Shown: positions 1-64,000 of the stretch, one piece after another
Layout: each line of letters begins with the position of its first letter
Numbering within the stretch: the stretch's first letter is position 1
Assembly (NCBI GenBank): GCA_021785515.1
Contig: JAJYEX010000004.1
Coordinates: 1 to 64,000, forward strand
DNA from: Pseudomonadota bacterium
GTDB taxonomy: Bacteria; Pseudomonadota; Gammaproteobacteria; Acidiferrobacterales; UBA6901
Direction of reading: 5' to 3'
DNA length: 64,000 nucleotides
Notes under the pieces: model-generated
Database searches by the model: none
What the model was told of the DNA's origin: nothing
Seen by the model: the letters and a program-made list of their open reading frames with translations, nothing else
Translations under genes and position numbers: made by a program

Positions 1-45
1 ATGGCATGCAGGAGGTCGGCGGTTCGATCCCGCCTGGCTCCACCA
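1..45 (+). tRNA. tRNA-Ala (GGC), 3' part only
   Basis: The window opens inside a tRNA. The 3' half of the anticodon arm (loop ATGGCATG, anticodon GGC), the variable loop, the T arm with GGTTCGATCC and the encoded CCA end are visible. The acceptor end GGCTCCACCA matches gammaproteobacterial tRNA-Ala. The 5' half lies outside the window, so the isotype rests on the anticodon and acceptor sequence. Accessory DNA starts directly after it, which suggests that this tRNA may have served as an integration site. Confidence 0.9.
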
Positions 46-436
46 TAAATCAGTTACTTAAAAAACACATCTAGCCACCCAACACCTGAGTTTGCGACAC
101 TCATTGCCAACAAGTTCGTATAGTGCTGATTTGTGCGTGGGAGTGCCGATATAAATCCATTCTTTTGCATCAAGGATTGACCCATCGGGCGACACAGACC
201 GCGCCACCATGAATCTTGACTGCCCAATATTGGAGCCAAACGCTCCGTCCCTGTGTAAGCTTCTGGGGCGTGCATGACGGTCCAGATCGGCGTAAATCTG
301 GCGGCGAGACCGGAAAAGATGATATCGCTGGTTCTTCCGCTGCGTTGCTAGGGTCCGATGGCGCTGATCCGCTTACGGCGGACCCTGTGGCCATGTTGCG
401 CCGGATAGGGTGTCCAGATTCGGCGGAATACACAGT
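46..436. other. Non-coding stretch, nothing recognised
   Basis: About 390 bases between the tRNA end and the first gene remnant. Short open frames exist in several phases, but none has a recognisable protein, a good ribosome binding site or conserved motifs. It is probably decayed accessory DNA. Confidence 0.5.
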
Positions 437-636
437 CTAGGCACCGGCTACGGTGTGATCTCGAATACCGTGCCATAGCCGGCCGTACCGCCGTCGCTCG
501 TCGTGCCATAGAGGTTCCCGCTCGCATCCATGATGAGGCTGGCAGAGGGGTACTGCCCATCCGTGCCGGCGAAGGAGTGCAGAATGGTTTCGGTATAGCC
601 GCTCGCCCCCTTCACGAGCTCGAATACCGTGCCATA
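437..636 (-). pseudogene. Remnant of GloVer-type tandem-repeat protein
   Basis: Read on the minus strand in the right phase, this stretch gives the typical repeat signature GTVFE, then LxHSFAGTDGxYPxASL, DASGNLYGTT and again YGTVFEIT. These are hallmarks of the 'choice-of-anchor tandem repeat GloVer-containing' extracellular proteins. Only about one and a half repeats remain, with no start and no anchor domain. At its upstream (right) side it runs into the displaced RND permease copy at a shared GCCATAG, so it was cut by a rearrangement. Family identification is from the repeat wording; function is unknown. Confidence 0.7.
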
Positions 637-809
637 GTCGCCGGCGCCGCGCCTGGTTCGCTGGCGAATACGACGAAGGCGGGCATGGGAATATTGGGAA
701 CCGCCGCCACCGGCAGCAGCCGGTAGGCAATGATTCCCGCCAGCATCAACCCCATTGCAAGCAGTGCTGTCCCGATAGGGCGGCGTATGAATGGGGTCGA
801 GAAGCCCAT
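631..809 (-). pseudogene. Truncated 5' fragment of RND permease (mdtC copy)
   Basis: The first about 60 codons of the RND permease at 4888-7980 are repeated here, including the N-terminal motif MGFSTPFIRRPIGTALLAMG and the first membrane helix. The frame then passes into the GloVer remnant and stops. No transport domain remains, so it cannot make a pump. It exists only as part of the duplicated block. Confidence 0.85.
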
Positions 810-812
810 CGG

Positions 813-1237
813 CTACTCCGTCGGAACCGCCAAGGGGTAAGTCCGTGGCCGGAACCTGTCGAGGGCGAGGTAGATAACCGGCGTCGTGAATAGCGTCAGA
901 AGTTGGCTCAGCAGCAGTCCGCCGATGATGGTGATGCCGAGCGGTACCCGCAGTTCAGAGCCGGCGCCGCCTTCCAGAACCAGAGGGATGGCGCCGAACA
1001 GGGCCGCCATGGTGGTCATCATGATCGGACGGAATCTCAGCAGCGAGGCCTCCATGATGGCATCCTCCGGGCTGAGTCCGCGCGTGCGTTCGGCCTCGAT
1101 CGCGAAGTCGACCATGATAATGCCGTTTTTCTTGACTATGCCCATCAGCAGCACGATGCCGACAAGCGCGACGATCGTGAACTGCGTGCCAGTGACCATG
1201 AGGGCAAGCAGTGCCCCGATCCCGGCCGATGGCAGCG
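813..1237 (-). pseudogene. Truncated 3' fragment of RND permease (mdtB copy)
   Basis: The last about 140 codons of the RND permease at 7984-11067 are repeated, covering the final membrane helices and the C-terminal end [13 protein letters not shown]. The gene is cut at 1237, where the sequence switches to a plus-strand recombinase fragment. No promoter or start is attached and it is not expected to be functional. Confidence 0.85.
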
Positions 1238-1578
1238 CGATGGGACCTCACCTGAGCGATCTGGCGCGCGCCTACGTGAGGAAAGCCAACGTCGGTAAAC
1301 AGGGATCGTGCCACATCTTCCGCCATGCCTGCGCCACCCACATGCTGGAGGCAGGCGCCAGTCTTCGCATCATCCAGGCGATCTTAGGCCACGACAGCAT
1401 CCAATCGACCACGATCTACACCCACGTCGCGATCGAGCAGCTGAAGGCCGTGCACACGCAGACGCATCCCGCACGACTGACGCGCGCAGCCGATATGAGC
1501 GCTGGCGATAACTCGAAGGCCAGGCGCGAACTCATCACCGCCTTATCCGCCGAGAGCGACGACAATGCGCATGCCTGA
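1238..1578 (+). pseudogene. Tyrosine recombinase, C-terminal fragment
   Basis: The frame from 1238 encodes the C-terminal catalytic part of a XerC/D-like tyrosine recombinase. HIFRHACATHMLEAG carries the HxxR box, ILGHDSIQSTTIYTHV carries the second conserved His and the nucleophile Tyr, followed by a short tail. The N-terminal DNA-binding domain and the first catalytic Arg are missing because the gene is cut at the junction with the duplicated permease DNA. It marks the edge of an old mobile element next to tRNA-Ala. It is not related in sequence to the integrase at 16786. Confidence 0.85.
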
Positions 1579-1727
1579 TGCGATGGGCCGACGGGACGCG
1601 TCGCTTCCCGTGCCTACGGCGCCTGCAGTGCGGAGCAGCCTGGCTGCGACGCGGGCGCACGCAAGCGGCACCCCTTGAGTGGAATCCCTGGAGCGAGCGG
1701 CGCGCGCCGCGTGACAGGGAACAGTTC

Positions 1728-1973
1728 ATGAACCGAAAAGAAAAACTGCCCTGGCAGATCGAAAAGATCATCGAGGTCGCCAACGCGCTCAAGGCCAGCG
1801 GCACGTCAGGGGCCTCGACCGGCGAGCAGATCGCCGCCGCCTTCGTGCCGAACTGTCCCGACCTCCTGCCTGCCCTCTACGCCGATGTCGTCGAAGCCTG
1901 GGACCGGCTCGACCCCGAATGGCAGGACTACGTACGGCTGATCAAGCACCATTACAGGCATCTCGTCGAATAG
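1728..1973 (+). CDS. Small hypothetical protein, 81 aa
   Basis: I do not recognise this protein. It starts MNRKEKLPWQIEKIIEVANA and is soluble, with an acidic, helix-rich C-terminal half (ALYADVVEAWDRLDPEWQDYV). The start at 1728 is favoured by a purine-rich CAGGGAA just upstream; the frame stays open farther up, but the added residues look like translated non-coding DNA. It follows the recombinase fragment on the same strand, so it may be accessory cargo of that lost element. No membrane segment or signal peptide is visible. Confidence 0.55.
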   Translation: MNRKEKLPWQIEKIIEVANALKASGTSGASTGEQIAAAFVPNCPDLLPALYADVVEAWDRLDPEWQDYVRLIKHHYRHLVE

Positions 1974-2019
1974 ACCCGCGCGGCACCCGAAGCCGAACCC
2001 GCCAAACCAAACCTGCCTC

Positions 2020-2658
2020 TTGCCAAACTGCCCCGTTAAGGCAAAACTCATATCTGGGCCTCACGACAAAAACACAGGGAGCCGTGCCTTCGTCAGTCGA
2101 TCCTTAGCCGCTGAACTGCAACAGGAAAACAGGTTCGCCAAGGCGAAACTCGCCTCCGGCCGTGGATACGATCAGAGTGATCCGGTGGGGTTGTGGGGTG
2201 GGCTCAATACCTATCTCTATGCCAACAATAATCCCGAGCGATTTATTGACGAAATGGGGCTACGGTGCTGGCTTCAGGTTCTCAAGCACTGGACTCTGAT
2301 TGAGCGGGGCTGGAAACCAGTATCTTATCGTTCTGGTGTGGGCAATAACATCGCGGGGAACATCCTTAGCGCTATTGATGCGCCAACCTTTTCTTTCCAG
2401 GAGTCACAAGTGTTTCTAGAAGAAATTGAGCTCCAGAGGGAGCGGGAGGTGGTATTCAAGGTTTGTTCCCATTGCGGAAAAATCACACGTACTGTAGTAA
2501 GCCGAAGCCAACTGGACCATTGCAGAGAGCTCTTTTTTGTGACTAGCGGGACACGCGAACAAACAGACTGGTTGCCGGTTTTTGGCGACCCAACAATGCA
2601 ATCAAGATGGGGGATTAACCACCAGTGTCAAGGCACGTTAAATCTTGGAGGTTTGTAG
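2020..2658 (+). CDS. Orphan Rhs C-terminal module 1 (putative toxin)
   Basis: From about residue 47 this frame has the Rhs repeat-associated core ending (QSDPVGLWGGLNTYLYANNN, then a diverged FIDEMGL in place of DPxGL). After it comes a variable tail of about 135 residues with CSHCGK, a possible zinc knuckle, and no match I recognise. In Rhs proteins the tail after the core is the toxin. Only the last part of the core is present, with no YD-repeat shell, secretion domain or obvious start, so it is an orphan cassette that would become active only by recombination into a full rhs gene. The 3' end overlaps the next frame (2625) on the same strand, as toxin and immunity genes often do. Confidence 0.7.
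   Translation: MPNCPVKAKLISGPHDKNTGSRAFVSRSLAAELQQENRFAKAKLASGRGYDQSDPVGLWGGLNTYLYANNNPERFIDEMGLRCWLQVLKHWTLIERGWKPVSYRSGVGNNIAGNILSAIDAPTFSFQESQVFLEEIELQREREVVFKVCSHCGKITRTVVSRSQLDHCRELFFVTSGTREQTDWLPVFGDPTMQSRWGINHQCQGTLNLGGL
2035..2222 (+). repeat. Rhs module direct repeat, copy 1
   Basis: 188 bases from GTTAAG to the codons for LNTYLYA are repeated at 3153-3340 at constant spacing (offset 1118) with scattered mismatches. The repeat contains a non-coding leader of about 100 bases plus the 3' end of an Rhs core (GRGYDQSDPVGLWGGLNTYLYA). It is the constant part to which different C-terminal sequences are attached. Confidence 0.85.
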
Positions 2659-3076
2659 CGGGCTTTTTCACCTTCTGCCTGACGGTCGGCATCAGCGTGG
2701 CGGGTGGAATGTGGGAGAGCCTAAAATTTGTCGCGCCGGAAGCCCAACGGGCTTTTATCTCCGATCTGAGGAAAGCGGATATCCCATTTCGTATCGATTC
2801 CCATGGCCTGGTCTGGTCTGGTATCAGGTCAAAGATCAAAGGAGAGTTGCCGCGATCAATGGCAGGATCATCACCCGCGTACTCATTGGTCCCAACGCGG
2901 TGTCATATGCGCATCGGGACGATGAGCAATTATTCACCGATGCGCTAAAACGTCAGCACATTGCCTATGGCATCAAAACGCAAGAAGGGGAGAGATATAT
3001 AACATGGTCCGCGAAAGATAACGCGCGGGTGCAAAAGATAGAGCATACCGTTCTCCAACAAATCTTGCAGCGGTAA
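2625..3076 (+). pseudogene. Immunity candidate for Rhs module 1, frameshifted
   Basis: The frame from 2625 begins MSRHVKSWRFVAGFFTFCLT, a basic start followed by one hydrophobic segment, then a soluble part up to DSHGLVW. Downstream the coherent protein continues in another phase (YQVKDQRRVAAINGR to VLQQILQR, stop at 3076). The switch lies in three tandem CTGGT units at 2808-2822: removing one unit joins both halves into one frame of about 148 residues. Position behind an Rhs tail suggests an immunity protein. It is either broken or switched by repeat-number change. No family recognised. Confidence 0.65.
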
Positions 3077-3152
3077 GATGGTCGGGGATGTCATTGGTGC
3101 GTCGTGCAATGCATGGGTGAGCAGGCTGGCCCGGACGTTTCACCGGTCCCCC

Positions 3153-3340
3153 GTTAAGCTGAACCTCACATAGGGGCCTCACCACCAAAACACAGGGAGT
3201 CGTGCCTTCGTCAGTCGATCCTTAGCCGCTGAATTGCAATGGGAAAAGTCAGTCTGTTACTACGACTTCGCATCCGGCCGTGGATTTGATCAGAGTGATC
3301 CGATGGGGTTGTGGGGTGGACTAAATACCTATCTTTACGC
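3153..3340 (+). repeat. Rhs module direct repeat, copy 2
   Basis: This is the partner of 2035-2222, with the same leader (CACAGGGAG, GTGCCTTCGTCAGTCGATCC) and the same Rhs core end. This copy keeps a more canonical core start, CYYDFASGRGFDQSDPMGL. Confidence 0.85.
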
Positions 3341-3611
3341 AGGTGGCAATTCTTTAAAACATAGTGATCCGTATGGTCTGTGGAATGTGTGCGCGCTCGG
3401 TAGATGCACGTCCGATTTTGGTGGCCCGAGTTTCACCGTGCAGCCAGGAATGGCCCCGGCAGGCCCGAATTCCCTGAATCCTGCCTTGAGTCCAGGGTCT
3501 GGGCCGGGCTTTTATTTGAGATGGCCCGAGAAACACGCCCATAATCCGGCACCACCGGCACCACCGGCACCACCGGCACCGGGTAACCCGACTAAATGTG
3601 CTGACAAGTAG
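3234..3611 (+). CDS. Orphan Rhs C-terminal module 2
   Basis: The frame carries the Rhs core end (YYDFASGRGFDQSDPMGLW, then YAGGNSLKHSDPYGL, a textbook DPxGL junction). A tail of about 75 residues follows that differs completely from module 1. The tail has two close cysteines, is rich in Gly and Pro and contains an APPAPPAPPAP run encoded by a short CACCGG tandem repeat at about 3547-3581. It is short for an Rhs toxin, so it may be truncated. As with module 1 there is no shell domain. It is followed 27 bases later by the Sel1-like gene on the same strand, which would be its immunity candidate. Confidence 0.7.
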   Translation: MQWEKSVCYYDFASGRGFDQSDPMGLWGGLNTYLYAGGNSLKHSDPYGLWNVCALGRCTSDFGGPSFTVQPGMAPAGPNSLNPALSPGSGPGFYLRWPEKHAHNPAPPAPPAPPAPGNPTKCADK

Positions 3612-3638
3612 CCGCCACTGTGGAGAACCGATCCTTCG

Positions 3639-4709
3639 ATGGAATGTATGATGGATACAGCTAAACCTCTCTGCCGCATCTTGGTGTTCCTGATCGGCCT
3701 GAGCGTACTGTCGGCGATGAAGATCGCTATGGCCGCCGGCTGCGAAGGCGATCATGCGGTCCTGCCCCAAGCAGCCTCCGTGCCGCATCTGCGACAGCGC
3801 GCCGCCGCAGGCAATGCCGCAGCCCAAGAAAAGCTCGCGCTGGCCTACTGGGACGGCATTGGTGTGAAGCAAGACAGGGTCCAGGCGCTTACTTGGATGA
3901 GAAAAAGTGCAGCCGGCGGCAATCTCGAAGGACAGTATCTGCTTGGCAAGGTTGAAGTACTTCAGGCGAAACCCGGAAGCAACATGACCGACGCAGCGCA
4001 CTGGATTCGGATCGCTGCGAGCCGCCACTGTGTGCCGGCGCAGTTCTATTTGGGTCTGCTCACCAAGCATGGCAACGGCTTACCAAAGAACGCGCAAGCA
4101 GGCCAACAGATGATTGTCTCGGCGGCAAAGGCGGGTTACCCGGTGGCACAGGTGTGGCTCGGCTCCCAGCTTCTGACAGGCAAGGGCATGCCCAAGGATC
4201 CTAAAGCAGGCTTCGCCTGGATTAAGCGCGCCGGGCAGTCGGGGGATTCCTTTGGCGAACTTGCACTGGCGAGTTTATATCTCGGAGGTTATGGCTCTGC
4301 GGCCGACCGAACCAAGACACGCAGCATCCTGGAGTCGGTCTATGCCAAAAAGGAAGGCCACAATTCTTGGCAGGCAGCCTATATGCTTGGCTGGATGTAC
4401 ATGGAGGGCAAAGAGGTCCCCGTGAACAAGCCGATGGCGCTGAGCTGGATGATCAAGGCAGCGAACGCCCACCTCAACGATGCCGCATCACGTGTGCAGA
4501 CCCTGGTCGGTGAACTACCCAAAAAGCCGCTTGCCAGGATTTGCCCGGTCTACATGGATTTTGACTTTGCCACCGACGGCGCTCGACCTTACACCCAGAT
4601 GCCGGCTGGGGAGCCATTCATCGTTATCAAAACCTACAAGACGGACTCTCTCGTCTATTTCCCGGACCACCACCTGGAAGGACTTGTCACGCAGGACTGT
4701 GTGCGCTAA
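3639..4709 (+). CDS. Secreted Sel1-repeat protein, putative immunity protein
   Basis: A 356-residue protein with a signal peptide (hydrophobic stretch at residues 11-32, AMAAGC at its end, a weak lipobox) and then Sel1-like repeats. Each repeat has A-x-x-x-LA-x-x-Y-x-x-G and K-x-x-x-x-A-x-x-W-x-x-x-AA patterns, for example KLALAYWDGIGVKQDRVQAL and YMLGWMYMEGKEVPVNKPMA. The last about 60 residues form a separate domain with two cysteines. Sel1 proteins are frequent immunity partners of polymorphic toxins, and its place behind Rhs module 2 fits that. A start at 3651 (MDTAKPL) is also possible. Role as immunity protein is inference. Confidence 0.8.
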   Translation: MECMMDTAKPLCRILVFLIGLSVLSAMKIAMAAGCEGDHAVLPQAASVPHLRQRAAAGNAAAQEKLALAYWDGIGVKQDRVQALTWMRKSAAGGNLEGQYLLGKVEVLQAKPGSNMTDAAHWIRIAASRHCVPAQFYLGLLTKHGNGLPKNAQAGQQMIVSAAKAGYPVAQVWLGSQLLTGKGMPKDPKAGFAWIKRAGQSGDSFGELALASLYLGGYGSAADRTKTRSILESVYAKKEGHNSWQAAYMLGWMYMEGKEVPVNKPMALSWMIKAANAHLNDAASRVQTLVGELPKKPLARICPVYMDFDFATDGARPYTQMPAGEPFIVIKTYKTDSLVYFPDHHLEGLVTQDCVR

Positions 4710-4887
4710 GCCCATTGCGTTGAGAGAAGAAATGCACTAGTTGGCAGACCCAGGTTCCGACATGGGTCGGAACCCGAAAATGGTCACTTACGCGGGCCGG
4801 TTCCTTCTTTAGCTACCCCGCCACCTCTCCCGCACGCCACATCGTTTGCCACGCACCGTGCTTTGCCAGATACCGTCGGCAGGTGTC

Positions 4888-7800
4888 TCAAACCGTGGTC
4901 AGCGAGGATTGTTGCCGCAGAGATTTGTGCTTTTTCCGTTCCAACGCCAGGTAAATGATCGGTGTGGTATAGAGCGTCAGCGCCTGGGATACGATGAGAC
5001 CGCCGATCACAGCCACACCGAGCGGCTGCCGCAGATGGTGGCCAGTGCCCACCGCCAGGGCAAGCGGCAGTGCGCCCAGGATGGCGGCTAGGGTCGTCAT
5101 CATAATGGGGCGGAATCGTTCCATACAGGCGGTTCTGATCGCCTGTTCAGGATCCAAGCCGAGTTTGCGCTCGGCCTCCAGCGCAAAATCGACAAGCATG
5201 ATGCCGTTCTTCTTTACGATACCCATCAGCAGAAAGATTCCGATGACTCCGATGACCGACAGTGGTATGCCGGTGACCAGCAATGCCAGCAGCGCGCCGA
5301 CACCGGCGGAGGGCAGCGTCGAAAGTATCGTGAGCGGCTGGGTAAGACTTTCATAGAGGACCCCGAGCACGATGTAGATTGCAATCAGCGCCGCCAAAAT
5401 CAGCAGCGGTTCATCCGTCATGGACTGCATGAAATACTTGGCATTGCTGGAGAACGTGATTCGCACCCCGGCCGGCAGCTGCATGGACCCAACTGCATCC
5501 TTGATCTGCTGAACCGCCTGGCCGAGTGCCGTGCCGGATGCGAGATTGAAGCTGATCGATGCCGCCGGAGACTGTCCGTCGTGCCGTACGGAAAGCGGCG
5601 CGGAGCTGCGCACGAAGCGGGCCACCGCCCGCAGCGGGACCGGGCCGCCGGTTCCCGGTACGAATACCCGGTCCAGCTGGTTCGGAGACATCTGCAGGGC
5701 GGCGCCGACTTTCAGAATGACCTCGTACTGGTTCTGGTCCTCATAGATGCGCGAAATCTGGCGCTGTGAATAGGCGTTGTTTAAAGCGGCATCGATTGCC
5801 GCAACCGATACCCCGAGGCGCGACGCAGCGGACCGATCGATATCGACCGTTATCTGCGGTGCCGCCTGATCCTGGTCTGAGGAAATGTTGGTAATTCCCT
5901 TGAGCTGCCGCAGCCGCGTCTCGATTGTGGGGATGACTTTCTGAAGCTCCGAAACTGAAGGATCGAGCACCGTAAATTGGTACTCGCCGTTGCCGGCGCG
6001 GCCGCCGATGAAAATGTCCTGGGCCACGAACAGATAAGTCTGAATGCCTGCAATGTGCGCAAGCTCCGGCTGCAGATGGGCGATGACCTGCTGGCCCGAA
6101 ACGCTTCGCTCGCTTCTGGGTTTGAGCGCAATAAACAGCTTGCCGCGGTTGGCAGTGGAAAAGCCGTTGACCACGCCGACGCTGGAGCTGACATTCGCGA
6201 TCGCAGGGTCATGCAGAAGCACAGATACCACTTTCTTCTGCAGCTGTTTCATGGAATCAAAGGATATGCCGGGGCTCGCAATGGTGTTACCGATGATCAG
6301 TCCGGTATCCTCCTCCGGCATGAAGCTCTTGGGGATCCGGATGTAGAGCACCACCGTCATGACCACGGTCAACAGGGTGGCGGCGAGCATCAGCCCGCGG
6401 TGTGCCAGAGCCCAGTCCAGGCTGCGGCGGTAGCCATCTAGGGTCTTGCGGTAGGCGGTGTCAAACAGCCTGGCGATGCGGACGCGGCTCTGCGTCGGTT
6501 CGTGTTTCCGCAGAAAATGCCCGCAGATCATGGGAGTAACCGTAAGCGACACGAGCGCGGATACGGCGATCGCGACAGTCAGCGTGACGGCGAATTCATG
6601 GAACAGCCGGCCGATCAGGCCCGGCATCAGGGTGAGCGGAAGGAACACCGCGATCAACGACAGGGTGATCGACATTACTGTGAAGCCAATCTGCTTGGCG
6701 CCGCTGATGGCGGCATCCATCGGGGCGGCACCGCGCTCGATCTGGGTGACGATGTTCTCGATCATCACGATTGCGTCGTCGACCACAAATCCTACCGAGA
6801 TTGTCAGCGCGAGCAGCGAGAAATTGTCCAATGAAAACCCAAGCACCCACATGGCGGCGAGGGAACCGGCAATCGACAGGGGCAGGGTGATGGCCGCAGC
6901 GACCGTAGGTGCGCCGCGCTGCATGAACATCAGCACCACAGCCAGTACCAGGACCAGGGTTATGGCCATGGTAACCTCCATGTCCGCCACGCTTGCGCGG
7001 ATGGTGGCGGTACGATCGGTCATGATCGAGAGATTCACATCCTGGGGCAGCCACTTCCGGATATCCGGAAGCAGCTTCTTGATATGATCCACAGTCGCGA
7101 TCACATTGGCTTCCGGAGTCTTGGTTATGGTGACAAGCACGGCCGGTGTGGTGTTTTTCCAGGCGGCAAGCTGGGCGTTGCTGGTGCCCTCAACGACTGA
7201 GGCAACGTCATCCAGCCGGACTAGCGAGGAGCCGGAGGTTTTCAGGATGAGCTTGCGGTATTCCGCCGCCGTGTGCAGCTGTCCGTTGATGCCCAGAATA
7301 TCGGTGTCCTGCGGTCCGTTCAGCTCGCCGAGCGGTACGAGGTCGTTGGCGTTGCGGACGGCGGAAAAGACGTCCGCTGCGGTCAAACCGGCACGCGCGA
7401 GGGCGTCCGGCCGGGTGCGCACGCGGACCGCCAATGACTGCGCACCATCGAGTTCTACCTGGGCGACCCCAGAGACCTGCGAGAGCCGCTGAACGAGGAT
7501 CGTATTGGCGGCGGCATACAGGGATCCGAGGGTCCTGGTGGGGGAGGTGAGCGCCATGGTCAGGATCGGACGCGACGCCGGGTTGAATTCCTTGTAGAAC
7601 GGATGGCTGGGCAGGTCCGGAGGGAGGTCGGGCAGCGCGTTGTTGATGGCGGCCTGGACATCGTAGGCGGCGCCGACCGTGTTCCGATCCACCGAAAACA
7701 GAAGAATTATGGAACTGGCGCCGGTCGAATTGATGGAAAACAGCTGATCAACCCCGGGAATATGGCCCAGGGTGCGTTCGAGGGGCGCTGCCACAGTGCT

Positions 7801-7980
7801 GGCCATAGTCGCCGGCGCCGCGCCTGGTTCGCTGGCGAATACGACGAAGGCGGGCATGGGAATATTGGGAACCGCCGCCACCGGCAGCAGCCGGTAGGCA
7901 ATGATTCCCGCCAGCATCAGCCCCATTGCAAGCAGTGCTGTCCCGATAGGGCGGCGTATGAATGGGGTCGAGAAGCCCAT
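4888..7980 (-). CDS. mdtC: RND efflux pump inner-membrane permease (MdtC-like)
   Basis: A 1030-residue HAE1-family RND transporter that exports drugs or other toxic compounds by proton antiport, from the inner membrane through an adaptor and outer-membrane channel. It has the usual two halves: an N-terminal helix, a large periplasmic loop, six helices, a second loop and five helices. The proton-relay motif VVDDAIVMIEN is intact in helix 4. Length matches E. coli MdtB/MdtC. It starts 3 bases after the other permease gene, so the two are translated together and probably form a heterotrimer as MdtBC does. Its first codons are duplicated at 631-809. The substrate cannot be read from the sequence. 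Confidence 0.92.
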   Translation of the reverse strand: MGFSTPFIRRPIGTALLAMGLMLAGIIAYRLLPVAAVPNIPMPAFVVFASEPGAAPATMASTVAAPLERTLGHIPGVDQLFSINSTGASSIILLFSVDRNTVGAAYDVQAAINNALPDLPPDLPSHPFYKEFNPASRPILTMALTSPTRTLGSLYAAANTILVQRLSQVSGVAQVELDGAQSLAVRVRTRPDALARAGLTAADVFSAVRNANDLVPLGELNGPQDTDILGINGQLHTAAEYRKLILKTSGSSLVRLDDVASVVEGTSNAQLAAWKNTTPAVLVTITKTPEANVIATVDHIKKLLPDIRKWLPQDVNLSIMTDRTATIRASVADMEVTMAITLVLVLAVVLMFMQRGAPTVAAAITLPLSIAGSLAAMWVLGFSLDNFSLLALTISVGFVVDDAIVMIENIVTQIERGAAPMDAAISGAKQIGFTVMSITLSLIAVFLPLTLMPGLIGRLFHEFAVTLTVAIAVSALVSLTVTPMICGHFLRKHEPTQSRVRIARLFDTAYRKTLDGYRRSLDWALAHRGLMLAATLLTVVMTVVLYIRIPKSFMPEEDTGLIIGNTIASPGISFDSMKQLQKKVVSVLLHDPAIANVSSSVGVVNGFSTANRGKLFIALKPRSERSVSGQQVIAHLQPELAHIAGIQTYLFVAQDIFIGGRAGNGEYQFTVLDPSVSELQKVIPTIETRLRQLKGITNISSDQDQAAPQITVDIDRSAASRLGVSVAAIDAALNNAYSQRQISRIYEDQNQYEVILKVGAALQMSPNQLDRVFVPGTGGPVPLRAVARFVRSSAPLSVRHDGQSPAASISFNLASGTALGQAVQQIKDAVGSMQLPAGVRITFSSNAKYFMQSMTDEPLLILAALIAIYIVLGVLYESLTQPLTILSTLPSAGVGALLALLVTGIPLSVIGVIGIFLLMGIVKKNGIMLVDFALEAERKLGLDPEQAIRTACMERFRPIMMTTLAAILGALPLALAVGTGHHLRQPLGVAVIGGLIVSQALTLYTTPIIYLALERKKHKSLRQQSSLTTV

Positions 7981-7983
7981 CGG

Positions 7984-10900
7984 CTACTCCGTCGGAACCG
8001 CCAAGGGGTAAGTCCGTGGCCGGAACCTGTCGAGGGCGAGGTAGATAACCGGCGTCGTGAATAGCGTCAGAAGTTGGCTCAGCAGCAGTCCGCCGATGAT
8101 GGTGATGCCGAGCGGTACCCGCAGTTCAGAGCCGGCGCCGCCTTCCAGAACCAGAGGGATGGCGCCGAACAGGGCCGCCATGGTGGTCATCATGATCGGA
8201 CGGAATCTCAGCAGCGAGGCCTCCATGATGGCATCCTCCGGGCTGAGTCCGCGCGTGCGTTCGGCCTCGATCGCGAAGTCGACCATGATAATGCCGTTTT
8301 TCTTGACTATGCCCATCAGCAGCACGATGCCGACAAGCGCGACGATCGTGAACTGCGTGCCAGTGACCATGAGGGCAAGCAGTGCCCCGATCCCGGCCGA
8401 TGGCAGCGTCGAAAGGATCGTCACCGGATGGATCGTGCTTTCGTACAGCACGCCCAGCACGATGTAGATTACCGCCAGCGTGGCGACGATCAGCCATGGA
8501 TTGGAGGCGAGTGCCGACTCAAACTGCGCGGCAGCGCCGGAAAATGTTCCGGATATGGCCGATGGCATGTGCAGCAGGTTCTCGGTCTTGTGCACTGCGT
8601 TCTCGGCCTGCTGCAGAGAAACGCCGGGGGCCAGGTTGAAGCTGATCGTGATCGACGGGAACTGGTTCTCGCGAGTGATGGCGAGCGGCGTGTGGCGCCG
8701 ATGGATTGATGCGAGCTCGTACAGCGGGATCTGGGCGTTGTTGATCCCGGGAACATAGATTTCCGCAAGATCGGCGGGCGAAACAGCGAATGCCGGGTCG
8801 ACCCCCAGCACCACGCGGTATTGGCCGTCCTGCGTGTATATGGTTGATATCTGACGCTGCCCGTAGGCGTCGTAAAGCACATTCTCGATCGTGAGCATGT
8901 TGACGCCCAGGCGTTCAGCGGCCGCCCGATTGACGTCGATATAGGTCTCATATCCGCGGTTCTCCGCATCGCTCGCGACGTCCGTCAGCTCCGGCAACGT
9001 CTTGAGCTTCTGCGTGAGAAGCGATGTCCACGATGTGAGCTGCCTGGCATCCGTGTCGACCAGCGTGTACTGGTACTGGGTTGCCGACACGCGTGACGAC
9101 AGCGTGATATCTTGCACCGGCTGCATGTACACCGACAGCCCCGGAATCGCGGTCAGGGCCTGCTGCAGCTGAGCCATCACGGTGCGCAGCGGGGGGCGCG
9201 AACCTATGGGTTTGAGAGTGATCGTAAGGCGGCCGGTGTTAGGTGTCGGGTTGGTGATTCCCGTTCCGAGCAGCGAGGTGACGCCTGCCACCGCCGTGTT
9301 ATGCCGGACAATGGACACGGCTTGGTCTTCGAGGCGGGCAAGGGCAGATAGCGATATGCTGCCGCGACTCTCAGTGACCGCAATGATCTGCCCCGTGTCT
9401 TCCTGGGGCAGAAGTCCCTTCGGAATGACTATATATAGCAATACCGTTCCCAGAACGGTCGCGGCAAACAGCCACAGAACCAGGTTCTGGTGCGCAAGTA
9501 CCTTGCGCAGCACCTGGCCGTATCCGTCCCTGATCCGGGATATGCCGTGCTCGATTCTCGCCGACAGGCGGCTGGTGTGCGTCTCGTCGACCGGCCGCAG
9601 CAGACGGCCGCACATCATGGGAGTGAGCGTAAGCGAAATGACGGCTGAAATGACGACCGCGACCGAAAGCGTCACGGAAAACTCGCCGAACAGCCTGCCG
9701 ACCACACCAGGCATGAACAGCAGCGGGATGAATACGGCAAGCAGTGAAACGGTCAGCGATATGATGGTGAAACCAATCTGCTCGGCCCCGGCGTAGGCCG
9801 CAGCGAGCGGTGCCATGCCGCCCTCTATGAAGCGCACGACGTTTTCGATCATCACGATGGCATCGTCCACAACGAACCCGGATGCCACCGTAAGGGCCAT
9901 GAGCGACAGGTTGTCGAGACTGAAGTCGAGCGCGTGCATGACTGCAAAGGTGGAGACCAGGGACAGCGGGAGAGTGACTGCCGGAATGACCGTGGCCCGC
10001 AGGGTCGGCAGAAACAGGAATATCACCAGTATGACGAGAATCGCCGAGGTGAGAAGCGTGATCTGCACATCCTTTACCGAGGCGCGGATGGTCTGGGTCC
10101 GGTCCGCCACCACCTGCACGCTGATCCCCGTCGGCAGTGACCGGGTCAGCTCTGGCAGGGTGGATCGGATTTCTGACACCGTCTTGACGATGTTGGCGCC
10201 GGGTTGGCGCTGAATGTCGAGAACGACGGCCGGCACACCGTTGTAGCTCGCCCGGGTCGCGTCGTTTTCGAGGCCATCGCTGACCGTGCCGACGTCGGTA
10301 AGATAGACCGGGGCGCCGGCGCGGTAGGCGATAATCACCTGCCGGTAGGCCTTCGCGTCCGGCAGTTGATCGTTGGCGGCAAGCAGGAATGACTGTGCGC
10401 TGCCGTCGAATTCTCCCTTAGCCCCGTTCTGGTTGGCATTGGCGATGGCGTTGCGCACGTCCTCAAGCGACAGTCCGTAGGCGGCTAGGCGTGTCGGATT
10501 GACCGTAACCCGCACCGCCGGCTTAAAGCCGCCTTCCACCGTGACCTTGCCGACCCCGCTGACCTGGCTGAGCTTGGGCTCGACAAGGGTCTCGGCGGCG
10601 CTCGCCACCTCGAACAGCGGAAGGGTGCGGGAGGTCAGGGCAAGCGTCAGTATGGGCGCATCCGCCGGGTTGACCTTGGTATAGACCGGTGGATACGGAA
10701 GGTTCTGCGGGAGGGTGGCCGCCGCAGCATTGATCGCCGCCTGCACGTCCTGGGCTGCGGAATCAATGGATTTGGACAGCTCGAAGCGCAGGGTTATGGC
10801 GCTGGTGCCGGTGGAACTGATCGAACTCATGGCGGCCAGTCCCGAAATCTCGCCGAACTGGCGTTCAAGCGGAGCGGTGACGAGCTTCGATATGGTGTCC

Positions 10901-11067
10901 GGACTTGCGCCCGGCAGCTTGGTGGTGATCAGGATCGTGGGAAAGTCCACGCTCGGCAGGGAGGCTACTGGCAGGGTCCGGTAGCCGAGTGCGCCAATCA
11001 GAAACAATGCGATCGCGAGCAACGACGTCGCAACGGGTCGTGAAATGAACGGTTTGGAAATGTTCAT
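7984..11067 (-). CDS. mdtB: RND efflux pump inner-membrane permease (MdtB-like)
   Basis: A 1027-residue HAE1-family RND permease, the partner of the gene behind it. N-terminal MNISKPFISRPVATSLLAIA, two large periplasmic domains and twelve helices are recognisable; GFVVDDAIVMIENVVRFIEG holds the Asp pair of the proton relay. The C-terminal 140 residues are duplicated at 813-1237. It lies 18 bases behind the adaptor gene in the order adaptor-permease-permease seen in mdtABC. Two different permeases in one operon imply a heteromeric pump. Confidence 0.92.
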   Translation of the reverse strand: MNISKPFISRPVATSLLAIALFLIGALGYRTLPVASLPSVDFPTILITTKLPGASPDTISKLVTAPLERQFGEISGLAAMSSISSTGTSAITLRFELSKSIDSAAQDVQAAINAAAATLPQNLPYPPVYTKVNPADAPILTLALTSRTLPLFEVASAAETLVEPKLSQVSGVGKVTVEGGFKPAVRVTVNPTRLAAYGLSLEDVRNAIANANQNGAKGEFDGSAQSFLLAANDQLPDAKAYRQVIIAYRAGAPVYLTDVGTVSDGLENDATRASYNGVPAVVLDIQRQPGANIVKTVSEIRSTLPELTRSLPTGISVQVVADRTQTIRASVKDVQITLLTSAILVILVIFLFLPTLRATVIPAVTLPLSLVSTFAVMHALDFSLDNLSLMALTVASGFVVDDAIVMIENVVRFIEGGMAPLAAAYAGAEQIGFTIISLTVSLLAVFIPLLFMPGVVGRLFGEFSVTLSVAVVISAVISLTLTPMMCGRLLRPVDETHTSRLSARIEHGISRIRDGYGQVLRKVLAHQNLVLWLFAATVLGTVLLYIVIPKGLLPQEDTGQIIAVTESRGSISLSALARLEDQAVSIVRHNTAVAGVTSLLGTGITNPTPNTGRLTITLKPIGSRPPLRTVMAQLQQALTAIPGLSVYMQPVQDITLSSRVSATQYQYTLVDTDARQLTSWTSLLTQKLKTLPELTDVASDAENRGYETYIDVNRAAAERLGVNMLTIENVLYDAYGQRQISTIYTQDGQYRVVLGVDPAFAVSPADLAEIYVPGINNAQIPLYELASIHRRHTPLAITRENQFPSITISFNLAPGVSLQQAENAVHKTENLLHMPSAISGTFSGAAAQFESALASNPWLIVATLAVIYIVLGVLYESTIHPVTILSTLPSAGIGALLALMVTGTQFTIVALVGIVLLMGIVKKNGIIMVDFAIEAERTRGLSPEDAIMEASLLRFRPIMMTTMAALFGAIPLVLEGGAGSELRVPLGITIIGGLLLSQLLTLFTTPVIYLALDRFRPRTYPLAVPTE

Positions 11068-11085
11068 GCCGGGGCGCTGCCGCTG

Positions 11086-12336
11086 TCAGCCCTGCGGTTT
11101 CCGCGGAGCGGGGGCGTTGAATCTATGCGTACCCGACTGTCCAGTCGGCGGTGCCGCGGGTGTCGCAATGCGGATCAATGATCCGTCGCGCAAGCGCGAA
11201 CCGCCTTCCGTCACGACCTCATTGCCTGGGGAAAGCCCTGCGTCGACCACAGCGACGTCCTGATTGCTGTAACCGATCCGAACCGGACGGACCACGACGT
11301 GCGGGCCCTGCGGCCGGGCATGCTTGCCTTTCTCCCGAGAAACGGGCGCAGATGCAGTAGCGGACGCCCGGGATGCGACCACGAGATATACATAGGAGCC
11401 GTCCGGGCCCTGACGCACCGCGACTGCCGGGACGGTGATGACATTGAGATCAGTCCGCGCCAGCAGCCTGATATCCACGAATGCACCCGGCCACAGCGAA
11501 GTTTTCGGGTTGGGGAAACGGGCGCGCATGGTCAGGGTCCCGGTACTGGAATTCACCTGATTGTCGAGGACCGTGAGCACTCCGTGGTCAATTGGAACAT
11601 CATGGCTGTCGACCGCCAGCACATCGGGTCGCCGGTCCTGGAGCGCCTGCTGTATTGTCGGAAGATCCTGCTGCGGCAGGCTGAAGGAAACATAGATCGG
11701 CTGCAGGGTATTGATGACGACAATGCCCGTGCTCAGACTCGGCGTGACAATGTTGCCGGCGTTCACCTGCAGAATTCCGGTGCGCCCGTTGATCGGCGCC
11801 AGAATACGGGTGTAACTCAGGTTGGTGTGCGCCGTTTCGGCCGCCGCCTTGTCCTGCTGGACGAGCGCGGCATCTTCCGCCACCGTTGCCTCCTGATCCG
11901 AGACCTGCTGCGCGGACGCATATTTTTGGGCGATCAGCATCTGGTACCGCTGAAGGTTGATGCGTGCCGCCTTCAGTGCGGCCTCATCCTGGGCCTGTTT
12001 TGCCAGGGCCTGGTCAAGCGCTGCCCGATATGGGCGCGGATCAATCTCGGCGAGCAGCTGGCCCTTGCGCACATCCTGCCCTTCGTGAAAGTCCACCGAG
12101 GCCAGCGGGCCACTTACCATGGGCTGCACGGTCACGGTGCGATAGGCCTGAACGGTTCCGAGCGCGTGGAGGTAGATGGGAATATCCTTGCGCACGGCGG
12201 TGGCAACGGTCACGGGTATCGGCGGCTCGGCGTGTAAAGACCGACCTGCATTCCGGTGACGGAGCAGGCGGTAGCCGACCACGACGATGGCCAGCACAAT
12301 CACGAATATGATGATAGAGCGTCTTCTCACCGACAC
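11086..12336 (-). CDS. mdtA: RND periplasmic adaptor (MdtA-like membrane fusion protein)
   Basis: A 416-residue HlyD/AcrA-type adaptor. One N-terminal membrane anchor (IIIFVIVLAIVVVGYRLL) is followed by the lipoyl half motif VQPMVSGPLASVDFHEGQDV and KGQLLAEIDPRPY, an alpha-helical hairpin (about residues 105-170), the second lipoyl half (RILAPINGRTGILQVNAGNI) and beta-barrel domains. It connects the permeases to the outer-membrane channel. An insertion of about 25 residues rich in Ala, Ser and basic residues sits near residue 330. It starts 4 bases after the outer-membrane gene, in the same operon. Confidence 0.9.
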   Translation of the reverse strand: MSVRRRSIIIFVIVLAIVVVGYRLLRHRNAGRSLHAEPPIPVTVATAVRKDIPIYLHALGTVQAYRTVTVQPMVSGPLASVDFHEGQDVRKGQLLAEIDPRPYRAALDQALAKQAQDEAALKAARINLQRYQMLIAQKYASAQQVSDQEATVAEDAALVQQDKAAAETAHTNLSYTRILAPINGRTGILQVNAGNIVTPSLSTGIVVINTLQPIYVSFSLPQQDLPTIQQALQDRRPDVLAVDSHDVPIDHGVLTVLDNQVNSSTGTLTMRARFPNPKTSLWPGAFVDIRLLARTDLNVITVPAVAVRQGPDGSYVYLVVASRASATASAPVSREKGKHARPQGPHVVVRPVRIGYSNQDVAVVDAGLSPGNEVVTEGGSRLRDGSLIRIATPAAPPTGQSGTHRFNAPAPRKPQG

Positions 12337-12340
12337 GGTG

Positions 12341-13915
12341 TTAGCCTCCTACCAGATGGGAAGTGGCCGGCGCATGCCAGCCGCCGCCGAGGGCTTCATA
12401 GAGATTGACGGCTGCCAGAAAACGCGCAAGGCGTGCCTGTTGCAGGGTGTTCTGGTCGCCCAGCAGGGTCTGCTGTGCCGTCAGCACGGACCCGATCGAT
12501 ACCGTGCCGGCATTGAGCTGCGCCTCCACGGCATCGAGTGCTATGGTCGCGCGCTGTACCGCGGTCCGTTCTTCGTGTTCCTGTTGCGTCGCAAAGTGCA
12601 GCGAGGTCAGGGCGGTCTCGACGTCACTGAAGGCCTTGACCACGGCCTGCTGGTAGATCGCCACATCCTGCCGATAGGTGGCGCGGCTGACCGCCAGCTG
12701 TCCGGACAGGGCGCCATTTTCGAACAGCGGCTGGGTGAGGGCGGCGGTCGCGCTGAGCAGTTGCGATTCGGGTGTGAACAGCGTGTTGAGTTGTTTGCTC
12801 TGCCAGCCGCCGGAGCCGGTCAGGCTGAAGGACGGAAAATATGCTGCGACCGCGCTGCGGACATTGGCGTTAGCGGCGATCAGTGTCGCCTGCGCCTGTG
12901 CGATATCCGGCCGGCGCGTCAACAGCGCAGACGGCAGTCCTGGCATGAGCGGTGGAACGTGCAGGCCGGCGAGGGACTTGGGTGCCAGCTTCAGCAGTTC
13001 CGGCGGTTTTCCGACCAGTATGCCGAGCGCGATTTCCTGCTGGCGTAACTGCGATTGCAGATTGGGAAGGCTCGCGCGTTCACCGGCGACGAGGGCGGCC
13101 TGCTGGGCCACGGTCCCGGCATCGACCACGCCGGCGCGCAGTTCCGCCCGCAGCTGCGCCAGCAGACCTTCCGCGGCCGCCAGGTTGCGTTGCGCAATGG
13201 ATAGCCCGTCCCGGTCGGACAGAATTTGAAACCAGGTCGTGGCCACGGCGCTTACCGCGGTCAGTGCGACCGTGTCCCGGTTGAAACGCGAGGCGGCGGC
13301 ATTGGCTTCGGCGGCACGCAGGGCGTCACGGTTCTTGCCCCAGAAATCCAGTTCGTAGGACACCTGCAGCGCGGTCGAAAACTGATGGGCGTTGATGTAC
13401 TGGCTGCTCCCTCCGGGCACCGCCGATACGGCCACCCCGCTGCCGTAGTGCTGGTCGGTCGCGCTGAAATTGGCATCGACCGACGGCAGCAGCGGAGCGC
13501 CGGCCACCTCGGCCTCGGCATTAGCCGCCTGCAGCTGGGCAACGGCAATGCGAATGCTGAAGTTGTGGGTCTCGGCTTCCGTGATTAGCTGGTCCAGTTC
13601 CCGAGATCCAAACCGGCGCCACCAGTCCTTGTCCGGCCATGCCGGTGGCGCGTCCTGCGGGGCAGCCGCAAAGCGTGCCGGAACGCTCGTCTGTGGCATC
13701 CGGAATCTGGGTCCAACCGCGCACGCGGACAGCAGCAGGCAAAGCAGGGATGCTTGCACGACGCGGCCCGAGGGCAGGCAGTGGCGGCGGGCGGAGTAAA
13801 ACCCTGCGCTTGCAGAAGGGTCGTCCGTCACCGAGGCACAGCGCAATAGTGCACCGGCGCCGCGGCCGCCATGTTGCCCCAGTGTTCCCACGATGATCGG
13901 TATGCGACGCATCAT
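12341..13915 (-). CDS. Outer-membrane efflux lipoprotein (NodT/TolC family)
   Basis: A TolC-like outer-membrane factor of the NodT family, first gene of the efflux operon. A lipoprotein signal LLCLLLSACAVGPRF is followed by the conserved WWRRFGSRELDQLI and two outer-membrane-efflux repeats with long helices. The open frame gives 524 residues, but the leader before the lipobox is unusually long. A GTG at 13759 would give a compact signal peptide, so the true start is uncertain. Placing the channel gene first, before adaptor and permeases, is common for such cassettes outside E. coli. Confidence 0.88.
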   Translation of the reverse strand: MMRRIPIIVGTLGQHGGRGAGALLRCASVTDDPSASAGFYSARRHCLPSGRVVQASLLCLLLSACAVGPRFRMPQTSVPARFAAAPQDAPPAWPDKDWWRRFGSRELDQLITEAETHNFSIRIAVAQLQAANAEAEVAGAPLLPSVDANFSATDQHYGSGVAVSAVPGGSSQYINAHQFSTALQVSYELDFWGKNRDALRAAEANAAASRFNRDTVALTAVSAVATTWFQILSDRDGLSIAQRNLAAAEGLLAQLRAELRAGVVDAGTVAQQAALVAGERASLPNLQSQLRQQEIALGILVGKPPELLKLAPKSLAGLHVPPLMPGLPSALLTRRPDIAQAQATLIAANANVRSAVAAYFPSFSLTGSGGWQSKQLNTLFTPESQLLSATAALTQPLFENGALSGQLAVSRATYRQDVAIYQQAVVKAFSDVETALTSLHFATQQEHEERTAVQRATIALDAVEAQLNAGTVSIGSVLTAQQTLLGDQNTLQQARLARFLAAVNLYEALGGGWHAPATSHLVGG

Positions 13916-14317
13916 TAATATTACTTTAGCGGCAGAAAGGCCGCAGCCGGAATCCGAAAAGTGTGACGAATCATTACGGCAGGATTCGGTGCTTTCTCAG
14001 CAGGCGCTGACCATGGACCCGATAAGCAAAGGGAAAGTGTCACAGTTTGTCATAAATCGCTGCTCTCAGTGTGGGTTGCGATGCGTCTAGCATGGACGCG
14101 GTCGACAGCTCCAGAGCGCATCGCTAGGATACGATTATGAACTATCCTGCTTCCGCGGCGAAGTGGCCGCAGTATGCGCATGGGGCATTTTCACCGGTCT
14201 GCAAGGTCGCCGCGTTGCAGGTGACGAAATGGCACGTCGTAGGTCATGAGGATATTCCATTCGGAAGATTAGGGCTTCGCGCGATGGCATGGCACGACGC
14301 GGGTATGTGACCCGAGC
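13916..14317. promoter_or_regulatory. Divergent control region between efflux operon and regulator genes
   Basis: About 400 bases separate the minus-strand efflux operon from the plus-strand two-component genes. No gene is visible. An AT-rich stretch (TCATTAATATTACTTTAGC near 13909-13929) abuts the efflux start and could carry its promoter. The response regulator probably binds in this gap, as is usual for divergent regulator-pump pairs, but I could not define an operator with confidence. Confidence 0.45.
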
Positions 14318-15028
14318 ATGGCGTCCATAAAGGTTCTGGTGGTGGAAGACGATCCGCGGTTGCGGTCTATGCTGAGGCGCTATCTGAACGAACACGGAAT
14401 GGTTGTGGGTGATGCGGCTGATGGTGACCACATGCAGCGTCTTCTTCTGCGAGAGCATTTCGATTGCATCGTACTGGATCTGATGTTGCCAGGGCGTGAC
14501 GGTTTTGCGCTATGCCGTGCGCTGCGCGCTGAAGGCAGCAACATCCCGGTGATCATGCTGACTGCAAAAGGCGCGCTGGCCGACAAAATCGCGGGGCTCG
14601 AGAGTGGCGCGGACGATTATCTGGCCAAGCCATTCGAGCCGGATGAGCTGGTGGCGCGCATACGGGCCGTGGTGCGAAGACTGAATGTCCAGGCGCAGCT
14701 GACAGCCGCGCCAGATCTTGGTCAGGTCCGGCTCGGGGATCTGGTGGTTGATCCCGTGGCGCGGCGTCTTATGCGGGGCGGATCGGTGGTACCCATCGGG
14801 GACCGGGAATACGCGTTGCTCGACTGCCTTATTTCGCACCCCAGGAAGCCGCTGTCGCGCGAACATCTGGCTGTTGCGGCGCTCGGCGATCGCGACCGGG
14901 CATCGCTGCGCAGTATTGATGTCTACGTGCACCGTCTCAGGCGCAGCATCGAGGTCGATCCGAGGCATCCGCGCTACATTCAGCGGGTTTGGGGGGTCGG
15001 GTACGTGTTTATTCCGGATCCGTCCTGA
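14318..15028 (+). CDS. OmpR-family response regulator
   Basis: A 236-residue regulator. The receiver domain (about residues 5-118) has the acidic pocket VVEDD, phospho-acceptor Asp54 in VLDLMLPG, the switch Thr in MLTAKG and Lys in AKPFEPDEL. A winged-helix DNA-binding domain follows (REYALLDCLISHP, RSIDVYVHRLRRSIE, VWGVGYVF). This is the OmpR/PhoB layout. It ends two bases before the sensor kinase, with which it forms an operon. Its divergence from the efflux operon suggests that it controls the pump; OmpR itself is the closest general model. Confidence 0.9.
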   Translation: MASIKVLVVEDDPRLRSMLRRYLNEHGMVVGDAADGDHMQRLLLREHFDCIVLDLMLPGRDGFALCRALRAEGSNIPVIMLTAKGALADKIAGLESGADDYLAKPFEPDELVARIRAVVRRLNVQAQLTAAPDLGQVRLGDLVVDPVARRLMRGGSVVPIGDREYALLDCLISHPRKPLSREHLAVAALGDRDRASLRSIDVYVHRLRRSIEVDPRHPRYIQRVWGVGYVFIPDPS

Positions 15029-15029
15029 C

Positions 15030-16319
15030 ATGGCAGCCTGGCGTCTGCCGGATACGCTGTTCGGCCGGCTGGTGATCGTGATTGCGCTGGTGATAGCGGC
15101 CAACCAGCTTGCCCTGTACCTGTTTGTCCGGCACACGGTTGGAACGGCGCGCGCGCAGCGGATGGGGAAGCTGTTTGCCGGGCAGATCGATGTAGTGCGC
15201 GAGATACGCAACCACGTGGCGGCTCCGGCAGGCACAGGTGCCGGCACGCTGCCCCTGGTCACCGGTGCCGTTGCCGGCAGACCGCCGCCGGCCGGCAGCG
15301 AATTGGAGCTTGCTCAGAGAGCTCTGCAGGTGCAGCTGGGGTCACGGGCTTCACTGCGTCTGTCGGACCACAATCATCTGTGGCTCGAATGGCAGGGGCA
15401 ACATCCGTTTAGCCTCTCTCTGCCTCCGTATTCGTGGAGTACCGCCAGGCTGCTGTTCTTGTACTGGAAATTCATCACGATTGCGCTTCTTGCATTTGCC
15501 GGGGCACTGATAGCTCTGCGGCAGATCAATCGACCCCTGTCGCGTCTTGTCGCCGCTATGGAGGAGCGCGGGTCGCACGGGCTGCCGGTGACCGCGTCAC
15601 CCGCCGGGCCGCGCGAGATACGGCGGTTGATCCAGCACTACAACGGGATGCTCACGGACCTGCGCGCACTGCTGGACGAACGGGATCTGGTGTTGGTGGG
15701 CATTTCCCATGATCTGCGTACGCCCTTGACCCGTCTGCGTCTGGGTTGTGAGTTTCTGCCGGACTCGGCGCAGGATGCGCGGAAGGAGCTTATCCGCGAC
15801 ATTCAGGCGCTGGATGAGATTTTAGACCAGTTTATCGCGTTCTCGCGGCGTGGTCAGGGCGAGGACTGGGTGCTGTGCCAGTTCAACGACATTGTGACGG
15901 ACGCGGTAGAGCGGTTTTCGAATCCCCCATTCTGTCTGCGGGTTATTGGGGACTGTGCCCCTTTGCCCAAAGTCCTGATCCAACCCCTGGGTATGCGCCG
16001 TCTGCTAGACAATCTTATCGACAATGCCCGCCGGTACGCGCCGGGGGAGATTACGGTCAGGACACGCCTTGTAGGGGACCTGATCGAACTAACTGTCGAA
16101 GATCGGGGCCCGGGCATTCCGGAGTCCCTTAGGCCGCAGCTTGGCCGGCCGTTTGCGGGCGTCAGCCAGGGTGTGTCGGGCACGGGGCTGGGGATTGCCA
16201 TAGTCTGGACCATTACGCGGGCCCATGACGGCGAGGTGCTCTTCGAGAATCGGCCAGAAGGAGGATTGCGGGTGATCTTACGGTTTCGCAAAAGCCATGA
16301 CCACCTGGAGAAAGCATAG
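15030..16319 (+). CDS. Sensor histidine kinase (EnvZ-like)
   Basis: A 429-residue membrane kinase that starts two bases after the regulator stop (ATG at 15030). Helix 1 lies around residues 9-33, a periplasmic part of about 110 residues follows, then helix 2 (FITIALLAFAGALIAL), HAMP with INRPLSRL, a dimerisation domain with phospho-acceptor His227 in GISHDLRTPLTRLRL, and an ATPase domain with N box LLDNLIDNARRYA, DRGPGIP and GTGLGIAIVW. All catalytic motifs are present. The small sensor domain resembles EnvZ in size. Signal unknown. Confidence 0.9.
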   Translation: MAAWRLPDTLFGRLVIVIALVIAANQLALYLFVRHTVGTARAQRMGKLFAGQIDVVREIRNHVAAPAGTGAGTLPLVTGAVAGRPPPAGSELELAQRALQVQLGSRASLRLSDHNHLWLEWQGQHPFSLSLPPYSWSTARLLFLYWKFITIALLAFAGALIALRQINRPLSRLVAAMEERGSHGLPVTASPAGPREIRRLIQHYNGMLTDLRALLDERDLVLVGISHDLRTPLTRLRLGCEFLPDSAQDARKELIRDIQALDEILDQFIAFSRRGQGEDWVLCQFNDIVTDAVERFSNPPFCLRVIGDCAPLPKVLIQPLGMRRLLDNLIDNARRYAPGEITVRTRLVGDLIELTVEDRGPGIPESLRPQLGRPFAGVSQGVSGTGLGIAIVWTITRAHDGEVLFENRPEGGLRVILRFRKSHDHLEKA

Positions 16320-16340
16320 AGAGAACCGGGTTGTATACGG

Positions 16341-16366
16341 CAAACATGACTTGTTCGGCATGTTTG
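16341..16366 (+). terminator. Stem-loop after the two-component operon
   Basis: CAAACATG and CATGTTTG form a perfect 8-bp stem around a 10-base loop 20 bases after the kinase stop. There is no U run behind it (GGGCCCCGGG follows), so it is either a weak terminator or an RNA-end-protecting hairpin. Confidence 0.4.
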
Positions 16367-16584
16367 TGGGCCCCGGGTGATGCGCTAGCATATAGTCATA
16401 TTTGGATGTCAGCCGGGAAGGGATGTTATTTGACCATTTGTAACGGCAGTAGTAATAGGTAAATTCCGGGATGTGGACAAACGCGGAAATTTGGCATTTG
16501 TCCTTGATTTTGCGGGGTTAGGCACGTAGAGTACCGCCGCCTCGTAGTCAGTAGCCATCCAAACGCAGAGATGGTCTGGTCGCT

Positions 16585-16660
16585 GTCCCCATCGTCTAGA
16601 GGCCTAGGACATCGCCCTTTCACGGCGGTAACAGGGGTTCGAATCCCCTTGGGGACGCCA
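16585..16660 (+). tRNA. tRNA-Glu (TTC)
   Basis: A complete 76-base tRNA. The acceptor stem GTCCCCA pairs with TGGGGAC; D arm TCGTCTAGAGGCCTAGGACA, anticodon loop CCTTTCACG with anticodon TTC, T arm GGGGTTCGAATCCCC and an encoded GCCA end are all present. It is nearly identical to E. coli tRNA-Glu. The integrase gene starts 125 bases downstream, a standard arrangement for an island integrated at the 3' end of a tRNA gene. Confidence 0.97.
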
Positions 16661-16707
16661 ATACAAACAATAAGTTATATGCGATTCCGCCGAGACTAGG
16701 CTCATTT

Positions 16708-16729
16708 TGCTGTAATCCTGCTGTAATCC
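16708..16729 (+). repeat. Tandem 11-bp repeat between tRNA-Glu and integrase
   Basis: TGCTGTAATCC occurs twice in direct tandem. A near copy (TGCTGTAATCT, TGCTGTAATGA) occurs at 30266-30287 and again at 31817-31838. Its place between tRNA and integrase gene suits integrase or excisionase arm-binding sites, or autoregulation of int; this is inference. Confidence 0.6.
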
Positions 16730-16785
16730 GACCGAAGACAAGGTAGACTTCTGGTACCTCAGAGCGACAGCATGGAGGCATCGGT

Positions 16786-17838
16786 ATGGCGAGCTTCATC
16801 CCGAGGGCCGGGCGCGGCGGCAAGCGTGTCTGGCAGGCGCATGTCCGACGGCGCGGTCATCATGCTCAGGTCCGCACCTTCGACAAGAAATCCGACGCCG
16901 AGGCATGGGCCCACGAGATCGAAGGAGAGATGCGGCGGGGCACGCACATCGACCGCTCCCAGTCTGAGACCACTACACTCACCGATCTGCTGGACCAATA
17001 CGAGAAGGAAATCACGCCGACCAAGCGCGGAGCGGCGCAGGAGATCTCGCGGCTTGCGGTGCTCAAAAAGCAGCCGCTCGCCGATCTGCGGTTGCCAGCG
17101 ATTACTGGGAAGGTGATGGCGGAGCACAAGAAACAAAGGCTCAAGCAGGTGTCTCCGGCGACGTTCAATCGGGAGCTAAATGTACTCTCCCATGTCTTCA
17201 CCGTCGCGCAAAAGGAGTGGCACACGTACCTGCCGTGGGGTAATCCCGTCGCGCTTGTCCGCCGACCAAGGGCGGATGACAAGCGCGAGCGACGTCTCAA
17301 TCCGCAGGAAGAAAAGCTTCTGCTTGCTGCTGCCGACGCCGATCAGGGAGAACCCATCGGCGCCATCATCCGGTTTGCCCTCGAAACTGCCATGCGCCGG
17401 GGCGAGATCGCGGCAATGCGCTTCAACCACGTGCACAAAGAGGCGCGGACGCTCGCAGTGCCGGAAACCAAGACCGGCGAGCCGCGTAAGGTGCCGCTCA
17501 GTATCCGCGCGCTCGCAGTACTCGAAACGTTGCCCGGGCGCACTGATGGGCCTGTGTGGGGCGTGCATGCAGCAAGCATCAGTCGCGCCTTCGACCGTGC
17601 GCTAACCCGTGCCCGGTCCGGCTACGCGCAAGAATGCAAGAAGGCTGGCCAGATACCGGACGAGCATCTGCTCAAGGATCTGCGTTTCCACGACCTGCGG
17701 CACGAGGCGACCTCTCGGCTTTTCGAGAAGGGACTGAATCCCATGCAGGTGGCGGCGATCACCGGACACAAGACCCTGCAGATGCTCAAGCGCTACACGC
17801 ACCTGCGGGCGGAGGATCTAGTTGAGTTGATCGGTTGA
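16786..17838 (+). CDS. Phage/island tyrosine integrase
   Basis: A 350-residue site-specific tyrosine recombinase. An N-terminal arm-type DNA-binding part (about residues 1-60) precedes a SAM-like core-binding domain and the catalytic domain. The catalytic Arg lies in MRRGEIAAMR, HDLRHEATSRLFE has the HxxR box, ITGHKTLQMLKRYTHL the second His and nucleophile Tyr. Length and motifs are complete, so it may be active. It sits directly behind tRNA-Glu and is the likely integrase of the island up to about 34349. A decayed relative is found at 33489. Confidence 0.93.
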   Translation: MASFIPRAGRGGKRVWQAHVRRRGHHAQVRTFDKKSDAEAWAHEIEGEMRRGTHIDRSQSETTTLTDLLDQYEKEITPTKRGAAQEISRLAVLKKQPLADLRLPAITGKVMAEHKKQRLKQVSPATFNRELNVLSHVFTVAQKEWHTYLPWGNPVALVRRPRADDKRERRLNPQEEKLLLAAADADQGEPIGAIIRFALETAMRRGEIAAMRFNHVHKEARTLAVPETKTGEPRKVPLSIRALAVLETLPGRTDGPVWGVHAASISRAFDRALTRARSGYAQECKKAGQIPDEHLLKDLRFHDLRHEATSRLFEKGLNPMQVAAITGHKTLQMLKRYTHLRAEDLVELIG

Positions 17839-18370
17839 CGCCGCCCTGCCTGACGGATGAAACATCGTTCGATGCGGCAGGTGGCGCCAGCGTGGCATCG
17901 ATCTGTTCCTTGCGCTGCGGGAAGCGGGTGATCTGCGCAATCCGTTTGGCAAGACTTTTCTGACGAGCTGCTAGCGTAGCTTGGCAGTGTCAGGCGATCA
18001 GTTCCACCAGGTTATCCGCAGCTTACGAAATTCCTGTGAGCGAGTGGCATCGTCATAAAAGATTTCCCGTCTCGGACAGACCGCCTACGCCCGGCCTGCA
18101 CAATTTCGGCAACCGTCAGGTGCGATTGTGTGTACAGTCCACGCGCAGTTGGCGTGGACGTCGAGAGGACGCTTTGAGTCCGGCAGCGCCCGCGACCCGG
18201 ACAAGAACGGACGGCGCATCGAACTGTCCGCGAACTGTCCGCCAACCGTCCTCGGATGGCCGCCGGCTGTCCTTCATGTCCGTTCCGGTCCGTGTCCAGC
18301 GCCAAAAGCGTCTTCGACCGGGCGCTTTCCTGCCGCTTCATTTCCGCACGGTGCTGTATAGGGAAGACAG
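17839..18370. other. Non-coding stretch behind the integrase
   Basis: About 530 bases without a convincing gene. Open frames on both strands lack start signals and known motifs. It ends where the group II intron remnant begins. Confidence 0.5.
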
Positions 18371-18437
18371 GTATGCGGTAATTCCGCTCGTACGGATCTG
18401 TGCGGGGGCGGTGGGTGACCACCGTCCCTACCGCAAC
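18371..18437 (+). ncRNA. Group II intron 3'-end remnant (domains V-VI)
   Basis: This stretch is nearly identical to the 3' end of the complete intron at 23781-23848: GTATGCGGTAATTCCGCTCG, then the hairpin around GGTGGGTGACCACC and the end CCGCAAC. One G is missing in the G run. Upstream the similarity stops within a few bases, so only domain V (partly) and VI survive. It shows that an earlier copy of the same intron lay here before a deletion. Confidence 0.8.
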
Positions 18438-18874
18438 CGCCTGAAGCAGCGTCTGGCCAGAATCAACTCGTCCTGCGCACAACTGCGGAGGTCAACTGTT
18501 CGGCCATTGCAGACGGTGGCGTACTGAGTGCACAGAGCCTGCTCTGCGCTGCTTACCGGACATCCGTCCGCAGCCAGACTTGAACACAGCTAGTTGTCCT
18601 CGCCTAACCACATACTCACATCCCTTTGGGACACGCCACCGTCGCAACGGCGGGTGGGGCCTTCTACACGAATGCTTCGGCGTGGGAGCAGCTTGTTGGC
18701 TTGCGCGGAACCGCGAGCCCGTGTTTACGCTGGTTATTGACCCGGGCGATTGACCTGAAGCATCCTGCACCGTCGAATCAACCGATAAGACGGGGCGGGT
18801 CACTACTCGATACAATGGAATGACGTGATGGGGTCATTCCGGCACTCACATCAACAGGTCATGGGAGCCTTGCC
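18438..18874. other. Non-coding stretch
   Basis: Between the intron remnant and the LprI-like gene I see no gene, RNA or clear repeat. The bases just behind the remnant (CGCCTGAAGCAGCG) would be the 3' exon of the lost intron copy. Confidence 0.45.
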
Positions 18875-19252
18875 ATGTTGCCGCTTTCTTTTGCCTTTTC
18901 TCGTAGCCGGAGGCACCGGATCCACCGATTCGGTGCGCTGGTCTTCGGGCTTCTATTGCTTACCCCGGCGCTGGCCGACGACTTCTGTACCCATCCCCGC
19001 ACGCCGGTCGAAGTCACGATCTGCACCCATCCGAAGTTGCGAGCCCTCGATGCCACCTTGAATCGGGTCTATGGCAAGACCAGTCGGGCCCTCGGTCAGA
19101 CGAGTCCGGCCTCGCGCCGGGCCACGGAACGCCTGTGGTCCATGCAGCGCAATGCCGTAGGCTCGACGGACGTCGCGGGCCTTGAAGCAGTATATAAAGA
19201 TCAAATTCGGGAGGAGATCATCTTAGGTAAGCGTCCGGTAACTACACCCTAG
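18875..19252 (+). pseudogene. LprI-like periplasmic protein truncated by IS66
   Basis: The protein has an N-terminal signal peptide (FGALVFGLLLLTPALA, cleavage before DDFC) and the start of an LprI-like (DUF1311) domain: PVEVTICTHPKLRALDATLN and Y at the following helix, then W and RN of the conserved W-x-x-x-RN. LprI-type domains inhibit lysozymes. At 19227 the IS66 inverted repeat begins, so the last eight residues come from the element and the domain's C-terminal helix is lost. About 117 native residues remain. Probably non-functional. Confidence 0.7.
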
Positions 19253-19329
19253 ACCTCCCACCCCAGTTGCGTTACTTCTGCGTGTCCTAATGATAACGGA
19301 CACGGTCACCGTGTCCATGAGGATAGAAG

Positions 19330-19704
19330 ATGGACACGACCAGCAAGGCAATAGCAAAACGGCACAACCACGGCCTATCGAGACGGCCACGGCGGCTGCG
19401 CACCGTCGCCGAGAAGCGGCGCATCGTGGAGGAAACCCTTGAGCCGGGCGCTTCGGTCTCGGTGGTTGCACGCATCCACGACGTCAACGCGAATCTCGTC
19501 TTCGGCTGGCGCAAGCTCTACCATGCGGGATTGCTCACGGAAACGGCGAGCGTGCCGGACCTCGTGCCGGTGCGCCTGAAGTCCCCGGCGACTCTGACCG
19601 GGAAGGCGTTGACGGTCGACATCGTACTTGCCAAAGGCACCCTGCGCCTGAGTGGTGAGATCGACTCGCGTCTCATCAAGGATGCCATCGAGGCGCTGAC
19701 ATGA
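19330..19704 (+). CDS. tnpA: IS66 family accessory protein TnpA
   Basis: A 124-residue helix-turn-helix protein of the IS66 TnpA/OrfA family: basic N-terminus, [20 protein letters not shown] and the [15 protein letters not shown] recognition segment. It is required with TnpB and TnpC for transposition of IS66-type elements. Its stop overlaps the tnpB start (ATGA), showing coupled translation. Confidence 0.9.
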
Positions 19705-20048
19705 TCGGACCGGGCAAGGGAACGCGCATCTTCCTCGCCTGTGGCGTCACCGACATGAGGAAGGGCATGGACGGGCTCGCGGCACTCATTCAAGAAACCC
19801 TGTCGCAGGATCCTTTCTGCGGACATCTCTTCGTCTTCCGCGGACGGCGCGGTGACCGGGTGAAAATGCTCTGGTGGGACGGCGAGGGCTTGTGCCTTTA
19901 TGCCAAGCGCCTTGAGCGCGGACGATTCGTGTGGCCGCGTGCCGAGGACGGCTGCGTGTCGCTCACAGCCGCACAGCTTTCCATGCTCATCGAGGGCATC
20001 GACTGGCGCGCGCCTTCGCGCCCCTTGCGACCCGACGTCGCAGCGTAA
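19701..20048 (+). CDS. tnpB: IS66 family accessory protein TnpB
   Basis: A 115-residue IS66 OrfB protein with the family signature [15 protein letters not shown], then [18 protein letters not shown] and [14 protein letters not shown]. Its biochemical role is unclear, but it is essential in IS66 relatives. The start ATG overlaps the tnpA stop. Confidence 0.93.
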
Positions 20049-20102
20049 AACTTTTTTCTCTCTACGCCATCACCGTGCACTGGCGCGTTGTATAATGCGC
20101 CC

Positions 20103-21653
20103 GTGAATCCATCGAACGCTGAACTGCCTGCCGACGTCGAGATCCTTCAGCGCCTGGTGCGTGAACAGCAAGTCGCGCTTCGCTCCCACGAACTGCTCAT
20201 CTCGAAACTTAAATTCGAGCTCGCACGGTTGAAGCGTCTGCAGTTCGGCCGCTCCTCGGAGCGGGTCGATCAGCGCATCGCGCAGCTTGAACTCACCCTG
20301 GGCGAACTCGCAGCAGAGCTCCCCGCAGAGCTGAAGCTTCTGCCTCCTGCGATACGCCCCACGAATAAACCGGTCCGCCGGCCATTGCCCGCGCACCTGC
20401 CGCGCGAGACGATTCAGCATGCACCGCTCCCGCCCGAGGCGGCGTGCACCTGTCCTGGCTGTGGCGGGGAACTCAAGGCCATCGGCGAGGACGTCTCGGA
20501 GATGCTCGAATACGTGCCATCACGCTTCAAGGTGATCCGCCACGTGCGCGCGAAACTCGCCTGCAAGCACTGCGAGACGATCATACAGGCAGACGCCCCC
20601 TCGCGTCCGATTCCACGGGGATTGCCGGGTCCGGGGCTGCTCGCCCACGTGCTCACCTCGAAGTATTGCGACCATCTGCCGCTCTATCGCCAGGCCGAGA
20701 TCTACGCCCGCGAAGGCGTGGATCTGGATCGATCGACCCTCGCTGACTGGGTAGGACAGGCGGCAGCCCTCATGGATCCGCTCGTTGAGGCGCTGGCCAG
20801 ACACGTACTCGGTGGTGAAAAGCTGCACGCCGACGACACGCCGGTGCCCGTACTGAACCCCGGTGCTGGCAAGACAAAATTGGGGCGGCTTTGGACCTAC
20901 GTGCGCGATGACCGGCCCGCAGGCAGCGCTGATGCGAGCGCCGTGCTCTTCCGTTACTCGGGAAACCGCAGGGGCGAACACCCGCAGGACCATCTTAAGG
21001 ACTTCCGCGGCATCCTGCAGGCCGACGGCTATGCCGGCTTCGCTCAGCTTTATGACAAAGGAGCCATCCGCGAAGCGGCCTGCTGGGCCCATGTGCGGCG
21101 CAAGTTCTACGACGTCCACGTGGCGAGCGGCTCGCCGCTGGCACGAGAAGCGCTTGAGCGGATCGCAGCGCTTTACGTGATCGAATCTGACATCCGGGGA
21201 GCGCCACCCGGTGAGCGAAAGGCCGTGCGTGAATCGCGCGCGGGCCCTTTGATCGATGCGCTGCATGCGTGGCTCACCGCCTCACTCTCCACGCTATCAA
21301 AGAAATCCGAGCTCGCGGGCGCGATCGGCTATGCGCTCTCGCGCTGGCAGGCGCTTACGCGCTACCTCAGCGACGGGCGCATCGAGATCGACAACAACGC
21401 CGCCGAGCGAGCGCTACGTGCGGTGGCGCTGGGGCGCAAGAACTACCTCTTCGCCGGCAGCAATGCGGGGGGCGAGCGCGCTGCGGCAATTTACAGCCTC
21501 ATTGGCACCGCAAAGCTCCATGGCCTCGATCCGCAGAGCTACCTGCATTACGTGCTCGAACGCATCAGCGAGCATCCGATCAACCGCATCGAGGAACTGC
21601 TGCCCTGGCACGTCGCCGCCAAACTGGCTCCCGTGAGCGATCGCGCCGCGTGA
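20103..21653 (+). CDS. tnpC: IS66 family transposase TnpC
   Basis: The DDE transposase of the element, about 516 residues. An N-terminal coiled coil (EILQRLVREQQVAL), LKRLQFGRSSERVD and a zinc-binding CTCPGCGGELK are followed by the DDE core with HADDTPVPVL, the segment QADGYAGFAQLYDKG, and IEIDNNAAERALR near the end. The GTG at 20103 is chosen; a TTG at 20088 is possible. The gene looks intact. Its stop overlaps the start of a small fourth frame. Confidence 0.93.
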   Translation: MNPSNAELPADVEILQRLVREQQVALRSHELLISKLKFELARLKRLQFGRSSERVDQRIAQLELTLGELAAELPAELKLLPPAIRPTNKPVRRPLPAHLPRETIQHAPLPPEAACTCPGCGGELKAIGEDVSEMLEYVPSRFKVIRHVRAKLACKHCETIIQADAPSRPIPRGLPGPGLLAHVLTSKYCDHLPLYRQAEIYAREGVDLDRSTLADWVGQAAALMDPLVEALARHVLGGEKLHADDTPVPVLNPGAGKTKLGRLWTYVRDDRPAGSADASAVLFRYSGNRRGEHPQDHLKDFRGILQADGYAGFAQLYDKGAIREAACWAHVRRKFYDVHVASGSPLAREALERIAALYVIESDIRGAPPGERKAVRESRAGPLIDALHAWLTASLSTLSKKSELAGAIGYALSRWQALTRYLSDGRIEIDNNAAERALRAVALGRKNYLFAGSNAGGERAAAIYSLIGTAKLHGLDPQSYLHYVLERISEHPINRIEELLPWHVAAKLAPVSDRAA

Positions 21654-21901
21654 AGGTTGATACCCGGAATCCAGCCACGCCCTGGCCGAATCTCCAGGCG
21701 TTGATCGATAGCGGTGGCAGCATCTCGATCGGCCGGATTGATCCGATCCCTTGCGCTGCGGTGGCCTCAGACGAGCACACCATGTATGCCGCGCTTCTGC
21801 GGCGCCATGCGGAAAGTCTCACCGCTCTTCTCAATCGTCTCGACGCCGCCCTCGGAGTGGCATTCGACCACGATATCTACACCGACGAAATCAACAGCTG
21901 A
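21650..21901 (+). CDS. Small fourth IS66-associated protein, 83 aa
   Basis: A GTG at 21650 overlaps the tnpC stop (GTGA) and opens a frame of 83 residues ending NS at 21901, still inside the IS66 inverted repeats. It is acidic, with MYAALLRRHAESLTALLNRL as a likely helix. Translation coupling to tnpC argues that it is a real element-encoded accessory protein. I recognise no domain. Confidence 0.65.
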   Translation: MKVDTRNPATPWPNLQALIDSGGSISIGRIDPIPCAAVASDEHTMYAALLRRHAESLTALLNRLDAALGVAFDHDIYTDEINS

Positions 21902-22103
21902 CTCGTGGTCAAGGTGGTCCTGACCGGACGCTTAGTGCGCCAGCCAAGCTGGCAAGAGATAGTCGATGAAAGTTCGATACGGAAAAGACGTGGCGGATCA
22001 TTCCGGCCCCGAGTCATGCAGCGCCACCCGTGAGGGTGCCGTTGAAGCGTTGACAGGGGAAACCGGCAGGCCAGGTATTGAGCCGCGAAATCAGGAATCC
22101 GGG

Positions 22104-23771
22104 ATGCCGACGCTGTTAAGCGAAGCGCAAGGCAACACGGGGCATGGCGTCAACCGCAAGCCATGTTCCGATCCCGCGCGGTCGAAGACCCTGTGCATGC
22201 CGGGAAGTCTCTTGCACGGAAGCTGGGAGATCTCATCGGCGCCCGCCGAAGCATTGGCGGGCGGGGCGGGAAAGGCTCATCGCCGTACCCCCGCCGTCGA
22301 CGCCGGTGAGAAGTCGGATACGCCCATACGACCAAAGAAGCTGCCGAACAAGGAGGAGTACCCCGCGGAGGCAGCGGAGGAAAGGGGCGTAGCCAAGGGA
22401 AACACCAACAAGCCCCCCGCGCCCCGGACCCAGAGCCGGAATGGTTGCGCGTCGATGGGTCTTGACGGTGTGCGTGAAGTGGCCCGTCGGGATAAACGGG
22501 TACGGTTCACGGCACTGCTGCATCACATCACGCCTGCGCTGTTGGTGGAGAGTTTCTATGCCCTCCAACGAAACGCGGCTGCTGGTGTGGACGGCGTGAC
22601 GTGGCGAGAATATGAGTCGGTCCTCAACGAGCGGGTGCACGATCTTCACCGGCGAATCCATGCCGGCGGATATCGCGCTCAGCCGTCGCGCCGGGTGTTT
22701 ATCCCCAAGGCTGACGGTCGGCAGCGCCCGCTCGGCATTGCCTCCTTGGAGGACAAGGTCGTGCAACAGGCGGTGGTGACCGTCTTGAGTGCGATCTTCG
22801 AAGAGGACTTCCTTGGCTTCTCGTATGGGTTTCGACTTGGACGCGGTCAGCACGATGCGCTGGCTGCGCTCACGGTCGGGATCAAGAGTCGCAACGTGAA
22901 CTGGATTCTGGACGGCGACATCCAATCGTTCTTCGATGAACTCGATCACGACTGGATGCTCAAGTTTCTGGAACACCGGGTCGCGGACAAGCGGATACTG
23001 TCGCTGATCCGCAAGTGGCTCAAAGCGGGTGTGGTCGAGAACGGATGCCGGATGCCGGCTGAGCGGGGCACGCCACAAGGTTCTGTGGCCTCGCCGTTGC
23101 TGGCAAATATCTACCTGCATTACGTCCTCGATCTGTGGGCGCATCAATGGCGTCGCAGCAAGAACGCCTCGCGTAACATCATTATCGTTCGATATGCTGA
23201 CGACAGTGTGTTCGGCTTCGAGAGCGAGAAGACAGCGCGGCGCTTCCTGGCAGCACTGCAGGAGCGTCTCGCCAAGTTCGGACTGGTCCTGCACCCCGGG
23301 AAGACGCGGCTGATCGAGTTCGGTCGGTTCGCCGCAACCGATCGGCGTTTACGTGGACAGGGTCGACCGGAGACCTTCGACTTCTTGGGTTTCACGCATT
23401 GTTGCGGCAAGGACCGGCAGGGCCGGTTCCAAGTCGTTCGCTTGACGGCGAAGAAGCGGATGCGGGCGACGTTGATGTCCCTTCGGCAAACATTGATGCG
23501 TCGGCGACATGAGGCCATTGCCACGGTGGGGAGTTGGCTCGCCCGGTTCGTTCAGGGGTATTACAACTACCACGCTGTCCCAGGCAACCTCAAACGATTG
23601 GATGGATTCCGCAGCGAGGTCTGTCGTGCGTGGCGGCACGCACTGTTGCGTCGCAGCCAGCGTCACCGCCTTCCATGGGATCGTTTCAATCGGATCGCCC
23701 GCCGCTTCATACCGTACTGCCGGGTTCGTCATCCGTATCCCGAACAACGCTTCTTCGCGTCACGACCTTAG
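22104..23771 (+). CDS. ltrA: Group II intron reverse transcriptase/maturase
   Basis: The intron-encoded protein, which assists splicing and reverse-transcribes the intron during retrohoming. The conserved part starts near 22455 (GVREVARRDKRVRFTALLHHI). RT motifs follow: YALQRNAAAGVDGVTW, RRVFIPKADGRQRPLGI, FLGFSYGFRLGRGQHDAL, DGDIQSFFDELDH, GTPQGSVASPLLANIYLHY and the catalytic RYADDSVF. A group II maturase-specific domain with YYNYHAVPGN ends the protein. No HNH endonuclease is visible. The frame is open from 21966; I use the ATG at 22104, but 22455 is also possible. Confidence 0.9.
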   Translation: MPTLLSEAQGNTGHGVNRKPCSDPARSKTLCMPGSLLHGSWEISSAPAEALAGGAGKAHRRTPAVDAGEKSDTPIRPKKLPNKEEYPAEAAEERGVAKGNTNKPPAPRTQSRNGCASMGLDGVREVARRDKRVRFTALLHHITPALLVESFYALQRNAAAGVDGVTWREYESVLNERVHDLHRRIHAGGYRAQPSRRVFIPKADGRQRPLGIASLEDKVVQQAVVTVLSAIFEEDFLGFSYGFRLGRGQHDALAALTVGIKSRNVNWILDGDIQSFFDELDHDWMLKFLEHRVADKRILSLIRKWLKAGVVENGCRMPAERGTPQGSVASPLLANIYLHYVLDLWAHQWRRSKNASRNIIIVRYADDSVFGFESEKTARRFLAALQERLAKFGLVLHPGKTRLIEFGRFAATDRRLRGQGRPETFDFLGFTHCCGKDRQGRFQVVRLTAKKRMRATLMSLRQTLMRRRHEAIATVGSWLARFVQGYYNYHAVPGNLKRLDGFRSEVCRAWRHALLRRSQRHRLPWDRFNRIARRFIPYCRVRHPYPEQRFFASRP

Positions 23772-23775
23772 GCAA

Positions 23776-23810
23776 GAGCCGTATGCGGTAATTCCGCTCG
23801 TACGGATCTG
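23776..23810 (+). ncRNA. Group II intron domain V
   Basis: GAGCCGTATGCGG pairs with the strand around CTCGTACGGATCTG through an AATT-containing tip, the 34-35 nt hairpin with the AGC-type catalytic triad region typical of domain V. It is followed by the bulged hairpin of domain VI (GGTGGGTGACCACC), which would hold the branch-point A. Confidence 0.8.
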
Positions 23811-23850
23811 TGCGGGGGGCGGTGGGTGACCACCGTCCCTACCGCAACCG

Positions 23851-25038
23851 GTGCTCAAGCGGAGAGACTTTATGATGATACAAGAGAAGCAGAATCAAGG
23901 CAGGACCCTCAAGGACATTGCCCGGGAACTCGGGGTTCATCCCCGCACCGTGGCGCGCGCACTGAAGCGCGGGGGCGCACCGAGAGCCGGGTGGCCCAAG
24001 CGCGGCAGTCAGCTCGACCCGTTTAAGCCGAAGATCGATCAGCTACTCGCCGACGGCGTGTGGAATGCCGTGGTGATCCTGCGCGAGATCGAGGCTGAGG
24101 GGTATCGCGGCGCCTACAGCATGCTCACCGAGTACATCCGCCCGAAGCGCACACTGCGGCCCGGGCGGGCGACCGTGCGCTTTGAGACCGAACCTGGGCG
24201 CCAGGCGCAGCTTGACTGGGGCGAGATCATGACGGTGATTGCCGGGGTTGAGACGAAGGTCTATTTCTCCGCCGTCACGCTGGGTTACGCCCGCCGCTTC
24301 CATGCCTGGGCGTTCGATCGGCTCGATGCTGAACATGTCTATGAGTCGCTCGTGCGCGCGTTTTCCCACTTCAACGGCGTCACCCGCGAAGTACTCATCG
24401 ACAACCCCAAGGCCCTGGTATTGCAGCATCGCGTGGGCGAGGCGGTCGTGTTCAATCCCCGTTTCCTCGAGCTTGCCGCCCACTACGGCTTCAGCCCCCG
24501 GGCCTGCCGGCCGTACCGGGCGCGCACCAAAGGCAAGGACGAGCGCATGGTCGGGTACTTGAAGCACCACTTCTTCGTGCGCTACCGGGCATTTGAGTCG
24601 TGGGCGCATCTCAATCAGCAGCTTCAGGCCTGGCTTGCGCAGGAGGCTGACGCTCGGGTGCATGGCACCGTGAAGGAAGTGGTCGCCGAGCGCTTCGCGC
24701 GCGAGGCACCGCACCTGAAACCCCTGCCGCCACTGGCCTTCGACACGAGTTACCACGAACGGCGCATCGTTGCCTGGGATGGCTATGTCGAGATACGGGG
24801 AGCACGCTACAGCGTACCCGATACGCTGTGTGGGCAGGCGGTCACGGTGCACATCTCGCTCAACGGACAGATCCACGTCCTCGATGCCGCCGAGCGCCGT
24901 GTCGCCACGCATCGCCAGTGCCGGCCCGGCAGCGAATGGGTGACGGTGCCGGCACACCATCAGCGCCTGTGGGATGAGACGCTCAATGTCGAGCGGCGCG
25001 ATCTGGCGGTCTATGAGGAGGTGGTGTCATGGAGCTAG
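23851..25038 (+). CDS. istA: IS21 family transposase IstA
   Basis: A 395-residue transposase. N-terminal helix-turn-helix GRTLKDIARELGVHPRTVAR, a DDE integrase core starting with AQLDWGEIMTVIAGVE, second Asp in VLIDNPKALV and Glu in GKDERMVGYLKHHF, then a C-terminal beta-rich part. The GTG start at 23851 is two bases behind the group II intron end, so any native leader and ribosome binding site are gone; an ATG at 23872 is an alternative. The coding part looks intact. Confidence 0.92.
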   Translation: MLKRRDFMMIQEKQNQGRTLKDIARELGVHPRTVARALKRGGAPRAGWPKRGSQLDPFKPKIDQLLADGVWNAVVILREIEAEGYRGAYSMLTEYIRPKRTLRPGRATVRFETEPGRQAQLDWGEIMTVIAGVETKVYFSAVTLGYARRFHAWAFDRLDAEHVYESLVRAFSHFNGVTREVLIDNPKALVLQHRVGEAVVFNPRFLELAAHYGFSPRACRPYRARTKGKDERMVGYLKHHFFVRYRAFESWAHLNQQLQAWLAQEADARVHGTVKEVVAERFAREAPHLKPLPPLAFDTSYHERRIVAWDGYVEIRGARYSVPDTLCGQAVTVHISLNGQIHVLDAAERRVATHRQCRPGSEWVTVPAHHQRLWDETLNVERRDLAVYEEVVSWS

Positions 25039-25814
25039 AAGCCTTGTTTGCCAAGATGAAGCTCGATCACCTGGCCGCCCAGCTCGATGGCCTGTGTGAG
25101 CAGGCGGGCAAACGCGACCTTGATTACAAGACGTTCCTCACCGAGGCCCTCGGCACCGAGTGGCGGGGCCGCCATCTCAAGGGCACCGAGATGCGGCTGA
25201 AACAGGCGCGCCTGCCCATGGTGAAAACGCTCGAGCAGTTCGACTTTGCCTTCCAGCCCTCACTTGATCGCAGAATCGTGCGCGAACTGGCAGGGCTTTC
25301 CTTCGTCGAGCGCGCCGAGAACGTGATCCTGCTGGGACCCCCGGGGGTCGGCAAAACGCATCTCGCCATCAGCTTAGGGGTCAAGGCCTGCGAGGCCGGG
25401 CACCGCGTGCTCTATCTCACGTTCGAGGAACTGCTCACGCGTTTGAAGCGCGCGGCGACCGAGCAGCGGTTGACCCAGACGCTGCAGCAGCTGAGCTATC
25501 CCAAGGTGCTGATCCTCGATGAAATCGGCTATCTGCCGCTCAGCCGGGAGGAAGCGCATCTGTTCTTCCGACTTCTCGGCCGGCGTTATGAGAAGGCACC
25601 CCTTATCCTGACGTCCAACAAGAGCTTCCTCGACTGGGGCGAGATCTTCGGCGATCAGGTGCTTGCCACGGCCATCCTTGACCGACTGCTGCATCACGCC
25701 ACGACATTAAATATCAAAGGAGAAAGCTATCGACTGAAAGAAAAACGCAAAGCGGGACTCCTCGGCAAGACGTCGAAGGTCGAGGAACCGGTCAACGCCG
25801 TCCCCGGCGAATAG
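25029..25814 (+). CDS. istB: IS21 family helper ATPase IstB
   Basis: A 261-residue AAA+ ATPase that assembles on target DNA and activates IstA. Walker A LLGPPGVGKTHLA, Walker B VLILDEIGYLPLS, sensor region ILTSNKSFLDWG and the N-terminal IstB domain are complete. The start overlaps the istA end by ten bases. Confidence 0.95.
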   Translation: MELEALFAKMKLDHLAAQLDGLCEQAGKRDLDYKTFLTEALGTEWRGRHLKGTEMRLKQARLPMVKTLEQFDFAFQPSLDRRIVRELAGLSFVERAENVILLGPPGVGKTHLAISLGVKACEAGHRVLYLTFEELLTRLKRAATEQRLTQTLQQLSYPKVLILDEIGYLPLSREEAHLFFRLLGRRYEKAPLILTSNKSFLDWGEIFGDQVLATAILDRLLHHATTLNIKGESYRLKEKRKAGLLGKTSKVEEPVNAVPGE

Positions 25815-25863
25815 GTGACATTTTTACCCAGCAGAAAGTGGACAAATCAGGTTGGCGTTGACA

Positions 25864-26573
25864 CCACTGACCCCCGGGCGGCTGTAGGATCTGTGGATCC
25901 CGAGCTCATCGAGCTTCGCGGCGAAGGTCGAGGCCTTCATGGGGGAGCCATTGTCCTGGTGAAGCACGAGCGGGGTATCGATGCGTTCGCGCGCACAGGC
26001 CTGTTCGATCAGGCGGGCGGCCCGCTCACCGCATTCGGCCTCATGCACCTCGTGAGCGACGATCTTCCTTGAGTAGACATCAAGCACCAAATAGAGAAAG
26101 AAGTAGATCCCGCTCACCGGACCCGGCAAATAGGATATGTCCCACGACCACAGCTCATTCGGCCCCTGCGCGCGCTGGTGCGGAATCGTGCGGCGCGAAG
26201 GCGCATGCGAGCGGCCGCGGTGCTTGAGCTGATTCGCCTCCCGAAGAATCCGGTAGACGCTCGATTCCGAGGCGAGATAGGTCCCCTCATCCGCCAGAAT
26301 CGGCACGATCTGGGTGGGCGGCAAGCTTGCAAAGCGCGGTGTGTTCACCACCTTGAGCACCTGCGTGCGCTCGGTCTCGCAGAGCTTGTTGCGGGGCGCC
26401 GGGCGCGAAGCCGTGGGGCGGCCATCGGCCTTGACAGCGCCACCCTGCGTCCAGCGTTGCAGGGTGCGCAGCGTCAACCCAAGCTCGGCACAGGCCTGCT
26501 GCCTGCGGGCACCGGCATGTACGGCTTCCTTGATCAGCGCGATGGCTTCATGGCGATCCGGGGTCGCGATCAT
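25864..26573 (-). pseudogene. IS3 family transposase OrfB, C-terminally truncated
   Basis: The integrase-type catalytic protein of the IS3 element. N-terminal helix-turn-helix, HTH_21-like part (SVYRILREANQLKHRGR) and the rve core are present with WSWDISYLPGPVSGIYFFLY (first Asp) and VLHQDNGSPMKASTF (second Asp). The third acidic residue region is lost: after SYSRPGVS the frame runs into IS21 DNA and stops 13 residues later. It cannot be active. Confidence 0.88.
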
Positions 26574-27085
26574 TCGTCCTCTTTTTCCCCCCAGATCGCT
26601 TGCGCTTTTTTTCTTAGAGTCAGGAGTGCGGCGGTTTCGGCGAGCGCTCTTTCCTTGCGCCGCAGTTCCCGTTCAAGCTCTTTGTTGCGTTTCCTCTCGG
26701 TTGCGAGCGCCTCGCGAAGCTGCTTCGCCGGCACCATCGCGCCCAGGATCGCGCCTTCGGCCGCCTCCCGCCAGGCTTTGACCTCCTCAGGATATAACCC
26801 CTTCTTCCGGCAGTACTCGGAAAGCTCCGCTTCGTTGAGTGTGCCGGTCTCGATGACCACCGCGAGCTTCTGCGCGGCGGTGCGCTTCACGCCCGATGAT
26901 TTCTTGCCGGATGGTGTCGATTTGCCTGCCACAGGCTGCCCCTCCTTCATGGCTTGTCTGCGCCAATCGTACAGCGACCAGGCGGAGATGCCAGTCTCTT
27001 GCGACAATTCCCGGATTGACAGGTCAGGCGATGCCAGCATCCGGCGGACCACCGACTCCTTACGCTCTGCTGCATACTGCGTCAT
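26570..27085 (-). CDS. IS3 family transposase OrfA
   Basis: A 171-residue protein with an N-terminal helix-turn-helix (MLASPDLSIRELSQETGISA, then WSLYDWRRQ), a central region and a long C-terminal coiled coil (LREALATERKRNKELERELR). Its last codons overlap the orfB start, where IS3 elements usually make a frameshift fusion. Intact by itself, but its partner is truncated. Confidence 0.85.
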   Translation of the reverse strand: MTQYAAERKESVVRRMLASPDLSIRELSQETGISAWSLYDWRRQAMKEGQPVAGKSTPSGKKSSGVKRTAAQKLAVVIETGTLNEAELSEYCRKKGLYPEEVKAWREAAEGAILGAMVPAKQLREALATERKRNKELERELRRKERALAETAALLTLRKKAQAIWGEKEDE

Positions 27086-27213
27086 GGTTGACTCCCTTTC
27101 GCCCCCTCAAGGTTAAACGAAGAGACGACAGGTATTCTGACAGCGGGGGCTTGTGCATAGCCAAACACGACTAAACCAATAATGACTACTGATATTCGTA
27201 CCATGATTCTTAT

Positions 27214-27309
27214 GCCCAACGATTGAGTTGAGCCGCGGCCAGCCAGGCGGGTGAACCTTTGACAGCGCGTTGCGCTGTCAAAGGCGTTGGCTCGAACGAA
27301 TTGTTAGGC
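27214..27309 (-). repeat. Integron attC site 1 (96 bp)
   Basis: On the plus strand GCCCAAC opens and GTTAGGC closes the site; between them TTGAGCC pairs with GGCTCGA and inner inverted repeats such as CTTTGACAGCG/CGCTGTCAAAG form the tip. On the minus strand it reads GCCTAAC to GTTGGGC, the consensus order for cassettes coded on that strand. It lies directly behind the gene at 27318-27791. Confidence 0.92.
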
Positions 27310-27317
27310 GATCGCAT

Positions 27318-27791
27318 TTAGGGCCGGTCATCACATTTTAGGGACGGCGTTTCTGCGCACTGATCCTGGGCCCAAGACAGCAACTCTTGGTTTTTCTTTA
27401 TGATTTCCTGCCACTCGGGATACCACGATGCGTTAGACTCCGTTGGTTGAAATTCTTTGGATTTGAAGGGTGGGTGTTCATTCCAATAGACGGCGACAGC
27501 GTTAAGAGTTCTAATTTCTACCTTCAGAAACTCACTGTTTTTGTTCGCACCTTGATATCGCCTGATGTGCGTAAGGTGGTCATCAAGATTGACATTCAGC
27601 AGCTTACGCAGGTCGGAGGTTTGACCTTTGTCCAGATAATGTAAATACGTAAGCGCGTTCATTGTGTTCTCAACGGCGTAGTCTTCGGGATCCGCTTGGG
27701 GCGTCGGATGTTTCGCTTTATAACAATACCCCCCGCCGAACCCCAGGGCGGCGACAAGCGCAACGACAACAACTGTTACTATCAGTCTCAT
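27318..27791 (-). CDS. Cassette-encoded membrane-anchored hypothetical protein
   Basis: 157 residues, one N-terminal membrane segment (VTVVVVALVAALGFGGGYCY) and a soluble, probably periplasmic part with two cysteines near the end (DQCAETPSLKC). I recognise no domain. It is enclosed between attC2 in front and attC1 behind, so it is the cargo of one integron cassette. Base composition is clearly lower in GC than the core genes around 43-50 kb, which fits an acquired cassette. Confidence 0.75.
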   Translation of the reverse strand: MRLIVTVVVVALVAALGFGGGYCYKAKHPTPQADPEDYAVENTMNALTYLHYLDKGQTSDLRKLLNVNLDDHLTHIRRYQGANKNSEFLKVEIRTLNAVAVYWNEHPPFKSKEFQPTESNASWYPEWQEIIKKNQELLSWAQDQCAETPSLKCDDRP

Positions 27792-27795
27792 AATC

Positions 27796-27842
27796 TCCTA
27801 ACGTCAAAGTTCAGGCGCGTCGCCTGGAGCGTCTTGTTGGGC
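27796..27842 (-). repeat. Integron attC site 2 (47 bp, short)
   Basis: TCCTAAC opens and GTTGGGC closes on the plus strand, with AGGCG/CGCCT as inner stem. It is a short attC-type site behind the gene at 27850-28311. The outer arms match less well than in sites 1 and 3. Confidence 0.8.
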
Positions 27843-27849
27843 TGCATCT

Positions 27850-28311
27850 TCATGGAACAGAATGCTCATTATTGAAATACCGTTTGACTGAGGGAATCCA
27901 AAACAAACATGCGTATAGGAAGATTGCTGTTGCTGCTGCCTCGGCTAATAACTTTGTTTTACTTAATCCCGGCGAATATTTATGAATAGAAGGCAATAGT
28001 ATCAGTAATGCTCCTGGAAGAAGTCCAGCAAGCACGATAAACCAGCGACCGGCACGGCTACGCGCCGCCATACCCCAAGCACCAATACCAATAAGGCTGA
28101 TAAGCAGAGCGAATATCTCACCGATACCGGAAGACCAGAGCTCGGCATAAGAAACTGGCTGCCCATTAACGGTAGATGGAGACATCGGTAAAAGCAAAAG
28201 CACAAAAGCGATTGGAGAAACTACCATTCCGCCCCGACAATACATACGCAATAGAGCAGGCATTTCTCTTGTGTTTCGCCAACATTTTAATGTGTTTTCA
28301 ATGATCCTCAT
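27850..28311 (-). CDS. Cassette-encoded four-helix membrane protein
   Basis: 153 residues with about four membrane helices (PIAFVLLLLPM, EIFALLISLIGIGAWGMAA, WFIVLAGLLPGALLILL, EAAATAIFLYACLFWI). No family recognised. It lies between attC3 and attC2 on the minus strand. The start at 28311 is the longest; a later start such as 28260 (MPALLRMYC) is also possible. Confidence 0.7.
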   Translation of the reverse strand: MRIIENTLKCWRNTREMPALLRMYCRGGMVVSPIAFVLLLLPMSPSTVNGQPVSYAELWSSGIGEIFALLISLIGIGAWGMAARSRAGRWFIVLAGLLPGALLILLPSIHKYSPGLSKTKLLAEAAATAIFLYACLFWIPSVKRYFNNEHSVP

Positions 28312-28317
28312 TTAGCA

Positions 28318-28384
28318 GCCCAACGCTGAAATTGAGCGGCCTGCTGGGATTTCCGCACAGGTCCGCTCAAATGAAATGTTAGAC
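28318..28384 (-). repeat. Integron attC site 3 (67 bp)
   Basis: GCCCAAC opens and GTTAGAC closes on the plus strand; TTGAGCGG pairs with CCGCTCAA as outer arms. The site is canonical in size and layout and follows the gene at 28394-28810. Confidence 0.92.
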
Positions 28385-28393
28385 AGTGATCGC

Positions 28394-28810
28394 TCATGGC
28401 GCGAAGCCTCCGATTGTCCACGTGGCGTAAGCAAATGTCCAAAGCAGAGGCTGGATGAAAGTTGCCAGAACCAGAATTCCTACCATCCCACGGAACCATA
28501 GCTTTTCCGACATTTGCCACAAGCAGGGAATGCAAAGACCAACAATCCCGTCAATCGGAATTTTCAGAAAGGCAATACTTCGCAAAGACAGGCCGACTTC
28601 ATAGAGAATTTGATTGCTGTTTGAGATAATCGCCGCAACAATGAGAACCGATACAAACGCAATCGAGACTGGCGACCGAAGCAAAAACTTTGATCGGAAG
28701 CGACGAACCAGCGATACGCCCAAAAAAAAGCCAAACATCGCAGATACCAGCGAAAGAGCCAGTGGATAAAGTATTATCAGTGGGCGGATAGTTGTGTGAT
28801 TGGGCATCAC
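28394..28810 (-). CDS. Cassette-encoded four-helix membrane protein
   Basis: 138 residues, mostly hydrophobic, with four predicted helices (ALSLVSAMFGFFLGVSLV, SIAFVSVLIVAAIISN, DGIVGLCIPCLW, GMVGILVLATFIQPLLW). No family recognised. Its start lies immediately behind a core site (GTTAGACA on the minus strand), as expected for a cassette gene. It differs in sequence from the neighbouring cassette protein. Confidence 0.7.
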   Translation of the reverse strand: MMPNHTTIRPLIILYPLALSLVSAMFGFFLGVSLVRRFRSKFLLRSPVSIAFVSVLIVAAIISNSNQILYEVGLSLRSIAFLKIPIDGIVGLCIPCLWQMSEKLWFRGMVGILVLATFIQPLLWTFAYATWTIGGFAP

Positions 28811-28811
28811 T

Positions 28812-28850
28812 GTCTAACAATTTAGCTGTGCCGCACCGGCCATGAAATTA
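28812..28850 (-). repeat. Degenerate or partial attC site 4
   Basis: GTCTAAC at 28812-28818 is a clear core site at the cassette boundary, followed by AATTTAGCTG and a GCCGCACCGGC hairpin with AATT(T) arms. The second core site is not recognisable, so the upstream cassette is probably decayed. Confidence 0.5.
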
Positions 28851-29075
28851 TCCGGAAACATGACACGTCGTCTCCGGCGTCGGCACCAGCGAATAGTTCA
28901 GCGGCGCCGCGCCAGCGAAGTTCGGTAAACCGCAGAAGATCTGGGAAGCAAGGTGTTGACTCATGGAAGCGAAGCGTACTTTCGCTGTCGCCGTCAACTC
29001 GTTGACGCGCAGCGCAACGAAGCTTCGCTTGATACCACGGTTTAAATTTTTGGTCCACGTTTTCTGTCGCATCAT
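28848..29075 (-). CDS. Doubtful small frame at the array edge
   Basis: A 75-residue frame without recognised domain, ending just before the degenerate attC 4. Its position would suit a fourth cassette gene, but there is no ribosome binding site worth naming, and another frame of similar length overlaps it. I keep it only because of its place. Confidence 0.25.
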   Translation of the reverse strand: MMRQKTWTKNLNRGIKRSFVALRVNELTATAKVRFASMSQHLASQIFCGLPNFAGAAPLNYSLVPTPETTCHVSG

Positions 29076-29079
29076 GCAA

Positions 29080-29580
29080 CCAGTTTATCGGGCGCCTGCT
29101 GAACTATTATTCGGTGGCAAAAATGCCGTATAACACCGCGAGACGTGCCCAATACCATGGGAGAGGTTACGGTAACTCATTGATTCTTTAATATCGACTG
29201 AGTTGTTATACGTCACGGTTTTCCTGCAAACAAGCCATAAAGCAATCGGGTGACGATTGCAAGATAATCCAGCTTAATGACTGTCTCAATGACTGCTTAG
29301 CGCCAGGGATCTGACGGCCACCGCGCGGGCATCGAGCGTCCGCTCAGGCCGACTACTGCGCATTCAGAGTAATCCACCTGGCTGAGTGAGATGGGGGGGG
29401 TGCGGACAGAAACTTGGACTAACGGGGGGAGAAGTTAGCGACCTGCCTGATTTCTGCAACTCAACGTACGGTCAAATGGCTTGCAATCGCGCGACGCTGA
29501 ACAGCAAATCAAGCCCATGCCGAAGAAGTTTGATGTCTTGCCGGATTCCGTTATCGATCACTTTTCGGCCACGCTGCCAT
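29080..29580. other. Non-coding stretch between array and higBA
   Basis: About 500 bases without a gene. Around 29113-29136 the sequence GGTGGCAAAAATGCCGTATAACACC resembles the higBA promoter/operator (TGCCGTATAA) and may be a relic of another copy. Confidence 0.45.
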
Positions 29581-29608
29581 TTGACTTAGTACGGCATTGC
29601 CGTATAAT
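29581..29608 (+). promoter_or_regulatory. higBA promoter with operator between -35 and -10
   Basis: TTGACT (29581-29586) and TATAAT (29603-29608) are spaced by 16 bases, a near-consensus sigma-70 promoter ten bases before the higB start codon. The palindrome ACGGCATTGCCGT (29591-29603) lies between them and is a good HigA operator for autoregulation. Confidence 0.75.
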
Positions 29609-30044
29609 TAGTCCAATATGCTGACCGTCATAGAGACCCTAACCTTTATGCGACTGGTCGCTGACTATTGGACCGAGGATGACGGTGGTGGATCCGCTGC
29701 TTGGATCGCTCAGAACCCGGATGCCGGCGACGTCATTCCCGGATCGGGTGGTTGCCGGAAGGTACGCTGGGTGCGTAAGGGCATGGGAAAGCGCGGCGGC
29801 GTGCGGGTTATCTATTTTAACCGATTGGCGAACGGGGAAATCTGGCTACTCTTGATCTATGCAAAGAACGTTCAGGACAACATTCCCGGCCATGTATTAA
29901 GACAGATCAAAGAGGAGATTGAAGATGCCTAATTCGCAGAAAGAACTGCGTGAACGCGGTGCCAAGCGCAATCTCGGGCAGGAGCTGTTGCAATCCGTGC
30001 GCGAGATGAAGGCGGGTCGCCGCGGACGCGTTCGCAAAATCAAA
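29599..30044 (+). repeat. higBA segment duplicated at 33043-33488, copy 1
   Basis: 446 bases match 33043-33488 at constant offset 3444, with several mismatches at the 5' part of the toxin gene and near identity after it. The repeat starts inside the operator (GCCGTATAATTAG), so copy 2 lacks the -35 box. Confidence 0.9.
29618..29932 (+). CDS. higB: HigB/RelE-type toxin (type II TA)
   Basis: A 104-residue toxin of the HigB2/RelE superfamily: the small fold ends with RWVRKGMGKRGGVRVIYFNR and IWLLLIYAKN, the signature of this group. Such proteins cleave mRNA on the ribosome. Toxin gene first and antitoxin second is the hig order. The antitoxin start lies inside the last codons of this gene. The start ATG is ten bases behind the -10 box, so the leader is very short. 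Confidence 0.88.
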   Translation: MLTVIETLTFMRLVADYWTEDDGGGSAAWIAQNPDAGDVIPGSGGCRKVRWVRKGMGKRGGVRVIYFNRLANGEIWLLLIYAKNVQDNIPGHVLRQIKEEIEDA

Positions 30045-30254
30045 GTGTCGGCCATTGTGTTGGCGCGGACCAAAGCTGGGTTGTCGCAGGCGCAATTTGC
30101 ACAGTTGCTCGGCGTATCGGTACGGACACTCCAAGACTGGGAGCAGGGCCGACGCGAGCCATCCGGTGCGGCGAAGACTTTGATTCGTATCGCTGCGCGT
30201 CGTCCCGAGGTGCTCCGCGATCCTGCAATATTGTCGCCGCGGGCGGTAACATGA
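29925..30254 (+). CDS. higA: HigA-type antitoxin, XRE family
   Basis: A 109-residue antitoxin with a C-terminal helix-turn-helix (LARTKAGLSQAQFAQLLGVS and VRTLQDWEQGRREPSGAAK). It neutralises the toxin and represses the promoter at 29581. The ATG at 29925 overlaps the toxin end by eight bases. The downstream sequence contains the TGCTGTAATC tandem repeat. Confidence 0.9.
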   Translation: MPNSQKELRERGAKRNLGQELLQSVREMKAGRRGRVRKIKVSAIVLARTKAGLSQAQFAQLLGVSVRTLQDWEQGRREPSGAAKTLIRIAARRPEVLRDPAILSPRAVT

Positions 30255-30303
30255 GATCGGTTCTGTGCTGTAATCTTGCTGTAATGACGCTGCATTTTGG
30301 TAC
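30141..30303 (+). repeat. higA 3' segment duplicated at 31691-31854, copy 1
   Basis: The last third of higA and about 50 bases behind it, including the TGCTGTAATC tandem repeat at 30266-30287, recur at 31691-31854. Confidence 0.85.
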
Positions 30304-30394
30304 GTTTGGGTATGCTTTGATGCATAGTGAAGCTACGTAAAATCATGCAGTTATATGTACTATGGCGCAGGGAAAAGTATAAAATAGGCCATTT

Positions 30395-30721
30395 CTAGGC
30401 CGGATGCGGATGACCCCCCCCACGCGCCTTCTTGCCCGTTCGTAGCAAGGTCGGCAGGGATTTTATCGCTTCGCCTGACTTCTCTTCAGCAACGCGCAAC
30501 TCGTAGATGGTCTGCAGGTTCAGCCAGAACTGTGGGCTGGTGTGAAAGAAGTGCCCAAGCCGCAGGGCTGTATCCCCAGTAATGGCCCGCTGGCCGTTGA
30601 GGATTTCGGTGATGCGGTTCGCCGGCACACGGAGCTTGCGGGCAAGCTCCGCGGCGCTCATATCGAGCGCTTCAAGCTGCTCGGCGAGATGCTCGCCCGG
30701 ATAAATTGCACTACGCGCCAT
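30395..30721 (-). CDS. HigA-family antitoxin (HTH)
   Basis: A 108-residue VapI/HigA-type antitoxin: IYPGEHLAEQLEALDMSAAE starts the conserved domain, RVPANRITEILNGQRAITGD is the helix-turn-helix, and FFHTSPQFWLNLQTIYEL is the typical end. It lies nine bases behind the toxin gene on the minus strand. The family order is toxin then antitoxin, so this is a second, unrelated hig locus. Confidence 0.92.
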   Translation of the reverse strand: MARSAIYPGEHLAEQLEALDMSAAELARKLRVPANRITEILNGQRAITGDTALRLGHFFHTSPQFWLNLQTIYELRVAEEKSGEAIKSLPTLLRTGKKARGGGHPHPA

Positions 30722-30730
30722 GGTGTCCTC

Positions 30731-31012
30731 CTAATGGTAATCCACGATCCCGACGTTGCTCGGACCCTTCGCATTCTTCGGCCACTCGAAACAGATCCGC
30801 CACTGATCGTTGATGCGGATGCTGTACTGGCCCTTACGGTTGCCTTTCAGGGCTTCTAGCCGATTCCCAGGCAAATCGAGATCGAGCAGCGAGTTTGCAG
30901 CATCAAGTTGGTCCAGTCGCATCTCCGCCTTCCGCGCGATTCCGTCGAACGCCTTGATCCTCTTGCCTTCAGCAAAAGTGCGGGTCCGCTTGTCACGATA
31001 GGTGAGAATCAC
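30731..31012 (-). CDS. HigB-type toxin (RelE superfamily)
   Basis: A 93-residue RelE/HigB mRNA interferase: YRDKRTRTFAEGKRIKAFDG, then ANSLLDLDLPGNRLEALKGN and YSIRINDQWRICFEW with the conserved basic and Trp residues at the active site. A GTG at 31012 gives the normal family length; the frame stays open to 31168, but the extra residues do not fit the family. AAGG lies close before it. Confidence 0.9.
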   Translation of the reverse strand: MILTYRDKRTRTFAEGKRIKAFDGIARKAEMRLDQLDAANSLLDLDLPGNRLEALKGNRKGQYSIRINDQWRICFEWPKNAKGPSNVGIVDYH

Positions 31013-31201
31013 GCCTTCACACTCTAGCAAGAAGTACGCGATACGTAAAGCATATGCATATTCAATTTCCTGCCCGCGTAGTCCATCTCGCAGCCTGTCC
31101 GTGGCGTATACGTCATCACGCAGCCACCGGTGTATGAAACAGACCACGATAACGGGATACCCAGGCAAGCTGAATGGGAACCGTGCTTCGGTGTCCCGGC
31201 A

Positions 31202-31700
31202 TTAATAGCCGAGGCACTCTGCCAATTTTTGCCAGATTATTCTCGGACATGATCGATTATCGGAGGTTTTCGTAGGACTGGCAGACTGAAGGGCGAGTCC
31301 CTTGTCGGTACCGATCTGCTGCAGTATGTTTTCGCCAAAGAGCGTGCGGTGTTCGTCGATCGCTGGGGATAGCGCCTGTTTGTCCTCCATGCGTACCGAG
31401 GTGCAGGCGAAGGCGATCAGGAAGTTGCCGCCGATGCGCCTAAGCTGGAACACAAGCCCGAACTCATGGGGGCGGCCCACCTTGCCCTTTTTGATGCACG
31501 CCACCGCTTGCGTGAAACGACAACCGCTTACCGGGCTTCACGGTGTGGGTGCGCACGAAATGTTCCACGTCCAGGAGATAAGGCCAGCCGTGCTCTTTGA
31601 CTTCGGTGAGCGCACGGCGAATGTGCCACGGCAAGGCGCGAAGCTGCCGGGCACGAATGGATTCGTAGAATTGAATAACGGGGCGAAGGGGAGCAGGTGC
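31202..31700 (-). pseudogene. Transposase remnant (DDE type, frameshifted)
   Basis: Two phases together give a coherent transposase piece: LPWHIRRALTEVKEHGWPYL and DVEHFVRTHTVKPGKRLSFH up to about 31500, then KKGKVGRPHEFGLVFQLRRI, ALSPAIDEHRTLFGENILQQ and IGTDKG. The catalytic segment is incomplete and the ends are missing. I would place it near the ISNCY/IS1182-type group, but family assignment is uncertain. Confidence 0.6.
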
Positions 31701-31854
31701 CGGCGCGAGCCATCCGGGGCAGCGAAGACCCCAATTCATATCGCTGCGAGTCGTCCCGAGGTGCTCCGCGATCCTGAAATATTGTCGCCGCGTGCGGTAG
31801 CATAAGGTCGGTTCTGTGCTGTAATCTTGCTGTAATGACGCTGCAATTCGGTAC
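31691..31854 (+). repeat. higA 3' segment, copy 2
   Basis: Copy of 30141-30303 with scattered mismatches. It carries the end of a higA-like frame (PSGAAKTPIHIAASRPEVLR), its stop and the tandem repeat TGCTGTAATCT-TGCTGTAATGA at 31817-31838. It is inserted between the transposase and HTH remnants, which points to a rearrangement through higBA copies. Confidence 0.8.
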
Positions 31855-31869
31855 ATAACCGGCTTCAGA

Positions 31870-32191
31870 TGGTCAAAAGTTTTTAGCGCCAACACTCCGG
31901 TCGGCTGGGGGGTGTCATAGACGAACGTCTCGGTCGACCAGCGACCGTGTCCATCCTGTTGCTTGATTGTCCGGATATAACCCGCGTCGCGCAGCTCCCG
32001 CAGCGCCGTCAGGATGGCGCCCCATCCCTCGCAAGCGAGGTCGGCGGCGGTCATCTGAAATCCGTCGGCATTGGACAGGAGGCGCACCAGCACCCCCGGG
32101 CCCGATAGGACAGCCGGTCATCCCGTGCCACGTCATTGCGGATCTGGGTGTAATGACGCTCGGGGCGGGGCGCGCGAATGATCCCGGTCAT
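31870..32191 (-). pseudogene. HTH protein of plasmid/phage replication type, frameshifted
   Basis: The start MTGIIRAPRPERHYTQIRND at 32191 leads to RDDRLSYRARG, after which the protein continues in another phase: LVRLLSNADGFQMTAADLA, ILTALRELRDAGYIRTIKQQ and GRWSTETFVYDTPQP. Joined, it is the winged-helix N-terminal domain common in replication or regulatory proteins of plasmids and integrative elements. The C-terminus is replaced by duplicated higA DNA. Confidence 0.6.
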
Positions 32192-32319
32192 GGTCCCTTC
32201 GGCTCCGCACCCGCGGCCTGCGTGCCGGACGTCACCGGCCGACCCCCTCGAACAGATCCCCATGGGACGGAGTTCCTGGGCATAGGGGGAAGCGCCCTTT
32301 GTTTCGATGCGCCATGTAT

Positions 32320-32721
32320 TCATTTGGCCCCGGAAATGCCAACCCGTGCGATGTAACCGGAGCGCGATTCACCGGCGCGCTTGGCGGCGTCATCGATCAC
32401 ACGCAGCACGCGCCGCGGCAACGTGATGTTGATGCGCTCGACCTTGTCGTCGATTTCGCTCAAGTCGACCTCCACGACCGCCCAGGTCCAGCCTTTCCAC
32501 TGACGTCGCTTGGTGTGCTCTTCGAGCGGACGCGGCTCCGGAATCGGCTGCTTGTCGTCCAATAAGCCTTCCAGGTGCAAGAGGATCGCCTCTTTGGCGT
32601 TCATCAGTGCCTCGTCCAGCGTGTCGCCGGCCGAGAAACATCCCGGCAGGTCCGGAACGACCACGCCGTAAACGCGCTTCTTGTCGCCTTTCTCGATAGC
32701 CACGGGGTAATGCATGATCAT
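32320..32721 (-). CDS. hicB: HicB-family antitoxin
   Basis: A 133-residue antitoxin: the partial RNase H fold (YPVAIEKGDKKRVYGVVVPD, PGCFSAGDTLDEALMNAKEA) followed by a C-terminal ribbon-helix-helix-like DNA-binding part (RINITLPRRVLRVIDDAAKR). It binds HicA and the hic operator. It begins three bases behind hicA. Confidence 0.92.
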   Translation of the reverse strand: MIMHYPVAIEKGDKKRVYGVVVPDLPGCFSAGDTLDEALMNAKEAILLHLEGLLDDKQPIPEPRPLEEHTKRRQWKGWTWAVVEVDLSEIDDKVERINITLPRRVLRVIDDAAKRAGESRSGYIARVGISGAK

Positions 32722-32724
32722 CTC

Positions 32725-32907
32725 CTATTTCAGACCGGCCTGTTTTCGTATTGCCTTCAGCAACCCGATGCCGAGGTCTTTCTTCGGATGCGGAATAGTG
32801 ACCGTGCCGGCCTTCTGGGGATGCTTGAACTGGTGATGACTGCCGCGGACACGGACGAGTCGCCAACCATATGCCTCCAGTTCCCGTATCAGCTCACGGC
32901 TGTTCAT
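32725..32907 (-). CDS. hicA: HicA-family toxin
   Basis: A 60-residue mRNA interferase of the HicA family: SRELIRELEAYGWRLVRVRG, the catalytic His in GSHHQFKHP, and TIPHPKKDLGIGLLKAIRKQ at the end. The ATG at 32907 matches the usual family length. It is coded ahead of hicB in the same unit and directly behind the palindrome at 32908. Confidence 0.93.
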   Translation of the reverse strand: MNSRELIRELEAYGWRLVRVRGSHHQFKHPQKAGTVTIPHPKKDLGIGLLKAIRKQAGLK

Positions 32908-32926
32908 AGTGTGTATTATACACACT
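32908..32926 (-). promoter_or_regulatory. hicAB operator palindrome
   Basis: AGTGTGTA-TTA-TACACACT is an 8+8 bp inverted repeat immediately in front of the hicA start. It includes a -10-like TATAAT on the minus strand, so binding of HicB (alone or with HicA) would block the promoter. Confidence 0.7.
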
Positions 32927-33061
32927 TAGTAACGCATCGCCACGGGATATTGCGGCCGACACGGGTCAGTGTGCTCAATGACGTGATGCAGTATTGCCCC
33001 GGAACGACGAAGCAAACATCTGCGTTTGGACAAGAGTTCTCCGCCGTATAATTAGTCCAAT

Positions 33062-33376
33062 ATGCTGACCGTCATAGAGACCCCAACCTTTGTGCGACTA
33101 GTTGCTGACTATTGTACCGAGGATGACTGTGGTGGATTTGCTGCTTAGATCGGCCAGAACCCTGATGACGGCGATGTCATTCCCGGATCGGGTGGTTGCC
33201 GGAAGGTACGCTGGGTGCGTAAGGGCATGGGAAAGCGCGGCGGCGTGCGGGTTATCTATTTTAACCGATTGGCGAACGGGGAAATCTGGCTACTCTTGAT
33301 CTATGCAAAGAACGTTCAGGACAACATTCCCGGCCATGTATTAAGACAGATCAAAGAGGAGATTGAAGATGCCTAA
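33062..33376 (+). pseudogene. higB-like toxin, inactivated copy
   Basis: This gene corresponds to 29618-29932. A TAG interrupts it at about codon 29 (GCTGCTTAGATCGG where copy 1 has GCTGCTTGGATCG). Other substitutions cluster before that point, while the 3' two thirds are nearly identical. Loss of the toxin with its promoter is the usual way such copies decay. Confidence 0.85.
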
Positions 33377-33488
33377 TTCGCAGAAAGAACTGCGTGAACG
33401 CGGTGCCAAGCGCAATCTCGGGCAGGAGCTGTTGCAATCCGTGCGCGAGATGAAGGCGGGTCGCCGCGGACGCGTTCGCAAAATCAAA
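33369..33488 (+). pseudogene. higA-like antitoxin, 5' fragment
   Basis: The first 40 codons of the antitoxin are identical to copy 1 (MPNSQKELRERGAKRNLGQE and on to KIK). The frame then enters integrase DNA, so the DNA-binding domain is missing. Confidence 0.85.
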
Positions 33489-34349
33489 TCTTTGGGATCT
33501 GCTCGACCAATACCAGAAGGAAATCACGCCCGGCAAGCACGGGGCAGCGCAGGAGCGTTCAAAGATCGGCGTACTAAAGGGCCTGCCGCTTGCCCGGTTG
33601 AGCCTTTCGGCCATTAACGGTAAAGCGATGAGCCAACACAAGGAGGGACGCCAAAAATGGTCTCGCCTGCGACGATCAACAGGGAGCTGAATGTGCTCTC
33701 CCATGTTTTTGCTGTCGCTAAAAAGGAGTGGCACCTGCACCTTCCTTGGGGGAATCCTGTTCAGCTTGTTCGCCGCCCAAAGGCGGATGATAAGCGTGAG
33801 CGGCGACTTCGGGACACGGAAAAAGCGCGCATCCTGCAGGTCGCCCGGAGGGACCAGGGGGAACACATCTATGAGATCATCGTGCTTGCCCTGGAAACCG
33901 GTATGCGACGCGGGGAGATCGCGGCGATGAGATGGGAGCACCTGGACAAAAAGAACCATGTGCTGCTCATCCCCCAAACCAAGACCGGTGTCTCCCGAAA
34001 AGTGCCGCTATCGAGCCGGGCCATACGGGTATTCAAGGGCCTGCCCCGGCGGATCGACGGCGCGGTGTGGAACACCCGACCGGAAAGCATCAGCCGGGCG
34101 TTCGAACGTGCATGCACTCGCGCTCGTGCGGATTATGAAAACGAATGTGGTGCGGCTGGGGTCAGGCCGGATGGGCTGATACTCGTAGATTTACGATTTC
34201 ACGGTCTGCGTCATGAAGCGACCTCCAGGTTATTCGAGAAGGGATTGAACCCCATGGAGGTCGCGGCCATCACAGGGCACAAGACACTCCAGATGCTGAT
34301 GCGGTACACACATCTGCGGGCAGAAGATCTTGTGAAACGACTGGGGTAA
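33489..34349 (+). pseudogene. Integrase pseudogene, 5' truncated and frameshifted
   Basis: From 33489 the frame LLDQYQKEITPGKHGAAQER matches residues near 68 of the integrase at 16786, with many substitutions. A missing A in the run at 33649-33653 shifts the phase; from 33660 the rest (VSPATINRELNVLSHVFAVA to RAEDLVKRLG) is open to 34349. The catalytic Arg, HxxR and Tyr are still there, but the N-terminal arm-binding domain is gone. It is a related, not identical, integrase from another island, marking the right side of the mobile region. Confidence 0.88.
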
Positions 34350-34962
34350 TCACGCGAACATTGGAGGATATGGTGATGACAAATAAGAACGACACCCCTC
34401 CGCGTTATCTATACCGGTTTGTTTGCTATGAACGCCTCTGCGACAAAGGCCCACTTTTTCCAGCTTTGAGCGGACCTGAAACGGGACCCATCTCAGTGGT
34501 GTCCTACCCCCGCGCTGTGGTCAACGGGTTTCATGGACCATAAGGTATGGGGGTTGATGCTGCTGGTGACGTTGCTGCATGGACCTGGAGTCCTCTCCGT
34601 GGACGCGGCGGTGAGCCGCTGGTGGCCGCGGCGGGTGAAACAGACCGCTTGAGTCATCCGGCTTCGGTCGCCGTGGGCGGACGGGCAGGGCAGGCAGGCC
34701 GTTCGCGAAGCGCGGTCCCGGCGACTGACCGGAAGGCGGATCGAAATCCGGCGCCGTGCCTGGGATTCCTGATCAGCTGCTGCCGTCCGGCGTGACCTGC
34801 GCGTGCCTGCCAAGTGCCAACCAGCTCTCTGGCGGTCCCGTGGCTGCGCCACCAGTTCCCATCTCGCACCAGCCCGGGAACCCGGCAACAGGAGGCTTTT
34901 CTGGCACTGCGCCGCGTTTCGGATCTGCGTGGCATCAGATTCCAGTTGAAAGCGAAGCGGGT
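34350..34962. other. Stretch without a convincing gene
   Basis: A 60-residue frame at 34361-34543 (MEDMVMTNKNDTPPRYLYRF) has a GGAGG before it but no known relative. A plus-strand frame from 34533 (VWGLMLLVTLLHGPG, VLSVDAAVSRW) resembles the C-terminal end of a DoxX-type membrane protein, which would be a small remnant. The rest is GC-rich DNA with shadow frames only. Confidence 0.4.
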
Positions 34963-35673
34963 CTATGCGCGCACCGCACCATCGGTCGCTGAAACGGTAC
35001 CGACTGGTCGCGGTCGCGGCCACAGTACCGGCCACAGCCTCACCACGAACAAAAGCAACGCCAACCAAGCGAGACACGCACCGCCGAGCGCAAGCCAGCG
35101 CCACACCGAGAGGAAGCCGGAAACCAGCATCAGGAGTCCAGCGTGAGCCAAGCCGAGCTGAGTCCATGCCAGCCACCCGCCACGGATCGGGTTGCCGGTA
35201 AACCGCGGCAGCATGTGTTCGCCAAGCGCATAGACCATGAACGTAATGAACCCGAGCGTAAACAGATGCAAAGGCGCCACGCGCGCAAACCCCTGCAGGA
35301 AAAATGACCCCTTGACAGCAAGAAATCCTCCGGCCGCAACCAGATAGGCCAGCGAGGAATGCACCGCAACCCGCCCACTGGATCCCATGCTGAGCCCCAC
35401 GTGGTGCGCCTGCGCCGCAGGCTTGGGTGGTGCCGCAGCGACGATGGCAAGCGCCTGCTGCCGGGTCTGCACGCCAATCGCGATCAGCGTCCCGTCGACC
35501 ACCAGTGCCGGAATCGTCTTCAGACGTAACCGACTGACCAGTTCCCTGCCCTCGGGCTGGCCCATGTCCACAACATCGAATTCGAACTCACGTTCTTCCG
35601 ACACCTCACGCCAGACTTTCTCGGCCTGATGGCAGGAGGTACACCAATCCGATACCAACAGCTGCACCTTCAT
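34963..35673 (-). CDS. Thioredoxin-like domain fused to NnrS-like four-helix membrane domain
   Basis: 236 residues. Residues 1-80 form a thioredoxin/glutaredoxin-like domain with CTSC (Cys11, Cys14) and the cis-Pro region KTIPALVVDG. Four membrane helices follow from about residue 105. They contain APLHLFTLGF (His136) and GEHMLPRFTGNP (His153), the same pattern and the same 17-residue spacing as the neighbour at 36158. Such His pairs in NnrS- and oxidase-subunit-I-like helices can bind heme or copper. The two domains in one chain suggest electron or thiol transfer to a membrane metal site. It is last in a three-gene minus-strand set. Function unknown. Confidence 0.75.
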   Translation of the reverse strand: MKVQLLVSDWCTSCHQAEKVWREVSEEREFEFDVVDMGQPEGRELVSRLRLKTIPALVVDGTLIAIGVQTRQQALAIVAAAPPKPAAQAHHVGLSMGSSGRVAVHSSLAYLVAAGGFLAVKGSFFLQGFARVAPLHLFTLGFITFMVYALGEHMLPRFTGNPIRGGWLAWTQLGLAHAGLLMLVSGFLSVWRWLALGGACLAWLALLLFVVRLWPVLWPRPRPVGTVSATDGAVRA

Positions 35674-35707
35674 GCAGGCCCTCCGGGCAGGGCACCTACG
35701 GCCAGCA

Positions 35708-36154
35708 TCAATCCTGGCAACGCATGCACTGGACGTCGTAGCGATCTATCCATTTGCGCAATGCCTCTATCGCCGCCGCACCTTTGTGCAGGCGCGCCAT
35801 CGCCGTGGAAGGGTCGTCTGGACGCATGACCACGAGCCAGGCGTCGCCATAGGGAGAAATGTTGACCAGACCGGGGCGATCCGCCACTTGGTCATTGATG
35901 CGCAGGATCTCACCGTCGAATGGAGCCGGTATGCCTCCGGCCCACTTTCCGGACTCGAGGCGTGCCACTGGCTTGCCGCTGTCGCGATGCGTTCCCGGCT
36001 TCTTGAAATAGATATACTGCACCCGACCGGCCATCGTCTGGGCGGCATCGGTGATGCCGAGCGTATAGACGCCATCGTCCTCTGGACGCACCCACACATA
36101 GTCCAGATCATAGTAGAGCCCTTCCGGCAATTCGCAGCCCCGGTATTCGACCAT
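35708..36154 (-). CDS. GcvH/LbpA-like lipoyl-carrier protein
   Basis: 148 residues of the glycine cleavage H-protein fold: LDYVWVRPEDDGVYTLGITD, then YFKKPGTHRDSGKPVARLES and GKWAGGIPAPFDGEILRIND, where Lys70 is at the lipoylation position. No other glycine-cleavage genes are near. In sulfur oxidisers similar proteins (LbpA) carry lipoate for the sHdr system, but hdr genes are not in the window. The C-terminus has an extra CMRC pair, not part of normal GcvH. It lies three bases after the membrane gene at 36158, so the two are translated together. Confidence 0.82.
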   Translation of the reverse strand: MVEYRGCELPEGLYYDLDYVWVRPEDDGVYTLGITDAAQTMAGRVQYIYFKKPGTHRDSGKPVARLESGKWAGGIPAPFDGEILRINDQVADRPGLVNISPYGDAWLVVMRPDDPSTAMARLHKGAAAIEALRKWIDRYDVQCMRCQD

Positions 36155-36157
36155 CGA

Positions 36158-36553
36158 TCAGCCTGCCGGTCCGTGTATCTTCACGGTAAGCATGATGTTA
36201 AGCGCAAACATGCCGATGCCGGCCCAGCTCACTGCGCCTCCGATCAATACAAGATGATTGAATGTCATGACCCATCCCGCCGACATCAGCCACAGTCCGA
36301 CATTGGAAACGTAAAGCTGCCAGTTCGCCAGGCGCTCAGAAAAAAGTGGATTGCCAGAGAAACGCGGCAGGACGTGCAGGCCAACGCCATAGATCATCAT
36401 GCCGACAAAGCCGAGCAGCATGAGGTGCCCGTGCAGGCTCGCGACGTCGCCCGGAACCAGGCTCGGATCGTAAAGCCATGCAATGCCTACTAACCCACCG
36501 ATCAGGGCGTAAACCAGGCTGAGGGTGACGAAAAGACGGTTTCGTTTATGCAT
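36158..36553 (-). CDS. NnrS/oxidase subunit I-like four-helix membrane protein
   Basis: 131 residues, four helices. HGHLMLLGF (His41, His43) and GLHVLPRFSGNP (His60) repeat the motif of the membrane half of the protein at 34963. The start at 36553 (MHKRNRLF) is chosen because the open frame before it encodes an unlikely, basic, helix-free leader. Small proteins of this kind are often annotated as cbb3-oxidase subunit I-like or NnrS-like. First gene of the trio; probably a heme or copper membrane protein, by motif only. Confidence 0.75.
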   Translation of the reverse strand: MHKRNRLFVTLSLVYALIGGLVGIAWLYDPSLVPGDVASLHGHLMLLGFVGMMIYGVGLHVLPRFSGNPLFSERLANWQLYVSNVGLWLMSAGWVMTFNHLVLIGGAVSWAGIGMFALNIMLTVKIHGPAG

Positions 36554-36900
36554 GCCGAAACCCCGATTTTTGCCTACAATGGCGCAACCCAACCGCCGTC
36601 CGTTTGGACCTCGATTAAGACCAGAAGCAATGATGGGCAGTATAGCCGAATGAAAGCCGGGGTTAAACGAGCCGGCGAACTGCGGCGCGCGCTGCCTCCA
36701 CCAGCGCTTTGAGCCCGAATGGATGGCCGTGGCTCGACTCCGCCCGCAATGGTTGCATGGCCGATCCGTCTGTCTTATTTTAGAATGTGTCAAACATCGC
36801 CGTGGCAGACGCGTCGTTTGCTTACGAACGATCTGCGTCTGCTGCATGGACGATGCGATGCTTTCTCTTCAACAGTGGTAATTGAATAAGGAGTGATTTG
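36554..36900. promoter_or_regulatory. Divergent intergenic region before sodB
   Basis: About 350 bases between the minus-strand trio and sodB must hold promoters for both. AT-rich patches lie near 36775-36790 and 36880-36897. I could not define a box with confidence. Confidence 0.35.
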
Positions 36901-37485
36901 ATGTCATTTGAACTGCCTCCGCTACCCTATGCCAAGAATGCTCTTGAACCGCACATCTCGGCGGAAACTCTTGAGTTTCACCATGACAAGCACCACGCCA
37001 CCTATGTCACCAATCTGAACAAGCTGGTGGCCGGTGGTGAATTCGCGAATGCCTCGTTGGAGGACATCATCCGCAAGGCGCCAGCCGGCGGGATTTTCAA
37101 CAACGGTGCCCAGGTGTGGAATCACACGTTTTACTTCGAATGCATGGGTCCGAAGGGCGATGGTGAACCCACCGGCGACCTGGCCAAGGCCATCGCCAAG
37201 GCCTTCGGGAGCTTCCCGGAATTCAAGGAAAAGTTTGCGACGTCCGGCGCGACCAACTTTGGCTCCGGCTGGACCTGGCTGGTCAAGAACGCTTCCGGTG
37301 GGCTCGAGATCGTCAATACCAGCAATGCGGGCAATCCGTTGCGCGATGGCCTTACCCCGCTGCTGACGGCGGACGTATGGGAACACGCCTACTACATCGA
37401 CTATCGCAACGCACGCCCGAAGTACCTGGAAGCCTTCTGGAACGTGGTGAACTGGGGTTTCGTGGCGAAGAAGTTTGCTGCCTGA
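36901..37485 (+). CDS. sodB: Iron superoxide dismutase
   Basis: A 194-residue cytoplasmic Fe-type superoxide dismutase, which converts superoxide into peroxide and oxygen. The metal ligands are recognisable: His in EFHHDKHHATYV, His in WNHTFYF, and Asp and His in DVWEHAYYIDY. GATNFGSGWTWL and the Gln in NNGAQVWNHTF point to the iron form. AAGGAGTG six bases before the ATG is a strong ribosome binding site. Confidence 0.96.
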   Translation: MSFELPPLPYAKNALEPHISAETLEFHHDKHHATYVTNLNKLVAGGEFANASLEDIIRKAPAGGIFNNGAQVWNHTFYFECMGPKGDGEPTGDLAKAIAKAFGSFPEFKEKFATSGATNFGSGWTWLVKNASGGLEIVNTSNAGNPLRDGLTPLLTADVWEHAYYIDYRNARPKYLEAFWNVVNWGFVAKKFAA

Positions 37486-37680
37486 GGTCAGTGCCTGCCC
37501 GAGGCGGCAATCGGCGGCGGCGTCCACAGTGGGCGGAGCGGGCAGGGATGCCGCCGCCCGCTCCCCCAGGGGTGCCAGGCCAGGGTGTGCGGCCGCCAGC
37601 GCGCTCGCGAGACAGGCTAGGACGCGCTCCGACGCGCCTGCTGCCAGCAGACCGGGTCATCGAAGAGGCCCCGCCGGCGT

Positions 37681-38148
37681 TCACTTGCCTGCGGGCTGCG
37701 GTGGTTTGAGGGCCTGGGCGAGCTCATTCTTGTTGGTATATTGCATCATGCTTGCCACGTAGCGGATGACGTGCGGATCGGTGAAAAGCCCGCGTGCGGC
37801 GACGGCGCCCAGAATCTGGAATCCGAACCGGATGGAGGCGGGGCCCTCGTACTTGATCGCCTGTCTCGCCTGGGTGCGACAGGACACGACCAGGAGATGT
37901 TGAAACAGGGCTGCGGCCCTCTTGGTGATCACAGTCTGCTCAGCCTGTGGGACCTGCGCCAGCACACGTACCGCCGGATGCTGGTCGATGGCAACGAACA
38001 TCCAGCGCATCAGTTCGGTTTTCTCGGCCGGCGTGGTCGACCGGACCAAACATTTTGCCAGGTCGTTGGCGAACGGGCCGGCGAGCGCCGGCGATGGACC
38101 GAGGCTGAGGGCGGCGGCAAGGATGCTCAGGACCGTCATGGAACGCAT
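37681..38148 (-). CDS. Exported hypothetical protein
   Basis: 155 residues with a clear signal peptide (MTVLSILAAALSLGPSPALA, cleaved before GPF). The mature protein is alpha-helical, with single cysteines in CLVRSTTP and SCRTQAR that could form a disulfide. No known domain. The start at 38148 is preferred over 38184, whose extra residues would spoil the signal peptide. It is convergent with sodB and divergent from arsR. Confidence 0.7.
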   Translation of the reverse strand: MRSMTVLSILAAALSLGPSPALAGPFANDLAKCLVRSTTPAEKTELMRWMFVAIDQHPAVRVLAQVPQAEQTVITKRAAALFQHLLVVSCRTQARQAIKYEGPASIRFGFQILGAVAARGLFTDPHVIRYVASMMQYTNKNELAQALKPPQPAGK

Positions 38149-38240
38149 CGTGCAGATCTCCCGTTTAGGTTGTTTTCCCAGCATAGACCACGCAAGGCAT
38201 CGGGTTGACGCCGGTCTTATATTTCGATAATAATGGAAAT

Positions 38241-38612
38241 ATGGAATTGTTGAATGCGGCAGAATACCTTGCCGCGCTCGGTCACGAATCGCGGCTGTCG
38301 ATCTTTCGTCTGCTGGTGCAGGCCGGAGAGGAAGGGCTGAGCGCCGGCGTGATCGGGGAACAGCTCGGTCTGGCTCCTGCGACGCTCTCTTTTCACCTGT
38401 CGCATCTGGCGCGCACGGGACTGATCTTTGGCCGGCAGCAAAGCCGTTTCATCTTTTATTCGGTCGATTATGCGGTCATTGACACACTGTTTGCCTTCCT
38501 CCTTGAAGACTGTTGCCAGGGTAAGGCCTGCCTCCCGAAAACCGGGGCCGTCGGCGGCGCAAAGAGTCGCAGGCGGATGGTGCGCGCCGGGGCGGCGGGC
38601 CGGCCGGCGTGA
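38241..38612 (+). CDS. arsR: ArsR-family arsenic-responsive repressor
   Basis: A 123-residue winged-helix repressor: ALGHESRLSIFRLLVQAG, GLAPATLSFHLSHLARTGLI as recognition segment, then the C-terminal As(III) site with Cys91, Cys92 and Cys97 in DCCQGKAC. C-terminal cysteine trios of this kind are known from Acidithiobacillus-type ArsR, unlike the CVC box of E. coli ArsR. It leads the arsRC-acr3 operon and should repress it. The start ATG lies behind ATAATGGAAAT; the AT-rich stretch GATAATAATGG just before is a likely promoter or operator. Confidence 0.9.
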   Translation: MELLNAAEYLAALGHESRLSIFRLLVQAGEEGLSAGVIGEQLGLAPATLSFHLSHLARTGLIFGRQQSRFIFYSVDYAVIDTLFAFLLEDCCQGKACLPKTGAVGGAKSRRRMVRAGAAGRPA

Positions 38613-38624
38613 GCCGCGGGGGGA

Positions 38625-39086
38625 GTGGGTACCGTGCATATCCGTAAATCAGCGCAGCCGGGCATTGCCGGCAGTCCGGTCAAGACCGTACTCGTGCTGT
38701 GCACGGGAAATTCCTGCCGTTCCCAGATGGCCGAGGCCATACTCAGGCATGAGTTTGGCGGGCGCGTCCGCGCCCTGTCGGCCGGAACGAGTCCGCAACC
38801 CAGGGTCGCGGACCATGCCATCGAGGCGCTGCGCCTCGCCGGTCTTCCGGCTGAGGGCCTGCATCCCAAGGATGTCGGTGCCGTTCTCGACGAACCCATC
38901 GATCTTGTCGTGACGGTGTGTGACAACGCCAGGGAGAACTGCCCGGTCTTTCCCCGCCAGGTGAAGACCGTTCACCTGCCGTTCCATGACCCGCACGGCG
39001 AACCGCTCGCGGGCTTTGTACGGGTGCGAGACGACATTCGTGCGCGTCTGGTTCCGGCCGTGCGTGCCGCACTCGCGCTTTCTTAG
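38625..39086 (+). CDS. arsC: Thioredoxin-dependent arsenate reductase
   Basis: A 153-residue protein of the low-molecular-weight phosphatase fold. The P-loop VLCTGNSCRSQMAEA holds the nucleophile Cys; the second and third redox cysteines lie in VCDNARENCPVF, as in S. aureus ArsC. It reduces arsenate to arsenite at the expense of thioredoxin. The GTG at 38625 is used; a later GTG at 38634 would only drop three residues. Twelve bases separate it from arsR. Confidence 0.92.
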   Translation: MGTVHIRKSAQPGIAGSPVKTVLVLCTGNSCRSQMAEAILRHEFGGRVRALSAGTSPQPRVADHAIEALRLAGLPAEGLHPKDVGAVLDEPIDLVVTVCDNARENCPVFPRQVKTVHLPFHDPHGEPLAGFVRVRDDIRARLVPAVRAALALS

Positions 39087-39099
39087 AAGGAGAAGCATC

Positions 39100-40176
39100 A
39101 TGTCTGCACAATGTCAGCCAGCGGCCAGGGCGGGGTCCGCTACCGCCATGGGCGGATTCGAACGCTACCTGAGCCTGTGGGTGCTGCTGTGTATCGCGGT
39201 CGGCATCACGCTCGGGAAGCTTGCGCCCGGCCTGTTCCAGGCCATCGGACAGATGGAGCTGGCGCAGGTCAACCTGCCGGTCGGCCTGTTGATCTGGGTG
39301 ATGATCATCCCGATGCTGGTCAAGGTGGATTTCGGGGCGCTGCACGAGGTGCGGCAGCATTTCCGGGGCATCGGTGTCACCCTGGTCGTGAACTGGCTGG
39401 TCAAGCCGTTTTCCATGGCATTTCTCGGCTGGTTTTTCATCCGGCACCTGTTTGCGCCCCTGCTGCCGGCCGATCAGCTGAACAGCTATATCGCCGGACT
39501 AATCCTGCTGGCTGCCGCCCCGTGCACCGCGATGGTATTTGTCTGGAGCCGCCTGTCGGATGGTGACCCGCTGTTCACGCTCTCGCAGGTGGCGCTGAAC
39601 GACACCATCATGATTTTCGCCTTTGCGCCTATTGTGGCCTTGCTGCTGGGGATCTCCTCGATCACCGTACCGTGGAGCACGCTGTTCACCTCGGTGGTGC
39701 TGTACATCGTTATCCCCGTCACGCTGGCGCAGGTCTGGCGCCGCGCGCTGCTCGCCCGGGGACAGGAGGTTTTCAACCGGGCGATGACGCAGATCGGTCC
39801 CTGGTCGATGGTCGCGCTGCTCCTCACGCTGGTCCTGCTGTTTGCCTTCCAGGGTGAGGCAATCATGCAGCAGCCGCTCGTGATCGTGCTGCTGGCGGTT
39901 CCGATTCTGGTCCAGGTGATCTTCAATTCCGCGCTGGCCTACGGGCTCAACCGGCTTGCAGGCGAGAAGCACAACGTGGCCTGTCCGTCGGCTCTTATCG
40001 GGGCGTCGAACTTTTTCGAGCTTGCGGTTGCGGCGGCCATCAGCCTCTTCGGATTCCAGTCGGGCGCGGCGCTGGCCACCGTGGTCGGAGTGCTCATCGA
40101 AGTGCCAGTCATGCTGCTGGTGGTGCGGGTGGTGACGGCGACGAAGGGCTGGTACGAAAGACCGGGCAGCACCTGA
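39100..40176 (+). CDS. acr3: Acr3-type arsenite efflux permease
   Basis: A 358-residue inner-membrane arsenite exporter of the Acr3 family with ten helices. YLSLWVLLCIAVGITLGKLA, LIWVMIIPMLVKVDF, the conserved AAPCTAMVFVWSRLSDGDP with the essential Cys, and IGASNFFELAVAAAISLFG are diagnostic. It exports the product of arsC. AGAAGGAGAAGC before the ATG is a strong ribosome binding site. Third gene of the ars operon. Confidence 0.95.
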   Translation: MSAQCQPAARAGSATAMGGFERYLSLWVLLCIAVGITLGKLAPGLFQAIGQMELAQVNLPVGLLIWVMIIPMLVKVDFGALHEVRQHFRGIGVTLVVNWLVKPFSMAFLGWFFIRHLFAPLLPADQLNSYIAGLILLAAAPCTAMVFVWSRLSDGDPLFTLSQVALNDTIMIFAFAPIVALLLGISSITVPWSTLFTSVVLYIVIPVTLAQVWRRALLARGQEVFNRAMTQIGPWSMVALLLTLVLLFAFQGEAIMQQPLVIVLLAVPILVQVIFNSALAYGLNRLAGEKHNVACPSALIGASNFFELAVAAAISLFGFQSGAALATVVGVLIEVPVMLLVVRVVTATKGWYERPGST

Positions 40177-40251
40177 GTTGATGGGTGCCAGAGCGATCCG
40201 CACCGGCTCCTGACCGGACCCTTGTGCGCTGGTCCTGTCCGGCTGTCGCCG

Positions 40252-40911
40252 TCAGCCGGACAGCGCCTGGGTAAGCGCCTGGCGAAAGACTTCCGCCGGC
40301 TGACCACCCGAAACGAGGTGCTGGCTGTCGATGATGACGGCCGGCACTGAGTGAATCCCGGCATCCACGTAATAGGCCTCGACCCGGCGCACCTCGCTGG
40401 CGTATTCGTCGCTTTCCAGGATCGCGCGCGCCCGGGATGCATCGAGACCGGTCGCAGCGACGAGCCGCAGCAGCGTTTCGTGCGACGAAGGATTTTCTCC
40501 GCGGACAAAATAGGCCTCAAAGAGCGCTTTCTTGAGGACGCGCTGCAGACCGGGAGTTTCTGTCGCCGGCAGCCCGGCCCAGTGAAGCAGGCGGTGCGCG
40601 TCAAAAGTATTGTAGATGCGCTGTCTGCTCTGCCACTGAAACCGGAATCCGGCGGCCGCTCCGCGTTCGCTGAGAACCTTCTGTGCAGCGGTCAGTTGCG
40701 CCAGGTTCGACCCGTATTTCTGTGTGAGATGCTCGACGATATCCTGACCTTCGGGAGGCATTTTAGGGTTGAGTTCGAACGGCTGAAAGCGGATATCCGC
40801 CGTGACCTGATCCGTCATGCCAGAGAGGGCCTGCTCCAGCGAATACAGACCGATGACGCACCAAGGGCAGGAGACGTCCGAGACGAAGTCGATGGTGAGG
40901 GTTTTGACCAT
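40252..40911 (-). CDS. DsbA-family oxidoreductase (FrnE-like)
   Basis: A 219-residue cytoplasmic thioredoxin-fold protein of the FrnE group: IDFVSDVSCPWCVIGLYSLE with a CPWC active site, an inserted helical domain with FELNPKMPPEG and NTFDAHRLLHWAG, then GIHSVPAVIIDSQHLVSGGQ with the cis-Pro. No signal peptide. These proteins are thiol-disulfide oxidoreductases or isomerases, often linked to oxidative stress. The start could also be 40923. It is convergent with acr3. Confidence 0.9.
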   Translation of the reverse strand: MVKTLTIDFVSDVSCPWCVIGLYSLEQALSGMTDQVTADIRFQPFELNPKMPPEGQDIVEHLTQKYGSNLAQLTAAQKVLSERGAAAGFRFQWQSRQRIYNTFDAHRLLHWAGLPATETPGLQRVLKKALFEAYFVRGENPSSHETLLRLVAATGLDASRARAILESDEYASEVRRVEAYYVDAGIHSVPAVIIDSQHLVSGGQPAEVFRQALTQALSG

Positions 40912-41186
40912 AGTGGCTCGCATCCGCGCTGTCCGAGCAGCATGCCGCGCCGTGGCGTGAAAAACAACATTACGGCTGCGGCCAGGGTGTCGCGGGGGGG
41001 CGCAGTACGGCCGGAAGCGCCGGTAATTGTCGTGTGGTGGCCGGGGCGGCGGGTTTGTGCTACAGTGCGTGCCGTTTAGCGGTGACCCTCTAGTTTTTCC
41101 GGCGGCCAGCGCCGCAATCATTTCCGTCAATCCATCATCGGGTCTGACAGGGGCCTTCAGTGGCCACCGGACCTGCAGGAGTCTTA

Positions 41187-42485
41187 ATGTTATTTTCTGA
41201 TCTTGGCCTGCGCGCCGAGTTGCTCCAGGCTGTTGCCGAGCAGGGCTATCTTGAACCCACGCCGATCCAGCAGCAGTCTATTCCCCCGATCCTCGAGGGT
41301 CGGGACGTCATGGCGGCCGCCCAGACCGGTACCGGCAAGACTGCCGGATTCGTGTTGCCGCTGCTGCAGCGGCTTGCCGGCGGTACCGCACCGCCCGGAC
41401 CGCGCCGGGTACGCGCGCTCATTCTCGCGCCCACCCGTGAACTGTGCGCCCAGATCAGAACGGGCGTCTCGGGCTATGGGCAATTCATGAAATTACGGTA
41501 CGCCGCCGTATTCGGCGGGGTCGGAATGCAGCCGCAGGTCAACGCCCTGCGTGGCGGCGTGGATGTGCTGGTGGCAACCCCGGGGCGACTGCTCGATCAC
41601 CTTTCCCGGGGCACGGTCGATCTGTCGCGGGTCGAGATCCTGACGCTCGATGAAGCGGACCGGATGCTGGACATGGGGTTCATCGTGGATATCCGCCGCA
41701 TCCTCGCGAAGCTGCCGACGCGCCGTCAGAGTCTGCTGTTCTCGGCCACGTTTTCGGGGGAAATTCGGGAGCTCGCACGGAATCTTCTGAAGGATCCCGT
41801 GCTCATCGAGCCGCCACAGCGCAACCGTGCCGCCGACCTCGTGACCCAGGTGGTACATCCGGTTGCCCAGGAGCGCAAGCGTGAACTCCTGACGTTCCTG
41901 ATCAGCGAGGGCGCGTGGCGCCAGGTGCTGGTGTTTACCCGCACCAAGCACGGGGCCGACCGTCTGGCAAGACAGCTTGAACACGATGGTATCGACGCCG
42001 CTGCAATTCACGGGAACAAAAGCCAGGGGGCACGCACGCGGGTATTGCAGCAGTTCAAGTCCGGCGAGGTGCGGGTGCTCGTGGCCACGGATATCGCCGC
42101 GCGCGGCATCGACATCCAGGAATTGCCGCATGTGGTCAATTTCGATCTGCCCCAGGTGGCTGAGGATTACGTCCACCGCGTGGGCCGGACCGGGCGGGCG
42201 GGTAATGAAGGGCGGGCACTGTCGCTGGTGTCACAGGAGGAACAGTCGCTGCTGCGTCAGATCGAGCGTCTGCTGAAGCGCCAGCTGCCCAGAGAGACGG
42301 TATCAGGCTATGAAACGGGACGCTCCGTGAGCGGTGCGACGGCAACCGGTGCCGCGCGGGAGGTCAGGTCGGCGCCAGCAGAGCGGGCAGGGCGCTCGGG
42401 CGCGCGTTCCGCCGGGAACGACGCGGCCCGGCACCGCCGTCCTCGTGGATCGGCTGCACCGGGCCGGCGGTCCGCCGCGCGCTGA
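41187..42485 (+). CDS. rhlE: DEAD-box RNA helicase (RhlE-like)
   Basis: A 432-residue helicase. The Q motif ([14 protein letters not shown]), Walker [27 protein letters not shown] in [11 protein letters not shown] and the C-terminal motifs [11 protein letters not shown] and [10 protein letters not shown] are complete. The basic, low-complexity tail after residue 385 ([17 protein letters not shown]) is typical for RhlE. The ATG at 41187 is preceded by GCAGGAG. It acts in ribosome assembly and RNA turnover in relatives. Confidence 0.94.
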
Positions 42486-42506
42486 CCGGGTTCGGGGCGC
42501 TGCGGC

Positions 42507-43496
42507 TTACGCCGCAGCAGCCCCGGCCCGGCGCCAGTTCGCGAACGGCTTGGTGACGATCCACAGATAGGCGAAGATGAACGCGTAGATGATCACGTTG
42601 CCGAGCACATTGCCGCGCACTCCGGTGCCGGCGGCGGTGTAGGGTCCGCCCCAACCTTCGGCAGTGACCCACACCGCGAGCGAGTACAGCGCACCCACCG
42701 GGACGAACAGCTTCAGTGCGCGACCGCTCAGCAGACTCGCTGCGATCAGCGTCTCGATCACCGCGGTCGCGATGGCGACCGGCATGGGTCCGATGAAGCG
42801 CACGATGGCGATCACCACCCCGATGAACGCCGCGATCCATGCCGGTTGACCCTGGGTGGCCGGTGTGAGCTGGTCCATGAAGTGGGTCAGAAAGTAGGGC
42901 TGCCACTTCAGGATCGCGTCAAAGGCCCACAGCAGACCGAAGAGTATCCGGCCCACCGCGAAGCTGGCGTCCGGTCCCGGCGACTCGGCGGCTGCAGCCC
43001 CCGCATCCGTCACGGACAGGGCGCTTAGCACGAAGAACAGCGCCAGCATGTAGTTCACAAACACCCCGGGATCGGTCTGGCCGCCGGCGTAGGGATATCC
43101 CAGGGAATCAAGCGTCGTCCAGCAAAACAGGCTGTACAGAATTCCGAGCCAGCAGAACAGCCGGACCCGCAGACCGAAGAGCAGCGAAATGGCCAGCAGC
43201 AGATCGATGGCCACCATAAGAATGGCGACGGTATGGGGTTCCAGCACGTTGATGCCGTGGATGACCGCGGTCAGGTAGGATTGCAGCCAGGTCGGGGCGT
43301 GGGCGACAGGCTTGGTGTACGCATGGAGCAGATTGGCGGCCCCTTTGTCATGGGGTGCGAGCAGCCAACCGCGCAACTGAAACCAGGCATTGAGCAACCA
43401 GATCGCTCCCAGCAGCCGGCGCAGCCAGGCGAAGGCTGCGTTGTCACTGACGGCGGCAGGGGATGGGGCAATGGACTGCTGGGCTGGCGTATTCAT
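42507..43496 (-). CDS. DoxX-family integral membrane protein
   Basis: A 329-residue membrane protein with two DoxX-like halves, each of about four helices. LLGAIWLLNAWFQLRGWL, VAIDLLLAISLLFGLRVRLF and GYPYAGGQTDPGVFVNYMLA mark the first; FAVGRILFGLLWAFDAILKW, VIETLIAASLLSG and IIYAFIFAYLWIV the second. DoxD/DoxX proteins include a subunit of thiosulfate:quinone oxidoreductase, but most have other or unknown roles. The start at 43496 gives a normal cytoplasmic leader. Convergent with rhlE. Confidence 0.75.
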   Translation of the reverse strand: MNTPAQQSIAPSPAAVSDNAAFAWLRRLLGAIWLLNAWFQLRGWLLAPHDKGAANLLHAYTKPVAHAPTWLQSYLTAVIHGINVLEPHTVAILMVAIDLLLAISLLFGLRVRLFCWLGILYSLFCWTTLDSLGYPYAGGQTDPGVFVNYMLALFFVLSALSVTDAGAAAAESPGPDASFAVGRILFGLLWAFDAILKWQPYFLTHFMDQLTPATQGQPAWIAAFIGVVIAIVRFIGPMPVAIATAVIETLIAASLLSGRALKLFVPVGALYSLAVWVTAEGWGGPYTAAGTGVRGNVLGNVIIYAFIFAYLWIVTKPFANWRRAGAAAA

Positions 43497-43839
43497 TAGA
43501 TGTTGTTCCGGCCTCGGTTTATTGTCAGGGATGCGGACTGACCGGCACACCGCAATCCAGTGGTCCCGATGCGTTTTGGGAACCCCGTCTGCTGGTATCG
43601 TGCACCGTTCAGTTGCGGATTGGACAGATTGTCCGGACTTCGGTTCGATTTTACCTTGTGGGGCCTTGGTTGCTACCCTTATTTTTCCGTGCCGGAACCT
43701 GGCGGGTGGCGCCCTCGGTAGAGTCCGCAGCTGTTGGCGCTGCACCGGGCATATGCGAGGCGAGGCGGAGCGGGGCATGGCAGACAGGGTGGCGTGGGAG
43801 TCGGCATGACGGCAGGTTTCCGCAGAGAGGGGTTGTGGA
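43497..43839. other. Intergenic region, no gene seen
   Basis: Promoter space for two divergent genes. Only shadow frames are present. Confidence 0.4.
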
Positions 43840-46650
43840 GTGGCATTTCGGTCTGGGGTCACGTCTGCCGCGGGCCACGGTCGCCTGGCCGTCCGGTCCG
43901 CCAATTCCCTGTCCAGTCCTCCGGTGGCCACGGTGACAGCGGGGTTCGCAGCGGTGGATGACGGACTTTTCCGCAGCCTTGAAGCGGGAGCGACTGTCAT
44001 CGCGCGCAGCCACCGCCAGCTGCGCGCATTGCAGATTGAGTACGGCGCCGGCATGCTCGGGTGCGGACGAGGCGCGTGGCCCACTCCGGACATCATTTCC
44101 TGGGACGGCTGGCTTCAGCGCTGCTGGATGCGCTGGCAGGACTCCATGCCCGCCAGCCAGGGCGCGCTGGCGCGCATGCTGCTCAGTACGGCCCAGGAAC
44201 GCCGGCTGTGGGAACGGCTGGTCGGCGCCGGCCATTCCTTGCTGCAGGTCGAGACCACAGCGGCGACGGCGGCTGAAGCCTGGGAGCTGAGCTGGAGCTG
44301 GGGAGTGCCGATTCCGGTGCCGGACGATGCGCCGAACGAGGACGTCCGGGCGTTTGCGGTCTGGGCCCGCCGCTTCGCGCAGCGCTGCCGGCAGGAAGGC
44401 TGGCAGGATCGCGCACGACTTCCCGATGTGCTCCGGGACGCCTACGACGCCGCTGAACTCGACGCCCCGCCGGAACTGGTTCTTTATGCCTTCGATGAGT
44501 TGACGCCCCAGCAGGAAGGACTGATCGAGGCGGTGCGGCGATGTGGCAGCGCCGTGCGGCACTGGCGCGCTGCTACCGTCGAGGGAAACGTGACCAGGCA
44601 TGCCCTGCCCGCTGCGGCAGAGGAGATCGCCGCAGCTGCGAGCTGGGCCCGCGACCAGTGCGAGGCGGGGTGTACGAAGATCGGCGTCATCGTGCCCGAT
44701 CTCGGTACCCGGCGCGCCCAGGTGTTGCGCATCTTCGAGGATGTATTTGTGCCGCAGGCCGTGCTTCAGAACGAAGCGGCCCGGCCGTTCAACGTCTCCA
44801 TGGGCCTGCCTCTGGCCGCTTACCCTGCCGTATCCACCGCTCTCGGTCTTCTGGCATTCGGTCGCAACGGACTGGTCTGCGAGGAGGTGGGCAGCTTGCT
44901 GCGATCCGCATTCGTGGGGGAGGCGCAGGCGGAGCGTTCGTCGCGGGCGCTGCTCGATCTGGCCTGCCGCGAGGGTGAGCCGCTGGTGCGTCTGACGGAC
45001 GTGCTGCGGATCGCACGGGCGACCGATGGCGCCGGACGGCCGCGGGCGCATGCATCACCCGCACTGGCGACCCGTCTCGAGGCGCTGCGGGCGCTGCTGC
45101 ACCGGTTGCCGGCGAAACAGGCAGCGAGTGCCTGGGCGGAACAGTTTGCGGCCGCGCTGAAGACGATGGCTTGGCCTGGGGACCGCAGCCTCGATAGCGC
45201 GGAATACCAGCTTGTGGAGGCGTGGCGCGAATTGCTGGCGGAGTTCTCCTCGCTGGACCGGGTGGCGCCGGCGCTTGGGTACGGTGATGCGCTCGAGGTT
45301 TTGCGGAGGATGGCGGGCGAGCGGATTTTCCAGCCGCAGACGCCGGAAGTGCCGGTCCAGATCATGGGACTGTTCGAGGCCGAAGGACTGGCTTTCGACC
45401 GGCTGTGGATCACGGGACTGCATGACGGGGTCTGGCCGCAGGCGCCGCGCCCGAATCCGTTTGTCGATCTGCGACTGCAGCGGGCGCGGGGTCTGCCTCA
45501 TTCCAGTGCTGCGCGGGAATATGAATTTGCACGTGCGCACACCGCCGCGCTGCTGCGCTCGTCGCCGCAGGTCGTGGTGAGTCATCCCTTGCGTCACGAG
45601 GATGAGGATCTGCGCCCCAGCCCTCTCATCGCGCAGTGGCCGCTCACGCCCGCCGCCGCGGCGGATCCGGTTGCCGCGTTCGTGCGCAACATGCACCAGG
45701 TCCGCCCGTCACTGGACGTGTTCGCCGACGAGCGTGCACCGGCTATTACGGGAACGCTGCGGGCGCCGTTCGGTACCGGCATATTTCGCGACCAGGCAGC
45801 CTGTCCGTTCAGGGCGTTTGCTCGCGGGCGGCTTGGTGCCCGCACCCTGGTGCGCCCCGAGCCGGGGCTCGACCCGCGGTCCCGCGGCATCCTGCTGCAC
45901 GATGTCATGGGACGGCTGTGGGCCGAGTTGCGTTCGCGCGACGGACTGGTCGGACTGGATCCGCAGACGCTCAATGACAGGGTTGAACGGGCGGTTGCGG
46001 GCGCTGTGGTCCGCATGGCGCAGGAGAGACCCCAGACCATGACCGCGCGCTTCCGCCAGCTCGAGCAGGAGCGGCTGGCGGCGCTGGTGAGCCAGTGGCT
46101 GGAACTCGAAAAGACGCGCCCCAACTTTACGGTGCTCGCTCCGGAGCGGCAGCAGACTGCGAGCTTCGGCGGCGTCAAGGTGAACATTGTTCCGGACCGC
46201 GTGGATGAGATTGACGGCGGCGCACGGGTGGTGATCGATTACAAGACAGGCGAGCCGCAGCTGGCCGGCTGGTTCGGGCCCAGGCCGGACGACCCTCAGC
46301 TGCCGATCTACGCCCTGACCCAGGATCGGGTCGCGGCGCTCGCTTTTGCCAGGATCCGGGTGGATGGAATCGGGTTTCTGGGGATAGCGCGTGACGACGG
46401 CATTGCCCCCGGCATCCGGTCCCTGGCGGACACGAAGCTCGCAGCCGATTTCAGCTCATGGGACGATCTGCTGGCGAGCTGGCGTACCACGCTGGAGGCG
46501 CTCGGCCGCGACTTCCTCGGTGGCGACGCTGCGGTTGCGCCGAAGGACGGACACGATACCTGCCGCAACTGCGAGATGGGACCGCTGTGCCGCATCGCCG
46601 CGGAGGAGCCGCCGGTAACGGACGATGCTGGAGACGGGCATGGGTTCTGA
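43840..46650 (+). CDS. AddB-like PD-(D/E)XK nuclease, DNA repair
   Basis: A 936-residue protein of the 'probable DNA repair protein' AddB-like family. The first two thirds are an inactivated helicase-like fold (VIARSHRQLRALQIEYG, LYAFDELTPQQEGL, VPVQIMGLFEAEGLAFDRLW, GLHDGVWPQ). The C-terminal nuclease has DRVDEIDGGARVVIDYKTGE with the Asp and Lys of the active site. Cys in ACPFRAFARGRLG plus CRNCEMGPLC form the four-cysteine iron-sulfur staple known from AddB. It overlaps the helicase gene that follows. The GTG start at 43840 is tentative. Confidence 0.85.
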   Translation: MAFRSGVTSAAGHGRLAVRSANSLSSPPVATVTAGFAAVDDGLFRSLEAGATVIARSHRQLRALQIEYGAGMLGCGRGAWPTPDIISWDGWLQRCWMRWQDSMPASQGALARMLLSTAQERRLWERLVGAGHSLLQVETTAATAAEAWELSWSWGVPIPVPDDAPNEDVRAFAVWARRFAQRCRQEGWQDRARLPDVLRDAYDAAELDAPPELVLYAFDELTPQQEGLIEAVRRCGSAVRHWRAATVEGNVTRHALPAAAEEIAAAASWARDQCEAGCTKIGVIVPDLGTRRAQVLRIFEDVFVPQAVLQNEAARPFNVSMGLPLAAYPAVSTALGLLAFGRNGLVCEEVGSLLRSAFVGEAQAERSSRALLDLACREGEPLVRLTDVLRIARATDGAGRPRAHASPALATRLEALRALLHRLPAKQAASAWAEQFAAALKTMAWPGDRSLDSAEYQLVEAWRELLAEFSSLDRVAPALGYGDALEVLRRMAGERIFQPQTPEVPVQIMGLFEAEGLAFDRLWITGLHDGVWPQAPRPNPFVDLRLQRARGLPHSSAAREYEFARAHTAALLRSSPQVVVSHPLRHEDEDLRPSPLIAQWPLTPAAAADPVAAFVRNMHQVRPSLDVFADERAPAITGTLRAPFGTGIFRDQAACPFRAFARGRLGARTLVRPEPGLDPRSRGILLHDVMGRLWAELRSRDGLVGLDPQTLNDRVERAVAGAVVRMAQERPQTMTARFRQLEQERLAALVSQWLELEKTRPNFTVLAPERQQTASFGGVKVNIVPDRVDEIDGGARVVIDYKTGEPQLAGWFGPRPDDPQLPIYALTQDRVAALAFARIRVDGIGFLGIARDDGIAPGIRSLADTKLAADFSSWDDLLASWRTTLEALGRDFLGGDAAVAPKDGHDTCRNCEMGPLCRIAAEEPPVTDDAGDGHGF

Positions 46651-49600
46651 TACGGAACTGGCGGACGCTGGCGCGCGCGAGGAAGCGCTTGCGCCCGATC
46701 GCTCCTTCATCGTGCAGGCGCCTGCCGGCTCTGGAAAGACGACGCTGCTGACCCATCGTGTGCTGCGGTTACTGGCGATCGTGGATCAGCCGGAGGAGGT
46801 GGTGGCGATCACGTTCACGCGCAAGGCCGCCGCCGAAATGCGCAACCGGATTCTGGGCGCGCTCGATGCGGCCCGCGGCCCGCGTCCGCAGGATCCGGCA
46901 GTATTGCGGACCTGGCAACTGGCATCCGCCGTGCTGGCGCGCAACGATGAACGTTCTTGGAATCTGACCGATAGCCCGGAACGGCTGCGCATCGGTACCA
47001 TCGATGCATTCTGTGCCGCACTTGCCCGCCAGATGCCTGTGCTCTCGGGTCTCGGGGTCCTGCCCGAGGTGGTCGAGAATGCGCAGGATCTCTACCGCGA
47101 AGCGGCGCAGGCACTGTTTGCACACCTTGAAACGGATGGGCCGGCCAGTGCTGCGGTGGAGCGCCTGCTGCGCCATCTGGACAACAATCTCCCCAGGGCT
47201 GTAGAACTGGTTGCCGCCATGCTCGGGCGGCGGGACCAGTGGATGCGCCATCTCGGAGGTGGCGCGGAGCCGCAACGGGCGGTTATTGAAAAAGGTCTCG
47301 CGCGGGTGGTTCAGGACGCGCTCGCCGCGCTACGGACAGCCATTCCGCAAGACGCGGTGCCCGAGATGCTGTGGCTGGCGCGCTACGCGGCGCACAATCT
47401 CAAGTTGCAGGACGGGACCTCGCCCGTGTGCTGCTGCGGCGACCTGGAGACGCTGCCGCCGCCGCTGCCCGCGGATGTCGAGATCTGGCGCGGGCTGCAA
47501 TCGCTGCTGATGACTGACGGAGGCGATTGGCGCCGCAGGGTCGACATCCGGCAGGGTTTTCCCGCGGCGGGCGCGGGCAGTTCCGCCGAGCAGACGCTCA
47601 GGAAAGATGCGAAGCGGCGGTACGAGCTGCTGATCGGGCGACTGCGGGACGTGCACGGCCTGGGCGAGCGGCTGGCGCTGCTATCCCTGCTGCCGCCGCC
47701 GCAGTATACGGATGCGCAGTGGGCCGTGGTCGAGGCGCTGTGTGTGCTTCTGCCGCTCGCAGTGGCCGAGCTGCTGCTGATTTTCGGGCGCCGACAACAG
47801 GCCGATTTCACGCAGATAGCGTGGAGCGCGCTGCAGTCGCTGGGCCGTCCCGGTGAGCCTACGGATCTGGCCCTGGTGCTCGACTACCGTATCCGTCATC
47901 TGCTGATCGATGAGTTTCAGGATACGTCGGTGAGCCAGTTCGAGCTTGTCGAGACCCTCACGGCCGGTTGGGAACCGGATGACGGGCGGACGCTCTTTGT
48001 CGTCGGCGATCCCATGCAGTCGATCTACCGGTTTCGCCAGGCGGAAGTGGGACTGTTTCTGCGGGCCTGGCGCCGTGGCATCGGTGGAGTCCGCCTCAAG
48101 CCGCTCGCGCTGAGCGTAAACTTCCGGTCACAGAAGGGTATCGTCGACTGGGTTAACAGCGCATTCGCGTCGCTGTTTCCGTCGCAGGAGGACATCGCCA
48201 CCGGGGCGGTGACCTATTCGCCGTCGGTAGCCTGGCATGCGCAACGCGGCGCGCCGGCGGTGGTGGTGCATCCGGCGATAGGGCGCGATGATGTGGCGGA
48301 GGCGCAAGCCGTGACTGCGCTCATTGCCCAGGCGACTGCAGACGACGGGCGCCAGACCATTGCCGTGCTGGTGCGCTCCCGCAATCATCTCGTTGAGATC
48401 GCACCGCGACTGCGGGCGGCGGGCCTGCGTTTCCGTGCCGTGGAGATCGAGGCGCTCGGCCACCGCAGTGTCGTGCAGGACCTGCTGGCCCTTACCCGGG
48501 CGCTGGCTCATCCGGCAGACAGGCTCTCCTGGCTCGCGCTGCTGCGCGCTCCATGGTGCGGGCTGGTGCTCGAGGATCTGGAACGGCTTGTCGGGGCCGA
48601 TCACATCACTCCTGTGTGGGAACTGCTGTGCGATTCCGCACTCTGTTCCACCCTCAGTGGCGATGGCCGTGAACGGCTTGGGCGCCTGCGCGACGTGCTC
48701 GTCCGTTACCTGCCGCGGGTCGGCCACGAGTCGCTCAGGCGATGCGTGGAGGGCGCGTGGATCAGCGTGGGCGGCCCTGCCTGCTGCGCCGATAGCACGG
48801 ATCTTGCCGATGCCCTGGTGTACCTTGACCTCCTCGAAGAATGCGGCGCGGGCGGAGAAGTTCCGGAGTTGGTAGGCCTGTCTGAAGAGGTTGACCGGCT
48901 GTTTGCGCTGCCGGACCTGGGTGCCGACGAGCACCTGCAGCTCATGACGATTCACAAGGCCAAGGGGCTTGAGTTCGACATCGTGATCGTGCCCGGCCTG
49001 GGAAGGATCCCCCGCGTGCCGGATCCGCCTCTGCTTGCATGGGCGGAACGCCCGGACGCGAGCACCGGCGGGGCTGATTTGCTGCTCGCGCCGATACGGG
49101 CCAGTGGCAGCGATTCGGACTCGATCTCCGGGTACCTGAAAAGCTTTGAGCGGCGCAGGGGGACGCACGAGGACGGCCGTCTTCTCTATGTTGCGGCAAC
49201 GCGCGCCCGGGAGCAGCTGCATCTGTTCGGTCACACCGCACTGGACGATCAGCAGCCGGAGCCGCGCCTGAAACTGCCCGACCGCAGGTCCCTGCTGCAT
49301 CAGCTGTGGCCGGCGCTGCAAGCGGAGTACGAGCGGACGTTTACCGGGCGGAATCCATGCGCGTCACGCCCTGGACCGGCGCCGGACGAGGCCCGTTCAC
49401 CGGTACTCCTGCGCCGCCTGCCGCTCGCCTGGAAGCTTCCCGGCCCACCGCCACCGGTGAACTGGACGGGCGGTGTGGCACCGCTCCAGGAGGTGGGTGT
49501 GGCGCGCGTCGAATTCGACTGGGCCAGGGAGACGATCCGGCATGTGGGTTCGGTGATACACGCGTTGCTGCAGCAGATCGGGCGTGAGGGTATCCAGGCC

Positions 49601-50119
49601 TGGAGCGCTGATCGCGTACGGGCGCTGCGGCCGCTCATTGCTGTGCGGCTCGCGCAGGCTGGAGTGCCTCCACCCCAGATCGATGTGGCGGTCCGGCGCA
49701 GCGAGGCCGGGCTGCTCGGCGTGCTTGCCGATGAACGCGGGCGCTGGATTCTCGATCCTGGTCATCAAGATGCCCGCTGTGAATACGCGCTCAGCGCCAA
49801 CATCGAGGGCGCGTTGCGCAATGTGGTGCTGGACCGCACGTTTGTCGATGCCGAGGGGCAGCGCTGGATCATCGACTACAAGACGAGTGCGCACGAAGGT
49901 AGTGGTGTGGACGAGTTTCTCGATCGCGAGCGTGAACGGTATCGGCCGCAGCTGGAGCGCTATGCGCAGATCCTGGGCAGGATGGATCCGCGCCCGCAAC
50001 GGCTTGGTCTGTACTTTCCGCTGATGCGCGGATGGCGCGAATGGTCTCCGGGCGCAGATGCGCCCGGAACCCGCGCACCAGGTCCGTTGCCCGCGGACGC
50101 TGGTGGTGATCCGGATTGA
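46640..50119 (+). CDS. AddA/RecB-like UvrD helicase-nuclease
   Basis: About 1159 residues. Superfamily 1A helicase motifs are complete: QAPAGSGKTTLLTHRVLRLL, VAITFTRKAAAEMRNRI, IGTIDAFCAALAR, HLLIDEFQDTSVSQFELVE, VGDPMQSIYRFRQAEVGLF, LMTIHKAKGLEFDIVIVPGL and LYVAATRAREQLHLFGH. A C-terminal RecB-type nuclease has WIIDYKTSAH. With the preceding gene it forms an AddAB-like break-processing enzyme. The ATG at 46640, preceded by GGAG, is chosen; an in-frame ATG at 46625 also exists. Both lie inside the end of the first gene. Confidence 0.88.
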   Translation: MGSDTELADAGAREEALAPDRSFIVQAPAGSGKTTLLTHRVLRLLAIVDQPEEVVAITFTRKAAAEMRNRILGALDAARGPRPQDPAVLRTWQLASAVLARNDERSWNLTDSPERLRIGTIDAFCAALARQMPVLSGLGVLPEVVENAQDLYREAAQALFAHLETDGPASAAVERLLRHLDNNLPRAVELVAAMLGRRDQWMRHLGGGAEPQRAVIEKGLARVVQDALAALRTAIPQDAVPEMLWLARYAAHNLKLQDGTSPVCCCGDLETLPPPLPADVEIWRGLQSLLMTDGGDWRRRVDIRQGFPAAGAGSSAEQTLRKDAKRRYELLIGRLRDVHGLGERLALLSLLPPPQYTDAQWAVVEALCVLLPLAVAELLLIFGRRQQADFTQIAWSALQSLGRPGEPTDLALVLDYRIRHLLIDEFQDTSVSQFELVETLTAGWEPDDGRTLFVVGDPMQSIYRFRQAEVGLFLRAWRRGIGGVRLKPLALSVNFRSQKGIVDWVNSAFASLFPSQEDIATGAVTYSPSVAWHAQRGAPAVVVHPAIGRDDVAEAQAVTALIAQATADDGRQTIAVLVRSRNHLVEIAPRLRAAGLRFRAVEIEALGHRSVVQDLLALTRALAHPADRLSWLALLRAPWCGLVLEDLERLVGADHITPVWELLCDSALCSTLSGDGRERLGRLRDVLVRYLPRVGHESLRRCVEGAWISVGGPACCADSTDLADALVYLDLLEECGAGGEVPELVGLSEEVDRLFALPDLGADEHLQLMTIHKAKGLEFDIVIVPGLGRIPRVPDPPLLAWAERPDASTGGADLLLAPIRASGSDSDSISGYLKSFERRRGTHEDGRLLYVAATRAREQLHLFGHTALDDQQPEPRLKLPDRRSLLHQLWPALQAEYERTFTGRNPCASRPGPAPDEARSPVLLRRLPLAWKLPGPPPPVNWTGGVAPLQEVGVARVEFDWARETIRHVGSVIHALLQQIGREGIQAWSADRVRALRPLIAVRLAQAGVPPPQIDVAVRRSEAGLLGVLADERGRWILDPGHQDARCEYALSANIEGALRNVVLDRTFVDAEGQRWIIDYKTSAHEGSGVDEFLDRERERYRPQLERYAQILGRMDPRPQRLGLYFPLMRGWREWSPGADAPGTRAPGPLPADAGGDPD

Positions 50120-50505
50120 TGCCGCATCGGGGCGCGGGCTGACTCCCGCCGGAGTCCCGCCGCACGGGGTGGCCGTGGGCCTTTCGGTTCTCCGGGAGGG
50201 CGATAAAAAAATATTCCAGACGGATAACACTGTGCGCCGCGAGTTTTCAAAACGAGATGCCGACCTGGACGCCGCCTCGCCTCGCGGCATTTCGTGCCGC
50301 TCAATGCGGTCGTTTTCCGTATTTCGGGTGTACTTCTGCTGCTTTCATGGCCAAGGCGTGGACTCACGCCGGGCAAGTGCGTCCAATGCAGCCGCTTGAG
50401 AGCCGTGGTGTTGAGCCGTAACCGCGCATCGACGCTTCGGGTGCCGGGACGGAGCGTACCGTCTGCGACCCAGGGACGTTCGCCGTCCGCGTGAGGCGGG
50501 AGGTG
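50120..50505. other. Intergenic region between convergent genes
   Basis: About 390 bases with no gene or clear terminator. Only low-quality frames are present. Confidence 0.4.
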
Positions 50506-53496
50506 TCAGGCTGCGCAATCACGGCCGACCCAGATTCCGGTACGGCAATGGCTCTGGACCCAGTTGTCGAAATCGCAAGCGTGCATGGGGCGCGCCACGT
50601 AGTAGCCTTGAGCAATATCACAGCCGAGCTCTGCGAGTCGTTTCCAGCTGTCCTTGCTCTCTATGCCTTCTGCGATCACGCGCAGTCCTAGATCATGCGC
50701 AAGCACGATCGTGGAGCGGACGATCAGCGCTGCGTCCTCACTCGCCAGCATGTCGATCACGAAGGACTTGTCGATCTTGATGGCGCTCACCGGAAGGTTG
50801 TTCAGGTAGCTCAGCGATGAGTAGCCGGTACCGAAGTCGTCAATGGACAGCGATATGCCCATGTCACTGAGGCGGGTGAGCACATCGAGTGCCCCGGCCG
50901 GATCCTCCATGATGGCCGACTCCGTGATTTCAAGTTCCAGCTGTCCACAATCCACTCCGTGCTTGCTGACCAGCTCGCTGATCCGGCTCAGCAGTGCCGG
51001 GTCGCGCAGATTGCGTGCCGAGAGGTTGACCGCGACCGGAACCGTGAGGCCTGCCTGCGACCAGGCCTGCAGCTGCCGCATTGCGGTGTCGATCGCCTTG
51101 TAGGTGAGTGGCCGGATCAGCCCGGTATGCTCGGCCAGGGGTATGAATTCACCGGGCGTGACCGGGCCGTACTGCGGATTGGTCCATCTGGCGAGTGCTT
51201 CCACCCCGCACAGCTGTCCGGTCTTCATGTCGATCTTGGGCTGGTAGTACTGCAACAACAGATCGGTGTCGATCGCACGCCGCAGCTCGGAGGCAAGCGC
51301 CAGGCGCCGCGGGCTGTCATCGTCCAGATCCTGTTCGTAGATCGCGTAGCCGCTGTCGGAGCGCTTGGCGCGGCGCACCGCCAGGTCGGCGCGCCGCAGG
51401 AGCAGGTCGATCTGGGCACCGTGCTGCGGAAACTGGACGATACCGATGCTGGCGCTGATGTCGAGCGACAGGACTCCGCTGGTATAGGGTTGCCGCATAA
51501 TCTCCAGAATCTGCTGGGCAGTCGCCACGGCATGATCCAGGCCAGATTCCGGCAGCAGCAGCGCGAACTCATCACCACGCATGCGCGCCACCATCTCGCT
51601 TTCCGGCAGGGTTTTCCGGATGCGGTGTCCGATTTCTGTGAGCAGCGTGTTCCCGTGCTCGATGCCCACCGCGTCATTGATCTCGCGGAAGCGGTCGATA
51701 TCCAGGATCAGCAGCGAAAACGAAGCCCGGTCCCCGGCGGCATCGGCTTCGTTCAGCATTTGCTGCAGGAACTCGGCGAGCCGGGCATGGTTGGGCAGGC
51801 CGGTCACGCCGTCATAATAGGCCATGCGCCAGATCGTCTCGTGGGCCTTGTGGCTCTCGGTGCGTATGCGTACTGTACCGATGCCGAAGGCGAGATCATC
51901 GGCCAGCTCCGTGAGCAGGTCCACTTCCCTGGGGCCGAAGGCGTCCGATTCCGCCGAGTAGATCGTCAGGGCGCCGATGACCTGTCCGTGTACGCGGATC
52001 GGCAGGCCGATGCAGGCCTGATAGCCGCGTTTCAGGGCATCCGCCCGCCACGGCCCGAAGCGTGCGTCGCCCAGCACATTGTGGACCACGCACGGAGCGC
52101 CGGTACGGATGGCCGTGCCCGCAGGTCCGCGGCCGCGTTCGTTGTCACCCCAGCTGAGCCTGAGGCTGTCGAGATAGCCCTCGTCGAATCCGGCCTGGGC
52201 GGCCGGCCGGATGGTCTGGGCCGTGTTGTGTTCGATGTACCCGACCCACGCCAGACGATAGCCTCCGGTCTCGACGATCACGCGGCACATGCCTTCGAGC
52301 AGCGAGGGCTCGTCGATGGCCCGCACCAGCGTGCGGTTTCCGGACCCGAGGGTGAGCAGGGCGCGGTTGATCCGCTTCAGTTCGCGGTTGGCGGTGTCAA
52401 GCTCATCTTTGTGGTGCTGGAGTTTTTCCGCCAGGTTGTCCAGGGCGTAGGCCACGTGACCGAAGTCGCCATCGTCGTAGCCGAGGCCGGTGCGTGCAGC
52501 CATGTCTCCGCGGGCCAGACGTCCGGCCGCTTTGCTGATGGCGCGGGCACGGCGCAGGATCAGGGTCTTGGCGCCGATCCAGGCGGTGGCAAGTGCCAGC
52601 AGTGCCACCATCGCGAACAGCTCGAGGTTCTGCAAATAGATGCGATTGGCGGGAGCGAATGCCAGGGTCTTGGGAATGCTTGCGACGACGTACATGCCGT
52701 TGTGCGCGCCAATTTCGAGCGGAGCGAATCCATAGAGTCGGGTTGCGCCACCGGGTCCGGCGAGTTCAGTGGTGTCCGCCCGGCGGCTGCGCATCAGCAG
52801 GGACATCAGGGGCGTACCGGCCAGGGACCGCCCGGTCTGTCCGCCGGATTTCGGTTCACGGGCCAGGATGGTGCCGTGCGGGTCGGCTACCGTAAGCGTC
52901 GATCCCGGAACGAGCGGGATCCGGTGGACGAGACGGCGGATCCAGCTCGGGTCCACGGCGGCGAATACGACCCAGTCGTCATGGCCTCCGGGGCCCATCG
53001 CCGGTATGGCGAAATTCACCGAATTTCTGCCGGTAATCCGTCCGGTCTGGAAGTTGCCGATCGCAAGACGGCCGGTTTTCAGGGCCCGGCGGAAATAGGC
53101 GCGATCGGCGATGGAGACCGGCCCGGCAGTCGGAACGGCGCTGCACAGGACGCGGCCGTTAGCGGCAGCAATGCCAATGTTGATATAGGCGGGTTCGTTT
53201 CTAAGAAGCCCGGCGAGTTGCCGGGAGCAGTTGCTGAGGGGCGCTCCGCTGGGCGTGATCATCAGCTGTGATAGGGTGTGCAGCAGCTCCTCAGTAGCGG
53301 TCACCAGCTGAGACTGCTCGAGTTCCGCGATGCGGGCGGTCTGCAGTGCCTCCCCTTCGGCATCACGTACCGCAAGCCGGCGCTGGGCGGAAGCCGCATG
53401 GATCATCAAGCCGGTGGCTGGCAGCAGAATCAGCAAAACCAGCAGCAGCAGGTAGGTGCGTAAGGACAGGGATCGCAGCGACCGTATCATTGCCAT
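50506..53496 (-). CDS. Cache-HAMP-GAF-GGDEF-EAL signalling protein
   Basis: A 996-residue membrane protein of cyclic-di-GMP signalling. Helix 1 (LLLLVLLILLPATGLMI) and helix 2 near residue 305 enclose a dCache-like sensor. HAMP (ARAISKAAGRLARGDMAART), a GAF domain (residues about 390-550), a GGDEF domain with degenerate RGDEF in ARMRGDEFALLLPES, and an EAL domain follow. The EAL domain is complete: GVEALARW, ELEITES, IDDFGTGYSSLSYLN, KIDKSFV, VIAEGIES and QGYYVARPM. It should act as phosphodiesterase; cyclase activity is doubtful. The ATG at 53496 has AAGGGA before it. Confidence 0.9.
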   Translation of the reverse strand: MAMIRSLRSLSLRTYLLLLVLLILLPATGLMIHAASAQRRLAVRDAEGEALQTARIAELEQSQLVTATEELLHTLSQLMITPSGAPLSNCSRQLAGLLRNEPAYINIGIAAANGRVLCSAVPTAGPVSIADRAYFRRALKTGRLAIGNFQTGRITGRNSVNFAIPAMGPGGHDDWVVFAAVDPSWIRRLVHRIPLVPGSTLTVADPHGTILAREPKSGGQTGRSLAGTPLMSLLMRSRRADTTELAGPGGATRLYGFAPLEIGAHNGMYVVASIPKTLAFAPANRIYLQNLELFAMVALLALATAWIGAKTLILRRARAISKAAGRLARGDMAARTGLGYDDGDFGHVAYALDNLAEKLQHHKDELDTANRELKRINRALLTLGSGNRTLVRAIDEPSLLEGMCRVIVETGGYRLAWVGYIEHNTAQTIRPAAQAGFDEGYLDSLRLSWGDNERGRGPAGTAIRTGAPCVVHNVLGDARFGPWRADALKRGYQACIGLPIRVHGQVIGALTIYSAESDAFGPREVDLLTELADDLAFGIGTVRIRTESHKAHETIWRMAYYDGVTGLPNHARLAEFLQQMLNEADAAGDRASFSLLILDIDRFREINDAVGIEHGNTLLTEIGHRIRKTLPESEMVARMRGDEFALLLPESGLDHAVATAQQILEIMRQPYTSGVLSLDISASIGIVQFPQHGAQIDLLLRRADLAVRRAKRSDSGYAIYEQDLDDDSPRRLALASELRRAIDTDLLLQYYQPKIDMKTGQLCGVEALARWTNPQYGPVTPGEFIPLAEHTGLIRPLTYKAIDTAMRQLQAWSQAGLTVPVAVNLSARNLRDPALLSRISELVSKHGVDCGQLELEITESAIMEDPAGALDVLTRLSDMGISLSIDDFGTGYSSLSYLNNLPVSAIKIDKSFVIDMLASEDAALIVRSTIVLAHDLGLRVIAEGIESKDSWKRLAELGCDIAQGYYVARPMHACDFDNWVQSHCRTGIWVGRDCAA

Positions 53497-53761
53497 AAAA
53501 TCCCTTTTTGCAATGGGATAATGTTCCGGGAATCCCGTGCAAGTTTGATACCATGACTCTGGGTATACCGTGGCCAACCGGTACCGTCTTGCTCCTGCCG
53601 GCCTTATATCCGGCGGGAGGTGGATGTAACTACCCGATTATCAAGTCAATACTCTCGTCGGGTTGTGGCGCCCCCCGTCGATAGCCGGCCTGCTGCCAGG
53701 GGGAGAAACGATTTGTTCCCGTAAGAGTCTAGTATCTATTCGACAAAAAAAGGAGGTTTCC

Positions 53762-54337
53762 GTGCCAAAAAACAGCTGCCATCCGGTCTCTGCCCATCGC
53801 CGGCTAAGACGCCCCGACTGGTATGTATCCAGCCTCATGATGGATCGGGCGCTGGACGCCATTCTGCGGCGCATCCGGCTCGACCGTGGTCACGACATCC
53901 CCTATCTGGCCGGCTACAGCCTGGATGGCCGGACGATTTATATCGATCGCCACCTGCCGGAGGTTTTCAACCACCAAGGTCGCAAGATCGCAGTCGACCG
54001 CTACTTGATCCTGCACGAAACGGTGGAAAAAACACTTATTGATGAGCTCGACCTGCATTATCTCCACGCCCATCAGATAGCGACGCGGGCGGAAGAAGCC
54101 GCGGTGCGTGCTGACCGTATCCTGTGGAGCGCCTATGACCGTTTCATGCAGCGCTACGTCAAGGACATCGGTGATGAGCGGCTGACCAGAGTGCCCGCGG
54201 ATCTGGATCTGAAGCCCTACCGGGATGAGCACGACCAGGACCTGATCCTGCGCATGGAGGCCGCCGAAGGCACGGGCGGGCGCAAGCCCGCGGTCCGGAG
54301 CCGGACTCCGCGACGTCGGGCCCGCAGTCCGAAGTAG
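53762..54337 (+). CDS. Conserved hypothetical protein with HETVE motif
   Basis: 191 residues, soluble. After a basic N-terminus comes PYLAGYSLDGRTIYIDRHLP, then RYLILHETVEKTLIDELDL and HYLHAHQIATRAEEAAVRAD. HE-x-x-E followed by a second His about 14 residues on resembles a metal-binding helix pair, but I cannot name the family. The tail is strongly basic (RSRTPRRRARSPK). A perfect AAGGAGG at 53750-53756 points to the GTG at 53762 as start; the frame before it is open to 53663 but unlikely. Confidence 0.7.
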   Translation: MPKNSCHPVSAHRRLRRPDWYVSSLMMDRALDAILRRIRLDRGHDIPYLAGYSLDGRTIYIDRHLPEVFNHQGRKIAVDRYLILHETVEKTLIDELDLHYLHAHQIATRAEEAAVRADRILWSAYDRFMQRYVKDIGDERLTRVPADLDLKPYRDEHDQDLILRMEAAEGTGGRKPAVRSRTPRRRARSPK

Positions 54338-54557
54338 TCCGCCGGTTGTCCCGACCTCGCTCTCATTCGGGGCGCGGGCCGGTTTGCAGTGCAGGATATT
54401 CCCGCGCGGGATGTACTGAATGGCGTTTTGCCTGCACGCGCGCAAAGCTGTTAAGATGTGGCGCGCAGTGACTAAGCTAAGCTGCTAATCCGAAAAAGAT
54501 ATATTCGGGTGATCTGGAAAAGATATCGTTGAGCAAATATTCGGAGGCGAGGGGCGA

Positions 54558-55655
54558 ATGCAGCAGCCGAACTGGCTGGTTACAGGGGGTGCCGGATTCA
54601 TCGGATCGAATTTTGTGCGCAGTGTGCGGCGCGAAGCCCGTTTCGGTGTTGTCAATCTGGACAAGCTGACCTATGCCGGTCATCTCGAGAATCTTACGGA
54701 TCTGGCCGACGACCCCGGGCACCACTTTGTCTGTGGGGATATTGGCGACGCGACGCTGGTAGATGCCCTGCTCGATGAGTACCGGCCTGCGGCTATAGTC
54801 AATTTTGCGGCCGAATCCCACGTCGACCGGTCCATCCTCGGACCGCAGGAATTCATCCAGACCAATGTCGTGGGCACCCACACGCTGCTGCAGTGTGTGC
54901 TGCGCTACTGGAAGAGCCTGGACAGCAGCCAGGCGGACGGTTTCCGCTTTCTCCATGTGTCGACTGATGAGGTCTACGGAAGTCTCGGTCCGCAGGATCC
55001 GCCGTTCACGGAGAACAGCCAGTACCGCCCCAATTCGCCGTATGCGGCGAGCAAGGCCGCGGCCGACCACCTGGTGCGGGCCTATCATGAGACTTTCGGC
55101 TTGCCGGTGTTGACCACGAACTGTTCCAACAACTACGGTCCGTATCAGCACCCGGAGAAACTGATCCCGCTGATGATCGGAAACGGCTGGGCCGGCCGGC
55201 TGCTGCCGGTCTACGGCGATGGCCGCCAGATTCGCGACTGGCTGTACGTGCAGGACCATTGCGATGCGCTGCGCCTGGTGCTCGAGCGCGGGCGGGCAGG
55301 CGAGACTTATAATATTGGCGGCGATTGCGAGCGCACCAATCTCGACATCGTTCAGGAGCTGTGCCGTCTGCTGGACCAGGCCGATCCGGCAGGCGCACCC
55401 CATACGCGCCTCATTGCCCATGTTGCTGACCGGCCGGGCCACGACCGCCGTTACGCGATTGATGCGTGCAAGATGCAGCAGGAGCTGGGCTGGAAACCCC
55501 GGGTGAGTTTCGATGCCGGCCTGGCTGCGACGCTGCGCTGGTATGCGGAGCATCCCGGATGGGTTGCCGCGGTGAGCGCCGGAGCGCACGAGCGCTGGCT
55601 CGAGACGAACTATGGCGGGCGGGATCCGGCGGCGGCTCCGGGAGCGGCCGGGTGA
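54558..55655 (+). CDS. rfbB: dTDP-glucose 4,6-dehydratase
   Basis: A 365-residue short-chain dehydrogenase of extended type, second step of dTDP-L-rhamnose synthesis. NAD-binding [13 protein letters not shown], active-site [10 protein letters not shown] and the Tyr-Lys pair [14 protein letters not shown], then [17 protein letters not shown] are the RmlB signature. First of four genes whose ends overlap, so they form one operon. The product feeds O-antigen or other rhamnose-containing surface sugars. Confidence 0.96.
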
Positions 55656-56521
55656 AGGGGATCATTCTCGCCGGCGGTGCCGGCACCCGGCTCGCGCCGC
55701 TCACCCGGGTGATGAGCAAGCAGCTGTTGCCCGTGTACGACAAGCCCATGATTTACTATCCGCTGTCGACGCTGATGCTGGCGGGTATCCGCGACTTTCT
55801 CATCATCTCCACGCCGCAGGACTTGCCCCGGTTCCGCGACCTGTTCCATGATGGCAGCCATCTCGGCCTGCGGTTCGAGTACGTCGAGCAACCCCGCCCC
55901 GAGGGTATCGCCCAGGCCTTCATACTGGGACGTCGTTTTATCGACGGGGACCAGGTTGCCCTCATCCTCGGGGACAACATTTTCTACGGGCACGGTCTGG
56001 CGGCACAGATGCGCGCCGCGGCAGAGCGGCGCGAGGGTGCGACCGTTTTCGTCTACCGCGTGAAGGATCCCCAGCGCTACGGTGTGGCCGAGTTTGACGC
56101 GGAGGGCCGGGTCGTCGACATCGTCGAGAAACCGGCAAATCCCAAATCGCGCTACGCCGTCACCGGGCTCTACTTCTACGACGGGCGGGTGTGCGACATC
56201 GCAGCCGGGCTCAGGCCTTCAGCCCGCGGGGAGATCGAGATCACCGACGTCAACCGCCGTTATCTTGAGGATCGGGCACTGTATGTTGAGCGGCTCGGGC
56301 GGGGAGCGGCCTGGCTCGATACCGGCACGCACGAAGCGCTGCATCAGGCCGCCAATTTCATCCAGACCATCGAGATGCGGCAGGGCCTTAAGGTTGCATG
56401 TATCGAAGAGGTCGCCTACGAAATGGGATTCATCGACCGTACCCAGCTCGAGCGGCTGGCAGCAACCTTGGATCATGAATATGGCGCCTACCTGAGGGCC
56501 GTAGTGGGTGAGGGCGCATGA
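55652..56521 (+). CDS. rfbA: Glucose-1-phosphate thymidylyltransferase
   Basis: About 289 residues, first enzyme of the dTDP-rhamnose pathway. [20 protein letters not shown] holds the nucleotide-binding loop; [28 protein letters not shown] and [17 protein letters not shown] are diagnostic. The GTG at 55652 overlaps the rfbB stop (GTGA). Confidence 0.96.
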
Positions 56522-57063
56522 GCAATCTGACCGTTTGGGAATTGCCGCTGGCAGGGCTGAAACTTGTAAAGCCGCAGGTGTTCGAGGATGGACGGGGCTA
56601 CTTTCTTGAGAGCTACCATCTCGAGAAATTCGGCGCGGAGGTGGTGCGTGACGCGTTTGTGCAGGACAACGTGTCGTTCTCGAAGCATGGCGTGCTGCGG
56701 GGGCTGCATTACCAGGAGCCGCATGCCCAGGGAAAACTCGTGGCGGTGCTGGAGGGCGAGATTTTCGATGCGGTGGTGGACATACGCCGCGATTCCCCGA
56801 CGTTCGGAAAGTGGCACGGGGTGACGCTGTCTGAACACAATCATCTGCAGCTCTATGTGCCGCCCGGATTCGCCCACGGATTCTGCGTGACCGGAGAACA
56901 GGCGCGCGTGCTGTACAAGTGCACCGATTTTTACAGCCCGGGGAACGAACATACGATCATCTGGAATGACCCGCAGATTGGCATCGCCTGGCCGGTCGCC
57001 GATCCTGTGCTCTCCGAAAAGGACGCCCGGGGCGTGCTTCTGCGCGATGCGCTTATCGTGTGA
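56518..57063 (+). CDS. rfbC: dTDP-4-dehydrorhamnose 3,5-epimerase
   Basis: 181 residues of the cupin-type RmlC family. [37 protein letters not shown] with the catalytic His, [20 protein letters not shown], and [12 protein letters not shown] are conserved. The start ATG overlaps the rfbA stop. It supplies the substrate of RfbD. Confidence 0.96.
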
Positions 57064-57941
57064 TGAAGATCGTCCTGTTGGGCCGCGATGGACAGCTCGG
57101 CCGGGACCTGGGCGCGGTGCTGGGTAGTGCCGGGGTATGTGCCTATGGGAGGGCGGATGCCGATCTCGCCGATGGTTTCCGGCTGCGCGAGAGGTTGTTG
57201 CGCGAGCAACCCCGGGTGATCATCAATGCGGCTGCCTACACGGCCGTGGATCGGGCCGAGTCCGATGCGGCGGTCGCGCAGCGCGTTAATGCGGGCGCCC
57301 CGGCAGTTCTGGCGCAGGCGGCGCGCGAGCTTGGAGCGCTGCTCGTCCATTATTCCACCGATTATGTGTTCGACGGTGCGGGCCACGCACCGTATACCGA
57401 AGACTCGCCCACTGCGCCGCTCGGCGTCTATGGCAGGACCAAGCTTGCCGGCGAGCAGGCAATCCAGGCCAGCGGCTGCAATCATCTCATCCTGCGTACC
57501 GCCTGGCTGTATTCCAGTCAAGGACACAACTTCTACCGGACCATGTTGCGTCTGGCGTCAGAGCGCGACGAACTGCGCGTGGTCGATGACCAGATCGGCA
57601 GCCCCACCTATGCGCGCAATGTCGCCGAGGCCACCGCGCAGATGCTGGTCGCCATGGCTGACGGGGACGGTTTCCGTTCGGGACTGAGCGGTGTCTACCA
57701 CGTGACCAGCCAGGGGTCGGTAAGCTGGTGCGGTTTTGCGCGGCGGATCATCGAAATGGCGGGTCTGGGTGGGCGTGTGCGGGTTACGCCCATTACCACC
57801 GCCGAATATCCGACACCGGCCCGTCGTCCCGCCTACTCGGTGCTGTCCGGGGACAAGCTCGCGCGCGGTTTCGGCATCCGTCTGCCGCACTGGGAGGCGG
57901 CTCTGGATCAATGTCTGGCGCGTGATGGCGCACTCGCCTAG
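57063..57941 (+). CDS. rfbD: dTDP-4-dehydrorhamnose reductase
   Basis: 292 residues of the RmlD family, last step of dTDP-L-rhamnose synthesis. LLGRDGQLGRDL is the NAD(P)-binding loop, STDYVFDGAG and YGRTKLAGEQAI the catalytic region, and DQIGSPTYARNVAE the end of the substrate site. The ATG at 57063 shares its A with the rfbC stop. Its own end overlaps the next gene by 17 bases. Confidence 0.95.
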   Translation: MKIVLLGRDGQLGRDLGAVLGSAGVCAYGRADADLADGFRLRERLLREQPRVIINAAAYTAVDRAESDAAVAQRVNAGAPAVLAQAARELGALLVHYSTDYVFDGAGHAPYTEDSPTAPLGVYGRTKLAGEQAIQASGCNHLILRTAWLYSSQGHNFYRTMLRLASERDELRVVDDQIGSPTYARNVAEATAQMLVAMADGDGFRSGLSGVYHVTSQGSVSWCGFARRIIEMAGLGGRVRVTPITTAEYPTPARRPAYSVLSGDKLARGFGIRLPHWEAALDQCLARDGALA

Positions 57942-59865
57942 CGCGCAGCGTCTCGGGCCGGATGGCCCCCTGGCTTCGCGGCTCCCTGGATTCGTCGCGC
58001 GTCCGGCGCAGCAGCAGATGGCGGCGCGCATCGAGGCGGTGCTGGCTGATCGTTCCACGTGCATTGTCGAATCCGGCACCGGTACCGGAAAGACGCTTGC
58101 CTATCTGGTTCCGGCACTGCTGTCCGGGAAAAAGGTGCTGATCTCCACCGGAACCCGCAATCTGCAGGATCAGCTGTACCAGCGCGATCTGCCGCTGGTG
58201 CGCGCAGCCCTCGGGGTGCCGGTCAGTACCGCCCTCCTCAAGGGGCGTCCGAACTATCTTTGTCTGGCGCGTCTTGACCGTGCCGAGGCGGAGGGACGCT
58301 TCGGTGGCCGCCGCGCCGATGCAACGCTCGCCCGCATTCGCCGCTGGGCCGGCACCACCACCAGCGGCGACATCGCCGAGCTTGGTGATGTCGCCGAGGA
58401 TTCCGAGCTCTGGCCCCTGGTCACTTCGACCTCCGACAACTGTCTCGGCAGCCAGTGCGGTCACTACGGCGACTGTCACGTGAACCGGGCGCGGCGTGAT
58501 GCGCTTGCCGCCGACGTGGTGGTCGTGAACCATCATCTGTTCTTTGCCGATCTCGCACTGCGGGAAGAGGGTTTCGGTCAGCTGTTGCCGGGGGTGGAGG
58601 CGCTGATTTTCGATGAGGCGCACCAGCTTCCCGAGATTGCGAGCGGCTTTTTCGGCACAGCCCTCGGCAGTCAGCAGCTGCTGGCGCTGTGCCGGGATGC
58701 GGTCGCCGAGGAACGCAAGGAGCACAGCGCCGTTTCCGGGCTGCAGGAGGCGGCGCAGCGGCTGGAGAAGTCAGTGGCCGACCTGCGTCTGGCCTTTGGC
58801 GCGGGCGTGCGGCGCGGTCCGTGGAGCGCTGCTGCCGGACGGGAGGGTTTGCCTGCGGCCGTTGCGCAGCTGCGCGCGCGACTCGGCGAGGTGACTGGTG
58901 TGCTGGAGGCTGCGTCGGCTCGCGGGGCGGGCCTCTCGAACTGCCTGTACCGCGCGCTCGATTTCGGCGGGCGTCTGGAAGCGCTGACCGGAAACCCGCC
59001 GCCAGACTTCGTGTCCTGGTTCGAGACGACGGTCCGCGGCTTCGTGCTGCGCCTGACGCCGCTGGCGGTCGCTCCGCTGTTTCGCCGCTATCTCGAGGCG
59101 GACCGGAAGGCATGGATCTTCACGTCAGCGACCCTGGCGATCGACCACAGTTTCGCCCATTTCCGCGATGAGCTCGGACTTGAGGAAGCCGAGGCCGAGC
59201 AGTGGGACAGTCCCTTCGACTATGCGCATCAGACGCTGCTCTACCTGCCACCGGGACTGCCGCCGCCGACGGCGCCCGTCTACACCGAGCGCGTGCTGGA
59301 AGCCGTGCTGCCGGTGATCGAGGCGAGCCGCGGCCGGACGTTTGTGCTGTTTACCAGTCATCGCGCGCTGAAGCTGGCCGCCGCAACCTTCGAGTCACGC
59401 TGCCCCTTTCCGCTGCTGGTGCAGGGCAGCGCTCCGCGGGCGCGGCTGCTTGAGCGTTTCCGCACGGCGGGTAATGCGGTGTTGCTCGGCACCGGCAGCT
59501 TCTGGGAAGGTGTGGATGTGCGGGGGGAGGCGTTGTCGACAGTGATTATTGACAAGCTGCCGTTCGCAGCGCCCGATGATCCGGTGATGCACGCCCGCGG
59601 CGAGGCGCTGGAGCGTGATGGACGCAGTGCGTTCATGGAGCTGCTGCTGCCCGAGGCGGTGATTGCACTCAAGCAGGGCGCGGGGCGTCTGATCCGCGAT
59701 GCCAGTGATCGCGGCGTGCTGGTGCTCTGCGATCCGCGCCTGCTGGAAAAGGGCTACGGCAAGATCTTTCTGGCGAGCCTGCCGCCGATGCCACGCACCC
59801 GTGTTCTGGATGACGTTCAGCGGTTTTTCGCGAAAGGGTCCGGGCCGGTTCCCGGGCCCGCTTAG
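57925..59865 (+). CDS. DinG-family ATP-dependent DNA helicase (YoaA-like)
   Basis: A 646-residue superfamily 2 helicase of the XPD/DinG type. Walker A VESGTGTGKTLAYLVPALL, iron-sulfur cysteines in NYLCLARLD and DNCLGSQCGHYGDCHV, DEAHQLPEIASGF, VLFTSHRALKL, GTGSFWEGVDVRGEAL and QGAGRLIRDASDRGV are present. The size fits YoaA. The ATG at 57925 lies inside the end of rfbD, so it is co-transcribed with the sugar genes although the roles differ. Confidence 0.92.
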   Translation: MAHSPSAQRLGPDGPLASRLPGFVARPAQQQMAARIEAVLADRSTCIVESGTGTGKTLAYLVPALLSGKKVLISTGTRNLQDQLYQRDLPLVRAALGVPVSTALLKGRPNYLCLARLDRAEAEGRFGGRRADATLARIRRWAGTTTSGDIAELGDVAEDSELWPLVTSTSDNCLGSQCGHYGDCHVNRARRDALAADVVVVNHHLFFADLALREEGFGQLLPGVEALIFDEAHQLPEIASGFFGTALGSQQLLALCRDAVAEERKEHSAVSGLQEAAQRLEKSVADLRLAFGAGVRRGPWSAAAGREGLPAAVAQLRARLGEVTGVLEAASARGAGLSNCLYRALDFGGRLEALTGNPPPDFVSWFETTVRGFVLRLTPLAVAPLFRRYLEADRKAWIFTSATLAIDHSFAHFRDELGLEEAEAEQWDSPFDYAHQTLLYLPPGLPPPTAPVYTERVLEAVLPVIEASRGRTFVLFTSHRALKLAAATFESRCPFPLLVQGSAPRARLLERFRTAGNAVLLGTGSFWEGVDVRGEALSTVIIDKLPFAAPDDPVMHARGEALERDGRSAFMELLLPEAVIALKQGAGRLIRDASDRGVLVLCDPRLLEKGYGKIFLASLPPMPRTRVLDDVQRFFAKGSGPVPGPA

Positions 59866-60012
59866 CGCTGCGGCGGGTTGCGCCCACGCGTTCGTGGCGG
59901 ATAATGGACGGGGCGCGCTCCGTGGTGTGGCGCCTCTGCCCGGGCGGTGGCCAGCGCGGATCTGTTCCGATTGTCCGCGCCGACATTCTGCGGTGACCGA
60001 GGAGTGTGCATT

Positions 60013-60507
60013 ATGGGGATTGGTATCGGCGATTCGCTTCCAGCGGTGAGCCTGTTTGAAATGACCACCGCGGGGCCCGTCGAGGTGGTCATGTCCGCGT
60101 TGGCAGTTGGCCGGCGTGTCGTGCTGTTTGGCCTGCCGGGTGCGTTCACGCCGACCTGCTCCGCGCGCCATCTGCCCGGCTATCTCATGCTGGCCGACAA
60201 ACTGCGTCTGCGCCGGGTCGAAGATATTGTCTGTGTCGCGGTAAACGACGTATATGTCGTGGGTGCCTGGGGCAGGGAGCAGCAGACGGAGGGCAAGATC
60301 CGGATGCTGGCCGACGGCAACGGCGATTTTGCCCGCGCCATCGGCGTGCCGGCGGACTTGAGCAGTTATGGCATGGGTCTGCGCTCGAAGCGCTACTCCA
60401 TGCTGATTGACGATGGGATCGTGAAGGCGTTTAACGTTGAAGATCCGGGCAAATTCGAGGTCAGCGACGCCGAGACCATGATCTATCAGATCGACCGGCT
60501 GCGGTAG
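60013..60507 (+). CDS. Peroxiredoxin (Prx5-like)
   Basis: 164 residues of the AhpC/TSA superfamily, Prx5 group. LFGLPGAFTPTCSARHLPGY contains the peroxidatic Cys with its Pro-Thr environment; a conserved Arg lies in LRSKRYSMLIDDG. It reduces hydroperoxides with thiols. The other cysteine (IVCVAVND) is at a place not typical for a resolving Cys, so it may work as a 1-Cys enzyme. GACCGAGGAGTG precedes the ATG. Confidence 0.92.
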   Translation: MGIGIGDSLPAVSLFEMTTAGPVEVVMSALAVGRRVVLFGLPGAFTPTCSARHLPGYLMLADKLRLRRVEDIVCVAVNDVYVVGAWGREQQTEGKIRMLADGNGDFARAIGVPADLSSYGMGLRSKRYSMLIDDGIVKAFNVEDPGKFEVSDAETMIYQIDRLR

Positions 60508-60566
60508 GGGCTCTGGGACGCGGGCGTCGCGACCCGCGGCGCGGCGGATGAAACCGGAGAGGCATC

Positions 60567-62441
60567 ATGAGCGCAACCGCGTCAACCTGTACCCGCCGTC
60601 CGGTGCGTTTCAGGCACCTCATGCCATTCGGTGCGGAGGTGCTCACGGATGGCGGGGTGCGCTTCCGGCTGTGGGCGCCTGCGGCGCGCAACGTGACGCT
60701 GTGCCTGTACCCCGGTGAGGAACTGCAGACGCTGCCGATGGAATCCCTTCCGGAGGGGTGGTTCGTCCTCACCACCGCTGTGGCGCGCGCCGGCACGCGC
60801 TATCGCTTCCGCATCGATGATGGTCTGGAAGTGCCCGACCCGGCTTCGCGCTACCAGCCGCAGGATGTGCACGGGCCCAGCGAAGTGATCGACCCGCTGG
60901 CCTTTGAGTGGTCCGACAGCGACTGGCGCGGACGCCCCTGGAATCAGGCGGTGATCTACGAGCTGCATGTCGGGGCGTTCACCCGCCAGGGAGGATTCGC
61001 CGGCGTGCAGGGCCGGCTGGACCAGCTTGTCGCGCTCGGTGTGACCGCCATCGAGCTCATGCCGGTGGCTGATTTCCCGGGGGCCCACAACTGGGGCTAT
61101 GACGGGGTGCTGCCGTTTGCGCCGGATTCGAGCTACGGCCATCCATTCGGGTTCAAGGCGCTGGTGCAGGCGGCGCACGCCCGTGGCCTGATGGTGTTCC
61201 TGGATGTCGTCTATAACCACTTTGGTCCGGACGGCAACTATCTGCCGGGTTATGCGCCGGCGTTTTTCGATCCGCGGTACGCCACCCCGTGGGGTGCGGC
61301 GATCAACTTCAGTGGCCGCGATGCGTCCGTCGCGCGTCAGTTCTTCATCCACAATGCGCTTTACTGGATCGAGGAGTTCCACCTGGACGGCCTGCGGATC
61401 GATGCGGTGCACGCCATGCACGACTGCTCGGACCCTGATTTCCTGCAGGAACTGGCCGGCATGGTGGCCGCCGGACCCGGGGCATCGCGGCCGGTGCATC
61501 TGATTCTGGAAAACGACCGGAATGAGGTGCGATATCTGGCGCACACAGCAGCCTGCCCGGGCGGCGGGTACACCGCCCAGTGGAACGATGATATTCATCA
61601 TGCCCTGCACGTGCTGGTCACCGGCGAGCGCAGCGGCTACTACGAGGACTATGCCGATGCGCCCTTGTGGCACCTCGGCCGCTGTCTGACCGAGGGCTTC
61701 TCCTACCAGGGTGAACCCTCGTCCTATCGCGGGGAATCGCCCCGGGGCGAGCCATCCTCGCAGTGGCCGCTTGCGGCGTTTGTCTCGGCACTGCAGACGC
61801 ATGATCAGATCGGCAACCGGGCGTTCGGCGAACGCATCACGCGGCTGGCTCCAGAAGCCGCGGTGCGTGCGGCCACGGCGGTGCTGCTGCTGGCCCCCTC
61901 GCCGCCGATGCTGTTCATGGGGCAGGAATGGGCCGCGACGCAGCCGTTCCCGTTTTTCTGCGACTTCGGGGCTGAACTCGCCGCCGCGGTAACACACGGG
62001 CGGCGTGAAGAGTTCGGGCGCTTTCCCGAGTTCTGTGACCCGCAGGCGCGCGCCCGCATTCCAGACCCGAATGATGCCCGGACTTTCGACAGCGCCAGGC
62101 TCGACTGGAATGCCGCTGTCGCAGGTGCCGGACGCCGCTGGTGGCAGTGGCATCAGGGGCTGCTCGCGCTGCGGGCGCGGGAGATCGCGCCGAGGATTGC
62201 GGGGATGCGCGGCGGTAGCGGCGAGTTCAAAATTTCCGCCGCCGGAGCGCTGAGTGTGCGCTGGCGGCTGGCTGATGGCAGCGGGCTTGCGCTGGTTGCG
62301 AATCTCGGCGCCCGGCCGGTGCCCGCTCCCGACTGGCCGGCGGGTGAGGCGATTTTCACGGTCGGCGAGAGCGCCAGCGGTGCCGGAACGCTGTCGCCCT
62401 GGTCGGTGATCTGGCTGCTGGATGCCGTGGCCCCGGCATGA
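60567..62441 (+). CDS. treZ: Malto-oligosyltrehalose trehalohydrolase
   Basis: A 624-residue GH13 enzyme that releases trehalose from maltooligosyl-trehalose. N-terminal carbohydrate-binding domain (GVRFRLWAPAARNVTLCLY), then the catalytic barrel: ELMPVADFPGAHNWGYDGVL, VFLDVVYNHFGPDGNYL, LDGLRIDAVHAMHD with the nucleophile Asp, VHLILENDRNE with the acid Glu, and ALQTHDQIGNRAFGERI. GGAGAGG precedes the ATG. Its end overlaps treY, forming the TreY-TreZ pair. Confidence 0.95.
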   Translation: MSATASTCTRRPVRFRHLMPFGAEVLTDGGVRFRLWAPAARNVTLCLYPGEELQTLPMESLPEGWFVLTTAVARAGTRYRFRIDDGLEVPDPASRYQPQDVHGPSEVIDPLAFEWSDSDWRGRPWNQAVIYELHVGAFTRQGGFAGVQGRLDQLVALGVTAIELMPVADFPGAHNWGYDGVLPFAPDSSYGHPFGFKALVQAAHARGLMVFLDVVYNHFGPDGNYLPGYAPAFFDPRYATPWGAAINFSGRDASVARQFFIHNALYWIEEFHLDGLRIDAVHAMHDCSDPDFLQELAGMVAAGPGASRPVHLILENDRNEVRYLAHTAACPGGGYTAQWNDDIHHALHVLVTGERSGYYEDYADAPLWHLGRCLTEGFSYQGEPSSYRGESPRGEPSSQWPLAAFVSALQTHDQIGNRAFGERITRLAPEAAVRAATAVLLLAPSPPMLFMGQEWAATQPFPFFCDFGAELAAAVTHGRREEFGRFPEFCDPQARARIPDPNDARTFDSARLDWNAAVAGAGRRWWQWHQGLLALRAREIAPRIAGMRGGSGEFKISAAGALSVRWRLADGSGLALVANLGARPVPAPDWPAGEAIFTVGESASGAGTLSPWSVIWLLDAVAPA

Positions 62442-64000
62442 AAAAGTCCCGGATTCCGGTTGCCACCTACCGGCTGCAGCTCAGCCGGGACTTCACCTTC
62501 AGCCAGGCAGCGCAGGTAGTCCCCTATCTGCGTGAACTCGGCGTCAGTCACTGCTACGTATCGCCGATTCTGCGGGCGCGGGCAGGCAGCAGTCACGGCT
62601 ATGACGTCGTCGATCACAGCGAACTCAACCCCGAGATCGGCACGTGCGCCGACTTCGAGCGTTTCGTCGCGATTCTGAAGGAACAGGCCATGGGGCTCGT
62701 GGTCGACATCGTTCCCAACCACATGGGAGTGGGTGGTGCCGACAATCGGTGGTGGCTCGATGTGCTGGAGAACGGGGAGGCGTCGGTTTTTGCGGACTAT
62801 TTCGACATCGACTGGCGCCCGGCCAAGGCGGAACTGCGCGGCAAGCTTCTGCTGCCGTTTCTCGAAGATCACTACGGCCGGGTTCTCGAGAGGGGGCTGC
62901 TGGTGCTGCGCTTTGACGCCGTGCTCGGGCAGTTCGGCATCGCCTATCATGAGCACTATTTCCCTCTGGATCCCGGGACCTATTGCGTCGTGCTGCGCGC
63001 GGCGCTGGCGCATGCGGGTGGCCCGGCGGCGCGTCAGGCGCTCGACAGGCTCATCGCGGTGTTTGAATCCCTGCCCGGGCGCGAAGAGACGGCAGCCGAC
63101 CGCGTGCAGCTGCGATTGCGGGCGGTGGCCGAGCACAAGCAGGCGCTCGCTGTCGCCTGTCGGGATCTGCCGCCAGTCGCGGAATGCATTGCGGCTGCGG
63201 TAACGGCGATCAACGGACATCCGTCGCAACCGCAGAGCATGGACGCCCTCCACCAGCTGCTGGAACAGCAGGCCTACCGGGTCGCGCACTGGCTGGTCGC
63301 CCTGGACGAAATCAACTACCGGCGTTTCTTCGACATTAACGCGCTCGCGGGACTGCGGACGGAGCGCCCGGAGGTATTCCGTGCAACCCACCGGGTGATG
63401 ACGGATCTGGTACGTGCAGGACTGATCGAAGGCTTGCGCATCGACCATCCCGACGGCCTGTTCGATCCGCCGGGCTATTTCCGCATGCTGCAGGAGGCGA
63501 TCGCCCCGGACTGCGGCGGGGAGGTGGCGGCCTATACGGTGGCCGAGAAGATCCTGGCCGCCGGAGAGCGATTGCGCGCCGGCTGGCAAGTGCACGGTAC
63601 CACCGGCTACGATTTCGGCGCCCAGCTGAACGGTCTTTTCATCTATCAGGAGGCTGGTCCGGCGCTGAGCGAGCTCTATGAGCGTTTTACCGGACGGGTC
63701 GTCGACTTCACTGACGTGCTGTGCGACAACAAGAAACTTGTGATGCGTACGCTGATGTCCGGCGAACTCATGGTTCTGTCCAACTTGCTGGACCAGATAT
63801 CCGAAAGTGACTGGCATACGCGCGACTATACGCTGCACGCGCTGCGCGAGGCGCTCATGGAGGTGATCGCCTGCTTTCCGGTATACCGTACGTACATCTC
63901 GGCCGACGGTGTCTCGCAGGAGGATCGCCGCTGCATCGAGCGGGCGGTGGCCATGGCCAAGAAACGCAGTCCGGCAGCGGATGCCAGCGTCTTTGATTTT
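62438..64000 (+). CDS. treY: Malto-oligosyltrehalose synthase, 3' end outside the window
   Basis: 521 codons are visible, with no stop. RIPVATYRLQLSRDFTFSQA, HCYVSPILRARAGSSHGYDV, LVVDIVPNHMGVGG, INYRRFFDINALAGLR, EGLRIDHPDGLFDPPGYF and HGTTGYDFGAQLNGLFI are TreY signatures. It turns the reducing end of malto-oligosaccharides into a trehalosyl unit for TreZ. The start ATG overlaps the treZ stop (ATGA). Full-length relatives are longer, so the C-terminal part is missing only because the window ends. Confidence 0.95.
   Translation, partial: MKKSRIPVATYRLQLSRDFTFSQAAQVVPYLRELGVSHCYVSPILRARAGSSHGYDVVDHSELNPEIGTCADFERFVAILKEQAMGLVVDIVPNHMGVGGADNRWWLDVLENGEASVFADYFDIDWRPAKAELRGKLLLPFLEDHYGRVLERGLLVLRFDAVLGQFGIAYHEHYFPLDPGTYCVVLRAALAHAGGPAARQALDRLIAVFESLPGREETAADRVQLRLRAVAEHKQALAVACRDLPPVAECIAAAVTAINGHPSQPQSMDALHQLLEQQAYRVAHWLVALDEINYRRFFDINALAGLRTERPEVFRATHRVMTDLVRAGLIEGLRIDHPDGLFDPPGYFRMLQEAIAPDCGGEVAAYTVAEKILAAGERLRAGWQVHGTTGYDFGAQLNGLFIYQEAGPALSELYERFTGRVVDFTDVLCDNKKLVMRTLMSGELMVLSNLLDQISESDWHTRDYTLHALREALMEVIACFPVYRTYISADGVSQEDRRCIERAVAMAKKRSPAADASVFDF

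Follow-up and report, generated by a model that had tools for sequence, protein, structure and literature searches.

Three genes, C, B and A, lie intact and head to tail in the order C-B-A on the minus strand of the window, the whole stretch of 64,000 nucleotides that was analysed. The best reading of this operon is a membrane-attached dithiol/heme relay that is induced by NO or low oxygen and serves sHdr sulfur oxidisers; we infer the electron path of this relay, its substrate and the lipoylation. By tree and sequence, B forms a third clade, here designated LbpA3, among the sHdr lipoate-binding proteins. The findings suggest that the operon protects or side-tracks sulfur oxidation under NO or low oxygen. 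No description of this gene combination was found in the literature, which, with few subscription papers within reach, is a weak sign of novelty.

Gene C (36158..36553, minus strand) encodes a four-helix membrane protein of 131 aa, predicted to be a single heme-copper-oxidase repeat with an HGH motif. Its start at 36553 (MHKRNR...) is the same as in relatives, and the open frame extends upstream to 36847. Gene B (35708..36154, minus strand) encodes LbpA3, a predicted GcvH-fold lipoyl carrier of the LbpA family. The Lys70 codon in ESGK (35945..35947, minus strand) is the predicted lipoylation site, and the C-terminal C143-x-R-C146 (35717..35728, minus strand) reads C143-M-R-C146 in the window; LbpA1 retains the first of these Cys only. 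Lys70, C143 and C146 are present in 67/67 sequences, as is an N-terminal Cys7. Gene A (34963..35673, minus strand) encodes 236 aa, a thioredoxin fused to a putative four-helix heme-copper-oxidase repeat. The thioredoxin domain (residues 1-78; 35440..35673, minus strand) is indicated by predicted structure and by an above cut-off match to Pfam Thioredoxin_3 (E 1.4e-8), inside which lies the CTSC motif (C11, C14).

An earlier sequence-only reading of the window had described the three-gene unit, its motifs, the CTSC thioredoxin-like domain of A and two aligned His 17 residues apart in C and A. All of this was recovered: the open reading frames are as described, the spacing is that of H43/H60 in C and H136/H153 in A, and every residue it named is invariant. 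Cys7 of B is additional to those residues. H41, H43 and H60 of C, C11, C14, H136 and H153 of A, and C7, K70, C143 and C146 of B are invariant across 28 C, 28 A and 54 B sequences; the motifs are therefore, at the level of sequence, judged not to be due to chance.

Gene B and the lipoate-binding proteins

The published scheme comprises LbpA1 and LbpA2 only, based on proteins whose genes lie inside or next to hdr clusters (PMC6067878), and conserved Cys near both termini serve as the LbpA criterion (Cao et al. 2018, PMC6067878). B carries the LbpA hallmarks, a lipoyl Lys and Cys near the N- and C-terminus, with an extra C-terminal Cys that gives CxRC. In a tree of 181 sequences, with a single GcvH row on a long branch, B, LbpA1 and LbpA2 each form one clade; the support of the B clade is 95/96, and its sister is LbpA1 (support 98/93), with which B shares 49-50% identity. 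B resembles LbpA1 and LbpA2 (PMC6067878) in the GcvH fold, the ESGKW lipoyl-lysine motif, the Cys near both ends and the occurrence in the same genomes, but differs from them as a separate clade with the extra Cys, mostly encoded apart from the sHdr genes and together with a DNR-like regulator, hemerythrin and thioredoxin. The earlier description of B as GcvH/LbpA-like, with Lys70 and a C-terminal CxxC, agrees with the Pfam match (GCV_H, E 7.2e-34), the tree and the invariant C143/C146.

The Pfam match would also fit an ordinary glycine-cleavage H protein with A and C as neighbours by chance. B, however, groups with LbpA1 in the tree, a true GcvH with the ESVKAASD motif is encoded separately in the window genome (at C11), and the C-B-A order is kept in about 35 loci. 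The score of B also lies below the NCBIfam GcvH equivalog cut-off (81.2 bits vs 115.85). The H-protein explanation is refuted by tree and synteny, and we give it next to no weight.

A complete sHdr cluster is found on contig 4 of the window genome, with LbpA1, a DsrE-like protein, LbpA2, a lipoate ligase and LipS-like proteins, all named by eye except for the GCV_H and LplA matches. The Thioalkalivibrio locus tags of Cao et al. 2018 (PMC6067878) are consistent with the same arrangement of lbpA1, one gene and lbpA2. B is located on contig 9, not within or beside the sHdr cluster of the window genome; elsewhere, one locus (L181) is an exception in which B adjoins an sHdr gene. B is, as judged from sequence, a member of the LbpA protein family, from which membership of the sHdr complex does not follow. 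An sLpl-type lipoate ligase gene is present in the window genome, and Lys70 is predicted to be lipoylated by an sHdr-type ligase.

Genomes were searched with LbpA1 as query, the B and LbpA1 families being told apart by identity. LbpA1 also occurs in 37 of the 49 B-carrying genomes (one partial), and several of the remaining genomes are fragmentary. An order-level survey of 57 genomes found B in all 18 genomes with LbpA1, and neither protein in 34. An even class-level sample of 369 genomes gave both in 16, LbpA1 only in 4, B only in 2 and neither in 347, with matches spread over about ten families; LbpA1 is thus present in 16 of the 18 B-carrying genomes (Fisher 1.8e-22, in a test that ignores phylogeny). 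Of the 369 genomes, 12 have C, and B is present in 11 of these; the twelfth (G250) has LbpA1 and a lone unit.

Membrane units A and C

The AlphaFold model of A consists of the thioredoxin and four helices (pLDDT 83), that of C of four helices with moderate confidence (pLDDT 75). The membrane domain of A (residues 97-219, with H136 and H153 in HLFTLGF...GEHMLPRFTGNP; 35017..35385, minus strand) matches heme-copper oxidase subunit I in VIA with Z 12-14.5 and rmsd 1.9-2.8 over 121-129 residues. Helical bundles can reach such Z values by chance; all 12 of the 12 top VIA rows for A belong to the heme-copper oxidase superfamily, and the sequence evidence from C agrees. The profile of C matches all three CcoN repeats, and in its helix 2 (H41-G-H43 to H60, HGHLMLLGF...GLHVLPRFSGNP; 36374..36433, minus strand) H41 and H43 align with the HGH in helix X of NorB and with the HVH found in CcoN; of these two His, A retains the second only. 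In NorB and CcoN these helix-X His bind the high-spin and low-spin hemes, as known from solved structures. The membrane domain of A is homologous to C (hhalign E 7.5e-22, 31% identity). On models and sequence, C and the membrane half of A are each judged to be one four-helix repeat with the fold of heme-copper oxidases.

The oxidase assignment of C rests on sequence and on homology to A: with Foldseek alone no oxidase match for C reached significance (E above 0.4), the VIA rows for C are generic helical bundles, and hhalign gave weak matches between C and four COX1 or three NnrS sequences, whose alignments are shallow. No residues corresponding to the CuB/FeB ligands were recognised in A or C. 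The two units share with heme-copper oxidase subunit I (CcoN, NorB, COX1) the four-helix repeat fold, including the NorB HGH and the match to three CcoN repeats in C; unlike subunit I, each is one repeat, with four helices instead of twelve, and A is fused to thioredoxin. The nearest outside relatives of C are single-repeat proteins of about 175 aa in cbb3 gene clusters (L205:2297-2824, L206:3986-4507), where they adjoin diheme cytochromes c and a thioredoxin-fold lipoprotein.

The sequence-only reading had likened A and C to NnrS-like His-rich membrane proteins; the membrane His domains stand, and their fold is refined to that of the oxidase repeat. NnrS is likewise an NO-regulon membrane protein, has weak sequence similarity to A and C, and in full form adjoins some B loci, but it is about 390 aa long with a full Pfam match. 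NnrS proper was rejected for A and C, whose matches are below the Pfam cut-off (A: 23.2 bits vs a gathering value of 28). The same reading had placed the His pair at one membrane metal site. This was rejected as well: 17 residues in one helix span about 25 angstroms, which puts the two His at opposite membrane faces. From the charge distribution, H43 and H136 probably lie near the periplasmic face and H60 and H153 near the cytosolic face.

Gene neighbourhood, control and proposed mechanism

The roughly 35 loci with the C-B-A order include Sulfuriferula, Thiobacillus and several Burkholderiales, in line with the earlier expectation of conserved clusters in sulfur or iron oxidisers; the co-occurrence extends to other genomes, and the orthologues keep the His pair and CxxC. 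The C-bearing loci form one subclade of B (36 rows, support 100/75). B loci outside it are without A and C and have hemerythrin and a separate thioredoxin instead, so that A and C are not essential to B. Acidiferrobacter-type B loci also have a CopD-like membrane protein and an LplA-like ligase; the ligase gene is divergent from the regulator in about 14 of these loci (e.g. L031:4162-5226) and may serve LbpA3 specifically. In loci of the Acidithiobacillus type, B lies next to a globin and an FNR-type reductase. The Pfam families counted up to 3 kb from B in 35 dereplicated loci are hemerythrin (30), Thioredoxin_3 (25, A proteins included), Crp/Fnr (18), SirB (5), LplA (3), CopD (3), NnrS (2), globin (2) and DUF2249 (2); no oxidase genes recur within this distance in the same loci.

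The closest solved relative of the neighbouring Crp/Fnr regulator is the NO sensor DNR of P. aeruginosa (9.8e-37; FNR about 1e-9). A TTGAY-N4-RTCAA box is found upstream of C in 23 of 35 operons of relatives, against an expectation of 0.008, and mostly stands 64-82 bp from the start. Most Acidiferrobacter-type loci have the box 61-67 bp ahead of B. Boxes of this TTGAT-N4-ATCAA type are common to FNR and DNR regulons, so that low oxygen is as possible as NO. On this sequence evidence, the operon in most relatives looks switched on by one or the other. DNR control has been predicted for the NO-detoxifying cgb-COG0543 globin operon of A. ferrooxidans (Rodionov et al., PMC1274295). That operon is alike in its DNR-type regulator and box, and genes resembling its globin and reductase lie next to B in loci of the Acidithiobacillus type; unlike C-B-A, no lipoyl carrier, thioredoxin fusion or oxidase-repeat proteins are described there (PMC1274295).

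NirK was found in 10 and cytochrome cd1 in 8 of 67 B-carrying genomes, one genome pair being counted twice. With nitrite reductase in only about a quarter of these genomes, a direct link of B to denitrification was rejected. In the genome of the window itself, NirK, cytochrome cd1, full NnrS and NorB-like proteins are all absent. As nitrite reductase is rare in B-carrying genomes and absent from this one, NO would mostly come from outside.

We put at slightly under an even chance that B, as a third LbpA, no longer serves as a sulfur carrier but works in a protective relay induced by NO or low oxygen. In such a relay the lipoyl group attached to Lys70 by the sHdr-type ligase, as a dithiol, and the CxRC of B would undergo disulfide (or S-nitroso or persulfide) exchange with the CxxC in the cytosolic thioredoxin of A. 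A and C would assemble, with C H43 and A H136 holding a b-type heme like helices II and X in the oxidases, and C H41 might hold a second, ligand-binding heme. Electrons would pass between the dithiols and the membrane heme or quinone, and NO or nitrosated thiols, which would otherwise stall sHdr dithiol chemistry, would be reduced or removed. Both thioredoxin and dihydrolipoate are known to act as denitrosylases (PMC9598160 and its ref. 58). The sequence-only reading had left a choice among sulfane sulfur, NO and copper. Regulation and gene neighbours indicate NO or low oxygen, co-occurrence ties B to sHdr, and nothing here favours copper. If the relay is real, lipoate would gain a third role, in an NO/low-oxygen response beside sHdr, and single oxidase repeats would be seen to work as separate proteins. 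The dithiol and electron steps of sHdr, which are poorly understood, would also gain a concrete, testable set of partners, present in sulfur oxidisers of acid mines and groundwater.

An electron exit for sulfur oxidation is a possible but unlikely alternative: LbpA3, reduced when charged by sHdr and induced by low oxygen, would pass electrons through the thioredoxin of A and an A-C heme to the quinone pool. The near-strict co-occurrence of B with LbpA1, the locus L181 and the fit of the box to FNR-type oxygen control are consistent with it, but B usually lies outside the sHdr cluster, the hemerythrin, DNR-like regulator, globin and NnrS neighbours would go unexplained, and about half of the B-carrying lineages are without A and C. 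A lipoate-driven NO reductase protecting sulfur oxidation is considered improbable; here C and A would form a split minimal enzyme of the heme-copper-oxidase fold, in which electrons from the lipoyl carrier through thioredoxin would reduce NO or another small ligand at a C H41 heme. It is very doubtful that A and C help to build or protect a terminal oxidase, as an assembly or copper/heme-handling module: the cbb3-cluster relatives of C next to a thioredoxin-fold lipoprotein and a second A gene near a quinol-oxidase-like operon in the window genome speak for it, yet no oxidase genes recur near B loci, and lipoyl carriers play no part in the known assembly factors.

The window copy and its surroundings

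The window copy is collinear with genus relatives over 35015-36583 only. sodB stands in place of the regulator, and a phage integrase gene lies just past A. No recognisable FNR/DNR box or regulator was found at this copy; the site where relatives carry the box (36611..36624, minus strand) holds a degenerate FNR/DNR-type sequence, CTGGTCTTAATCGA, matching at 7/10 (shuffle P 0.2). The window copy may be decaying or under different control.

An HTH antitoxin-like open reading frame at 29919-30254 (plus strand) has its first approximately 40 residues repeated at 33363-33617 (plus strand), just before the phage-integrase frame at 33657-34349; this repeat suggests a duplicated or rearranged junction beside the operon. 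A second thioredoxin-membrane gene, 66% identical to A and without B or C, is located on contig 11 of the window genome (L069:8762-9466), flanked by transposase-like genes and a quinol-oxidase-like operon. Adjoining sodB is an arsenic cluster at 38205-40176 (plus strand) with arsR, arsC-like and ACR3-like genes, named by eye except for an HTH_20 match.
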